From Sipunculus nudus (taxonomy: Eukaryota; Annelida; Sipuncula; Golfingiida; Sipunculidae), in assembly GCA_026874595.1 (NCBI GenBank), contig CM049315.1:68705916-68769915 (forward strand): a DNA stretch of 64,000 bases, given 5' to 3'. The notes under the pieces are model-generated. The model made no database searches. It was not told the origin of the DNA and saw only the letters and a list, made by a program, of their open reading frames with translations. Below, in pieces: positions 1-64,000 of the stretch. Made by a program: the position numbers and the translations under genes. Position 1 is the stretch's first letter, and the number at the start of each line of letters is the position of its first letter.

Positions 1-79
1 TATCCAGTGAGATACTAATTTACTGAGAGAGCACATGAAAGTGTGTCCACTCATTCGGCCATATTGAACCAGAAGTCTC
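1..79 (-). mobile_element. L1-like 5' leader, edge fragment (copy 1)
   Basis: Read on the minus strand, positions 79 to 1 match the 5' leader of the L1-like element at 48519-49730, which leads into the ORF1 start codon at 49652. The element's ORF1 would lie to the left of the window. The 5' terminus here reads GAGACTTCTGG, against GAGACATCCGG in copy 2. That terminus is shared with the other L1-like element at 4885. Confidence 0.7.
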
Positions 80-1700
80 ACCTAAACTTGATGTGAAAGT
101 TCTTGATAAACAAATGTCTTCGCTGTAATCTGAAGACAGGCAAATGTGGACAGAGGCTCTTGGGGCAACGTCAGAGATGTTTGGAATACCCGAGCAGGCG
201 GAGCAAGCCACTCACACGGAAGGGAGACCACTACCTAAGAAATCGGACCAGGCAACCCGTGTGGAGGAGGGTCAACTATTTCATTCGCCGTGGCGTACTT
301 CAGTTAGGACACCTATTTGAGCACCGCATGTGGCTTATCGGTTGACCACGTCTTAGGGAATGTGCACATGTGCACCTGTATCAACCACTGAGATTCCGAA
401 GTATGAGGGCCCAGCAAGTACTTACTGCATCTACCCACCTGCTGTTAGGTCACCCAGTCTACATCTATATGGTTACATGCCCCCGGCAAATCCAACCCGA
501 TTGACGACTTTCTCAGAAGAAGAAATGAAAGGAGAGAAGTCTTATCAGCAGTGGAGACACGAGGTACGCAATCTGATCAGACAGAATCTATATCCAGATA
601 ATCACATCGTACTGGCCATCGTCAAGTCGTTGAAGGGACAGGCAGGACAATTCGCGATCCGTTTGGGGGAGGAGGCAACCTCTGCTGAGATAGTCAGGAA
701 GTTAGACAAGATCTATGGAAATGTGTTACCATCTAAGGTCGGCATGGGACAGTTCTTCTCCGCGAAACAACAGAAGGACGAAACTATAGCAGAGTGGAGT
801 TGTAGGCTGGAGGATTTCTTTTCGCGTGGCAACCAGTCGCTTATTTTTGCCACTGCTGGACCAAACATGTAAATGTCAAAGTTCTTCAAAGGAATTCGAT
901 GGGAGCAGATCCAAAACGAGATTAGTAATAAGGCTGAGAATGCCACATACGAACTTGAGACCGAAGATGGGAATGAACCACGAAAAACATTGCACCGCAA
1001 TCTGCTTCTTCCGATAGGATATTTGTCTCAGCACACAGCATGACACACAGGATACCAAGAATCAGACAGTTAAACCAACGCCAAAACGTTCGGTTAAAAA
1101 CGGAAGGGTTGATGATACTCTTAGCTCTGAGGAGGAAGATTCTTAGGAGGAACCTGTTATTTTTTTTATGCCACAGCCAAAACCTAGAAGAAAACCGTTT
1201 CCTCAGCGATTTCTAAACTCAAACATTGCAGAAAAGCCAAAACCGACCCCAAGACAACATTCAGCAAGTGAGGCAACGGCGGTTTCAAATGATTGTCATG
1301 AGCTGACTGATAGGACACCAAAGTCAATAGAAAATGAATGACCTGAAGTTTCGCGGGATGCTTTGGAGATTGGTGCTGCCACTAATGCAGACGAAACAGT
1401 TTATACTGACAAAATCGTGGCAGACCTACCGCGTACTTCAGACCAGTCTGTTCCCAGTATGCCAAGACGTTCAAGCCGTACCAGAAAGACGCTAATGTGG
1501 TATGATCCTTGTTCCCATCAACAAACCTGTTACTCACCAAACCAAGAATCCCAAGAGAATTCTGCCATTCGAAACCGAATAGTCAATCTAAAGAAGCTAA
1601 TAGACGCCCTTTCTCCTTTAATGTCATTACATTATATGACATGTATTTACTTAGGTTTCAGCAAAAAACAGTAAAGAATAGAACAATTTATGTAAGATAG
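80..1700 (+). pseudogene. Decayed Ty3/gypsy gag-like (PNMA-like) remnant with pol-tail-like end, copy 1
   Basis: Three reading-frame pieces can be followed. The clearest is 360-872, which includes FSEEEMKGEKSYQQWRHEV followed by IVKSLKGQAGQFAIRLGEE and AEIVRKLDKIYG. This is the pattern of the capsid part of Ty3/gypsy gag and of gag-derived PNMA-like proteins: an alpha-helical region with a conserved W and a G-Q-A box. A stop at 870-872 is followed in another frame by FFKGIRWEQIQNEISNKAEN, the usual next gag block. The piece 1363-1674 has PRRSSRTRKT, which resembles the basic tail found at the end of gypsy integrases. Protease, reverse transcriptase and integrase cores are absent. Several stops separate the pieces, so this is not an active gene. 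The L1 leader lies immediately upstream, head-to-head. Confidence 0.65.
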
Positions 1701-2238
1701 GCCCTATGGTATATTGATTTTATTGATATATTCATATCACATGCGTTATATTATGAAATACCTTGGAGAGATATGATAAACCTATGATAATTTTTTACTA
1801 AACAGCGTGAGCGTACTTAACCACATAATGTTTAAATCGCAGAAGTACTAGTATAATTTATGATATCATCATTCATATGTCAAATGGTCATGGTACACTG
1901 TCGTATGCTTTTGAAGACCTAGGATTATTTTATATTGTAATGTATTTGTAATGTGTAAATATCATTATATGCAGGCAACTATCATGTAAGTGATGTTATG
2001 AGATAAGTAACTTGCTGATGAAATTGCCTGGGTTAGTTGATGCTGTCTCCTTCGAATTGATGTATACACATACATGTATCATATATTGTTGCGTGTAATA
2101 CATAGTTAGGTGATACGTAATCCTCTGATCCCAACGACACATGGACTACAAGAACAATAGGCATTACAAGACCATAGAACAAATCCTGTAAGCCAGTAAC
2201 ACCCACCAGGAAACTACTACCAGGCTTCATTTACACCT

Positions 2239-2270
2239 GAAAAAGGGGGCTGAACCCCCGAAAGCTTGTG
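2239..2270 (+). other. GGGGGC-loop-CCCCC hairpin followed by GAAA
   Basis: CTGAAAAA, a five-pair GGGGG/CCCCC stem and GAAAGC follow each other. Copy 2 (51868-51899) reads CTGAAGAA at the first motif. The order CTGANGA, stem, GAAA is that of a hammerhead core, and similar hairpins are common at 3' ends of retroelements. No convincing stem I or stem III forms here, so I call it only a conserved hairpin. Confidence 0.35.
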
Positions 2271-2956
2271 TCAAGAGTGACAACACCAGCTAGTCTACAT
2301 AAAGGTATCATATATCTACTTCACTTACTTATATATACAGACTAGCACGGCAATTCAAACCTTATATAGTGTGTCAATGTTAATTCAATATATTGTCATA
2401 ATAACGGTAATATTATCATACACGTACTATTTCGCTAAATGTGGTCCAAAAGGTAAAATATTCTATGACCAAATGTGGTCGTCTGTAATATCGTATACAT
2501 TAGAGTATGTCAGTCTTTATATTTTCATTATACTGGTAATATCATCATAGATATTATTACATGCTTATTTTGCTAAATATGGTCAGAAAGTTTGATTTAT
2601 CAACCAAAGGTGGATATCCGATCAGCTATAATGTTCTCAATGTGTAAACACATTGTAAGTGCCGCACATTATGTTAGCGAAAATTAACTGTAAATTCTGA
2701 AAACTGAGTATGTTGTGTGTGTATTTCCTATTGTACATTTGTCGCCGTTTTAATTGTATATATGACTTGGCAGGCAACTATTGAACTGGAGAGTTCAATG
2801 TCATGTGTTTCTCTCTTTCAAGCGCATTAAACCTGTATAGCACATTCTGTGTTGTGCTTCGGATGGTGTTTGTGACTGAAAGACGTGATCTGTATGTACG
2901 GCCCACTTCCCCTAGCAATTGTTCTTAACAAACCCCGGTGTGACAACTACTGTTAC

Positions 2957-2960
<4 letters not shown>

Positions 2961-3013
<53 letters not shown>
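2961..3013. repeat. (TA)n microsatellite
   Basis: An uninterrupted alternation of T and A of about 53 bases. The copy 2 counterpart (52590-52649) is interrupted and gains a (GA)n tail. Confidence 0.95.
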
Positions 3014-3015
<2 letters not shown>

Positions 3016-4377
3016 AGTGGCGTTTTACAAAAGTACTAAAATATATTACGACACAAGAGTTAAAATTTAATCGAAAAGAAACATTTTCAATTTTCGTATA
3101 AAGTAAGCAATATTTCGCTTCATTTAACATCATTAGGAAGTTTATTGAAAAGAGAACATCCAGATGATGAAAATGCCAAATCAACAAACATTATGTTAGC
3201 ATTCCTTTTCCTTGACTTTCCTGGACTTCAAGCTGGATTTCTATGAAAAACCTAACTCACCAAATTCATTTTCTTCTCAAAAACGTTATTCTACTGCAAA
3301 CAAAAATTTTATTCGAAACATTGTAACTGAAAAGCAAAGCAAAATGAAACTAGAAAGTTGGAATTAATAATGTTATATTCAAAGAACCATACACTGTTAT
3401 TAAAGCATTTATCATGTGTATAAGATTATCGCACAATAACAACAAATGACTGTGTACTTTGTTACCTGTGCAAATTCATGTCCTTGTGTAAAATTATATA
3501 TTAGTTGTGTATTACTGCGGAGTAACAAGTGGCCTTTCATAAATGGTTGGTGCTACATGTTAACATTTTGTCTATCCATGTTATGCATCATCAACTTGCA
3601 TGTGTTTACAAAAGAACAAATGGAAATAAGATTTTACCTACAGATACAACACTACTTAATTGAAAGTAAAATAAAAATGAAGTATGAAATTATTGAATGC
3701 TACCTAATGAGATGTAAAAGCTATCCTACCTGATAATTAACTGCATTCATCATAGCCATTAAATATTCCCTGACTTACATAATCATCATAAAATTCCCTG
3801 ACTTTTCCCTGTCCTTGAAAACATAATATTTTCCCTGACCGCTGGCAACCCTGTACGCAGTTAGAGCCCCGCAGTTTCAACAATATACTATCAGACAACA
3901 CCTACCATGTTTTTTTTTAATTATAGTTTACTACGATATCAGTGCAACAGGATAGGTGAGCGCTGCACATTTCCAAGTTAGGGTTACCTGCTCAATATAA
4001 TTGCCTACTGAGTGGTGCTCAGTGGTGCCATCACCACCGCGCCCCATGCTTCAGACCGTTTCCAAATCAATCCCAACACATGGGCCTTGGGAATCCATAA
4101 ATTAGCAAATAAAGATCAGAATCGGATTCTGCGACCCAAAAAACCCTGAAATTGTTGTATTATTTTTATACCATTTAATTAATTAAGCTTGGTGGATTCT
4201 AGGACTTCTTGTGGCCATTTTTGGATATTCCCAAATTTTACTACTTTCTCCCAGTAGAATGTCTAAGGACTTTTCATATGTTCAGAAGCATATCTTTAGG
4301 GGTACAAAACAAATGGGAGAGCTTTTGTTGCAATTCATGAGAGGTCATGTTACAACATGACTGTACCTCGAGGACGC

Positions 4378-4410
4378 ACGCGGGCTCCCACAGACGCCAT
4401 TTGCTTCAAT
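4378..4410 (-). pseudogene. Remnant of an F5/8C gene exon 3 (copy 1)
   Basis: The minus strand reads NGVCGSPRA, matching the start of exon 3 of the intact gene at 31706 (NGVCGRPSA). Homology to the intact locus stops after a few codons on the coding side. It continues on the intron side up to 4884 and again from 10772, matching about 31707-32250. This is a truncated older paralogue of the exon, with a breakpoint inside it. The same remnant is at 56666-56698. Confidence 0.6.
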
Positions 4411-4980
4411 GGTTGATAAAAAAGCAGATGCATGAAGAGCTGCATAAACCGGTCTAGTGAAGATTACGAAGAAGATAGATTTACATTATTTTATATGACA
4501 GTATCATCTATATGTTTATAAAGTCAAATTCACCAGACAGCATGATCCTGTATTCCACTTTCAAAGAAAGAAAAGGAAAACATTAAAATATATCGAATGT
4601 TTCCGAATACTCTTTAAAACACGTTTTTAGTTTGGATACTGTATGCGTTCTCTGAGGGGTATCTAAAGTCAAACTTACAATACCGATCGGCCTTGAGATC
4701 CTGGATTGTTATGAACGTATTTCTCAGTGTCAAGTTTAATATACTTTACTTTAAATCCCAGAACAAAACCATTTATTTTCATCGTCGCTGAAGTAGTCGC
4801 AATACAAATAATCCCTATTGAAAAATTAAGATATTGTTATTTAAAACTGACCCAGTATGTAGATTGCTTCACCTATAATTATGAGACATCCGGTTAATGG
4901 CGACACCTAGATAGACGTGTTTCAACAGCGCTCTGACTATTAGTGTCAAATTATTGGAATAACTGTTGCCAGAGGATAAA

Positions 4981-5804
4981 ATGTCAGCACAACGCAGACA
5001 AAAAGCAAATGAACAAACTGTGGATAGATATTTGCTAAGAAAAACGAGCCAAATAGTGTCTGAGCAAACGGAAATAAGTGGTGACGTTAACACTGAGGAA
5101 AACATGCCTGAGGTGTTTAATGAAGCGTGCTATAGGAACATCATGGACGCAATTAGAGGCTTACAGACTCAAATAGGTGAGACACGAGACTTTATCATTG
5201 GTCATATCACTAAAGAATTTGACAGTAAACTAAAAGTGATAGAAACAAGTTTAGAAAATGCCCATGAAAACATAGAAGATTTAAAAAGAGAAAACAAAAG
5301 TCTTGCACACAACTCCAGGTTGAACGTACTGCACGAGAAGCAGCTGATAATAAACTTTCTGAAACCAAAAAGGACATAACAAACCTAAAACGTCACACTC
5401 GGGAGTTTAATATACGTGTCCCCGGTATCCCTGAAGAACGCGGTGAAAGGGTGAGAGACAAACTGGTAGATTTTATACATGACCATGGTTTAATGAATGA
5501 TATGAACAAACAGGAAATAAACAAAGAAATCGAATACACTCACAGAACTGGACAAAAACGGAATGGTAAGGTGAGACACATAATTGCAAGACTGCACAGT
5601 AGAGAGAGGAGGAACCAGTTGTTATTAAGGGGAAAACGACGAGGAGAGGAGGGCCGTAATTTAATTCAGGAGGATTTTATCCAGGAGGACTTTGAAAAGC
5701 GAAGAAAAGCGCTGCCGCTGATGCGACAAGCTCACACAGATGGCAAAAAATCCTGTTTCATTAGAGGAGAACTTATTGTTGAGGGGCAAGTAATACCCAT
5801 TTAA
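4981..5804 (+). pseudogene. L1-like ORF1 (RNA-binding chaperone protein), frameshifted
   Basis: The first part (start ATG at 4981) encodes a charged, glutamate/lysine-rich, coiled-coil-like region with DAIRGLQTQIGE and ENAHENIEDLKRENKS. The frame shifts near 5315. The second part has REFNIRVPGIPEERGE, EYTHRTGQ, RHIIARLHSRERR and QEDFEKRRKALPLMRQAH. These are the RRM-like and C-terminal blocks of the L1 ORF1p family (Pfam Transposase_22). The family's role is to coat L1 RNA and aid target-primed reverse transcription. It ends at the TAA 5802-5804. Compare the related ORF1 at 48722-49652. Confidence 0.85.
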
Positions 5805-6742
5805 CTAATTCAGTGCCCACACACAGGTGGACTCATGTATTAGAAAATGAATAATGGTCTCCAAGAACTTCGTGTGCACTAACCACAAAGATTAGTGATG
5901 TTTTATTTGTTAGATAAAGGTAACCAAGGGTTTTCATAGGTGATATCACCAGGGACAGTGCGCGACCGCGGGAAGTATTGGGGCGACCCCTGTTGGTCGG
6001 ATTGGGGATCAAGTTACAAGTGACTTGTGTGTGCAAACACCTGGCCAACAATTCCTATATTAGGTGTTAGTAAATCTAGACTAAGAACGCAGTAGAACCA
6101 AAATGTAATTTGCGTAAGTTTATTATTTTTCTGTTTCATACTGTTAGTAAATGCCATATATACTCACATTTTCGGTCAGGATTTGTGCAACAAAAGCAAT
6201 TGTCATTTAAATAATTTCTTGAATCTTATCTCCTTCTTTTACTTTCTTATTTAAATAGTTTTATGCATTTTTAATAGTTATTCAGGTGCTATACAGCAGC
6301 AGTTAAAATGAAAATAATGGTGTCAGGAGCGTTGTGATCTATAGTCGTCATACCACATTAACTGTCACTACCAATTCCTGGTATTGTAATTTCTTTTTTT
6401 TTTTTTACACTGCTAGGTAAACTGATTGACAGTTGACAAGGTATTATCATTAATTATAATTATAAACAAGATCAGTATATCTTAGATAAGGTCTGTGATA
6501 CTACCTTGTCTTTGGAGTATATAACCTATGTGGTTGTGTTCTCCAAGGAGCTGTTGTTTTGTACCACACTCACTAACAAACATGTGGGTGCAGCAGATCT
6601 CCAATGTACATTTGTTGTTTGGTTCAGTTAGGTTAATACTCATGATTGGATGGGGTCATTTAGCGGTGGGGGTAGGTCAGGAAGAGATTTTTTTTGTTGT
6701 ATTTAGTTATTTCACTCCACATAATATTTACTATGTTGTTAC

Positions 6743-9700
6743 ATGTTTTGTATGTCAAACACAACACTTAAGCTTTTAAGTTTAAATGTTCGGGGTCTCA
6801 ATAACCAACTGAAAAGAAGGTCAGTATTTAGATGGGCAAAAAAAGAATATTGTGATGTACTTCTTCTGCAGGAAACTCATAGTTGTAAAAAAATAGAAAG
6901 TATCTGGAGGAGTGAGTGGCGCGGACAGGTTTTTTACTCGCATGGATCTTCAAATAGTAGGGGAACAGCAATATTGATGAGACAGCAATTAAACACAGAT
7001 TGTGTCAAGTTATTATATAGCTCTAAAGATGGTAGAATTTTGGCTATAAAACTGATAATAGAACAAACTTGTTATGTAATTATGAATGTTTATGCTCCTA
7101 ACTATACTTCAAATCAAATTTCTTTCTTAAAGAATCTCAATAGAATCTTGCAAGAATATGTTTCACTAAATGACATACTTTTCATTGGAGGTGATTTTAA
7201 TGTAGCTCTCAATATAGATTTAGATAGGAGAGGTGGTGCTTTATGTTTAAAAGACTGTGTAAGGAAAGCTGTAAAGAAAATAATGAATCAATATAATTTA
7301 TTGGATATTTGGCGCACAAGGAATCCATTTAAAAGGGAATACACTTGGAGAACAAAAAGTGAAAGCATATCATCCAGGTTAGATTATTGGCTTATAACAG
7401 AACAGTTTCAGGATTATGTAGTAGATGCAGATTTATTCCCATATATCAAATCTGATCATTCCTTTATAAAGTTGGTTATATGCACCGATCTCCTTCACTC
7501 TACAAGGGGTAAAGGATATTGGAAATTAAATAAGTTTTTACTAGAGGATGACCAAATAATCATAGATTTAACTGAATCCATACATACCTGTTTGGAAGAA
7601 TAGAATGATAACAAAGATTATATTAAAATATGGGAGTATATAAAATATAAAGTAAGAAATCTATTTATCAGAAAAGGTAAAGAAGCAAAAAAGTGTTCAA
7701 AAGCAAGAGAAGATGACTTATTGGATCAGTTAAGAAATCTTCAAAATAACTTAGTAAATTTAGATGCAGAGAGTGAAAAGAGAAAAATGGAAAATATACA
7801 AAAAATAAAAGCTGAGTTGGAGGAGATAGATAATCATAAAACACAAGGACTGATACTGAGATCAAAGGTCAGGTGGTTCGAGAAAGGAGAAAAGAGTAGT
7901 AAATATTTTTATAACTTAGAAAAGCATAATGCAGTCAGAAAATGGGTGAGAAAATTAAAAAAGGAAGATGGAGAATTTACTGTTAATCCAAGTGAGATAA
8001 TAAGTTTGGAAAAAGAATTTTATTGTAAGCTGTACTCATCAAATTATAAAAAGTCACTTGAACAAATTGAAGAATATTTGTCAGATATTAAGACTCCACT
8101 ATTATCACAAGAAGAAAATAATTTTCTGTGTAAACGAATTACCATTAGATGAATTATATAATACAGTTAAATCATTTCAAAATAATAAAAGCCCTGGAAA
8201 TGATGATTTGCCTATTGAATTCTATATGAAATTTTGGCCACAAGTAGGTCCTCTGTTAGTGAAATCTTTCAATAAGTCATTTGAGGAGGGTATACGTTCA
8301 GTATCCCAGAGGCAAGCAGTTATAACTTTATTAGATAATAATAAAGACCGTACCTTGTTAAAAAATTGGCGGCCAATATCACTCTTAAATACAGACTATA
8401 AAATTTTATCCAAAACACTTTCTGTTAGACTTTCCAAGCTTTTGCCAAGAATTATACATTCTAATCAGACTGGTTATGTGAAAAATAGATTCATTGGTGA
8501 AAATGTCAGATTTGTTCAAGATTACTGGATTACACAAAAGAAAAGAAAATTCCTGGTATGGTAATTGCATTAGATATGGAAAAAGCCTTTGATTCTTTAG
8601 AATGGACCTTCATGCTGGAAACACTGAAAAAATTTAAAATTAGAGAAACTTTTTTATCTTGGATAAAGCTGTTATACAATGATATAAGCAGTTGTATAAT
8701 TAATAATGGTATAACATCTGGCTATTTTAAAGTTGAAAGGGGTGTCCGACAAGGAGACCCTCTGTCTCCCTACCTTTTTATATTAGCTATAGAAGTTCTA
8801 GCAATTAAAATAAGAAATGATACAGCAATTAAAGGAATTAGAATAGGGGATGAACAAGTTAAACTTCTACAATATGCAGATGATACAATTGCAATTCTTT
8901 CAGATAAAATATCAGGTAGTAACATTTTTAAAACATGATAAATTATTTGGAGAATTTAGTGGACTGAAATTAAATTTAGAAAAATCAGAAGGCATGTGGA
9001 TAGGCAAAAATAAAAATAGTAAGTTGAAACCATTTGGTATTAACTGGCCAGATAAACCAACAAAATTTCTTGGAGTATTTATATCATATGATAAACATAA
9101 ATGTGAAGAGCTAAATTTAGAGGATAAATTAAAACAAACTGAAAAGACTTTGCAGCTCTGGAATCAAAGAAATTTAACAATGCAAGGAAAAATTCAAATA
9201 ATAAAAACATATGTAATATCTAAATTTAATTATTACTTTAGTAATAATAGTATATCAGAAAAATACGTAAATAAACTTAATAAAATTATATTTTCCTTTT
9301 TATGGAATGGTGGGAAAGAGAGAATAAAAAGATCTGTCTTAGTGCAAGAAATAGAAAAAGGAGGTTTGAATGTTCCACACCTTCAGTCACTCTTTTTGGC
9401 ATCAAGGGTGGGCTGGATTAAAAGATTTTTTGAGTGTGAAAACAGACCCTGGAAAGCTTTATGGATTTATAATCTGGAGAAAATTTGTAGAGATATGGAC
9501 ATGTTATTTAATTGTAATTATGAACCTAGCTTATTAAACTTAGAAAATGTTAATAAATTTTATAGAGAGGTCCTACACAGCTGGTACCTCTTAAAGTTAG
9601 ACTTCTATGCAGAGGTGAACATAAAAGAACAGTATGTGTGGCATAACAAGCACTTTATCTTAAATAAGAATACATTCTATTGGGAATCATTTTATAAAGT

Positions 9701-10550
9701 AGGAATACAAAAGGTACAGGATTTATTTGATGTACAGAATCATGTCCTATCTTTTGAGTACTGGAAATCTAGAGGGTTAAAAAGTGTATATTTTATTGAC
9801 TGGTACAATCTAATTTCATTAGCCATAAAACAATGTAAAGTGACTCATGATCAGATAAGTACAATTGTGAAAGGAGACAACGTGGAGTCTGTTAATCATA
9901 TATTAAATAGTTTACAAATTAAAATCCAGAAATCTATTGTGCCATTAAGTAAGTTAAAGTCACATCAGATCTACCAGGTATTAAGAGATAGGATATGTTC
10001 TGTACAACTGACTAAGCCGAAGATATCAAAATATATAACCAATACATCAGAAGATGTATTTATACTTTACCACACAGAGTTTTGTATGATACTAAATCTA
10101 GGATATTTCAATAAATTTCTTAATAATATTTTAGTAAACAATTATTGGCTCATGAAATGGAAAATTCAAGATTTTGATTATTGTACGTTTTGTGAAGGAG
10201 AAGTGGAAACAATTAACCATTTGTTTTGGGATTGTAAGATAACTAGGAAATTTTGGATGGAGTTGAAGACTTGGTGTACCGATCAGTTAATGGAATTTAT
10301 ACTTGATAAGGAAAATGTCTTTTATGGTTCTGCTAAGGATAGTGATATGTATAATGTAATTGTCATACAGGCTAAAAGGTACATTGACCAGTGCAGAAGC
10401 AATAAACAGAAGCTGAATGTTCATAGATTTCAAAACTTTTTATGGGAATATGTAAGAATTGAATATAAAATAGCAGAAAAGAATAAGAAATTAGAATACT
10501 TTAAAAAACGATGGTCATTGTATTTAATTAATCATGAAATGAAATGTTAG
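6743..10550 (+). pseudogene. L1-like ORF2: endonuclease plus reverse transcriptase
   Basis: The N-terminal part is an APE-type endonuclease: LNVRGLNN, LLLQETH, VYAPN, IGGDFN, SRLDYW and SDHSF. A TAG at 7601-7603 breaks the frame, which then continues through a coiled linker. Frameshifts lie near 8125, 8550 and 8930. The reverse transcriptase has NWRPISLLNTDYKILSK, the catalytic ALDMEKAFDSLEW, GVRQGDPLSPYLFILA and the QYADDTIA active site. The last part has a CTFC...H...C zinc knuckle (CTFCEGEVETINHLFWDC), as in L1/Tx1-type LINEs. Length (~1,270 codons) is normal for the family. All catalytic motifs are visible even though the frame is broken, so the copy is fairly young. Confidence 0.9.
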
Positions 10551-10771
10551 AGAAAGGCTATATATTTAATTTAATTTTTTTTTATTTATTTGGTATCTAG
10601 ACAGTTTGGTGAATTTAGAATTGTTCATATGTTATAAATTTTGTCTGTTTCATTTTAATATTTGTATCATATTTGGTGTTTCTTTGATGTATAATTTGTG
10701 GAGTGAATAAAAAAAAAAATAAAAAAAAATTGAATTGAAAATAAGTGAAAAAAAAAACAAAAAAAAAAAAT

Positions 10772-13700
10772 CAAAATAATTATTATTACTCTGAGAATCA
10801 ATTCATTTGTAGCTATGGTGCTATTCATGTAATTACACCGTGCACACATTGTATTTCCCCGAGCGATACATTCCTTTGTATATCTAGAAGTGTTTTAACA
10901 CCATAGGAATGAAACTTTAAGAGTATGTCACCACCTGCAAGAAAGATATTTACCATGTTGAATTCGAGAACTAACTTAAATTTTCTTTCCTTCAAATAAA
11001 ATGATTCAAATGATCTGCAGCATCTAAAATAACGTTAAATTTAATATCCCCAACAATATAGCATACAATTTATATAATTTATATATATTAACTTATAAAA
11101 CAAAGTTACATTCCGTCAATGGGCTCAAGAGACCTTACCGTTAATAGCAGATTCTGGTCTGCTGGAGTTCTTATTTTTGAGGGTCACATTAAAACCGAAA
11201 ATGCAGATGCATTATTTTTAGAGGCTTCATGCATGTAGAGGTCAAGATCGAGGTCAGGATATCAGCCCTGAGCCCGTCCTGCCCTACTCGGTCCACCAGG
11301 GAAACCAGAGGAAGGATCGGCATTCTAAATGCCAAAGACACTTATTCAGTGGCTAAGAAGTTGCTTGGGGACATTGGCAGTCATAGAAATCCAACGTGGG
11401 AATTACAATGTATGAGCTAGGATGTGCTGCAGGATTATTACTAGAAAGGAGGCACACCAATAAGGACAGGGTGGGTTTGAAGGTTGCTCTCCCGGTCACG
11501 TGCACCGAATAACCAACAGTTTCAAGACGAAATCAGGTGTACATACATTGTCACTGAAATTCCGCCATCGTCAGATGCTGTCTGGAGGTGTGTAATAGGA
11601 GCCAGATACACACTAGTTAAAATGCGGTGCAATATATTGCGCCACACATTTCTTGAAGCATCGATTGCCACATTTTCTTGAAACATGGCCGACCGGCAGT
11701 TAAACCAACGCTCTCCTAAACAATACCGTGAAAATGTCCGTCCGCCTTCACTCATTAATGCCGGGTGCCTGCCCCATAGATCAGCCCGTTGATTGTGTGA
11801 CTAGAGCTTCCGAAACGGTATAATTGTTTTATATCATCTCTGTTTCCTTCATCCTACCAAAACCAAATAATGCACATATATCCAACTTGATAATGCACTT
11901 CTTTACTGCGATATATATGTGTGTGTATGTGTATGTGTGTCATGACTATGAAATCGTGATCCCAAACCGTAATGAATTAACGGCTAATAAGCCAGACCTG
12001 TAATGAATGAATGGTTTATAGGCACGAGTCCTAGTGAATGAACGAGTAATATATCAGAGCTGTAGAGACTTAACTAGACACTAGACGTTTTGTATTTTGA
12101 TAAGCCGGTGTAATCGCGAAAGTTCAAAATGCATATTACCACAGGACTTCATTGCGAGGTAACCTATCACAAATAATTTAATAATGTATTCAGTAGCTAC
12201 ACAGAAAACCATGTTGACCCCTAATCATGGTAGGCTCTCATGAGTCACTGTTCTAACCTCGTCAGAAGGTGTGTGCGAGATAGATATTTTGAAACGTAAC
12301 TAGGGCTATCGAAGTACTGCCACCATGTTGTATAATATCTTCTAAATGATTAAAGGGACATAATCAGGAGCTTAATTATGGCTAGTCTTTCACACTATCA
12401 GTTCAGTTTTGCTTTATACAAATGTTCCCCAGCAAAACCATCCCAGCACACGCTCTTATTTCCTCGCATACGGCTGTTTAAGACCATGTTATGGCTCTGC
12501 TTGTTAGTAAACATAAACCGGTTACCATAGCAAGGCTGCGTGACCGGAGGCCCGAATAAGAGGGACAATTTAACACGCTGTTTCAGCCAGCAGAAACATG
12601 TATTGCATTTTTTGGGCCAAGTGATTCCGGGCATCTCCTGATTGACACGTGTTCGACGATAGACACGGCCAAACGCGATGTTTTTCATCACCTTTCATCG
12701 CGCCCGGTCCACTGGTTTTAACATTTGTTAACAGGAAAAAAGGAAACGGTTTCAGGGCAATATTTTGGCAGGTAAAGATTTATTTTAAAGGGAAGAAGCT
12801 ATTTTTCGTGTTAACTCAACATGCTTTATAGGTGACTGGGCGCCTTTAAGACATGTTACCTCTGTTGTGTTATGACGGCTTATAGCCGTGTATGCCGGAT
12901 ATCCCGGGGAACTTTTTCAGTAATCATATAATACGTGACACCGAATGGGGGCCACTCAGTTCAGTCCATATCATGTTGCATAATAATGTAAAGTGCTGCG
13001 AATAAAATTTGTTACTCAAGTGATTAACTACAGAACAACCTCAGGTGTATAAGCGAAAACCAAATATGGTAATGAATGTTGATGTCGGGATCTCAAAGAA
13101 ACAAAGGCTATATTATATATGTTGTTATAATAGTTAAAGAAATTTTACTTCACGATATGCTCATTACAAGAGAATATGTTATTTGAACGACATACATAAC
13201 GTCTAACGATGATACGTGTTGATATACGCAATACGCATCGGTATAGATCTATTACTAGCAAGTACGATATAATATTTGTCTCCAGGGTTTTTTTAGCCAT
13301 GTTGGCCGACTGGTCTGGTGTCGTGGTGGACGTGACGACAGATGATAGTCCGTCGTGTAGTGTCGTGATGGACGTGCCACTCGATAAGTGCATCACCCTT
13401 AGGACAACCAAGAAGACAGAAACATTATAGGCGAGGACATACTATTTTTGTTCTAAGTCGCTTCAGACTTAAAGGCTTGGTGAGCCCCGCCCAATCCTCA
13501 CCTTGGTTGTTGCTTTGCATCAGACACAGATAAACATGTGTTCAGTAATACTAGAAACACGCATCCCAAGCAATCACTAGATGCCCCCCCCCCAGTTGAA
13601 AGAAACTGAACAATATAAGCGGATTTGCCATGGAGTGAAGTGTGCCTTTGAAAATTGGTTCAAGGTGAAAAATAATTATTTTGTGCATGTTTTCCACCTG

Positions 13701-16290
13701 TGATAATATTACTCCAGATCCAGCGCAATCGCTCGTAAAAATAAGGCGGAAAAATCTTGTTGATTATTCGCACTGGGACATGTGCCAATGCCAAAGAAAG
13801 AGTTACAAAATATAATTCCAGACTTGTTTTATCAACTTATTTATTTGACATTGATTGTATAATAGTTATAATCACTGATGTTAGGGAATCTCCATGGCAC
13901 AGATTAAGGCGTTCGAAAGTGGAGAGAAAAGAGGACCATGAGAAGAACCGCAAGCACAACCCTCTGTCATAACCACCCCGGGTATCGGACCCGAATCGAT
14001 GTGGCAGGCAATGGGCTTCACTCTGCTCAGTATCCCAGCGGAAAAGTTGTGTTTTAAACTGGCTGTGGATCTGGATTTTGAAATTTATCTTTAGTGTTAC
14101 AATTTCACTGAAAATGAAAGATAATAGTTTTAAAACAACACTGATATCCTGCAAAAAGGTGACAAAATGCTGATAAAGTTTGTTTGGATACATTCTGCTT
14201 TCCCTTAAAATATTATATATTTTAAAGCAGAATAGTCATTAAGATCAGGATAATAATTGTGACCGACACACAGCGAACACTAACATACGTCCAACCTGCC
14301 GTCTAGTACAGGTGATAATACCAGACAGACCACAGGTATAGAAAAAGACATTATTGACCTGTTGAATTAATGACAGCTTTACTATCGGCAATCTAACCAC
14401 TTTGTAAAGAGTTACAGTATACCACTGCTAGCTCTAGCAATTTACAGGCTTAATTTCAAAATCACCTATGCAAATACAACACTTAATATACATGACGAAA
14501 TGGAAGATATACACTGCGCATGGGCTCAAAGATGAAAGACCAACATGTATATACATTAAAAAGTGAGCGTGGTTTATTATCCTGTCCACAAGAAAGACCT
14601 CCTGTTCAGCTTCAAACATTGCTAATAAAAGAAAAAAGTGATATGAGTAATTTATATTTTTTTCAGAAACTGAATATCGGGTTAATGTGATTTAAATATA
14701 TATATACACGTCAAAATATACTTAAGCAATCCTTGCTACGAATGGACTGCTCAATTGCTTTTTTTTGAGTAAGTGGTTAATGTGGAGTCCCTGCAGATAC
14801 ATACGGTTATACACTCTATACACAAATTTGCATATTCCTATTGATTAATCTTCAGTACATCTATGTTTATTGACTATTAGACCATTGTAAACCATTACTG
14901 TCCCATTCAATGCATTTTTTTTGCAACCAGGAAGTGCAGATATGTACATACACTTACAGACCCGATGAATTATATATGATTGCCGCAAAATACAAGATGG
15001 TTTTAGATGGCTGTGTGTGCATCATTTCTCTCTGGACTAAGTATTGATGTTACCGGTGCTTCGTGCCTGCAAGAATGGTCAATTGAGATAAAAGGCCTTT
15101 CAACATACAAAGTTATGTGAACACTGGTATGTTTCAACAATAGGCGTTATTTTTATTCCCTTTCCTTTCTAAGAGTAACAGATCGTTTCGGGCTATAATC
15201 TCAATTGACCCATCAGGGGCCGGAGACGCAACAGATTCAGGAAAATGTAAAAAAAAAAAAAGCAAATGTTGCTTCCTTGTCGGCGGCTACTGCAAGCCTT
15301 GTCAATGACGAACAATGCCGCAGCACGGACTTCTCTCTGGCGCTTGTTTATTTTTTTCAGGAATAACTTATGCCACGAGATCATAAAAATTAGCAATGTA
15401 TTAAACATAATATATGAGTTCATGTTAACGAATTTTGAAGGCACTATTTCAAATATTTTAATACCTCCATCCTCCATCTTTTATATAAAGACCATAAACG
15501 AGACGCACGAGATTTCTTTACAACAAAGTGACAGATCATTTACAACACAGAATATACATATCTAACCCAGTCCAGACTAAAATCTTTCTAAGGTATATTT
15601 TCACTCCAACTAAAGTTCACAAGACTTTGTTGTTGTTACTGAATCTGTAAAGTTTACTTGAATAAACGGTTTTAAAAGTAGTGGGATAATTCCTAAAAAT
15701 TAGAATGTTTACCTCTTGAATAAACCCTTTAAATATATACGTATTATATATTATTTAAAGTATCTTTAAGTAAATGAAAATGGCCGTATATCTCGAATAT
15801 CTTTTTAAGTAGCTTCTAGTATTATTAAAAGTAAAACTATATTAAACATAAGATAGTGTCAGAGCTGTTGGATTTTAGTTGTTGCACTAATCAAGAAAGA
15901 ATTCCAGAACAAAGGCTATGGATGGGAATATGATGTATATTGTAATGAGTAGGTCAATGAACTGTAGATGGCAAGGTCTGTTAATTGAAGCTGGAGTTTA
16001 CATTTTGATAAGATTAATAATTTCATACCGAATCTCGCTTCCTCTTTCAATTTTTACATCAACAGGCCTCATAATACCCAGGGAACTTAACCCGCAGTAA
16101 GACATTTGAGCGAAGATCTGTGTCTAAATTAGTTTTGTTTTTGTTTGTCTGTATGTGATCGAAATGGGTTTTTCAACGTCGAAATTCCTCTGGCCTCACT
16201 TGTGAAATGCAGGCCACATGTGGCATCATATCGATCAGCTCATCGTCTGTAATGGTCCTCCTAGATTTTCGTAAGATTCAGCCGCTTGAA
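10772..16290. other. Non-coding part of the duplicated segment
   Basis: No exon can be supported. The part 10772-11000 is a diverged paralogue of about 32080-32250, and a short piece near 11025-11060 matches 36630-36670, so this is an old copy of intron 2 of the F5/8C gene. Open frames (for example 11522-11755 minus) are kept in both copies, but nearly every difference between the copies changes an amino acid, which argues against selection. Confidence 0.55.
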
Positions 16291-16449
16291 TCAGACTTTG
16301 CACCCGTACAACTCAAAACGAACACACACTTGACCAATGGTACCGATGCACTTGTAGGACTCAATCCACACGCGAAGAAATCGTGTTTTGATGGGAACTG
16401 GCAGGGCAACCTTTACTACGCTTGTAGCATTCACATTACCGTCAAATAC
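16291..16449 (-). CDS. F5/8C gene exon 5: end of the discoidin domain and stop
   Basis: 52 codons plus TGA: VFDGNVNATSVVKVALPVPI, FLRVWIESYK, VCVRFELYGCKV. These are the last three conserved blocks of F5/8C, ending just past the terminal cysteine as is usual. The acceptor is ATTTCAG. The copy 2 version (62784-62942) has a premature TAG. Confidence 0.88.
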   Translation of the reverse strand, partial: VFDGNVNATSVVKVALPVPIKTRFLRVWIESYKCIGTIGQVCVRFELYGCKV

Positions 16450-19400
16450 CTGAAATAATGCACAACTTATGCCCAATGCATGACTTAATTTAACATATTT
16501 TAACATTTATTTCATATTAGGGGGATGAGTGGTTAATAAATTCCTTTTACTTGCTGGTGTTACATGTTCACAAATTAATTGGGTCTGGAGCAGAAACTAA
16601 TATATAACAATGCGGAGCTACATTGTATACGGGAAACATAAACGCATTTTTTACCCTTTTATTCAGTTTGGCACATCTTATGTGTGCCATCAGTGTTACT
16701 TTCTGTTGCAATATTAATCCATTTCATCCCAGAACTGCCAGGTTTTCCAAATTTCCTTGCTTCAGAAGAGCGACATATCTTTTCTTCATTTAGTAATACT
16801 TGTACATATTTTATATATACATGCATATATACATATCAATATTATCGCGAGGGCTAATGTATTCATAAAAGTGTTGCGTATTTTTTAGACTGTAAAAGTG
16901 TCATAACCTTTTTCTCTCCATTGATAAGGTAGGTGTTCCACTTCATTCCGTCATCACCATAACCAAGACTGAAACTTTGAACCCAGTATTTGCGGGGTGA
17001 ATGTTCCACACCCTACAATGTATAAATGAAACTCTTTACAACAGACAGTAAATGGTAGCAAGATCAGCTTACACGACCAGTAACATCGTCAAGCAAGCAG
17101 GTTCAGAGGGACCATTTATTTGTTGGTGAGGGACTTTTGCATCATACGAAACATTTGCTTCCAAGAAGCCACTGACTACTGTATACTACTAAATAATCAA
17201 TATTTTCTGTTCACTACGTCGTCAAAGTAGCGGTGGAGGAGGTACAATCTTAACTTGACAGTAGTTTTTTTCCTACCTGCATATATGTGGCGTAGGTATC
17301 CAGGATATTGGACCCCCCACTTCAAAGGTCTCAGAGTAAAATCTAGAACCTCCATCCCACCCCGTATAAAATCATATAATGTGTTCGTGATAAGGAAACG
17401 AATATACATTGGGACAGAATCATTATAGTATCATGGAATTAAGCAAAACATTGAAAGTGAAAACAATTAGTGAATGATACAATACACTAATGGGCTGTCC
17501 CGCTTAGGCGACTCTACAGGCGACTACAGGCGATCAGATTGTCGTCTTTTGGTCGCCGATAAACAGGGGACTGGACCTCCGCTACGACAATAGTCTACGA
17601 CAAGCTACAACAGGTTGACGACTGACTGACGACAAGCTACGACAAGCGCCGACAAACAGCGACACAATCGCCGCGACGAAGGACAATCAACTACGACAAC
17701 GTACGACTTCAATGGCGACAACCTACGACCGCATCTACGCCTATAGAAGACATGCTTCGCACACTGGCGTCAAAAAAGTTGTCGCCTGAGAATTTTGAAT
17801 ATGTTGAATATTCAGCGGCGACAGGTGAGAGGTCACGCGTCTTTTGGCGACTTCGGGCAACTAAGAGTCTCCTAAATGGAACAGCCCCATAAGTTTATCC
17901 TTTGGGCACCGGGCCCATTTTGGCTGGGCGAATTTCAAGTTTGCCTGAGGCATCTTCTACGGCTTTCACTGCGTAAAAACCCCTTCACACTCAGCCACTT
18001 TCCACCTCGTCCTCCAAAAATCTTTTAGACGCAGTTAGAACCTACGATAATGTAGTCTGAACGTAGTAGAAACTGGTAATTGTGTGGTATAGTCTCCATG
18101 GACGTGGGAACCAGGGCTGACATTTGGATATGATCAGGATGTTGTGGCACTTAGGGCGTGATTAAAAAAGCTGAGTGAGGGGGCAGTAAGAAGTTAATCA
18201 AGAACGTAGTCATGAGAGTATTGACGTTAAAATGATGTCATTAAAAACTTGTAGGAACTTCACTGGCGTTGTAGAAGATGAATCGTACAGTCGATTGCAT
18301 AGCATTCTCACTGCGTTGTCACTGTCTTTGTCTCCGCATTTCAGTGATCTCTCCACGTTTTTGCTATGACGACGGTACGTCTACGCCACGTGATAGAATA
18401 TTGCTTTACGATTTATATGTTTATTCTCTTCATTCCACGTCTATGGCACTCTTGTCACACCTAGAGTATATATACTGGATCCAATTCCTCAAGTATGGGT
18501 ATGAACACACAGCATAAGAAGTTCTTCTGCAAATTGCTCTGCTTCATGAAAGATCTTTACTTGATGCAATAGTATCTGTATTTATGTCGGTGAGAAGTAA
18601 CAGAAAAGAAGAGAACCTCTCTCGGATTCCTTGCAGTTGCGGCATAGTTGTAGACTGTAATTGATTATCTTAAATACAAGGTTATCAGGAGGAAAAAGAG
18701 ACGAGTCGATTCTGGATTCAAAACTAATATAGGCTGCACAGACGTCCTACCGTTCCGCAATTAAACAAACTTCAATGGTCTGCTTTAATATGCAAGTCGT
18801 TACATATACCCTCTTTTGAGAAGGCTGTTTTAGTATCCTGTAGTATCGAAACTCAATTTAAGGACCGCTTCCTGAGCGCATTTTATTTGGGTTATGCTCC
18901 CCGAATGTGTTATGTGGATAAACACAGTAGTTCATACAGCAGTCCTACGAGTTGTGTCTACATTACAGTTCTGACTGCAGGAGGTTTTGATTTTAGAACA
19001 AGGTTATTTAAATAATTACACTAGGAGTCGCACTTTTGGTGACCTGAGTGGTGGTTTGTACAACTCAGACCACCTCCGCATCTTCCCGGACGAGCCCCGA
19101 TACCATATGTTTTGTCTACAAACCTTAAGCCTAAGTTTATTTTTATCAGATGAAAATGGATTACGGTCGATTTCAGATTCGAACCCTGGTGGCGTTCAAA
19201 TCCAGTTAGGTCCGCCTTTCCAGGTGTTATGTCATGTTCCAATGAATAAATAATCCAGATGGTGTACATGTCTGTATTTATTTTGTCTGACACAGGATAC
19301 ATATAAGCACTTGTAAACACGATTGTTTATCAAAGGCTTTTCGATGTTCAGGTGCCCATCAAGTCTACATCTTTCTTTGTCAAGTCTCAAAGGGGTGCTG

Positions 19401-22400
19401 TTAGCAGGGACAAGATTGGGACGAATCGACTGAGATAATTCGCCTTTCCAAGAAGTGGTTGTACCTCACTGATGTTTTTGGGTGGTATTATTCATTTGAT
19501 ATAGTCAACTTTGATATGCCAATACACCTTTGTCAGATATGTAGTGCCCAAAGAATTTGATCTTGTTCTGGATTACTGTACATTACTCTGGCTTAAGTCT
19601 GAGTCCGACCTGTTGTGTACGCTGTAACACATATAAAGGTTTCTGGCATGGTCCTCTTCAGTCTTTCCAAACACAACTATGTCATCAGCAATTCCAATAA
19701 CGCCAGGCAGATTGTCGAATGTCTTTTGGAAAATGTCCTGAGCTGAAACTAGGCCAAAGGGAAGTCTTTTGAAGCAGTACCGTCCGTATGGAGTATTGAA
19801 TGTCGTCAGCAATTAAGAGTCTTCATCGCGTTTAATGTTCCTGTATCCAGATCTAGCATCTAGTATGCTGAATATCTTTGCACCTGCGAGTTTTGGCAGT
19901 ACGTCGTCAAGGGTCGGTGTGTAGTGGTGTTCTCGTCTGACTCAATTGTTTAGTTCACGGGAATCTAAGCATATCCTGAGATCGCCATTCGGCTTTTTGA
20001 CATATACCAAGGAGATTAAAGACTGGAGTATCAAGTGAGAGTCCGGCCGTGTCGAATGTTGCTGACGGGGGTCATAAAACTCGCTGCTCAAAGGCACGCT
20101 GATATGCTGCTGATAACCCCGGCGCTAATTCATACAGCGCGAGAGACCCCCCTTCGGCGTGACTTCGTAACATCTCGGTAATTCCCGGCTGCGGTAAACA
20201 TGGGCAATAATACGAGAACAACGCCGTCAGTGACAGAGTGGGCGATGGCTCACTATTATCCATCAAAATGAAGTCATCCGTTCATAAACCTCAAAATATT
20301 TAGTTATCGACGGAACGGAATGCTATAATACAAGGCTAATTATAAATATGTGTCAGAAGGTTGGGAACTGATGTAATTTTTAATAATTCCGAAGTTATTC
20401 AGGGAAAATAAGGTTTACTTTTACCAGTCGTCCGTCATTAATCACGGCAGAAGTTGATGCAGATGCCCGCATCTATCCAAAATCGATCCAGTGATTTCTC
20501 AACACGAGACTTCTCTAGATATATTTGTAACGCACAATTCTTGACAAAACAAACCATTTTTGTATTTATAATTCCGGTCAATGTCATTCCAGTGATATGC
20601 CGCTCAGTTACTGGATATATCGCTCTCCGCTTCAGCGGGCTACAGCGGACCGCGTAAGTAACATCTAGCAGACTCGCTTTATCAAAGGCCGTGCCGCCGC
20701 TGCGCCTGACCGCTGCACAAAAGGCGCACAATAGAGTTAATGGGCTTATCAGGTCTTAATTGCAATTAGCGCACCACTGACACTCGGGACTTCTGACAGT
20801 TGATACTCCAGTCTGTAATCTCCTTGCATATACTAAGCTTTTGACCCAGTCAGTTGGTCCATCAACCTTTCCAATTATGTCCAAGTCTGTCATTTAGTTC
20901 TTTTCTTAGAGGATCTGTCAGTGCCTCAGGCACACGTCTGGGTGGTTTGATTATAAGTTCGGCGTCTGATTTTTAGCTTTATGTTGTATTCGCCTGGGAA
21001 CAATCCAACCCCTTTAAAACATTCAGGAAATATGTCCATAAAGTCTTTTTCGGGATCACCACTAATACCGTCAAGGTTGTTTTTGAGTTGTCTGGGCTGT
21101 CATTGTGTACCACATATATTTGACCTTGTTCGTGGCATGTTCTACAGTCTTAGTCTGGGAGCCAGTGATGTGAATTTTCAGATTTGTTGCACCCCCCCTA
21201 CAACATTTGACACCATATTTTATCTTATTCTATGGGTTTTTGCGATTAAATGAGCCCAGGTGTCACTTTATAGCTTCACCTTTAAGGAAGTTACAGGACT
21301 CTGAAGTTTGGTAGTCATTTAACAAAAAGAACACTTAAATATGATCAACGCTGGCTTGAGAGTTTTGTTATGTTACATAAATGGTTTAATTTGATTAATC
21401 ATACCTATACTGCCAAAGTCCTAATTATATTTTTTCCTTAAATGTAATATTCGCTTTTTGTTTTGATCATAATTACAAAAAAAAATACAATTTATTGTAC
21501 AAGTTGCCATTAATAAAAAAAGCTGATGATATTCTTCAATTAATAGTGAATGATAGTAAACAATTTCAGATCAATAGTTCATTGGTCAAAACCTATTGTC
21601 TGCATATCAAATGCGACTGGAATTTGTTCGTTAATTCAAAATGTTTCTAGTTTTATATATATTTATATATTCATGGATTTAATTAAAAGAAAGCATTTGA
21701 CAGTGTAAAAGATAGAATCTTGGGCATAGCTGTTGTACAATTCCATACTTACGCGGTAAATGAGACAAGTATTGCAATTAATTAGCACATTCTACATATA
21801 TTCATTTGAAATATCCTTTATTCTATTTGATATACACAAAAACCTGATGAAGGCAGTAAATCTGTCTATGCAAGCCAACAATCTCCTTTGTAAGAAAATT
21901 AAGCCCAAGAAATTCCTTTATTTCAGAATGATCACAAATGTTTTAGCCCAATAATCAATTTGACAAAATTTGTATTACTTGCCAACAAATGAGACTGCTA
22001 TGTCATTTAAATTTGTTAAATCGTTCGTGATATCGACAGATTCTGTTCCTTGATTTTATTCTACAAAAGCTTTTGACAGTGTAATGACCAGGACTAAAAT
22101 TGATCAAAACAACAAATGTTGAACATTCTGAAACATTTACTTAAATTAATCATTTAGGTTTAATGCATATTTGTCAAATTATGGAAATATTTCATGCCAT
22201 TTGCTTGCACTGCTAATTCTGTTTAATCATTATCTTGTACCAGTGCAACCATGTCTATCCAAGTGGATTGCCTGCATGAAAACCTATAACATTAGGTCAG
22301 CTGTCTTTTTCCGCATTGAAGGTGACAGTAGCCTGAATGAGGGGTCGCTTTTTTTTATTTTAAGTTATTTTGCAATTTCAGCATTACTTCGCCGTGACTT

Positions 22401-25400
22401 AAGTAGTTACACATCAAGATCGGTAATCTGTTTGTGGACCGTTCATGAAGATAATTTTAATTCAGGGAAATCATGGTCATTTTTCCTTGAAGCTCTTCCA
22501 TCGAATTATTGCTCTTAGTTTTTTTCTCATTTGCACAAATACAGGTCCCTCTGCTAAATTCCAATAAGGCATTTGATGCGAACAAGGAAAAAAGTTTTTA
22601 GCACCCCCAGCTAAAAGCATGTGGTAAAACATGAATGTTGCAAGCTTTGATAGATAACAAGGCTACACTGAGTAACCGCCACAAGCATGTGATACATTTT
22701 GATACATTGTGCAAGCTGATTTGATTCATAAAAAGTGATTGGATAAATTATTTTTTAAATAAAAGAGAAGAATCATTCTTTTATACAAATAGTCTTGGTA
22801 AGCAATACACAATTTAAGTCCTCTGGCTAGTTGTGATCAAAAGCTTTTTTTGATCCGCCAATTGGTTAACTCTCACATTGAAAGATATGCATTAAAGCAG
22901 ATATATCATTTTGTAATTCCACTGCTATAAAACACTATATCCATTGTAACCAACATGGCAGAATCATCCCTTGAACTTTCAGGTTCCAAAAGTAAGAAAG
23001 CAAAATTTCTTGACATTTCGAAATGTATCTTTTGTCAAACCACATCTAAAGACAAATTATCATGCGCATCAGTCCAAGGAATAGCACGTTTGCGAGAAGT
23101 GACTGCCATTAGACAGGACGAAACATGTAAACGTTTACAAGAACAATGGTCATCGGTAGAAGAATCTGCAAAATGGCATCTGAATTGTTATAAGAAATAC
23201 ACAAGGAAAACAAATGTAGACAGATATTTGCAGAGGCGTCAGCTGCCAATATCAGTGGAGATCAAAGAGGCAGGCCCTTCCTGCTCCAAGGAATATGTTA
23301 CATCTCCAGTCAAAACCAGAAAAACGTCTGGCGTATCCACAGATTGGAGTAAATGTGTAATTTGTCAAAAAACATATAAAAAAGGTGATTCCTCTTTGTC
23401 ACAGATCCTCACTGTTTCCGCGTCGGAATCATTACGGCATGCTGCAGAAACAAAGAAAGACAGAGCAGTTCTCTTACGAATAAGGGGAGAGGACTTGATA
23501 GCTGTAGAAGCTAAATACCACCGTCCGTGTTACATGAATTACACGTCAAAGACAAACTTAATGACAGCACCAGAGAATGACCCACAGGAAGATGATAGTC
23601 AGCATAGGGAAGCATTTGCTGTTCTGTTGAGGGAAATAGATACCAAACTGATGGATCAAAAACAGGCTTTCACCTTGACAAGTTTGCTTGAACGATACAG
23701 GGATATCTTAACAGAAAAAATGCCCGGAGAACAGAAGTACCGGGGTGAAAAATTAAAAAAACAGACTGAAAAAGTATTATTGAGAAAAAATTGTGTTTCA
23801 AGCCCAAGCTGTTCCTAAAAAGTCTGAAAAAGTCTGAAAGTCTGTTTAGCAGCTCTATAACACTAGGTGATGCCGTCCAAGCAGCAAGGCAGCTGAATGA
23901 AGATCTTGAAGACATGAAACTCGAGACCGATATCTTCGGACCACAGGAACATGACAGCACAGAGGACCCTCAACAAATATTATATCATGCTTCACAAATA
24001 CTCCGAACAACCCTTAAAGGTTGCACTGGGATAAAGACTAATCCAGTTCAATGTGATGACATTTCTAATGAGTCTGCACTGGAGATAATTCCAGACAGCT
24101 TGTACAATTTTATATTGTGGTTGCTGGAATCAGACAGGGGTCACAGCAGCCTATCCCTGACAGCAGGCGAAGGCAAGAAAAAAGCAAGCAGTGACCAGAT
24201 TGATAGACAAGTGTTATCCATCAGCCAGGACCTCCTTCATGCTTTCTCAAGGGGCACCACGCGGGCACCAAAACATGTTGGCATAGCCATACTAATACGC
24301 AATATGACTGGAAGCAAACAATTTGTAACTCTTCTGAACAGATTTGGCCACTGTTGTATTTATGATGAGCTTGAGAGAATTGATACTGCTATTGCCAACG
24401 ACCAGCTGAAGAAAGGAGAAGCAAATGATGGTGTGGTACTGCCATCAAACATCATACCAGGATCGTTTGTGCAGGCAGCGACAGATAATGATGATCTCAT
24501 TGAGGAAACCCTTGATGGCAAACAGACTACACATGCGACAACACTAGTGCTTTACCAACGGCAGTCATGTGAGCAAAGAAGAGTCCAGGGGCAATTTGCT
24601 GAGTCAGTTTGTCTTACCAGCACACGTTCAAGATCTCTATCGGGTCAATGTCCAGGACAAGAGATTTTAAACTTCAGTGTGTCCGGCAAGCATCCCAAGG
24701 CCAGCAGATTTGTTGGGGAAAGTCTCTCTGGAATGGTATAGCCAGGCTACCAGGAATGCTGAAGCAAAGAATATTGATGAAGCCTGGATGATTTGTCGAC
24801 TTTGTCCACAAAAGCTATTCCAAGTCAGCCTTCAACCAAAAGCAAATCAGTCAGTACCTGGATGGACCCCTTTCAATGCACTGTTGAGCAGCAAAAATCC
24901 CCCAGTTACCAAAATCGGTTACTGCCCAATGATACCAGAGCCCCAACACAGTATTCGACAGTCTTTACCGTAATGAAAACGGTCCAGACGATGATGAAAT
25001 CACTTGGACAAATGACAACAGTTATCACATTTGATGAAGCCATATATTGTAAGGCAAAGGAAATACAATGGCGCAATCCAGATACTTTCCAAGGCTTTGT
25101 CATAAGATTAGGTGGTTTTCATATGGCCCTCACTTTTCTAGCATCAATTGGAAAGTTGTATGATGAGAGTGGACTTCAAGATATTTTGATAGAATCTGAA
25201 ACATATGGTAGCACAACAGTGCGTCAGCTAATGAAAGGCAAATCATACAACAGGGGAGTTAGAGCTCACAAACTTATGCTGGAAGCAATGATGCGACTGA
25301 GATGGAAGGCAATGGGTGATTGGATGAAAACAAGTGAGGTACATGCAGAATTAACTGACCAGGAAGAACTCATCCAGCTTATTGAGAGATTCTGTGACCT

Positions 25401-28400
25401 GCTTGAGAATGACTATTCAGAAGACATCAATATTGCTTTCCAACAAATTTTGCATAAAATGCCTTTCATCCAAAACATTCAAGATCAGTTTTGCAGGGAA
25501 GGGGAATCATCACTTACCTTCAAATTCGGGAGCAATTATCTTGATATGATATGTTGTCTACTTGCCTTTATAAGGGCAGAGAGAGATGGAGATTGGGCCC
25601 TTCACCTAGAGTGTGTTGCAAAGATGATACCATATTTCTTTGCAGCCGATAGAATTAACTATGCACGCTAGGCCTGCGTTTATTTGGCAGATATGCAAAG
25701 GCTGGATGTTACTGCTCCAGATGTGTATGAACAATTCTGTCAGGGAAATCATCCTGTTAAAAGGTCACGCCAACGATTTAACCAAGTCTGGAGTGACATG
25801 GCATTAGAGCAAAGTGTTAACAGGGACAGCAAAACAAAGGGAGGTATAATTGGAATCAGTATGCACCCAGGAGCGCTTAACAGGTGGTTCTTGACAGCTC
25901 ATGAGAGAGCTGCTGCTACATCAGCCATAAAAGTGATGGCAGGACTCAAAGAGAAAAGTGATCTTGGAAAACACAGCCACAAGGAACTGGGCTCTAAGCG
26001 AAAAATGAGAGATGAACATGATATCCAAAAAATAGTGGACACAATTAAAGGCCAAATGATTAATCCATTCATACTTGTTCAACCAGCGGAACAGCTGTGT
26101 AACATTGCCACAGGTGTCATTGCACCAGATACAACAGCAAAAGACTTGACATCTTCTTTTCTCATTGGACAAAAGGCAATGAATGTATTTGTGGAAGACA
26201 GATTGAAAACAGGAAAAGTTCCATTCTTTGACCCGATTCGTAAACTAAATATTCAGAAGTTTTCAAATGTAAGTGCCAAGAAGAGTAAAAAGGACAGTTC
26301 AACCGCTATGAAGCTTGCTTCGGTGAATGAGGACAGAGAACTTTTCAGCCGAATAGTAGTTGTTGCAAAAACAAGAAATGTTGACCTGAAACAAGTTTTT
26401 GTACACGAGCTCTCATCAGTGCCATATTCATTGGCACATGCGGATGAAAGACTAAGGAAGGCTACTAAGAGCACACTTTTAGGAGAGTTAGAAAGAGAGG
26501 TTTCAATGCACTGTGATATGCCTAATACAGGATCAACCACCTGGATTATCGATGGGATGGCCATTCTTCAGATGGTAGGATCTCGAGGAGCAGTCAACTT
26601 TGGACAGCTCAGTAAAAATATATTGCAGCTGATAATGAAGCCATTCAAGTGTACAGCATGCAAACGTTTAGATGTTGTATTTGATGCATATAACACAGAG
26701 CACTCGATAAAGAGTTTCGAGAGAGCAAGACGCCAAACATCTGACAGCATTGAAATGTGTATTTACAGCAAAGATACCCCACTCCCAAAGGATTGGAAGC
26801 GCTTTATGTGCAGTCCCAAGAATAAAGCTGCTCTTACATCATTCCTCTCTGAGAACTGGTGTGTGGCTGCCCCTGAGTTGATGAAAGAAGGTCAAGTTTT
26901 GATACTTGCTGGTGGTTTCAGTGACCCCACACAGTCAAGGGCATTGACAACGAGAGAGGTCAGAACCCTTGCTCACCTATGCAGCACACAGGAAGAAGCT
27001 GACACAAGGATACTTTTGCATTCAGCAGATGCGGCAATTGGCTCAAATACTATTGTAGTGTGGTCACCTGACACAGATGTGGCTATCCTTTGCATACACT
27101 TTGTCAGAAGCCTGAATGTGCAGATCTGGTTCAAAACAGGGGTCAAGGACAAGCCTAGATTCATTCCCATCCATGAAATAGCAGGCAAACTGGGTGACGA
27201 GATCAGTCAACTTCTACCAGGGCTCCATGCCCTAACGGGTTGTGACTCAACAAGTGGACTTTTCTCAGTTGGCAAAGTAAAACCCCTGAAATGGGCAAGG
27301 CAAAATATTCAACAAGCACTTCCTCTGAGGGAACTTGGATCATCAAGGAGTGTTACAGAGGCTGCAGAACATGCCTGCTTTTTGCTAGTGTGTCAGATGT
27401 ATGACAAAAAGTGCTGCAATGAAGATGTCAATGGTCTGAGGTACCGACTTTTTTGTCGGAAGCGAGCCAAAAATGAAGATTTGCCCCCCACATCTGACAG
27501 CCTCAGATGTCATATTGCTAGAGCAAACTACCAGTGCCTCATTTGGCGACATGCACTGGATGCGGAGGCAACGATTCCGTCTCCAGCCGGAAATGGATGG
27601 GAGATATGTGATGGGAATATTCAGCCTGTACTCATGACACTTGACCCAGCACCGAGAGCACTTATGGAAGTCATCACTTGCAACTGCAAAACTTCACACT
27701 GCTGAGGGCGCTGCAGCTGCTCTTCGGAGGGTCTTATTTGTACTGCAGCATGTGGTTGTGAAGGTGAAGAAAATTGTCAAAATCCTCATCGTAGTCAGCG
27801 CAGGCTTATAAGTGACTCTGATTCTTCAGATCAGGGGTAACATGGAGTTTAAGTTACCTGAGGTGTTTTGCTTAGATTATATTCCTGTACTCCAGGTAAA
27901 GTGCACGTGTTAAGATATTTCATTATATTAGAGAATCTTGCTGTGCTAAGGTTCAGCAATATTTGTAACACTTGATCCATTATATTCTCTCAAGTGTGTT
28001 GCAAAGAAATGTTTATTACCTCTGTTAAATGAAGAGTAATTGAAAGAAATTAAAATAAAAAGCATAAAAAATGTAAGACAACTACATTGTTTTAGCACGA
28101 AGTGTAGGAAAAAAAGTAAAAAAAAATTAAAAAAAAATGAAAAAAATATGTTTATTGTTTGTTTAGTAATGTTAAAACATTCTGCAAAAATGTTAATTTG
28201 CTTTTGTGCCAATTTCAGTTTTTTTTTTTTAACTGAAATGGCTTACGTGATATTTAACATGCTGTATCGTTATTAGCTCCAGCCAAAAATAGATCATTGT
28301 ATAAAAATTACTCTAACTTCCTTAAAAGTGTCGATAGAAAGCGACACCCGGCCTCATATGAAAGCTGAGAATCAGCTCTATCAAATGGTACCATCAAACT

Positions 28401-31400
28401 AATGTTGTGGGGGGGGGGGGTGTGCAACAAACTCTTATTTTAAGGCCCCTTCTGGTATCTGGCTCCCAGACTATCTCGTTCGTCTTCACAGTTCAGCTGG
28501 ATTAGTCCGAGGTTCACGCATGATCTTAGGCCTAAGATTGCTGGACCTTCAGCCTCAGTTACATGAAAATCAATGGTGAGTGTCTTGTCTTGGTGTGAGC
28601 ATTGAAGTTCACATCGTCCATGTTGTTTTATCTGTGTCCCACCATAGGCGAGAAGCTTGACCTTTGGTGTTTGTACCCCAGCAGGTTGCCCGTTGCTTGT
28701 CAGTTGGTTTGGAAATAGCACTTTATACAGTCTTGCTGGCGTGATGTTTGACCGTGCCCCAGTAACGAGTTTACATCTCACAGCAAAGGTTCCTTTTTCT
28801 GTATTAATGTCGATATTTGCAAATACCTGATCACGAGGCCCCCCTTTGAATATGGTCTGTATTGTAATACCTTGCAATGCCAGTGAGCTAGAGCATTATT
28901 CATTATTCCCAATGTGCTCAACATCAATAGTGTCAAAAACAAATTCCTTAAAGTCTTCATTAATTTGTTCAGTGTCGTCTTATTCATTAGCAATTTCATG
29001 CACCCTCCTGTCAGAAGAACGTGGCTGTCTTTGTGTCTGTCCATACTGTCTAGGTCTAGATTGTGACCCCAGTCTGTCGGTTTGATACCTCATTTATAAT
29101 TGGGTTTGCTGATGTTTTTTGATAAACACATTTTGCCCCAGTGACCTAATTTACCACACTCATCACATGTGGATCTTGCTGCTGGGCACCTAGCCCCACG
29201 TGGATGTCCTTGTCCACGATTACAGCACTGTCCTGTCTTGTGTGGTGCTGGTTTGTCTAAAAAAATGTTTTGTGGATTGACTATTGTCCCGTCTGCTTTG
29301 AATCAGATGTACCTTTTTGTGTACTTAACATCATTCATTTGTATTTGTGTAGCCTCATATGAGCTGACTATACCCAATGCACTGTCAAGTGTAAGCGATT
29401 CGTCTTTAGAAATTAATTTTCTTTGTACATCGTTATTTCTGACCCCAGCTATTAGAGCGTCTAAAAGTTGCTCTTCAGTGTCTGTGTAAAGGCAGTCATC
29501 AGCTAGAATTATAGCTTTCGTTATGAAAGCATCAACTGTCTCAACAGCCTCTTGTTTTAAAGCACGAAACTGAAACCTGGCAACTCAAAAATTTGATTTT
29601 GGCTTTACATAGTCCCAAAATCATTTCCAGTGCATGTCTAGTTTCTTTTGCTGTGAATCTGTAAGTTTCTAACTATTCCTGATGTCTCGGCCTTCCTCGC
29701 CTACCCATAGCATTAGATACTGTACTTTAACAAGTTCTGACTTCTCTGCAAGTGGTCCATTGATTATAAATTCTAATATTTGTTTAAACTTTCTGAATTC
29801 TTCTGCAAGGTTAGGTGCTTTCCAGTCTAATGATGGTATGGGTACACCTGAAAGCTCAGCCATTGTTATTCAAGTAAATATTTCAAGTACAAACAGTTAC
29901 ATGCAAGATACAATTTCCTGTGATTAAAAAAAGTTATATAGTCCTTTATCTCTTGTAATCCAAAATACAAAGTTCAATGAATATAGTTCACAGCAACTGA
30001 AGATAGGTAATCCAAGGAAGATTGGTCCATGAATGTATTCATAATAGCTGTATATTTCGCTGTTCCTTTATTCAGTGAAACAGGTGCTTGTCTCACATGC
30101 TGGTCTCATGATCTTGATCTTGTGTTATTGTTGTTGTGGATGGGTTAAAGTTCTTGACCTGACACACTTGTTAAATAGTCCTTTATCTCTGGTAATCCAA
30201 AACACAAAGTTCTATGAATATAGTTCACAGCAACTGAAGATAGGTAATCCAAGGAAGATTGGTCCATGAATGTATTCACAATAGCCGTATATTTCGTTGT
30301 ACCTTTATTCAATGAAACAGGGGCTTGTCTCACATGCTGGTCTAATGTTCTTGATCCTGTGTTATTGTTGATGTGGATGGGTTAAAGTTCCTGACCTGTC
30401 ACACTTGTTGTTAGTTGCTACCCCTTGTCCCTGTTTGTCCAGAAAAGGAAGCGGGGAGTTTGACCTTCAGGTCAGCTTAGCTGTTTCTGGAACAGGGTTG
30501 TAGGAGGCTGGTGTCACTGACTGGTAAGTAATTTTAGGAATGTCTACTATATGCTGTGCTTTGTCACAGAGCATGTGGCCTGATAACATTGACCAACCTG
30601 TTTTATTTTAGTCTTTCATTTACTTGAAAAGTTTACAGATTGTATGTTTGGCGTACATTTGACTGTAGAAAGTATTTTGGAACATACATACAAATCTGCT
30701 GTTGTCTCTCAGTTTTGACTTCTTGTACCCAGCCACAATGTATTTAATCCTTTGCATTCCAGTCTACTGAATATTCGCTTATTACTTTGTCCATAGGATC
30801 AATAATCTGTGCTGAACCACATGTTTTATGGTGAGTAGCACTTCTGACATCATGTTATGTTATGTTCCAATGAATAAATAATCCAGATGGTGTATATGTC
30901 TGTATTTATTATATCTGACACCGGATACATATAAGCACTTGTAAACACGACTGTCCAGTCGGACGGTGTAGCATAGACTGCCCCTACAGTACTTGGTCAG
31001 TGACTAATGTAACAGATACACATGCATGAGGTTGTGGTATATGCATGAGGTCATATTATAACAACAGGCACTACTATACAATATGGACACAATCAAACTA
31101 TTAGAAGTAAAAAAGAGAAGGAATTAATGGGAATATCTTAGACCCAGTGGAACTCTGGCAGGAAGGTAGAAGGGACGTAGTACTAATTTAAAATCTGCAT
31201 TTTCATCCATGTCAATGCTCGTAACGTAGGACACAGTGTGACTTACATGGTCATTGTCGGAGTACTAGGAGGCCTTACAGTTGGAAATCGAGGAAACTAG
31301 GGCTTCTTTTTTAAGTAGTTTTGGATAGAAAAATTACTGATTATTTATTCTAACATCTCTTAACCATGACACAAAAAGTTATTCTTTCATCAAAGACCCA

Positions 31401-32653
31401 AAAGCAACAGAAAAGTAGTTATCGTTGAAAGCCTCGTGAAGTTTATTTTCAGTATGTGTAAGTTTACCTGTATCGCCAACTGCTGAATAATGTAGATCCG
31501 GCCCAGGTTAACTTGCCACCATTCCACTCCGGTCTTGACGATGCGCCCTAATCGTGTGCACCACGCATTACAAGACTCGCAGATCCGCCCGTGTTTCGCA
31601 TCCCATGCACTGGAGTAATTACTACTCGCACGGAAAGCGGAGTCGGGGATAATGTCGGGGTCGCCGATTCCCAAAGCCGCTGACGGTCTCCCACAAACGC
31701 CATTACCTGTAATGGCTATAAAATGGAGATGCATGGGGAGTATTAGTTATGGCAAAATACAGTTATGATTAAATACAATATTGTATGATAAGACCATATG
31801 TATATTTATATAATCAGCTCCATCATACATACATAATACTTCATACACGTTTTAGATCCGGCGTGTGTCTCGAGTCAAATTTGTAAAATTTACAACACTG
31901 ATTGAGTGTTATAAATGTAAAGCTGTGTATCAAATTTAGAAGCAGGCCTACATCATGATACCAAGCTCGATATAATTTAATAATTCATTTTATTTATAAC
32001 TGACTCAGGTCGTAGATGGCTTCACATATTATTGCGAATATTATTAACTGAATGCTATTGAATCAACGTTAAGAAAATTATCATGCTGAGAATCAGTTCA
32101 TTTGTAGATACGGTGCTCATCTCGCATTACAACCCTGAACACTATTTGTAGATCTAGAAATGTTAGCATCAAGGGAATGATAATTGTTGATTATATCACC
32201 ACCTACTGGAACGATATATACCAATTTGAATTCAAGAACTGAGTTTAAATTAGGGAGTATCTAAACTGGCGGCAGGGGAAATTTAATTACCTAGCAGGTA
32301 GTTGAGATACCAAGCTCAACTGCCCGTGTGCTCTTATGTGGGTAAACACACACACACACATACGTACATGTGTTTCATGTCAAACGGAGGCAATGGTCGA
32401 TGACGTAGATACTGGGAATTTGTTATTTTAGTTAGACACAGTCACTAATTTTCTGGTATCCAGAATGATCTTCGGGATATATATGATAACCTTTTTTAAC
32501 CTGCAAGAAATTTTGAAAATGAATTTTTCAGTCAAATTGGAGACATGAAGACACACAGTTTGAATGTCTTTGATTGGGTATCGTGTCATTGAAGAAAGTT
32601 TTTTTCACAGCTTCCGCTCCAGTCGGCTGGTATGCCGTGTCACTAATGAGTAA

Positions 32654-32712
<59 letters not shown>

Positions 32713-32916
32713 ATGGAAGTCTTAACGTTCACTTCATTTGCGTGGTCCTTATTAGAGTATTTGTATGGTACGGCTACTTTCTCGGAAACTCTTTTGTGTA
32801 GAGTGTTTATGGTTTGCGTTATATTTTTGAAGGAGAAAGCCTCGCTCACCTGGCTTATCCAAAGAATTGCTCAATCTGAGTGTTATGCAGATTGTTAGCC
32901 GATTACCACAGGGTAT

Positions 32917-32977
<61 letters not shown>

Positions 32978-35900
32978 CATAAGCAGGCAGGACGGGAAAG
33001 TCTTTCCGTTGTCTTGGACAGTTTGTTGTCCGCCTTACTGAGTTGTTCACAGGAAGGAGTTTAACTGAACTATCAGTTTGTTAGCAAATGTAAAAATAAG
33101 ACCCTTAACCCTTTATCGTGTTATTTAGTTGATGTATAGGGTTTCAGTTTTAGTTCTAGCTATAGCCAAATTACAAATTTTACACTATGGGGGCTTACTT
33201 TGCATATAAAAATTTGAATACATATGAAAGCCATTTAATTAATAAAAAATATAGAATAATTATATTTGGTATTATCTGTCCACAGGAGAAATTTAAGCAA
33301 AAAGTGAATGACCTAGAATATCGGCGTAGATTTGCTACAGCCAAATAAATTTTTGCATAAAATTTGCAAATAAAAATCAGATTATTCAAATAAGATATAC
33401 AGTTTGTACCCAATAAAGATCCCCATGTTATTTCTTATTATTTGTTTTTTTTTCTTTATCTATGTGCATAATCAATAGAGTTTTGGCTATTTCTTTAAAA
33501 TTAGGCATGTCCTAAAACTTTCAGAGGTTACAATGGAAAAGGGATAAAAATGGAACTACAACCTAGTTTTGTGAAGAGGAATAGTACCTCATCACGAAAA
33601 ACTGGATTTTGAATTGTTATACCTTCAGTTGGGGTATGACCCCCAAAAACCCTTTCTGCCGTACGTCTAATCGTGAATGGGCTGGTCCGTTTCTTAAGCG
33701 CTAAACGTACCAACTGGTTCTTCGAGGGGGTCAGACGTGTATGGCCGCACACTCATACCCACACAGCTGGGGTTTTTATCGCCAAAATGGGAACCGGCCC
33801 CGATTTAGCTGATATCGCTGGAGAGCAACCCATTTTCAACGAGAAAGCCATAAGTAATTATAATAAATGTGAAGAAGATAAAACATCTTATTTTGTTATA
33901 TTATATGGGAAGTTTTACATCTCATGATGTATTAGGTGTGATTTGTTAAGGATTCTTCTACTGTATTTGAAGTGTAACTTTGAGACTGCAGCTCAGGGCA
34001 TATGGGCTGCTTGCGTGTAGGCAAACAAGCAGTGAAATTTGAGAAATCGCGAACAACTCAAGAGAGCCAAATCAAAACATAAACTGTTTAAGGCCAATTA
34101 AAGGATAATTTAGACTTGGTTTCAATTGTGTTAATACTGTTTCTGTGCACTCGGGCGTGACGCACCTGCGATACTCGCGGGCAGTTGCTCACGCACCTCA
34201 AGTTACCTAGGCCACGTCTTCATGCATTGCTAGCATTTAGCACTTTGCGCTTGTCAACTGCTTTTGAGTGTTGTGGAATTTTCTACGCCCATTTTTTAGT
34301 AAACATTCTACTGTTTATTATTTTTAGTCGTCACTTGTTTTTATACGCATACCGCACAGCATCACATGATGGCAGACGAAGAAAAGGATGTCTTCAAAAC
34401 CAACCAAGAAAAGTCGGACAATTTTGATTTGGGCGCATGGGCCGCCATTGTTGGTTCGACAAAGAAGACCATCGCGGTTTTGCTTAAGGAAGACCTTACC
34501 TCCGTAGACGTGCTAGGATTACTAAGTGAAAAGGACGTCTTAGACCTGTCCCTAACGCTGGGCCAAAGGAACTTTTAATGGCTGCTTTAACGCGTTTAGA
34601 TAATAGCAGTATTGAAACAACCCCGTAAAAGCGTAGCTTACCCTTTGGAAAGCCAGTCTGTAAGAGGACCTGCAAGCCTGACAATTCACGACATCAGGGG
34701 ACAGAATGTCCATTTAAAATCGACGTGGTCAGGTCTTTGATGATTTCTTTGCCCAAGACGCAAATGTACCCATTGCAAAAGATATTTTTATGCAAGCAAT
34801 GATCCCTGGCCATACAGCGAGGCACCAAAGGACCCTTTAGATCCAAGATCAATTCTGACTATTAAAGCAAGTAAAAACAATGTCGTGCATATCTCAGAGT
34901 TTTTGCCAGAACGTATTAGAAAACGGTATTAGGGGCGTATAAGGGGCCAGGCTTTGTATGCTCAAAGCAGCACATTTGTTATGACGATCACCCATACAGT
35001 GGTATTACCATAGAAGAATGGTCTGCAGCAAACTGTCGCCTTATGTCGCATCTACTCCATTCTGGAGATCTTCATGTTACAGACATTGATTATTATCTGG
35101 CTTATACCACACAAATCGATGATCTTCTAAGTATAATTGGGATTCATTATTAGACTGATTATCAGTACAGGGAACGTCAAGCAGAGAATGGTTTTAAATG
35201 GGGCGCCCTCACAGCGAACATGGAACTGCAACAACTCTGGCAGGCTAAATACAGTCATTATATAATTCAGAATCGTTCAGGCAGTTCCAAATACCCAGGT
35301 TCAGTACAGGAACAGAGGAAACCCGAGTGTAGATTGTTTAAAATTCGGAAGGAAATTGCCCTTTTGGTGATTCGCGTAAATTGCATGTAAATAATGACAA
35401 TAAGGGAGCTGTTGCAGAAGCACGATTTTCTGTCTCAAAAAAACGATATGTAAATACCAAGGGATCGTTAATGTTAGCAGCTTGGGAGCAGTTGTTGTCA
35501 AATCATGACCAAGACAGACCTTATATTTTGCGTGGGGTACGCAAAGGCTTTCATATCCTCAGTCAGCCCGTTGATGTTAACAAAGCCGTTGAGATTGATA
35601 ATTATAAATCGGCAACTGCGCCCTCTATTGTAAAATCGGGTTGAAGCCCAAATAATAGAAGATTTGGACAACGGCCAATATCACATTGTGAATTAAGCAC
35701 ACCCATTGTCTCAGCATTAGGGACTGTTCCTCAGAAAGGGTCTTCAAAGTATCGTATAATTCATGACTGTAGCAGACCACCTCGGGAGGCGCTTAATGAC
35801 TTTGCGTATAAAGACCCCTTCAAATATCAATCAGTTCAAGACGCTATAGATCTAGTCACGGAAGGTTCGTTACTTTCCAAAGTAGATCTCTCCAATGCTT

Positions 35901-36186
35901 ACTGCATGGTTAAAATTCACCATGAGGATTATGCTGCCACAGGCCTTAAGTGTACATTTTCAGGGAATTCCAGATCCACATGCATGATTGATAAACGCTT
36001 AACCTTAAATGAGATTGTGGAAATAGGAAAGATTTATAAAACGAAAGATTTGGCAAATTATTTGAAACGAGTGCCTACCAATCCCATAGTGAACAATGCT
36101 GCCAATACCGAGCTTGGACGTTATGGCGCTATCAACATGTGGACTTCCAGCAAGCGCGCAGAAAATAAAGAATTGACATCACGAAA

Positions 36187-36238
<52 letters not shown>

Positions 36239-37541
36239 CTCTGAGCTTTTCAATGAAAATAATACAGAAAGAAAAAAAGAAGCGTATCCTCAATACGTAT
36301 AGGATATCGCTTTTAGTGTATCGCAATACGTATTTTATCCGAATAAGCTGACCGTTACTCAGCCCTAGATCTCACGGAGGGTAAATTCTCAACTAATCAG
36401 AACATCTCAAACATCTTCACACCACGACTAATTAAAGCCCATAGCAATGTTAGGCCTTTCTAAACTGCACGCAAGGTAAAGGCCTGTTTAAACTACTAGC
36501 AAGGTATATTTCCCCTGCCGGGAGTTCAGCAAATATAGAATACACAGCCGGAACTGCCCAGCAAATTAGCCACTCCCTTTAAATTGTCATTCCTTCTATT
36601 ATAATAATTTATACATCCCGCGGTTTCTTAAAATAACGATAAATATAATATACCCTACAATATAGCATACATATAAAAATGTATTATAAAATTATATAGT
36701 TCATATATTCTGTAAACATATTAGTGAATAATATATGTATATATTATATATTCAGGCATTTTACCAGGGACATCGAATCGTCCTGTTCAAGCTGTATTTA
36801 AACTTGCGTGCCCACAAAGGTCACAATTCAGGTAACGACATTAACCAGTCCATTTCGATAAAGTTTAGCAACAGGTTGCCACTGTTCTGACGATCATGAC
36901 GTGTAAAAAGAGAAACGCTCTGTACAATGCAATGTGTGGAACAAACACTACACAGTTCTTCATAATGTGGCCATTCGGATTTCAAAGGCGCTTTCACTGG
37001 AAATGTTGAAATATTTAATAGATGTTCATGTTTTAATATGAATATCCAATGGTCTACTGACAACGAATTGACACCTCCCTTTAATGTGACAAAACATATG
37101 CCGAGGCATTATATGAAGTGATTTGTCGGGAATATTAAGGATGCTTCCAATGTAAATATACATATCAATTGTGTACGTCGATTTTTTTACTATAGGTATT
37201 CCAAAATCATCGCATGCCATATTGAAAGTGACAGGCTATGATTGCCATTTAGCAGAAAAACCCTTTTCCTGATGTTCTTTTTATTTTCTTACAGGCTTTT
37301 TTGCTATGTACTTTCTCTTGTGTCGTTTATTGTCAGTAACTAGATGAGATCGGCCGTTTATTTTTATCTTCAATGGAGAAAATAGTTTATTTCAAAGGGT
37401 TTTTACTGATGAAGTTATCGCTATTCCGCCGTATTGACATCCTGGATATCAGAACAAAATTTGATAGCGTTATAGGAATAGCAAATATTTTAGGATGACT
37501 TTCATCATATCAAACATAGTATTTATATCGAGGTATCAGTA

Positions 37542-37613
<72 letters not shown>

Positions 37614-38093
37614 GTGAATGAATAGCCATGCTGGTTCGTTGTACGAAGAAATGGAACAAGAATACACAGAAAAGTCGGTTCACTGCCGATGGGAATCGAA
37701 CCCATGACCTTACGATTGCCGTTCGCTAGCTCTATTACTGAGCTACAGCAGATCCCCGACCCCTCTGTGTATTTGCACATATTTCTTTGAACAACTAACC
37801 AGCATTTCTATTCATTCATGTATCTGTATACTATATGCCTCACACCACATAAGGCCACCAGTTCTCCCTGCTGTTTGCAAAGTTGCTGTGCCAACACATG
37901 TAGTGGGTAGTACTCTGACGTCACGGCAGTGAAGTCAGATCGCTGGTTCTATAAAAGTGTGCAAATACACAGGGGGGTCGGGGATCTGCTGTAGCTCAGT
38001 GGATAGAGCAAACGACCCGCTGTCGTAAGGTCATGGTTCGATTCTCATCGGCAGTGAACCGACCTTTCTGTGTATTCTTGTTCCATTTATATA

Positions 38094-38133
<40 letters not shown>

Positions 38134-39902
38134 GATTTTAGAATTTTAGAGGTACTGTTATTCATGTTGAAAACAACATATAAAAGGTTTTATAGTTGTT
38201 ACGGAGTGCTTGACGCACGCGTTACAAGCGTGGTCGTCAGGTAAGGGGTCGGTAAACAGTGAACATATATTTGAAAGAAATATGCTTGCGAATTTACCTA
38301 CCTGAGCCACTTGGTTTATCTGATATCTGGAAAAGGGAAAATTAAAAGGGGTCATTTCCTCTAACCAACGAATTTAAAGCATTATTTCAAAATATCAAAC
38401 TATAGGCATTTGAAGTGAAAAAGCAATCATCGGTCACAAAGTTTGCATTACTTAGATTCTAACATTTTGATTTCTAATGCAGAATCAGCTATTAAATTCC
38501 TATCAATATCTGTTATTTTTATTTATATATTTATTCAAATCAATCAGTTATACTTTCTAACGATACCAGAAAACAAATGATGTCATAATTGGTCCAATTC
38601 GTGAATCAATATTTTGGTACGATTTTTAAACAGGTGGTACGTGGTCCATGACGCGCAGCTGAAATTGTCATACTGATCATACGTTATGATATGGTGAAAA
38701 AACAATTATTAAGGAACCTTCACCAATGGAAAGAATGACTGGCAAAATGCTCAAAAATCCAACAGCTAGGATTTGTGCGATGTCTCACTATCCAGGTGCT
38801 CAGAATTAGGTTTTTTAGCTTGTAGCTAATAGAATATGGATCATCATGACCTAGTGCTGAAGGACATTTGCAAAGGATCTTCTTGAAATTTAAGTAAGAA
38901 GGTTTCATACGTATGATTTGTGTCTTTCACATTGAAAATTAATGCTTTTTTGTCAATATGTTCATAGTGACAGTACAGGTCACAGTGACCACATTGACCC
39001 AATATCAGGAATCAAAGAGGATTTGCCAAGGAAATCCCTTGATCTCATATTATAATATCCTAGTTTTAAAATTTTTATTGAAATGTATGACTTTTAAGAG
39101 CAAATGATCATACTTCTGGTTAGTCGTTCACAGAATATAGTCACCAAGACCTAGTTTCAGGTTTCGAGGGGATTTGTCAAGATCTCCCTGGTTGTTGCTA
39201 TGGATGATTTTAGGCCTAATGTATACAATTTCAGCCTAACTGCCTTACATGGTGCTCAAAATCATGTTTGCAGCATATACAAATGCCGTATACCGTGATC
39301 TTATTTTAAACTTTCCGCGGAGATTTACCCAAGACATCACTGAATGTCATGTTAGAAATTTCAAGGCCAAATGGATACAATTTGTCCTCCTTCTGACTGT
39401 CTGGGTGCTCAAAAGCATGTTTTCGGCTCCTAGTTTGAAGAATATAGGCCACTATGACCTTTTATGGACACGGTAATTTCTTACTTCAACGGTATTGCAG
39501 CGACTGCGAGATGATTTTTACTAAAATACTACTGCCTAATATAATTATGATGGATACCAGTTGGGAGCTTTAGTTTGAATTGTTCATAAATCATGCAGTA
39601 GTCAGGAAGACAAGATCATGAGCAGAATACTGTGTAAAGCATGTTACAGAAAAACATTGGCGCGTTTAATATAGGATATTTAACTGAATATGCCTAATAT
39701 TATAAATGTAATTCTTATATTATTTTAAATGTGTAAACAAAATAGACTTAGACTATGGACAATAGAGCTGTTTCTACATATTTGGATCGGATCGCATTTA
39801 GAAGAGGTCTTCTGTCAGACTTCCATCTGATAACCAATTCTCTACCCAATTATCTGTACTTAACTCATTAATCCATTGACTTCCTCGCTTCTTAATCATT
39901 TA

Positions 39903-39962
<60 letters not shown>

Positions 39963-40537
39963 CTCTGAAGAAAAACAACACTGTAAATTCACAACAGTCT
40001 GTTTCACGGAATCTCGTGATCTCGTAATCTAGTAAAGTCTTGGCTTTTCAGACCACGCCCTCAGCTTCATTCTAACCACATTCACCTGATGATAGGGTCG
40101 CATCCCGTGAAACGGACTGTTGTGAATTTACAGTGTTCATTTTCTTCAGAGTTATACCGGTCTGGCCTAGTCTGTAGGTCATAGGGCACTTTACAACGGA
40201 GGGTAACTCTACCTTCTATATATATTATATATATAAAACTTACTTTGATATAGATCTTTTCCTTCCCACCTCCTGGGTTTATGCAGCTCCGACAAAGTTT
40301 GCAGATGTTTGAGACCTGATTGTACACCCCGCCGGAACACCAAGCACGCCTACCGCAAATAGCCAAACACGTGACTTTGTCACTGACCTTCTGTTTTACA
40401 GGAACACAGTCCAGTTCCACAAGATCTCGTCGAAAGATATCTAGGTAGATGTGAGCACAACAAACGCTGAAGGCAATAGCATTTAAAGTCAGGAAAAAGA
40501 CGATCACGTGAATCAGAACCATAAGTGATTTAATCAT
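16291..40537 (-). CDS. Secreted PAN-like + F5/8 type C (discoidin) domain protein, five-exon gene
   Basis: The join is 40537-40244, 38326-38302, 31706-31468, 17012-16908, 16449-16291. Each junction has GT and AG borders, the phases agree (0, 1, 0, 0), and the total is 822 nt: 273 residues plus TGA. Residues 1 to about 25 are hydrophobic (signal peptide, or possibly an anchor). Residues about 40-90 form a cysteine-rich PAN/apple-like region (VTCLAICGRRAWC, NICKLC). After a short linker comes a full F5/8C domain from NGVCGRP to ELYGCKV at the C-terminus, with WWQVNLG, YWVQSFSLGYGDDGMKW, VFDGN and FLRVW blocks in family order. The first and last cysteines of the domain are present. Members of this family bind sugars or phospholipids outside the cell; the ligand here is unknown. 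Intron 3 (14.5 kb) carries a transposon nest. Confidence 0.85.
16908..17012 (-). CDS. F5/8C gene exon 4: middle of the discoidin domain
   Basis: 35 codons, phase 0 to phase 0, with YWVQSFSLGYGDDGMKW and YLINGEKK. This matches the family's V-S-F-x-L-x-Y-S-x-D-G-x-x-W strand. The acceptor is CATTGTAG and the donor is GTTATG, a weak match to consensus. The exon lies in duplication copy 1; the copy 2 version at 63442-63536 has a 10-bp deletion. Confidence 0.85.
17492..17888. mobile_element. Short non-autonomous element with terminal inverted repeats
   Basis: The left end GGGCTGTCCCGCTTAGGCGAC matches the reverse complement of the right end (GGGCTGTTCCATTTAGGAGAC) with few mismatches. The ~400-bp body is much richer in G+C than its surroundings. 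It is packed with short direct repeats of the type CTACGACAA and GCGACAA in both orientations. There is no coding potential. A target duplication is not clear. Confidence 0.6.
17889..19224. other. Intronic sequence without recognised features
   Basis: This is part of intron 3 of the F5/8C gene. I find no exon, repeat family or RNA gene that I can support. Confidence 0.5.
19225..19327 (-). repeat. Candidate 3' LTR of gypsy A
   Basis: Matches 30853-30955 over ~100 bases with a handful of differences. It starts TGTTATG. A canonical TG...CA unit would be 19225-19319, ending GTAAACA. Confidence 0.6.
19573..21060 (-). pseudogene. Gypsy A reverse transcriptase, interrupted and decayed
   Basis: Around 21060-20834 the minus strand encodes FMDIFPECFKGVGLFPGEYN and the pre-RT PPRRVPEAL block, in frames with stops. 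After the 819-bp insertion the coding continues with KPNGDLRICLDSRELNN, VLPKLAGAKIFSILDARSGY, YGRYCFKRLPFGLVSAQD and the active site IADDIVVFG. The YxDD/IADD catalytic aspartates remain, but stops interrupt the frame, for example within the ELNN and DEDS blocks. The sequence reaches the SRF thumb-like block near 19440 and then ends at the LTR. Confidence 0.85.
20008..20826. mobile_element. 819-bp hAT-like non-autonomous DNA transposon
   Basis: The terminal inverted repeat is CAAGGAGATTA-AGACTGGAGTATCAA, ~27 bp with one mismatch between the ends. It is flanked by perfect 7-bp direct repeats CATATAC at 20001-20007 and 20827-20833. Excising it with one CATATAC rejoins the gypsy reverse transcriptase in a sensible frame (SLVYV then KPNGD), which confirms the borders. 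It has no transposase. TIRs beginning CA and a 7-8 bp target site suggest hAT. Confidence 0.85.
21153..21296 (+). repeat. Left terminal inverted repeat of the 7.3 kb element
   Basis: Blocks shared with the reverse complement of 28311-28471, in the same order: GTCTGGGAGCCAG, TTTGTTGCAC, a C-run, ACAACATT, GGTGTC-CTTT and TTTAAGGAAGTTA-AG. The blocks are separated by unequal, diverged spacers. Confidence 0.8.
21297..22954 (+). other. Non-coding leader of the 7.3 kb element
   Basis: AT-rich, without a supported gene. The open frame 22171-22518 has no recognisable features. The promoter of the element's gene should lie here. The gene's start context AACATGG (22951-22957) is favourable. Confidence 0.5.
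22955..27840 (+). pseudogene. Large transposon protein: Cys/His modules, FEN1/XPG-like nuclease domain, CXC-like tail
   Basis: One intronless gene of ~1,600 codons, followed through 22955-23818, 23791-24741, 24677-24973, 24793-25671 and 25684-27705. Two frameshifts sit in homopolymers (an A run near 23786-23792, a C run near 24942), another near 24550. In-frame stops lie at about 24670, 25669-25671 and 27703-27705. The N-terminus has two CxxC...HxxC modules (KCIFCQ...WHLNCY; KCVICQ...YHRPCY). In the 25684 frame, D290, D334, E438, D440, D463, D465 and D521 (IDGMA, VVFDAYN, EEADTRI, SPDTDV, LTGCDSTSGLFSVGK) fall in the order and spacing of the FEN1/XPG metal-binding acidic residues, and the last block resembles the helix-hairpin region. 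The C-terminal GRCSCSSEGLICTAACGC is CXC-like. I infer nuclease ancestry. The function is unproven. Confidence 0.8.
27841..28310 (+). other. Trailer of the 7.3 kb element
   Basis: AT-rich with A-runs (28110-28150). AATAAA-like motifs are present but no clear polyadenylation site can be assigned. The open frames here are A/T-run artefacts. Confidence 0.5.
28311..28471 (-). repeat. Right terminal inverted repeat of the 7.3 kb element
   Basis: The counterpart of 21153-21296. It contains an 11-G run (C-run on the other strand) where the left repeat has an 8-C run. Confidence 0.8.
28474..28877 (-). pseudogene. Gypsy A protease domain
   Basis: The minus strand encodes VFANIDINTEKGTFAVRCKL, then VTGARSN where gypsy proteases have D-T-G-A-x-x-N, and later EGPAILGLRSC, the usual C-terminal G-L block. 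The catalytic aspartate is replaced by valine, so the protease would be dead. The frame runs into the inserted 7.3 kb element at 28473. Confidence 0.8.
28878..29863 (-). pseudogene. Gypsy A gag
   Basis: It starts MAELSGVPIPSLDWKAPNLA at 29863. After a stop at 29669 it continues with FQFRALKQEAVETVDAFI, a capsid-like helical region (LLDALIAGVRNNDVQRKLI), and two zinc-knuckle-like blocks near 29110-29220: C-NRGQGHPRGARC and CDECGKLGHWGKMC, the second a standard CX2CX4HX4C. Several stops interrupt it. Confidence 0.8.
29941..30414. repeat. 237-bp tandem dimer in the gypsy A leader
   Basis: 29941-30177 and 30178-30414 are direct tandem copies, each starting GTCCTTTATCTC and ending near CCTGACC...ACACTTGTT, with only a few percent difference. 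They lie between the 5' LTR and gag, so the untranslated leader was duplicated. Confidence 0.9.
30853..30955 (-). repeat. Candidate 5' LTR of gypsy A
   Basis: Direct repeat of 19225-19327. At ~100 bp it is very short for a gypsy LTR, so it may be only the surviving part. Confidence 0.6.
30956..31467. other. Intron 3 sequence between gypsy A and exon 3
   Basis: No feature seen beyond the donor site of exon 3 at 31467-31462. Confidence 0.5.
31468..31706 (-). CDS. F5/8C gene exon 3: first half of the discoidin domain
   Basis: It encodes NGVCGRPSAALGIGD, IIPDSAFRASSNYSSAW, a cysteine pair region and EWWQVNLGRIYIIQQLAIQ. This is the first half of an F5/8 type C domain, ending where the family has its W-QVDLG strand. 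The acceptor is TTACAG and the donor is GTAAAC. It starts phase 1 and ends phase 0. Confidence 0.85.
32659..32708. repeat. (TA)n microsatellite
   Basis: About 50 bases of pure TA. Confidence 0.95.
32921..32975. repeat. (TA)n microsatellite
   Basis: About 55 bases of pure TA, 210 bases from the preceding array. Confidence 0.95.
34366..35990 (+). pseudogene. Decayed DIRS-like retrotransposon: gag-like ORF and start of reverse transcriptase
   Basis: 34369-34578 encodes an acidic ORF with FDLGAWAAIVGSTKKTIAVL and LLSEKDVLDLSLTLGQ, an N-terminal gag-like piece. In broken frames there follow RERQAENGFKWGALTANMEL, AWEQLLSNHDQDRPYILRGV, GFHILSQPVDVNK and then an RT-like block: IVSALGTVPQKGSSKYRIIHD without a clean frame, CSRPP-EALNDFAYKDPFKYQ, LLSKVDLSNAY and EDYAATGLKCTF. 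The A-L-G-x-V-P-K, H-D-C-S-R-P and K-V-D-L-x-x-A-Y order is that of DIRS-type reverse transcriptases. It breaks off before the catalytic YVDD region. No tyrosine recombinase is found. Confidence 0.6.
36189..36236. repeat. (TA)n microsatellite
   Basis: 48 bases of pure AT, just downstream of the DIRS-like remnant. Confidence 0.95.
36240..37540. other. Intron 2 sequence without genes
   Basis: 36610-36720 matches about 11010-11100 in the duplicated segment, continuing the old paralogy of intron 2. Nothing else is supported. Confidence 0.5.
37545..37612. repeat. (TA)n followed by (GA)n
   Basis: TA alternation 37545-37586 runs directly into GA alternation 37587-37612. The same TA-to-GA junction type appears at 52590-52672. 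Confidence 0.95.
37682..37751 (-). tRNA. tRNA-like sequence (probable pseudogene or SINE head), Ala(GGC)-like anticodon
   Basis: The minus strand gives a near-complete cloverleaf: acceptor CTGCTG pairing with CGGCAG, D arm GCTC-AGTAATA-GAGC, variable AGGTC, and T arm ATGGG-TTCGATT-CCCAT. The B box GGTTCGATTCC is perfect. The anticodon loop would be ACGGCAA with C at position 33 and a mispaired anticodon stem, so a functional tRNA is doubtful. It is one of an inverted pair. Confidence 0.4.
37986..38054 (+). tRNA. tRNA-like sequence, degraded partner of the inverted pair
   Basis: Acceptor CTGCTG/CGGCAG, A box TAGCTCAGTGGATAGAGC, B box GGTTCGATTCT. The T stem has a mismatch and the anticodon loop CCCGCTG is atypical. 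Likely a pseudo-tRNA. Confidence 0.35.
38099..38129. repeat. (TA)n microsatellite
   Basis: About 31 bases of AT alternation, bordering the inverted tRNA-like pair. Confidence 0.95.
38302..38326 (-). CDS. F5/8C gene exon 2: 25-nt mini-exon
   Basis: The acceptor is preceded by a strong pyrimidine tract (TTTTCCCTTTTCCAG), and the donor is GTAGGT. It encodes ISDKPSGS plus one base. It converts the phase 0 end of exon 1 into the phase 1 start of exon 3, which is the main argument that it is real. It is too short to be found by ORF scanning. Confidence 0.7.
38780..39480. repeat. Degenerate tandem repeat in intron 1
   Basis: Related blocks recur at intervals of ~160 bases: GGTGCTCAAAATCATGTTT (39251), GGTGCTCAAAAGCATGTTT (39404), GGTGCTCAGAATTAGGTTT (38795), each with a following ...ATATGG or ATATAGGCCA and ATGACCT block. 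No ORF is supported. Confidence 0.5.
39905..39961. repeat. (TA)n microsatellite
   Basis: About 56 bases of AT alternation directly adjoining the inverted repeat that follows. Confidence 0.95.
39961..40155. repeat. 49-bp inverted repeat with 97-bp spacer
   Basis: 39961-40009 (AACTCTGAAGAAAAACAACA...) and 40107-40155 are reverse complements with about three mismatches. It lies just downstream of exon 1 of the F5/8C gene in intron 1. It may be a small non-autonomous element. The right arm includes the end of a hammerhead-like core. Confidence 0.75.
40080..40127 (+). ncRNA. Candidate minimal type I hammerhead ribozyme
   Basis: In order: ATTCAC (40080-40085), CTGATGA (40086-40092), a weak stem II with GGG/CCC (40095-40097, 40104-40106), GAAA (40109-40112), a two-pair stem III (A-C with G-T, loop GGACT), the cleavage triplet GTT (40119-40121) and GTGAAT (40122-40127), which pairs perfectly with ATTCAC as stem I. 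The very short stem III is like the hammerheads known from Penelope-like elements. Two mismatches next to the core in stem II suggest decay. Confidence 0.4.
40244..40537 (-). CDS. F5/8C gene exon 1: signal peptide and PAN-like region
   Basis: It starts at the ATG 40537-40535. It encodes 98 residues: a hydrophobic leader (MIKSLMVLIHVIVFFLTLN) and a cysteine-rich region with LDCVPVKQ, VTCLAICGRRAWCSGG and SNICKLC, the spacing seen in PAN/apple modules of molluscan lectin-like proteins. It ends phase 0 at AAA before the donor GTAAGT (40243-40238). Confidence 0.8.
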
Positions 40538-41940
40538 CGCGGCGGCGGTTGTTTAACCAATTTCATACGGGACGAACATCGCACTGACTTTGCCCATGTA
40601 AAAGTATCGTTGTCAGTTTTATCAATGTTCCGATCTCATGGACTGATAATGCTTAAATGGAACAAAGGAAGTTAATACACATCATTATTTTTTTTTTATT
40701 TTATACTTAGTGCTACAAATTCATGTGAGACAGATGTACATTTGTATTGTTATCCCGAGAATTGTTCCCCCATGGAAACCCCATATATCAGCAATTTGAG
40801 CACTGAAATTTTCAAGTATCCTGCATTTAAATATCCGCTTAAGTAGCAACATATCAATCATTAATATAGTAAATATGTACAGATAGGACTCGGGGTTGTT
40901 TCATGTCTATTTGTAAATTGATTAGGTCGGAATGGCGACTTTGGAGAAAACGTTCAAACTGTATATCATGCACTTTTATTTATCTCTGTTTGGGTACCTT
41001 GTTAATTTTTTTGTTGTTGTTCATCCACAAATTATTTTCATGAGATTTGATGGAGCACTATCAATAAATTTTAGTAGGAGGTTTGTTTAATAATCAAGGA
41101 ATAATTGCTAGAATATTTTGGCGGATGTCTGAATACAGCTTTTCTATTACAATAAAGACAGATACTTACAGTTTGCTTCGACTTTATTGAAAAAGAAATA
41201 TTTCTGTCGTTGTGTCACCTCTAAATTAATAAATGTAAAAAAGTCTAATCTTTAAAGGTGAGATTCCGAACCTGAGACATATTTTTTTCTTTATAAACAG
41301 TGTCAGCCTACTATACCCATAGCAAACCAGAAGACCATCAGACGCAGATCGCTTGCTCGTGGAATTGTTTATAACCATGGAGTACTGCGTTTTAGGCGCC
41401 TTTCCCCTTTATCCGTATTTCTGCTTGGAAAACTGTGGATGGGTGACACGGTTTCATCTATTTTTTTTCTCTGGTGGCAATACAAGTTCTTGATATTGTT
41501 CATAAATGCAGTGGAATGTAAAGGAGTTCGTCCATGGACCAGGGAACCATTACTTAAAAGTTGAGGGGGGATCGGTAACTGTTTGTATAGGAATGGATTA
41601 GGTTTAAGACAATTAATGAAGATATGCTCTCTGTGAATTAATATCTAGCCGTTTAGTGGAATACCAAAATACTGTAAGCAACATGCTCAATCGAAATCTT
41701 ACCTTATGTGATAAAAATATAAAATGAGTTTTATTTGTCTGGAATAATCAATACATGTCAAATTTGGAGAGTCAGTATAGCAATATTCGTACTGGTACCA
41801 GGTGTAACATAAATAGTGTGATACAAGTTCCCACATCTAACATGCAAACATACGAATTAATTGGTATTATTGGAGAGTAAGGAATCAATCTTATTCGAAT
41901 TTCACTTGAAGAAGTAAAAAACATACTATAAAAAAAAGGC
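40538..41940. other. Upstream region of the F5/8C gene
   Basis: This would contain the promoter and 5' UTR of the minus-strand gene. I see no convincing TATA box close to the start codon. No other gene is supported. Confidence 0.5.
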
Positions 41941-41966
41941 TTGGTTATGTTCTAATCTCGAGTTAT

Positions 41967-44620
41967 TTGAATAAGCAGGTCATACAGGTTAATATAATTC
42001 CAGCAATTTTAACAGATCATTCGGCAGTGAAATGTAATATGAAATCACCCAGTGTTTGCAAACATGGCCCGTCCTTCTGGAAATTAAATGTGTCCCTCAT
42101 GGAAGATCCAGTTTTTTGTGTCACCAATGCAAGAAAACATAAAAAAAGTAGAAGGAGCATTATGAAAATAAAAATAGGGAGACAGAATGGTGGGAATATC
42201 TAAAGTTAAAAATTAGAGAATATTCAATTTCATATTCAAATAGAAAATGTAGACGTAAAAAGCTAATACTGAAAAAAAACCTAGAGAAAAGTTTTAAGGA
42301 TGTAAAATTCAACTCGCACAGCAGTAATAATCAAACTGAGATCGATCAAATATGTCGAGAAATAGATAAGCATTGTGAGAGAAAAGTAGATGGCTCCATT
42401 ATAAGATCTAGAATCACATGGTTTGAGGAAGGGGAGCGTAATTCAAAGTATTTTATGAATCTGGGAAAGAAAAAACAAAACCAAAACTACCATAAGAAGA
42501 TTATTGTGTAATGGAAAAAATATAACAGATCAGCGAAAAATTATGATAGAACTGAAGAGGTTTTTATGAAGAAAAGTACACTTGTACAGGTACCTTTTCA
42601 AAACAAGAATGTTCACAACTTCTGTCAGAGTATGATACTCGAGTCCTATCAGATATGCAAGCAGCTAGTTGTGATGGACTGATTTAAAAAAAGAAGTCTT
42701 GTCAACGTTGAAATAAATGAAAAAAAATATTAAAACTCCCGGGAATGATGGATTTCCAAAAGAATTTTTTTATCTCGTCGGGAAGGATCTCGTTAATTGT
42801 TTGCCCAGATGTTTTGAGGAGGGTAAGCTAACTACAAGTCAAAGGCAAGCAGTGGTTAATTTGATAGAAAAACTAGTTAATGATAATCGTTTAATCTCAT
42901 CATGGCGACCAATTAGTTTGTTAAATGTCGAATATAAGATATTAAGTAAAATTTTAGCACGGCGCTTAAATGTTGTCCTTCCTAATCTGATTAATGAGGA
43001 CCAGACGGACTTTGTACCCGGGGGAACCATTTGTGAAACGAACCATTTAATCTGTGATATCTTAGATTATTGTATCAAAGAAAATAAACCTGATATCTTG
43101 TTTGCAGTTGATTTTTCTGCTGCTTTCGACTCCATAGATCGTAACTATATGTTCAGTGTTTTGGAAAATGTTGTCTTCCAGACAGGTTTTATTAAATGGG
43201 TACAACTTCTTCATAACGATATCAAAAGCTGTATAATAAATAATGGATACCCCACAGGATATATCGGATTAGCAAAAGGTAACAGACAAGGAGATCCCTG
43301 GCGTCATATTTGTTTGTCATGGCCATTGAGATCCTAGCAATAATGGTACGTAAATCTGTGTCTATCAAAGGGATAAATATTAACTGCTTTGAAATTAAAC
43401 AGTGTATGTATGCATACGATACCACATTTTTGGCAACAACGGTGGCTTGAGGCTGCTTGATATTGATACAATAATAGAAACTCAAAGATTTATGTGAATA
43501 AAGAAAATCATCACAGGTGACACGACAATACACATAATAATACCTGATCTTTATTTAAAACTCGTAGGTGGATTTAATAGTATCAGAGGTAACTTGGATC
43601 CTGAAATTTTAAAAATAGGAATATTATCTTTTTATTTACGTTGCCTTAATGTATGGCACTCTGTTACCTCCGGGGAACCATTAAGTAAAGAAACAATCTT
43701 GACACAACTGCTACCGAATAACAGATACATCAAGAAAGCAGGTTAATCAGTGTATTATTATTTTCTTGATATTCTTGGTATAAAATATGTTCCTGTTGTG
43801 TACGATGACAGAGGAAAAAAAAGTTAATGAAGTTGTAGCAAAAACAGTTATGCTTACAACACATTCTATATCCACTGGATAGCTCCGCAAAGGGCTATTC
43901 CACGAAAATGGTTTCAGGATAATGATTTAAACAGATATTTTGAGGTTAATAGTGCTTCGGTATTAAATAATGTAGTTATATCCTACAATGACGTGGTTCT
44001 AGATTTAGACAAACTCATATTCAGAAGTGTCTACGACAAAATAATATCATGTAAAATTTCTGAACCTGTCTTCAAAATAAAGTTACCAAACCTTTATAAA
44101 GACCTAAACTTGAAACGAGCAATTAATTACTCTTACAAGACCACTCTGTACATGTATCTAGGGAAATTTCAGTTCAGAGTTCTGCATATCATCCTCGCTG
44201 TTAACGAAAATCTATTCAGATGGAGGATAACAGACACAAACAGATATTCTAATTGGTTAATTGAAAATGAACCTATTGATCATTTATTCTGTGATTTCAC
44301 ATTTCATAAAACTGTTACTTGCAAATTTTGTCTTGGGCAAAAAACTTTGGATTAGAGATGCCAAGCCTCGGTCGTCAACGTTTATACACTGGAGCAGAAA
44401 AATCAGAAAATGATGCCCTTGTAAATATGTTGATGTTGGTCTACAAGATCAGCGTTTAAGTAATAGGAATAATCTGGCACTTCTTTCATTGGATCAGTAT
44501 GAGACAAAACTGACGAGATTTGAATATCTTGAACGCAAACTGGCGGAAAAAAGGCACAAAAGTACTATATATGAAATAAAATGGAAACCAATTCCTCAAA
44601 CTATACTAAACAAGAAGTGA
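41967..44620 (+). pseudogene. 5'-truncated L1-like ORF2, heavily decayed
   Basis: It begins inside the endonuclease (PAILTDHSAVK, the S-D-H block) and continues through the linker to the reverse transcriptase: NIKTPGNDGFPKEFF, SSWRPISLLNVEYKILSK, FAVDFSAAFDSIDR, GNRQGDP. The active site reads YAYDT in place of YADDT. The frame breaks at the QGDP block and several times after it. The C-terminal part includes DHLFCDF, and the last piece ends near 44620. This is a different L1 lineage from the one at 4885. Confidence 0.85.
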
Positions 44621-44639
44621 TGTATATTATTAAACGACT

Positions 44640-45280
44640 ATCATTTTGCAATATACAGCTAGGCGGTGACCCTTTTGGCTTCATGGGTGTGTATATAATG
44701 TGATTTTTATTTCAATTTTATGTGAATATAGTATGAAATGTAAACATAATAGGAAACGTCAGTTGTTGTATTGATTTCACAATTCGATCTGTGAAGTACC
44801 GTGAGACAAACTTATTAATTTTTAAAAATAATAATGATTTGAAATAATGGAATATTCAGTGATATACATTAACGTAAATACATGAACTGGGAAGCAGAAA
44901 GTTTTATATAAATATATATTTATGTATTTGTATCAATGTACCTGCCGGACACTAAATTTTATACAGGTAATTTGGGTTTCGTAATATCTAAAAGTCATAA
45001 AAATTCTAAAACTAAATGAACCTTGACAGATTTATATGGTATTCGCATGTAAAACATGGAATTGTACTTGTTTATTGGTTTGTAACTCACTGTTGTAAAT
45101 TTTATAATAGTCTCTGATGTCATTGATGAAACCAAATTTAAAAAAATAAAGAACAAGTACAAATCTGAGACATCATAGAGATAGAGAAAAAAATCCCAAT
45201 TTTGTAGAAAAGTAAATATTATAGCCAGCCACACGTGACACCCCCACCCTCTGAAGTTTGACAACGTTTTGCTTAGATAT
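44640..45280. other. AT-rich stretch between the L1 remnant and gypsy B
   Basis: Probably the L1 3' UTR (to about 44900), then the broken 3' part of gypsy B. No coding block is recognised and no second LTR is found. Confidence 0.45.
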
Positions 45281-45721
45281 TTAAGGTAAGAGTAGTAGAT
45301 GAACAGAAATATCGTTATAATACATTTTTTCAGGTTCTACTTTTTTAGAATAACTTGGAGTTTTTGAAAAAGTACTGTGAGTTCCAAACAATGTATTTTG
45401 AGTTCCAATTAAAGGCCACTTGACAAAAGGTTGAAGTTTCTCTGACCATGCAATTTGATAAGCAAATTCAATAACCAAACCAGCACCTGCACAACAATCA
45501 TTCCCTAATAACATTGGAGTTTGGAGATGTGGAGTTACAATACATTCAGTTTGGTGAGAATATCCAACACACTCGAGATCAACTAGAACATATCCAATAG
45601 CAGAGAACTCTGATCCTTCAAACCACCTCAAAACCTGATTCCTCTTCTTAACAATGTTGAGCCCTAAATCATGACACAAGTCTTCTCTGATCATTGAAAC
45701 AGAAGATCCAGATTCAACCAA
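45281..45721 (-). pseudogene. Gypsy B aspartic protease
   Basis: VESGSSVSMIREDLC stands where retropepsins have V/L-D-S-G-S/A, so the catalytic aspartate is replaced by glutamate. TPMLLGNDCC is the C-terminal G-x-D block. After it the reading frame has no reverse transcriptase homology. Confidence 0.75.
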
Positions 45722-45914
45722 ACTATAACATTCCTGACCATTTACTTTTAAGTGTTATTAAGGGTCCATTTTGGGAAGTGGGTGGAAATCTATCAGATGA
45801 AAATACAGAACAATCCTTACTCTGCAATTTCGGAATAAACTCTTTAGTATGAACACTGAATTTTGGAATAAATTCTTTGGCATGAACATTTAATGGTTTT
45901 GAAGAATGGCATGG

Positions 45915-46226
45915 TCATTTGTCAGTTGGTTCAGCTTTTACAGGTGAATTTCTTTGCTTTTGTTTGTTAGGGCAATTTCTTTGAATATGACCTAATTCAC
46001 CACAGAGAAAACATGCCGAAGAGAATCTTCCTCTGCCTACTGATTTATATTGAAAATTATTCTTTGGAATAGCCCCAGAATTAACTGAATTTTTGGTATC
46101 AGAATCTTTTTGATCAGATTGTTTAGGTTTAAATCCAGGTCCCTTGTAAGCATAGCCTGTTTCAGGTCTTTTGAATGTCTTTTCCTCTCTCAGCAATTTT
46201 TTTCTGCAGAACATGATCATCTGCAA
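45915..46226 (-). pseudogene. Gypsy B nucleocapsid with zinc knuckle
   Basis: A basic, glycine-rich stretch (YKSVGRGRF) followed by CFLCGELGHIQRNC, a CX2CX4HX4C zinc knuckle, and a lysine-rich tail. It continues the gag at 46942-46227. Confidence 0.8.
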
Positions 46227-46942
46227 TACCAGCTAATTCTCTGACTGTTAACCCTTCCTATTCCACCAACTGAAATTTCAAATTGTCATCAGCTACAGAA
46301 TGTAACATTTGGTCCATAACCAGTTTATCAAATATAGCTGTGACTTCCTCATCTTCCATTAATCTATCACTAGGTTGTACCCCCATTCCTAAATTTAAGG
46401 CGCTAAGCACTAGGAGTTAATTGATATCTGTGCAAGATAGCATGGATCACTTTATCATAATCCCTTTGTTCTTTCTGGGAAAGTGGATGGAAGGCCTGCT
46501 GAGCATTTCCAGTAAGATATGGTTCTAAATAATGACTCCATTCACTTTTAGGAATTTGATATCTATCGACCAAATTCTCAAAAGTTTTGATCCAATAGTG
46601 GATATCATCTCTACCTGTCAGTTTAGTCATTTCTTTGATCTTAACATGGGATTGACTACCTGCTTGTTTAACCATCATCTTCTCAAGAAGATTAATAAAT
46701 CTATCATTATCCTCTTTCCTATGCTTTTCCATCTCACTAAGGACAGACTGGAAAGAAACATCTGACATACCCTTAAGAGATACTCCAGGCTCTTTCATGT
46801 CAGGAATCTCTACTAAAGCATCTATATGCTCTTCCTTAGTATTCAAATCAGACAATTCTAAATGATTATGTTCACACAATTGAACAATATAAACTTTAGT
46901 ATATCTACGCAAAATAGCTTTCTTTTCATCTCTTGAAGCCAT
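46227..46942 (-). pseudogene. Gypsy B gag, capsid part
   Basis: It starts MASRDEKKAILRRYTKVYIV at 46942. It is an acidic helical region followed by KMTGRDDIHYWIKTFEN-type capsid sequence (LTGRDDIHYWIKTFENLVDR, YLTGNAQQAF, YDKVIHAILHRYQL). After the stop at 46403 it continues in another frame with LVMDQMLHSVADDNLKFQLV and LTVRELAGIADDH, the SCAN-like gag end. Confidence 0.8.
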
Positions 46943-46981
46943 GATGACATTTAAAAGAAATCAACTATTATTAGTACGGAA

Positions 46982-47786
46982 TTACCTTCTTTTATTTCTA
47001 AGGATAAATGGCTCACTATCTTTTAGCTGCCGCCCAGAAGACAGTTCACCAGAACCACATGAGCTATAGCTGCTGGATGCCGCCAAGGCCCCGAATGGGT
47101 CTCCCAAGAAATAATGACACGCCAGCAATCCCACTAATAATAAGGAACATATTGTGAGGAGTATCACTGCCTCTTAAAATCCCATTCCTGCTCTTCCTCA
47201 GAACTAGAACATTTATTGTTCTTAATTGGCAAGCACGGGTGAGTTTATTAAAGATCTTTCGCTTTAACACCTCCCCTGGATGTACCCCATCCCTCAACAA
47301 TGAGAAATTTACCTTTCTGACTACCTTCTCATAAGACTTCCCTGGCTTGCCTCTTTTCTTGATGGAAGGGCGTGTTATGTCTTTAATGGAATTGGCAAAA
47401 ATAAAACCGGACTGACGGGCTTGAGAGGTAATGAAATGATTGATAGTGAGTATATCCAAATCTAGAGTTTTTTGCTGGACTTCAAATTGAGCATCAGTAG
47501 AATTTAGTAAACTGAGCTTTCCAGTTTGGACATTATGTTGACAGGCAGACTTAATATTGACGGGAAGAATGGTGTTCCAAATGATAAAATAGCCATGTTT
47601 TTTGACATAAGAGTTGATATCACTAACAAGATTCTGTACACGTGTAAGTCTATGAGGGTCAGGATTGTATATAATTTCTATGCCATTGGGGAGTAGTTCT
47701 CTTGTTGACGAAATCACAAATACCAGCAGAAAAAATAATAGTAAATTCCGTTTTTGTATTAGAATGTGTACGACCCCGAAGTTCAT
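46982..47786 (-). pseudogene. Extra ORF of gypsy B before gag, SGNH-like
   Basis: The start is MNFGVVHILIQ at 47786. It has a hydrophobic N-terminal segment (LLLFFLLVFVISS), then GIEIIYNPDPHRLTRVQ, YFIIWNTILPVNIKSA, LDLDILTINHFI and SLLRDGVHPGEVLKRKI. The last block resembles the catalytic D-G-x-H-P (block V) of SGNH/GDSL hydrolases. The block I serine motif is not seen, so only the C-terminal half may be present. Near 47170 a second frame takes over, with a second hydrophobic stretch (ICSLLLVGLLACHYFLG) and the end RNKRR at 46982, so a frameshift is likely. It sits between leader and gag. The role is unknown. Confidence 0.5.
47425..47466. repeat. 42-bp direct repeat, source copy inside the SGNH-like ORF
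   Basis: GAGGTAATGAAATGATTGAT...TCTAGA is identical to 48024-48065. Here it codes part of the ORF (LDILTINHFIT). Confidence 0.9.
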
Positions 47787-48023
47787 GGAACAAAGAATTC
47801 AAAGTAGCCCCGCCCCTACACACTTCAACAACGGAATCCTCAGGCGAGAGCCGCGCATTTGCCCGAAAGTAGTCGGCTAATCCCCTCCCCCTAGAATCAG
47901 AGAGGAACAGAAAGTGGACATGGAGGGACGAGAAAACAACCAGAAATCAGAGAGAACGACAAAAACACCCGAAGACAGGCCAAAAAGGAAACTAACTAGA
48001 AAACAGAGGAAAATCACTTAGCT

Positions 48024-48065
48024 GAGGTAATGAAATGATTGATAGTGAGTATATCCAAATCTAGA
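48024..48065. repeat. 42-bp direct repeat, copy in the gypsy B leader
   Basis: Identical to 47425-47466 but placed in the non-coding leader near the primer-binding site. This looks like a templated insertion. Confidence 0.9.
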
Positions 48066-48180
48066 TAAACAACAGGAAAAGGAAGTAACAAGAAACAGAG
48101 AATGATGGGAAAAAAAACCGGAATCCAAAGGTGTTACCTCAAAAGCACATGGCATCTCCAAGTGAGTCGGCAGCCGGCGA

Positions 48181-48192
48181 CGTTGGGCGCCA
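48181..48192 (-). promoter_or_regulatory. tRNA primer-binding site of gypsy B
   Basis: The minus strand reads TGGCGCCCAACG four bases inside the LTR, a typical PBS beginning TGG. The exact tRNA is not assigned. Confidence 0.7.
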
Positions 48193-48196
48193 TTTA

Positions 48197-48518
48197 TGTA
48201 GTGGTGATCTTGTTGCCACAGATAACGAACTCCAGCAACGGTTTAGAGATGTTTTATTCGCCCCGGCTCGAGTACCAACTGACTAACATGTCCACAAAAA
48301 CTTGGGACATTAACTACGCGCATGCGCACTAGCTATAACAATAAACAAAAGAACATGTGACATTTAAGCCGCTGTTAACCCTGCTCTACCAGTTTCGATG
48401 AACACAGTCCTACCACTACACTGCCGGTAGATGTCGCTATCAGCAGAACACGAAATAATTCACTGGTTTACATGTTAATACTACTGTTTGACTCTAGATG
48501 TCGCCACAATTCATTACA
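48197..48518 (-). repeat. 5' LTR of gypsy B (single LTR seen)
   Basis: On the minus strand it runs from TGTAATGAATTGTGG to GATCACCACTACA, giving TG...CA ends. It contains GCGAATAAAACATC (AATAAA polyadenylation signal) near 48260. It is followed after four bases by a primer-binding site, which fixes its inner border. The outer border is inferred from the TG terminus alone. Confidence 0.7.
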
Positions 48519-49730
48519 TAGTCTCTCCTAGCCATAATAAATTTAACTCGTCACGAATTCCAGAATATAAGACGGGGGCCAGACTGTTCTAATTGTCACT
48601 CTCCGCCTTGGTGACAAGTCTTGGAAGTAGAGAGAATTCAGCGGGAGAACCACGTGTCATCTGTTGACGGAAGAGGCTTAGTGACAGCTGCGTTTGGCAT
48701 AATCTGCCCATGTTACGGTATCTAGGCATCGTTGATAGGGACCTGTTTGCCGTTAATTTTCAGCCGGCCGTGCCAGAACCGTACTTTTTGTTTGTCCGTG
48801 AATGCCTGTCTGATTTGTGGCCCGGCTTTCTTCTTCAAATAATAATCTTCCCTGACCAAGTCTTCTACAAAGTGTGCGGCGTTTCCGTCCTCTTGACCTC
48901 GTTTCTCTCTTTGTGTTTTTAGTAGTGTGTTTCGTACCGGTCTTGCATAGAATCTCTCTATAATATGTCTATGGCCCTCAGATTTTTGTTTACCGGTTCT
49001 ATGAGCGTTTTCAATAGCTTCCAGCCCATTAATTGTTTCAAAATCATCATTCAGGAGTTTTTCGTTAACAATATGCTCTGTCACAATCTTTTTACAGTCC
49101 TCCTGTTTTTGTTCTGGGATCCCAATGAGTCTCAAGTTAAACTCCCGGCTAAAAGTTTCCGAGTCCAATAACTTTTCCTTTAATGAAGAAATCTGCTGAT
49201 TTTTCTCATTGTTTTCTGATTTCAGTTCATTTACTTCAGATTTCAGAGCTTTATTTTCTGCTTCAATTTTTGCCAATTTAGTCACTGTTTCTTTAAGGTC
49301 AGCCTGTGTAAATTCAAGACTTTTCACTACAGATTCAACTTTTGAGTTCAGTGAAGCATAATTAGTTTCTGCTTTCTAGACCACTTCTAATATGTGAAAT
49401 CCCTTCACCAAGTGATGTTTTAAAGTCATTCAAAGCAGTCTGCATTACCTCTTGAAGTTGGGTGCACTTAGCATCTACAACGTCCATTATTGAACCACTT
49501 GCGTTAGAGGACCCTGGTTCTCGCCCGTTTTTCTGTGAAGGGTTGGACTTTTTCTGCCCTTGTTTTAAATATTTCTCCATACTTGGTTGCTCCAAAGATG
49601 ACATATCACTTTTGCTTATTGACCGTGTAGTAATTTGAGACACCTGTGACATATCCAGTGAGATACTAATTTACTGAGAGAGCACATGAAAGTGTGTCCA
49701 CTCATTCGGCCATATTGAACCGGATGTCTC
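48519..49730 (-). mobile_element. L1-like element, 5' half only
   Basis: The minus strand starts GAGACATCCGG at 49730, the same terminus as the L1-like element at 4885. It then has a ~78-base leader, ORF1 (49652-48722) and ~200 bases of inter-ORF sequence, and is cut at 48518 by the gypsy B LTR. No ORF2 of this orientation lies on the other side, so the rest was lost. The leader is part of the segmental duplication and is also seen at 79-1. Confidence 0.75.
48722..49652 (-). pseudogene. L1-like ORF1, nearly complete, one frameshift
   Basis: The start is MSQVSQITTRSISKSDMSSL at 49652. The N-terminal part has a low-complexity region and coiled coil. One frameshift lies near 49370. It then has a clear leucine/lysine heptad coiled coil (IEAENKALKSEVNELKSEN), the RRM-like REFNLRLIGIPEQKQ, AHRTGKQKSEGHRHIIERF, ARPVRNTLLKTQREKRG and the C-terminal VREDYYLKKKAGPQIRQAF. 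These are the L1 ORF1p blocks. It ends at 48722 with VPINDA. Confidence 0.85.
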
Positions 49731-51330
49731 ACCTAAACTTGATGTGAAAGGTCTTGATAAACAAATGTCTTCGCTGTCAGCTGAAGACAGGCAAATGTGG
49801 ACAGAGGCTCTTGGGGCAACGTCAGAGATGTTTGGAATACCCGAGCAGGCGGAGCAAGCCACTCACATGGAAGGGAGACCACTACCTAAGAAATCCCACC
49901 AGGCAACCCGTGTGGAGGAGGGTCAACTTCAGTTAGGACACCTATTTGAGCACCGCATGTGGCTTATCGGTTGACCACATCTTAGGAATGTGCACATGTG
50001 CACCTGTATCAACCACTGAGATTCCGAAGTATGAGGGCCCAGCAAGTACTTACTGCATCTACCCACCTGCTGTTAGGTCACCAAGTCTACATCTATACGG
50101 TTACATGCCCCCAGCAAATCCAACCCGATTGACGACTTTCTCAGAAGAAGAAATGAAAGGAGAGACGTCTTATCAGCAGTGGAGACACGAGGTACGCAAT
50201 CTGATCAGACAGAATCTATATCCAGATAATCACATCGTACTGGCCATCGTCAAGTCGTTGAAGGGACAGGCAGGACAATTCGCGATCCGTTTGGGGGAGG
50301 AGGCATCCTCTGCTGAGATAGTCAGGAAGTTCTATGATCTATGGAAATGTGTTACCATCTAAGGTCGGCATGGGACAGTTCTTCTCCGCGAAACAACAGA
50401 AAAACGAAAACTATAGCAGAGTGGAGTTGTAGGCTGGAGGATTTCTTTTCGCGTGGCAACCAGTCGCTTATTTTAGCCACTGCTGGACCAAACATGTAAA
50501 TGTCAAAGTTCTTCACAGGAATTCGATGGGAGCAGATCCAAAACGAGATTAGTAATAAGGCTGAGAATGCCACATACGAACTTAAGACCGAAGATGGGAA
50601 TGAACCACGAAAAACATTGCGCCGCAATCTGCTTCTTCCGATAGGATATTTGTCTCAGCACACAACATGACACACAGGATACCAAGAATCAGAGAGTTAA
50701 ACCAAAGCCAAAACGTTCGGTTAAAAACGGAAGGGTTGATTATACTCTTAGCTCTGAGGAGGAAGATTCTTAGGAGGAACCTGTTATTTTTTTTTATGCC
50801 ACAGCCAAAACCTAGAAGAAAACCGTGTCCCCAGCGATTTCTAAACTCCAACATTGCAGAAAAGCCAAAACCGACCCCCAAGACAACATTCACCAAGTGA
50901 GGCAACGGCGGTTTCAAATGATTGTCATGAGCTGACTGATAGGACACCAAAGTCAATAGAAAATGAAGGACCTGAAGTTTCGCGGGATGCTTTGGAGATT
51001 GGTGCTGCATCTAATGCAGACGAAACAGTTCATACTGACAAAATCGTGGCAGACCTACCGCGTACTTCAGACCAGTCTGTTCCCAGTATGCCAAGACGTT
51101 CAAGCCGTACCGGAAAGACGCTAATGTGGTATGGTCCTTGTTCCCATCAACAAACCTGTTACTCACCAAACCAAGAATCCCAAGAGAATTCTGTCATTCG
51201 AAACCGAATAGTCAATCTAAAGAAGCTAATAGACGCCCTTTCTCCTTTAATGTCATTGCATTATATGACATGTATTTACTTAGGTTTCAGCGAAAAAACA
51301 GTAAGGAATAGAACAATTTATGTAAGATAG
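49731..51330 (+). pseudogene. Decayed gag-like remnant, copy 2
   Basis: The copy 2 version of 80-1700. Here the first piece is longer (GLDKQMSSLSAEDRQMWTEA and on) and reads open from about 49690 to 49974. The capsid piece 49946-50362 has a local change at about 50325 that ends it early (VRKFYDLWK in place of VRKLDKIYG). The 3' piece 50854-51330 is open for 158 codons, with PRRSSRTGKT. Neither copy has an intact frame. Confidence 0.65.
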
Positions 51331-52588
51331 GCCCTATGGTATATTGATTTTATTGACATATTCATATCACGTGCGTTATATTATGAAATACCTTGGAGAG
51401 ATATGATAAACATATGATAATATTTTACTAAACAGCGTGAGCGTACTTAACCACATAATGTTTAAATCGAAGAAGTACTGGTATAATTTATGATATCATC
51501 GTTCATATGTCAAATGGTCATGGTACACTGTCGTATGCTTTTGAAGACCTAGAATTATTTTATATTGTAATGTATTTGTAATGTGTACATATCATTATAT
51601 GCAGGCAACTATCATGTAAGTGATGTTATGAGATAAGTAACTTGCTGATGAAATTGCCTGGGTTAGTTGATGCTGTCTCCTTCGAATTGATGTATACACA
51701 TACATGTATCATATATTGTTGCGTGTAATACATAGTTAAGTGATACGTAATCCTCTGATCCCAACGACACATGGACTACAAGAACAATAGGCATTACAAT
51801 ACCATAGAACAAATCCTGTAAGCCAGTAACACCCACCAGGAAACTACTACCAGGCTTCATTTACACCTGAAGAAGGGGGCTGAACCCCCGAAAGCTTGTG
51901 TCAAGAGTGACAACACCAGCTAGTCTACATAAAGGTATCATATATCTACTTCACTTACTCATATATACAGACTAGCACGTCAATTCAAACCTTATATAGT
52001 GTGTCAATGTTAATTCAGTAGAGTAAGTCAGTCAATATATTGTCATAATAACGGTAATATTATCATACACGTACTATTTCGCTAAATGTGGTCCTTAAGG
52101 TAAAATATTCTATGACCAAATGTGGTCGTCTGTAATATCGTATACATTAGAGTATGTCAGTCTTTATATTTTCATTATACTGGTAATATCATCATAGATA
52201 TTATTACACGCTTATTTTGCTAAATATGGTCAGAAAGTTTGATTTATCAACCAAAGGTGGATATCCGATCAGCTATAATGTTCTCAATGTGTAAACACAT
52301 TGTAAGTGCCGCACATTATGTTAGCGAAAATTAAATGTAAATTCTGAAAACTGAGTATGTTGTGTGTGTATTTCCTATTGTACATTTGTCGCCGTTTTAA
52401 TTGTATATATGACTTGGCATGCAACTGTTGAACTGGAGAGTTCAATGTCATGTGTTTCTCTCTTTCAAGCGCATTAAACCTGTATAGCACATTCTGTGTT
52501 GTGACTGAGAGACGTGATCTGTATGTGCGGCCCACATCCCCTAGCAAATGTTCTTAACCAACCCCGGTGTGACAACTACTGTTACATA

Positions 52589-52653
<65 letters not shown>

Positions 52654-53357
52654 AAGAGAGAGAGAGAGAGAGTGGCGTTTTACAAAAGTACTAAAATATA
52701 TTACGACACAAGAGTTAAAATTTAATCGAAAAGAAACATTTTCAATTTTCGTATAAAGTAAGCAACATTTCGCTTCATTTAAGATAATTAGGAAGTTTAT
52801 TGAAAAGAGAACATCCAGATGTTGAAAATGCCAAATCAGCAAACATTATGTTAGCATTCCTTTTCCCTGAATTTCCCTGGACTTCAAGCTGTGTTTCTAG
52901 GAAAAAAACTAACCAACCAAATTCATTTTCTTCTCAAAAAATGACTTTGTACTTTGTTACCTGTGCAAATTCATGTCCTTGTGTAAAATTATATATTAGT
53001 TGTGTATTACTGCCGATTAACAAGTGGTCTTTCATAAATGGTTGGTGCTACAGGTTAACATTTTGTCTATCCATGTTATGCATCATCAACTTAGATGTGT
53101 TTACAAAAAAACAAATGGAAATAGGATTTTACCGACAGATACAACACTACTTAAAAGTAAAATAAAAATGTGTATGAGATTATTGAATGCTACCTAATGA
53201 GATGTAAAAGCTATCCTACCTGATAATTAACTGCATTCATCATAGCCATTAAATATTCCCTGACTTACATAATCATCATAAAATTCCATGACTTTTTACG
53301 AAATTTCCTGACTTTTCCCTGTCCTTGAAAACATAATATTTTCCCTGACCGCTGGCA
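51331..53357. other. Non-coding stretch, copy 2 of about 1701-3854
   Basis: It matches copy 1 with an extra 17 bases near 52016, without the ~162-bp block, and with altered microsatellites. No gene is supported. Confidence 0.6.
52590..52672. repeat. (TA)n with (GA)n tail
   Basis: Interrupted TA alternation 52590-52649 followed by GA 52650-52672. The copy 1 counterpart is pure TA without the GA tail. Confidence 0.9.
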
Positions 53358-53378
53358 ACCCTGTACGTAGCGACAGCC

Positions 53379-53525
53379 TGTCACCCCAAACGTCGATTTT
53401 AGATATACGGAAGACGATGGGGTGACAGTACAAGCTATTGGGTTCGCATCAATTCTAGTATGTGCAGATGTGCACGCCATTTCTGACACTACTTTTTCAT
53501 CTTCATCTACTTCTCGAGCTGTCAT
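53379..53525 (-). pseudogene. Possible captured coding exon in the copy 2 insertion
   Basis: The minus strand after an AG (TTAACTCAG, about 53537) reads MTAREVDEDEKVVSEMACTS, then ARIDANPIACTVT-like sequence and VYLKSTFGVTGC. The ATG is at 53525 and the frame stays open past the element border. It contains an inverted TGTCACCCC pair (53380-53388, 53419-53427). No family is recognised. It may be chance. Confidence 0.25.
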
Positions 53526-55354
53526 TTTCCTGAGTTAAGACAAAAAGTGACGTTATTCTGTTGGGGAAAATAATAATTATTACATCTACGGTTGACTTAC
53601 GTGTATTCGTGCAGCAGTTTTTAATACCGAGGCTGGTTTTACTCGAAAAACTCGTCTCCACGTCTGTTAGCGGGAGAACCATAACTTCCGGTAGGGGATT
53701 CCCAAACGGCTATGTGTAAAACTCGGAAGTCCGAAGTCGGAAGCAAGGATTTTTTAAAATAAAGCAATGATCGAAGCATAATTAAAATGCTACTACATCA
53801 ATGGAAAGTACCATTTTATTTTTATTGATAGAATAAGGTTTTTTTCTATCATAATGCAAAAATCAAAGTTATCCATCCCAAGTTATGGACTATTTTTTTC
53901 TCGGAAATGCCCGGTTATGGTCCTGATGTGTAAAACTCGGAAGCCAGTAATGGCTAATGCATTGGTCATCATATTGTCAGCAAACGTGTCAAGCATTTTC
54001 AATTATTTCAATATGACATATTTTACATAAACTCAATCTGTTTTTTAACATTCATGATGCTGTTTTTTTATAATATATTATATTGATATTTTATTTCATT
54101 TTGTAAAACAAGATTATATTAACTCATCAATATTTTACGCTTTTACCGTATGTTGGGGGAAAAAGTTCAGTAAATGTTTAAAAATAAATAGTCACAGAGC
54201 AAATGTTATAGATATAAAACATTCTGTTTAATTATAGAACCTGATACCAGCAACTATTAAGTTCTGAGAGAAGGATGTCCGAAAACGCACGGTACTATAC
54301 TGTATCGAGAATTCCGACTATAGTCCGGTCAATTTTGTTTTCTGAGGATAAAAATATAAGGATCAAATAAAAATAGTGTGTATACACGGAATATTCAGAT
54401 GCATGGATTTTTATAAAGATCAAAATATATTGAATTTTCATATTTGTTCAACGTATGGGAAATATATCACTGTTTTTATTTTGAATGACATCGTAATTTA
54501 TAACTATTTTTAATGCCGTATTAGGGTTTATTATACCATATTTATTATTCAGTGGTGCATCCATAGAGGGCGCAAGCCCATTCAGACGTAATATCTCTCA
54601 TTTTATCGAGTTCTTTTCCAATAAATTCGTAATCAATTTTCATTTCTTTTTCAGATTACTTTTTTATTCCCCAGCAAGTTCATTATTATATTTTTTTACT
54701 TTACAATTCATAAGTTGGTGATTTACTCCACTATGAGAGCATCCAAATATATACTAGTATATTGAGGAATCGCCCCCCCCCCCCCCATCGCATTACCGTG
54801 CGAGTCATGCACGGTCTCCCCACAGAGCTCAGCTCGGGGTGGGATCGACCGTGAAAAATCTCACGCCTCCTCGGCTGATACTCAGACTCACGCACTGTGA
54901 GCCTGGGCGCTCACAGATCACAAAAGTCGGTAAAATGCAAAGATTGTCATAAGACTTAAACATATCAATTATTTTACAATGAGTACTACCTTTAAATAGT
55001 GACAATTTGCAAGTTATAAATGTATAGACGCGCATTTCATCATTGACATTAACATGTTACGAACTTTTGAATATTTGGACTTTACAGTTTATACCGTAAT
55101 TTTATAGAAATATAAATATTAAAGCCAAACAACCTCAAGTTTGAATATATTGTTCAAAAACATGTAGGAGAAAAGTTGCGGAAAACAGAAAATCCTCATA
55201 ATCATTTGTTTAAGGTGCCTCAAAATGTCCTCTTTACATTGCATATTTTAAAAATTAATCCCTTTCCATACATTCCCCATGTAATTATAAATATCTTTAA
55301 CAAAAATATAGCTCTAGATGGGGCGAAATATATTACGTGAAAATACACCTACAC

Positions 55355-55360
<6 letters not shown>

Positions 55361-55396
<36 letters not shown>
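55361..55396. repeat. (TA)n microsatellite inside the 2.77 kb insertion
   Basis: About 36 bases of AT alternation. Confidence 0.95.
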
Positions 55397-55400
<4 letters not shown>

Positions 55401-56150
55401 TTTACAAATAAAAAAATTTATAGTTTTTCAATTACGTATGTATCATGTATATTGTATTATACACTAATTAAAAGCAGAATCATGCATAAACAATTTTAAT
55501 ATATGCATGCAACTATAATTATAATGTAACTGCATTTGGGCTGTGGCTCTAACTGACCACAAGTTAACCAGTGCGTCTCTGTGACTTCCGAGTTATACAC
55601 ATTGGATCACATCCCAGCACTTCTGACTGACTTCCGAGATTGCTTCCGAGCACAAAATCATCCATAACTTTCAGATTAAAGAATGGATCACTATTATTCT
55701 TCACAGAATGATAATGAAGATCTTATTCTATCGGGGAAAAACAAAACGGTTTTGAAGCGTTAGCATTTTGTACATGCTTTAAACTGCTTTATTTATAAGA
55801 CAATTCCTTGGTTTCCGGCTTCCGGCTTCCGACTTCCAAGTTTACATACACGACCGCGCCATGACACATTTAGTTTTGAATGAGAAGTATCGCTTCACGT
55901 GAATCGGTGCCACAGTGATGAAAGGAGGTAATAAATGTAATTATTTTTGTGAAACAACAGTTCTTCTTCGATATTAAGCACATATAATACGACTTTATAT
56001 GCCTGTGATGCCAAATAATACCAGACAGTAAATATTTTGATCCGACCCTTAGAATGGGCGTTCTGTTGTGACTGCCATCATGACTCCAGGCCCTATCAGT
56101 TTATTTCCGAAGGCCTGAATGTCATGTTGTCATGGCTACCCTGTACGCAG

Positions 56151-59100
56151 TTAGAGCCCTGCAGTTTCAACAAGTATACTATAAGACAACACCTACCATG
56201 TTTTTTAATTATAGGTTACTACGATATCAGTGCAACAGGATAGGTGAGCGCTGCACATTTCCAAGTTAAGGTTACCTGCTCAATATAATTGCCTACTGAG
56301 TGGTGCTCAGTGGTGCGATCACCACCGCGCCCCATGCTTCAGACCGTTTCCACATCAATCCCAACACATGGGCCTTGGGAATCCATAAATTAGCAAATAA
56401 AGATCAGAATCGGATTCTGCGACCCAAAAAAACCTGAAAATGTTGTATTATTTTTATACCATTTAATTAATTAAGCTTGGTGGATTCTAGGACTTCTTGT
56501 GGCCATTTTTGGATATTCCCAAATTTTACTACTTTCTCCCAGTAGAATGTCTAAGGACTTTTCATATGTTCAGAAGCATATCTTTAGGGGTACAAAACAA
56601 ATGGGATAGCTTTTGTTGCAATTCATGAGAGGTCATGTTACCACATGACTGTACCTCGAGGACGCACGCGGGCTCCCACAGACGCCATTTGCTTCAATGG
56701 TTGATAAAAAAGCAGATGCATGAAGAGCTGCATAAACCGGTATAGCGAAGACTATGAAGAAGATAGATTTAGATTATTTTATAAGATAGTATCATCTATA
56801 TGTTTATAAAGTCAACCACACCAGACAGCATGATCCTGTATTCCACTTTCAAAGAAAGAAAAAGAAAACATATATATCAATATATCGAATGTTTCCGAAT
56901 ACCCTTCAAAACACGTTTTTAGTTTGGATACTGTATGCGTTCTCTGAGGGGTATCTAAAGTCAAACTTACAATGCCGATCGGCCTTGAGGTCCTGGATCG
57001 TTATGAACGTATTTCTCTGTATCAAGTTTAATACACTTTAAATCCCATAACAAAACCATTTATTTTCGCTAAAGTAGTCGCAATACAAATAATCCCTATT
57101 GAAAAATTAAGAAATGGTTATTTATAACTGACCCAGAATGTAGATTGCTTCACCTATAATTATGACCTGAAGACCTTTAAATCAACATCAAAATAGTTAT
57201 TATTACTCTGAGAATCAATTCATTTGTAGCTATGATGCTATTCATGTAATTACACCGTGCACACATTGTATTTCCCCGAGCGATACATTCCTTTGTACAT
57301 CTAGAAGTGTTTTAACACCATAGGAATGTAACTTTAAGAGTATGTCACCACCTGCAAGAAAGGTATTTACCATGTTGAATTCGAGAACTAACTTAAATTT
57401 TCTTTCCTTCAAATAAAATGATTCAAATGATCTGCAGCATCTAAAATAACGTTAATTTAATATCCCCAACAATATAGCATACAATTTATATAATTTATAT
57501 ATATTAACTTATAAAACAAAGTTACATTCCGTCAATAGGCTCAAGAGACCTTACCGTTAATAGCAAATTCTGGTCTGCTTGAGTTCTTATTTTTGATGGT
57601 CACATTAAAACCGAAAATGCGGATGCATTATTTTTAGAGGCTTCACGCATGTAGAGGTCAAGATCGAAGTCAGGATATCTGCCCTGAGCCCGTCCTGCCC
57701 TTCTCGGTCCACCAGGGAAACCAGAGGAAGGATCGGCATTCTAAATGCCAAAGACACTGATTCAGTGGCTAAGAGGCTGCTTGGGGACATTGGCAGTCAT
57801 AGAAATCCAACGAGGGAATTACAATGTATGAGCTAGGATGTGCTGCAGGATTTTTACTAGAAAGGAGGCACACCAATAAGGACAGGGTGAGATTGAAGGC
57901 TGCTCTCCCGGTCATGTGCACCGAATAACCAACAGTTTCAAGACGAAATAAGGTGTACATACATTGTCACTGAATTTCCGCCCTCGTCTGATGCTGTCTT
58001 GAGGTGTGTAATAGGAGCCAGATACACACTAGTTAAAATGCGGTGCAATATATTGCGCCACACATTTCTTGAAGCATCGATTGCCAAATTTTCTTGAAAC
58101 ATGGCCGACCGGCCGTTAAACCAAAGCTCTCCTAAACAATACCGTGAAAATGTCCGTCCGCCTGCACTCATTAATGTCGGGTGCCTGCCCGATAGATCAG
58201 CACGCTGATTGTGTGACTAGGGCTTCCGAAACGGTATAATTAACTGTTTTATATCTTCTCTGTTTCCTTCATCCTACCAAAACAAAATTATGCACATATA
58301 TCCAACTTGATAATGCACTTCTTTACTGCGATGTATATGTGTGTGTATGTGTGTGTGTGTCATGACTATGAAATCGTGATCCCAAACCGTAATGAATTAA
58401 CGGGCAATAAGCCAGACCTGTAATGAATGAATGGTTTATAGGCACAAGTCCTAGTGAATGAACGAGTAATATATCAGAGCTGTAGAGACTTAACTAGACA
58501 CAAGACGTTTTGTATTTTGATAAGCCTGTGTAATCGCGAAAGTTCAAAATGCATATTACCACAGGACTTCATTGCGAGGTAACCTATCGCGCATAATTTA
58601 ATAATGTATTCAGTAGCTACACAGAAAACCATGTTGACCCCTAATCATGGTAGGCTCTCATGAGTCACTGTTCTTACCTCGTCAGAAGGTATGTGCGAGA
58701 CAGATATTTTGAAACGTAACTAGGGCTATCAAAGTACAGCCACCATGTTGTATAATATCTTCTAAATGATTAAAGGGACATAATCAGGAGCTTAATTATG
58801 GCTAGTCTTTCACACTATCAGTTCAGTTTTGCTTTATACAAATGTTTCCCAGCAAAACCATGCCAGCACACGCTATTATTTCCTCGCATACGGCTGTTTA
58901 ACACCATGTTATGGCTCTGCTTGTTAGTAAACACAAACCGGTTACCATAACAAGGCTGCGTGACCGGCGGCCCGATTAAGAGGGACAACACGCTGTTTCA
59001 GCCAGCAGAAACATGTATTGCATTTTTTGGGCCAAGTCATTCCGGGCATCTCCTGATTGACACGTGTTCGACGATAGACTCGGCCCAACGCGATGTTTTT

Positions 59101-62100
59101 CATCACCTTTCATCGCGCCCGGTCCACTGGTTTTAACATTTGTTTACAGGAGAAAGGAAACGGTTTCAGGGCAATATTTTGGCAGGTAAAGATTTATTTT
59201 AATGGGAAGAAACTATTTTTCGTGTTAACTCAGCATGCTTTATAGGTGATTGGGTGCCTTTCAGACGTGTTACCTCTGTTGTGTTATGACGGCATATAGC
59301 CGTGTATGCCGGATATCCCGGGGAACTTTTTCAGTAATCATATAATACGTGACACCGGATGGGGGCCACTCAGTTTAGTCCATATCATGTTGCATAATAA
59401 TGTAAAGTGCTGCGAATTTATTTGTTACTCAAGTGATTAACTACAGAACAACCTCAGGCGTATAAGCGAAAACCAAATATGGTAATGACTGTTGATGTCG
59501 GGATCTCAAAGAAACAACGGCTATTTTATATATGTTGTTATAATAGTTCAAGAAATGTTACTTCACGATATGCTCATTATAAGAGAATATGTTATTTGAA
59601 CGACATACATAACGTCTAACGATGATACGAGTTGATATACGCAATACGCATCTGTATAGATCTATTACTAGCAAGTACGATATAATATTTGTCTCCAGGG
59701 TTTTTTTTAGCCATGTTGGCCGACTGGTCTGGTGTCGTGGTGGACGTGACGACAGATGATAGTCCGCCGTGTAGTGTCGTGATGGACTCGATAAGTGCAC
59801 CACCCTTAGGACAACCAAGAAGACAGAAACATCATAGGCGAGGCATACAATTTTTGTTCTAAGTCGCTTCAGACTTAAAGCCTGGGTGAGCCCCGCCCAA
59901 TCTCCACCTTGGTTGTTGCTTTGCATCAGACACAGATAAACATGTGTTCAGTAATACTAGAAATACGCATCCCAAGCAATCACTGGATGTTCCCCCAAGT
60001 TGAAAGAAACTGAACAATAATAGCGAATTTGCCATGGAGTGAAGTGTACCTTTGAAAATTGGTTCAAGGTAAAAAATAAATATTTTGTGCATGTTTTTCA
60101 CCTGTGATTATATTACTCCAGATCCAGCGCAATCGCTCGTAAAAATAAGGCGGAAAAATCTTGTTGATTATTCGCACTGGGACATATGCCAATGCCAAAG
60201 AAAGAGTTGAAAAATATAATTCCAGACTTGTTTTATCAACTTATTTATTTTACATGGATTGTATAATAGTTATAATCACTGATGTTAGAGAATCTCCATG
60301 GCACAGATCAAGGCGTTCGAAAGTAGAGGAGAAAAGAGGACCATGAGAAGAACCGCAAGTACAACCCTCTGTCATAACCACCCCGGGTATCGGACCCGAC
60401 TCACTGTGGCAGGTAATGGGCTAAACTGTGCTCAGTATCACAGGGGAAAAGTTGTGTTTTAAACTCGCTGTGTCTCTGGATTAAGACATTTATCTTTAGT
60501 GTTACAATTTCACAGAAAATGAAAGAATATAGTTTTAAAACAATACTGATATTCTGGAAAAAGGTGACAAAATGCTGATAAAGTTTGTTTGGATACATTC
60601 TTCTTTCCCTTGAAATGTTATATATTTTAAGGCAGAATAGTAATTTGTTGCAGGATAATAATTTTGACTGTCACACATCGAACACTCACATACGTCCAAC
60701 CTGCTGTCCAGTAAAGGTGATAATACCAGACAGACCACACGTATAGACAAAGACATTATTGACCCGTTGAATTAATGACAACTTAACTATCGGAAATCTA
60801 ACCACTTTGTTAAGAGTTACAGTATACCACTGCTAGCTCTGGCAATTTACAGGCTTAATTTCAAAATCATTTATGCAAGTACACCACTTAATATACATGA
60901 CGAAATGGAAGATATACACTACGCATGGGCTCAAAGATGAAAGACCAACATGTCTATACATTAAAAAAGTGACCGTGGTTTATTATCCTGTCCACAAGAA
61001 AGACCTCCTGTTTGACAGGTATGTTCAGCTTCAAGCATTGCTAATACAATAAAAAAAGTGATGAGTAATTATATTTTATTCAGAACATGAATATCGCGTT
61101 AATGTGATTTATATATATGTACACGTCAAAATATACTTAAGCAAGCCTTGCATATACGAATGGACTGCTCAATTGCTTTTTTAGTTAGTGGTTAATGTGC
61201 AGAAGTCCCTGCAGCTACGTATGATTATACACTCTATACACAAATGTGCATATTTCTATTGATTAATGTTCAATACATCTATGTACATTGACTATTAGAC
61301 CGTTGTAAACCATTACTGTCCCATTCAATGCATGTTTTGCAACCAGGAAGTGCTGATATGTACATACACTTACAGACCCGCTGAATTATATATGATTGCC
61401 GCAAAATACAAGATGGTTTTACATGGCTGTATGTGCATTATTTCTCTCTGGACAGGGTATAGATGTTACCGGTGCTTCGTACCTGCCAGAATGGTCAATT
61501 GAGATAACAGGCCTTTCAACATACAAAGTAATGTGAACACTGGTATGTTTCAACAATAGGCATTATTTTTATTCCCTTTCCTTTCTAAGAGTAACAGATC
61601 GTTTCGGGCTATAAACTCAATTGACCCTTCAGGGGCCGGTGACGCAACAGACTTAGGAAAATGTAAAAAAAAACAGCTTTTGCTTCATCGTCGACGGCTA
61701 CTGCAAGCCTTGTCAATGACGAACAATGCCGCAGCACGGACTTCTCTCTGGCGCTTGTTTATTTTATTTAAAGGAATAACTTATGCCAGGAGATCATAAA
61801 AAATAGGAATGTATTAAACATAATATATGAGTTCATATAAACGAATTTTGAAGGCACTATTTCAAATATTTTAATATCTCAATCTTCCATCTTTTATATA
61901 AAGACTATATACGAGACGCACGGGATTTCTTTATAACAAAGTGACAGATCATTTACAAAACAGAATATACATATCTAACCCAGTCCAGACTAAAATCTTT
62001 CTAAGGTATATTTTCACTCCAACTAAAGTTCACAAGACTTTGTTGTTGTTACTGAATCTGTAAAGTTTACTTGAATAAACTGTTTTAAAAGTAGTGGGAT

Positions 62101-62783
62101 AATTCCTAAAATTAGAATGTTTACTTCTTGAATAAACCCTTTAAATAAATACGTATTATATAAATAAATACGTATTATATATTATTTAATGTATCTTTAA
62201 GTAAATGAAAATGACCGTATATCTCGAATATCTTTTTAAGTAGCTTCTAGTATTATTAAAAGTAAAACTATATTAAACATAAGATAGTGTCAGAGCTGTT
62301 GGATTTTAGTTGTTGCACTAATCAAGAAAGAATTCCAGAACAAAGGCTATGGATGGGAATATGATGTATATTGTAATGAGTAGGTCAATGAACTGTAGAT
62401 GGGAATGTCTGTTGATTGTGGCCGGAGTTTACAGTTTGATAAGATTAATAATTTCATACCGAATCTCCCTTCCTCTTTCAATTTTTACATCAACAGGCCT
62501 CATAATACCCAGGGAACTTAACCCGTAGTAAGAAATTTGAGCGAAGATCTGAGTCTAAATTAGTTTTGTTTTTGTGTGTCTGTATGTGATCGAAATGGGT
62601 CTTTCAACGTCGAAATTCCTCTGCCCTATCCATCCGGTGGTGCAACAGCCTCAAACATTTTTATACAATCAACTATACATTAATGGCCTCACTGGTGTAA
62701 TGCAGGCCACATGTGACATCATATCGATCAGCTCATCGTCTGTAATGGTCCTCCTAGATTTTCGTAAGATTCAGCCGCTGAAA
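56151..62783. other. Non-coding part of copy 2
   Basis: It corresponds to 3861-4884 and 10772-16290 of copy 1, with the L1-empty site at 57165-57188. It includes the exon 3 remnant at 56666-56698. No gene is supported. Confidence 0.6.
56666..56698 (-). pseudogene. Remnant of an F5/8C gene exon 3 (copy 2)
   Basis: The minus strand reads NGVCGSP, as at 4378-4410, and is truncated at the same point, so the truncation predates the segmental duplication. Confidence 0.6.
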
Positions 62784-62942
62784 TCAGACTTTGCACCCGT
62801 ACAACTAAAAACGAACACACACTTGACCAATGGTACCGATGCACTTGTAGGACTCAATCCACACGCGAAGATATCGTGCCTTGATGGGAACTGGCAGGGC
62901 AACCTTTACTACGCTTGTAGCATTCACATTACCGTCAAACAC
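62784..62942 (-). pseudogene. F5/8C exon 5, copy 2, with nonsense codon
   Basis: It has the same 159-nt layout and acceptor as 16291-16449. One base change turns the GAG of RFELYGC into TAG (62805-62807), removing the last six residues, including the terminal cysteine of the discoidin domain. Confidence 0.88.
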
Positions 62943-63307
62943 CTGAAATAATGCACAACTTATGCCCGATGCATGACTTGATTTAACATATTTTAACATT
63001 TATTTCATATTAGTGGTATGAGTGGTTAATAAATTCCTTTTACTTGCTGGTGTTACATGTTCACAAATTAATTGGGACTGGAGCAGAAATTATTATATAA
63101 CAATGCAGAGCTACATTGTATACGGGAAACAAACATAAAAGCATTTTTTACCCTTTTATTCAGTTTGGCACATCTTATGTGTGCCATCAGTGTTACTTTC
63201 CGTTGCAATATTAATCCATTTATCCCAGAACTGCCAGGTTTTCCAAATTTCCTTGCTTCAGAAGAGCGACATATCTTTTCCTCATTTAGTACTACTTGTA
63301 CATATTT

Positions 63308-63316
<9 letters not shown>

Positions 63317-63370
<54 letters not shown>
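63317..63370. repeat. (TA)n microsatellite, expanded in copy 2
   Basis: About 54 bases of AT alternation. The copy 1 counterpart at 16811-16838 is a short interrupted TATATACATGCATATATACA. Confidence 0.95.
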
Positions 63371-63372
<2 letters not shown>

Positions 63373-63441
63373 ATATTATCGGGAGGGCTGATGTATTCAT
63401 AAAAGTGTTGCGTATTTTTTAGACTGTAAAAGTGTCATAAC

Positions 63442-63536
63442 CTTTTTCTCTCCATTGATAAGGTAGGTGTTCCGTCATCACCATAACCAAGACTGAAACT
63501 TTGGACCCAGTATTTGCGGGATGAATGTTCCACACC
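63442..63536 (-). pseudogene. F5/8C exon 4, copy 2, with 10-bp deletion
   Basis: It is 95 nt long against 105 nt in copy 1. The ten bases ACTTCATTCC, between two TTCC repeats on the plus strand, are gone. The frame shifts after GYGDDG. Splice sites are retained. Confidence 0.88.
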
Positions 63537-64000
63537 CTACAATGTATAAATGAAACTCTTTACAACAGACAGTAAATGGTAGCAAGATCAGCTGACACGA
63601 CCAGTAACATCGTCAAGCAGGCAGGTTCAGAGGGACCATTTATTTGTTGGTGAGGGACTTTTGCATCATATGAAACATTTGCTTCCAAGAAGCCACTGAC
63701 TACTGTATACTACTTTATAATCAATATTTTCTGTTCACTACGTCGTCAAAGTAGCGGTGGAGGAGGTACAATCTTAACTTGACAGTAGTTTTTTTTCCTT
63801 CCTGCATATATGTGGCGTAGGTATCCAGGATATTGGACCCCCCACTTCAAAGGTCTCAGAGTAAAATCTAGAGCCTCCATCCCACCCCGTATAAAATCAT
63901 ATAATGTGTTCGTGATAAGGAAACGAATATACATTGGGACAGAATCATTATAGTATCATGGAATTAAGCAAAACATTGAAAGTGAAAACAATCAGTGAAT
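63537..64000. other. Copy 2 of intron sequence upstream of exon 4
   Basis: It matches 17013-17475. No exon is supported. Exons 3 to 1 of this broken gene would lie beyond the window. Confidence 0.6.

Follow-up and report, generated by a model that had tools for sequence, protein, structure and literature searches.

An AcademX-like DNA transposon of Sipunculus nudus with a likely DDE core and a FEN1/EXO1-like nuclease region in one protein

A 64,000-nucleotide stretch of contig CM049315.1 from Sipunculus nudus (assembly GCA_026874595.1), referred to here as the window, contains an AcademX-like DNA transposon at 21151..28473 on the plus strand. It is probably a cut-and-paste element of the AcademX type, in which a single protein combines two zinc-like modules with a likely DDE core, a nuclease resembling FEN1 and EXO1, and a CXC-type tail. 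The transposon ends, the 3-bp target-site duplications (TSDs) and the conservation of both catalytic-type residue sets are observed directly. The window element itself is a dead, decayed copy with a broken gene.

Ends and target sites of the element

The transposon is ~7.3 kb long and is bounded by imperfect terminal inverted repeats (TIRs) of 146 bp on the left (21151..21296, plus strand) and 163 bp on the right (28311..28473, minus strand). The local alignment score of this pair is 54.5, against a maximum of 27.5 among 300 random pairs from the window. The element tips read TAGTCTGGGAGCCAG...CTGGCTCCCAGACTA and are flanked on each side by the TSD TCT (21148..21150 and 28474..28476; strand not applicable). 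Together with the empty sites described below, these ends bear out the proposal of a DNA transposon made in a first-pass annotation of the sequence.

The flank is a repeat with 16 matches, the window's own among them. The reconstruction of an uninterrupted flank holds, and five of seven other copies of this repeat (L110, L111, L112, L114 and L115) run through the site, reading ...CTACAG and then TCT... across it. L110 and L111 may represent one copy because their letters are identical at the site and both lie within C10 duplications. In the remaining two copies, L113 and L116, the left flank is not preserved. The 'gypsy pol' label given to the flank comes from reading its translation and from its repetition, and the 151-aa flank ORF had no Pfam match at E 0.01.

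Comparison of other copies, through which the target-site length was to be fixed, gives TSDs of 3 bp in all six independent insertions with both ends readable, a pairing of TIRs and TSDs of the AcademX type. The duplications are TCT (the window element), AAT and ATA, and, in a diverged family, TAA, TTT and GTA; in the C4 and C6 copies the outermost base at one end is A rather than T, and their TSDs assume that the element ends there. TA was rejected as a TSD because it stays at the element end across four different flanks in a related family.

The single gene and its candidate DDE core

One broken gene occupies about 22955..27840 on the plus strand. Its ORF pieces are found at 22931-23818, 23770-24741, 24671-24973, 24781-25671 and 25672-27705, with a tail to 27840. 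At minimum, two stops and three frame changes disrupt the window copy. In-frame stops lie at 25669 and 27703, with 24668 probably a further one, and the frame changes are located within 23770-23818, 24560-24741 and 24781-24973. The relative L093 has 1,471 codons in a single frame without stops, covering the first Cys/His module through the CXC tail, so the gene is intronless. The encoded protein comes to ~1,630 codons, in line with the ~1,600 codons first proposed.

Elsewhere in this 1.43-Gb genome, nine further families keep open frames at least 560 codons long. Between recent copies, dN/dS ranges from 0.49 to 0.76 when the whole compared frames are taken and from 0.40 to 0.80 in nuclease regions. 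In other segments it exceeds 1 (1.94 and 1.15) or is undefined from few changes, and the values therefore indicate only weak purifying selection. The protein pieces had no relative in viral contigs, nor did tblastn of protein P0001 find one in phage records.

The two Cys/His modules had been thought to flank the nuclease; both are instead N-terminal. The first CxxC...HxxC module (23024..23188, plus strand) is probably zinc-binding and has the same arrangement in L092 and L093. The second lies at 23354..23530 (plus strand), and its start resembles module 1 in DNA (80% over 30 nt). At the other end of the protein, the CXC-like cysteine-rich tail (27685..27777, plus strand) was read correctly; its cysteines are conserved, and the Pfam TCR/CXC model matches it weakly, at E 0.16 only.

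The first-pass annotation recognized no DDE motif and guessed at a second catalytic module. A likely DDE triad is in fact present at D 24484, D 25033 and E 25807, which would make the guess right. The triad is proposed from the conservation and order of its residues. The candidate first catalytic Asp lies in a DNxD motif (24484..24486, plus strand), in which D, N and D are found in 27 of 27, 27 of 27 and 28 of 28 aligned rows. The candidate second Asp, P0001 D85 (25033..25035, plus strand), is D in all 11 rows with a letter, eight of the 19 rows having none. It is followed by an invariant His, P0001 H114 (25120..25122, plus strand; 11/11 rows with a letter). The candidate catalytic Glu, P0001 E343 (25807..25809, plus strand), is E wherever a row has a letter (13 of 13), and six of the 19 rows have none.

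A profile of the transposase part matched no solved transposase in the PDB. The only Pfam link of this part is a weak one to DUF6589 (E 1.5e-4; 21.1 bits, with a cut-off of 27), a name that does not occur in the literature searched. This weak link, and an Academ assignment drawn from described features rather than from Repbase Academ sequences, would suit an element of another superfamily that acquired an XPG-like nuclease independently. Such an origin is improbable, as a DDE transposase, a nuclease and a 3-bp TSD form the AcademX combination published in the available parts of PMC10045372 and PMC9587614.

The FEN1/EXO1-like nuclease region

Downstream of the candidate DDE core, a FEN1/EXO1-like (PIN-type) nuclease region spans 26458..27390 on the plus strand, as judged by profile comparisons and conservation. 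The domain first read in the 25684 frame is thus FEN1/XPG-like at the level of family profile and conservation, with seven putative metal ligands. These seven acidic residues are at the places where they had been reported and are conserved, and no other of the region's 32 acidic residues forms a conserved column across ten families. All lie on the plus strand. The FEN1 D34-like Asp (26551..26553; 17/17) is assigned by order, as it falls outside the part aligned to FEN1 by hhalign, and the D86-like Asp (26683..26685; 17/17) is aligned to both FEN1 and EXO1. The E158/E160-like pair is formed by E-A-D (26995..27003), with E or D at 26995 and D at 27001 each in 17 of 17, and here the FEN1 alignment is two residues off. 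Both residues of the D179/D181-like D-T-D (27070..27078; 27070 and 27076) are found in 17/17 and align to FEN1. The D233-like Asp of G-C-D (27244) and the H3TH-like G-K hairpin that follows (27244..27276) align to FEN1 and EXO1, with D in 16 of 17 and G and K in 16 of 16. Only L086 is without one Asp, and its frame appears disturbed there. Two of the seven acids are assigned by order rather than by profile alignment. The second Asp is followed by a Lys and, seven residues from it, an Arg, which presumably correspond to FEN1 K93/R100; the pair lies one or two residues later than in FEN1, and the ungapped EXO1 alignment is one residue off.

In hhalign, the family profile scored 37.6 against the FEN1 profile (P 2.4e-4), a score reached by none of 200 column permutations, whereas segments mainly outside the nuclease scored at most 18.3. 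EXO1 is the best PDB match of the nuclease family profile, at E 0.029 for the whole chain, with no single stretch significant on its own. The window protein matched no XPG or PIN model in Pfam. When the frames were searched one by one with Pfam, NCBIfam and PHROGs, XPG and PIN models were again absent, and only DUF6589 and CXC fit among the weak matches. Run on the window sequence by itself, the FEN1 HMM gave no significant match, although it was placed in register at the GCD/GxGK motif. For a motif-chain PSSM, 31 of 2000 shuffles did as well, only two of the five blocks coincided with residues named in the first-pass annotation, and one of eight other window ORFs of at least 200 aa, an unrelated one, scored 19.6 versus 18.7 for the nuclease. 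A phmmer search of P0001 against the PDB found nothing relevant.

The nuclease, perhaps with another module, had been credited with driving the cycle. The second module is likely, and the nuclease need not act alone because the DDE residues are invariant in aligned relatives. It is most doubtful that recombination is carried out mainly by the FEN-like domain, with the DDE-like residues in a structural role. The FEN set is no less conserved than the DDE set and is represented in more rows. However, DNxD (27/27), D85 (11/11) and E343 (13/13) are invariant among relatives mostly 27-37% identical to the window protein, and the fixed 3-bp stagger fits DDE strand transfer, which gives a fixed stagger of this kind. 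Flap nucleases are not known to join strands.

Proposed mechanism and comparison with known systems

Cleavage of the non-transferred strand by eukaryotic DDE transposons is known for few superfamilies. In the proposed cycle, the zinc-like and CXC parts would bind the DNA ends. The DDE core would nick the 3' ends and transfer them to target strands with a 3-bp stagger. Cleavage of the 5' strand would fall to the FEN-like domain, at the donor junction or, once strand transfer has taken place, as a 5' flap, and this cut would release the element from the donor. We tentatively suggest that the fused domain may be a dedicated second-strand nuclease acting on a branched intermediate, with the DDE core making only the 3'-end nicks and strand transfers. 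If so, a repair-type nuclease replaces hairpin formation or double DDE cleavage, and the element is a eukaryotic, one-polypeptide counterpart of TnsA+TnsB. In Tn7, one of these enzymes serves the 3' ends and the other the 5' strands; the likeness is a functional model only, as TnsA is restriction-enzyme-like and bacterial.

It is rather unlikely that the nuclease is a passenger, acting elsewhere in host repair or at replication forks and dispensable for excision and insertion. Accessory enzymes do differ among related lineages, with several unrelated nucleases or a helicase in Kolobok (PMC9587614, in part) and a helicase in AcademH in place of the AcademX nuclease (PMC10045372, in part), but here the nuclease belongs to the same fused polypeptide, and all ten families sampled retain its acidic set. 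Across ten families, a single polypeptide keeps both sets of catalytic-type residues, which makes the division of labour testable by point mutants. The clean ends and target sites will also be useful for classifying related repeats.

Among the Rad2 nucleases (FEN1, EXO1 and XPG), the likeness lies in the seven acids in order, the D-x-D pair, and the G-x-D followed by a G-x-G-K hairpin. The difference is one of position, as the domain here is preceded by ~1,170 residues of a transposase instead of standing at a protein N-terminus. The AcademX nuclease is itself XPG-like, and the first-pass annotation stated that XPG-like domains have been reported in Academ transposons.

The available part of PMC9587614 counts Academ among the DDD/E superfamilies. 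AcademX carries what the available part of PMC10045372 calls only a 'nuclease', with 3-4-bp TSDs. The window element resembles it, by description only, in its nuclease and a 3-bp TSD within that range, and its candidate DDE residues would suit a DDD/E transposase. AcademH, too, belongs to Academ and combines its transposase with an accessory enzyme, but it has a helicase and 9-10-bp TSDs (PMC10045372, same part) where the window element has a nuclease and 3 bp. Kolobok elements in general have TTAA TSDs, and KolobokE, D and P are DDD/E transposons with added nucleases; these are of other types, and KolobokP encodes its own separately, on the opposite strand (PMC9587614, same part). Titles and abstract beginnings in the literature searched yielded no mechanistic study of Academ/XPG elements. 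Elements of this type are already described as AcademX, and the window copy is mainly a good new example in which the role of the nuclease is made testable.

Ends, target site and copies of the element

The element at 21151-28473 is a DNA transposon, and its insertion duplicated 3 bp. Its ends, 146 and 163 bp long, align as inverted repeats with a score of 54.5 (none of 300 random pairs exceeds 27.5), close to the imperfect ~150-bp repeats described in the first-pass annotation. TAGTCTGGGAGCCAG and its complement form the tips, each of which is flanked by TCT. An empty site had been reconstructed from the sequence alone, and it is borne out by the flanking repeat: five of the seven other copies read run across the site with a single TCT, with L110 and L111 carrying the same letters there and possibly being one duplicated copy. 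The left flank is not kept in the remaining two. Because the empty sites carry one TCT and the filled site two, 3 bp were duplicated on insertion.

The window is G000:C10:68705916-68769915 of the genome searched (1.43 Gb, 153 contigs), which contains at least 31 matches to the first 1,000 bases of the element. The copies at 69.20 and 69.12 Mb of contig C10 are near-identical to the window copy and have both flanks in common with it, so the three represent one insertion. At a distance of 39-42 kb from the insertion there is an empty copy of the flanking repeat, and this pair is present three times (G000:C10 68.73-68.81, 69.12-69.17 and 69.20-69.29 Mb), which suggests a recent segmental duplication. 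The C4 copy (97%) is an independent insertion with the target-site duplication (TSD) AAT. The C6 copy is shortened to 1,195 bp (L098 1501-2695; G000:C6:76907843-76909037), with both ends present and the TSD ATA. Exact matches to the tip number 14 genome-wide: nine come from these window-family copies on C10, C4 and C6, and the other five are single ends on C1, C8, C11, C14 and C16.

A diverged family (L077, L078, L082 and L083) has the end GGACTA abutting four different flanks. In the three members whose left ends were fetched, the terminal inverted repeats are ~138 bp at 72-74% identity, and the TSDs are TAA, TTT and GTA. The target-site length, which the first-pass annotation had left to a listing of copies, is 3 bp in all six independent insertions readable at both ends (window, C4, C6 and three of the GGACTA-ended family). 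Outside this count is another diverged group (L068, L069, L070 and L084), which was read at its right end, ...GGTCTA.

The window holds other repeats. Remains of a non-LTR retrotransposon at 6725-10550 comprise an Exo_endo_phos endonuclease (E 3.6e-14) and, after it, a frame that matches zf-RVT (E 8.4e-7), and a reverse transcriptase fragment is present at 42717-43334 (RVT_1, E 3.3e-15). Minus-strand ORFs at 46403-49375 are perhaps further retroelements; they match DUF1759 (E 9.6e-5) and an L1 RBD-like model (E 1.7e-4) weakly, in both cases just below the Pfam cut-off. A 237-bp unit is found in two tandem copies (93% matches) at 29933-30409.

The gene and its candidate transposase core

The plus-strand gene runs from a possible start ATG at 22955 to a last stop at 27838-27840. 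The window copy has three frame changes, stops at 25669 and 27703 and, probably, a further in-frame stop at 24668. P0001, the read-through protein of 24781-27840, has at least 61 tblastn matches in the genome (45 of 966 candidates scored). Its relatives are 27-37% identical once the window's own family and a decayed copy (52%) are set aside. One relative, L093, has no stop in 1,471 codons that reach from its first Cys/His module through the CXC tail, so the gene is intronless, as had been claimed.

Two CxxC...HxxC modules are present on the plus strand at 23024-23188 and 23354-23530, in an arrangement identical in L092 and L093. The first-pass annotation was right in their number and wrong in their placement: both are N-terminal and do not flank the nuclease. 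The C-terminal cysteines at 27685-27777 (plus strand) resemble a CXC domain, the tail recognised earlier, and most of them are conserved in the rows that extend that far.

The earlier reading, in which no DDE motif was recognised, is not supported by the aligned relatives. Iterated profile searches revealed an invariant upstream DNxD, its first Asp at 24484 (D 27/27, N 27/27, D 28/28); several of the rows counted come from a single family. D85 (25033) and H114 are each invariant in the 11 rows with a letter, and D339 (25795) and E343 (25807) in 13 of 13. The invariant downstream residues were also obtained when five relatives were aligned separately. With two Asp, a long insertion and then Glu, the residues fit the order of a DDE transposase that has a large insert, such as hAT. 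The profile of this region matched no solved transposase in the PDB, so the DDE assignment is motif-level evidence. DUF6589 (Pfam) is a weak match here, with E 1.5e-4 for the window piece, and is found in four of eight relatives at E 0.028 or better, two of the four from one family. Ahead of the first candidate catalytic Asp, L069 (G000:C16:33.33 Mb) carries a tandem array of at least six ~25-aa units, which is partly present in L068.

The FEN1/EXO1-like nuclease domain

P0001 was aligned with 18 open frames from the genome, each 560 aa or longer, shorter pieces being excluded; 17 rows, or 10 families at 80% identity, cover the nuclease region. Seven of the 32 acidic residues in P0001 560-870 form conserved columns (D591, D635, E739, D741, D764, D766 and D822), exactly the seven singled out in the first-pass annotation. 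Position 739 is Asp in two families, and position 822 is Ser in L086, at a point where the reading frame appears to be disturbed. Two basic residues with a spacing of seven, K644 (16/17) and R651 (17/17), are also conserved and lie close to the positions of FEN1 K93 and R100.

The proposed FEN1/XPG-like domain finds its support in the family profile. Against the window sequence alone, a FEN1 HMM of 21 sequences scored like shuffles, and 31 of 2000 shuffles did as well on the motif-chain score, in which no blocks other than D-x-D and GCD/GxGK fell on the named residues. The family profile aligned to the FEN1 profile with a score of 37.6 (hhalign, P 2.4e-4, probability 43%), which none of 200 column permutations reached (best 28.0); the reversed alignment gave 13.3, and stretches lying mostly beyond the nuclease reached no more than 18.3. 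This alignment places D635, D764, D766 and D822 on FEN1 D86, D179, D181 and D233. E739 is displaced by two residues and the alignment does not extend to D591, so their assignment as ligands is by order and conservation. In a search of 177,635 PDB sequences with the profile, EXO1 was the top match (E 0.029; unrelated proteins from E 0.46) in two stretches, one after the second Asp and one at the GCD...GxG hairpin; neither stretch would pass by itself. Singly, the 17 members gave weak Pfam matches only, and the PIN-like ones (NYN_YacP, 0.0089; PIN_4, 0.074; two members each) were intermixed with unrelated models whose E-values were comparable or better.

A possible mechanism and the AcademX elements

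In this element, which has inverted ends and a 3-bp duplication, one protein carries two sets of catalytic-type residues, both of them conserved. The zinc modules and tail may hold the element ends, while the DDE core would nick the 3' ends and join them to the target strands with a stagger of three bases. The 5' strand would be cut by the FEN-like nuclease, whose most natural substrate would be the 5' donor-DNA flap left after strand transfer. We put forward this division of labour, with the 3' ends and joining assigned to the DDE core and the 5' strand to the nuclease, tentatively. Its main rival, in which the nuclease is a passenger, seems somewhat less likely.

Published accounts count Academ among the DDD/E superfamilies (PMC9587614), report its expansion in bivalves with a mean curated length of 5,565 bp (PMC10294476), and include a table entry for Academ-1 in hard clam (PMC8905726). 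A further paper gives TSDs of 3 or 4 bp for AcademX and 9 or 10 for AcademH, tied to nuclease and helicase (PMC10045372). By this published description, rather than by Academ sequence, AcademX has the same combination as the window element, which is therefore probably another member of the known AcademX kind.
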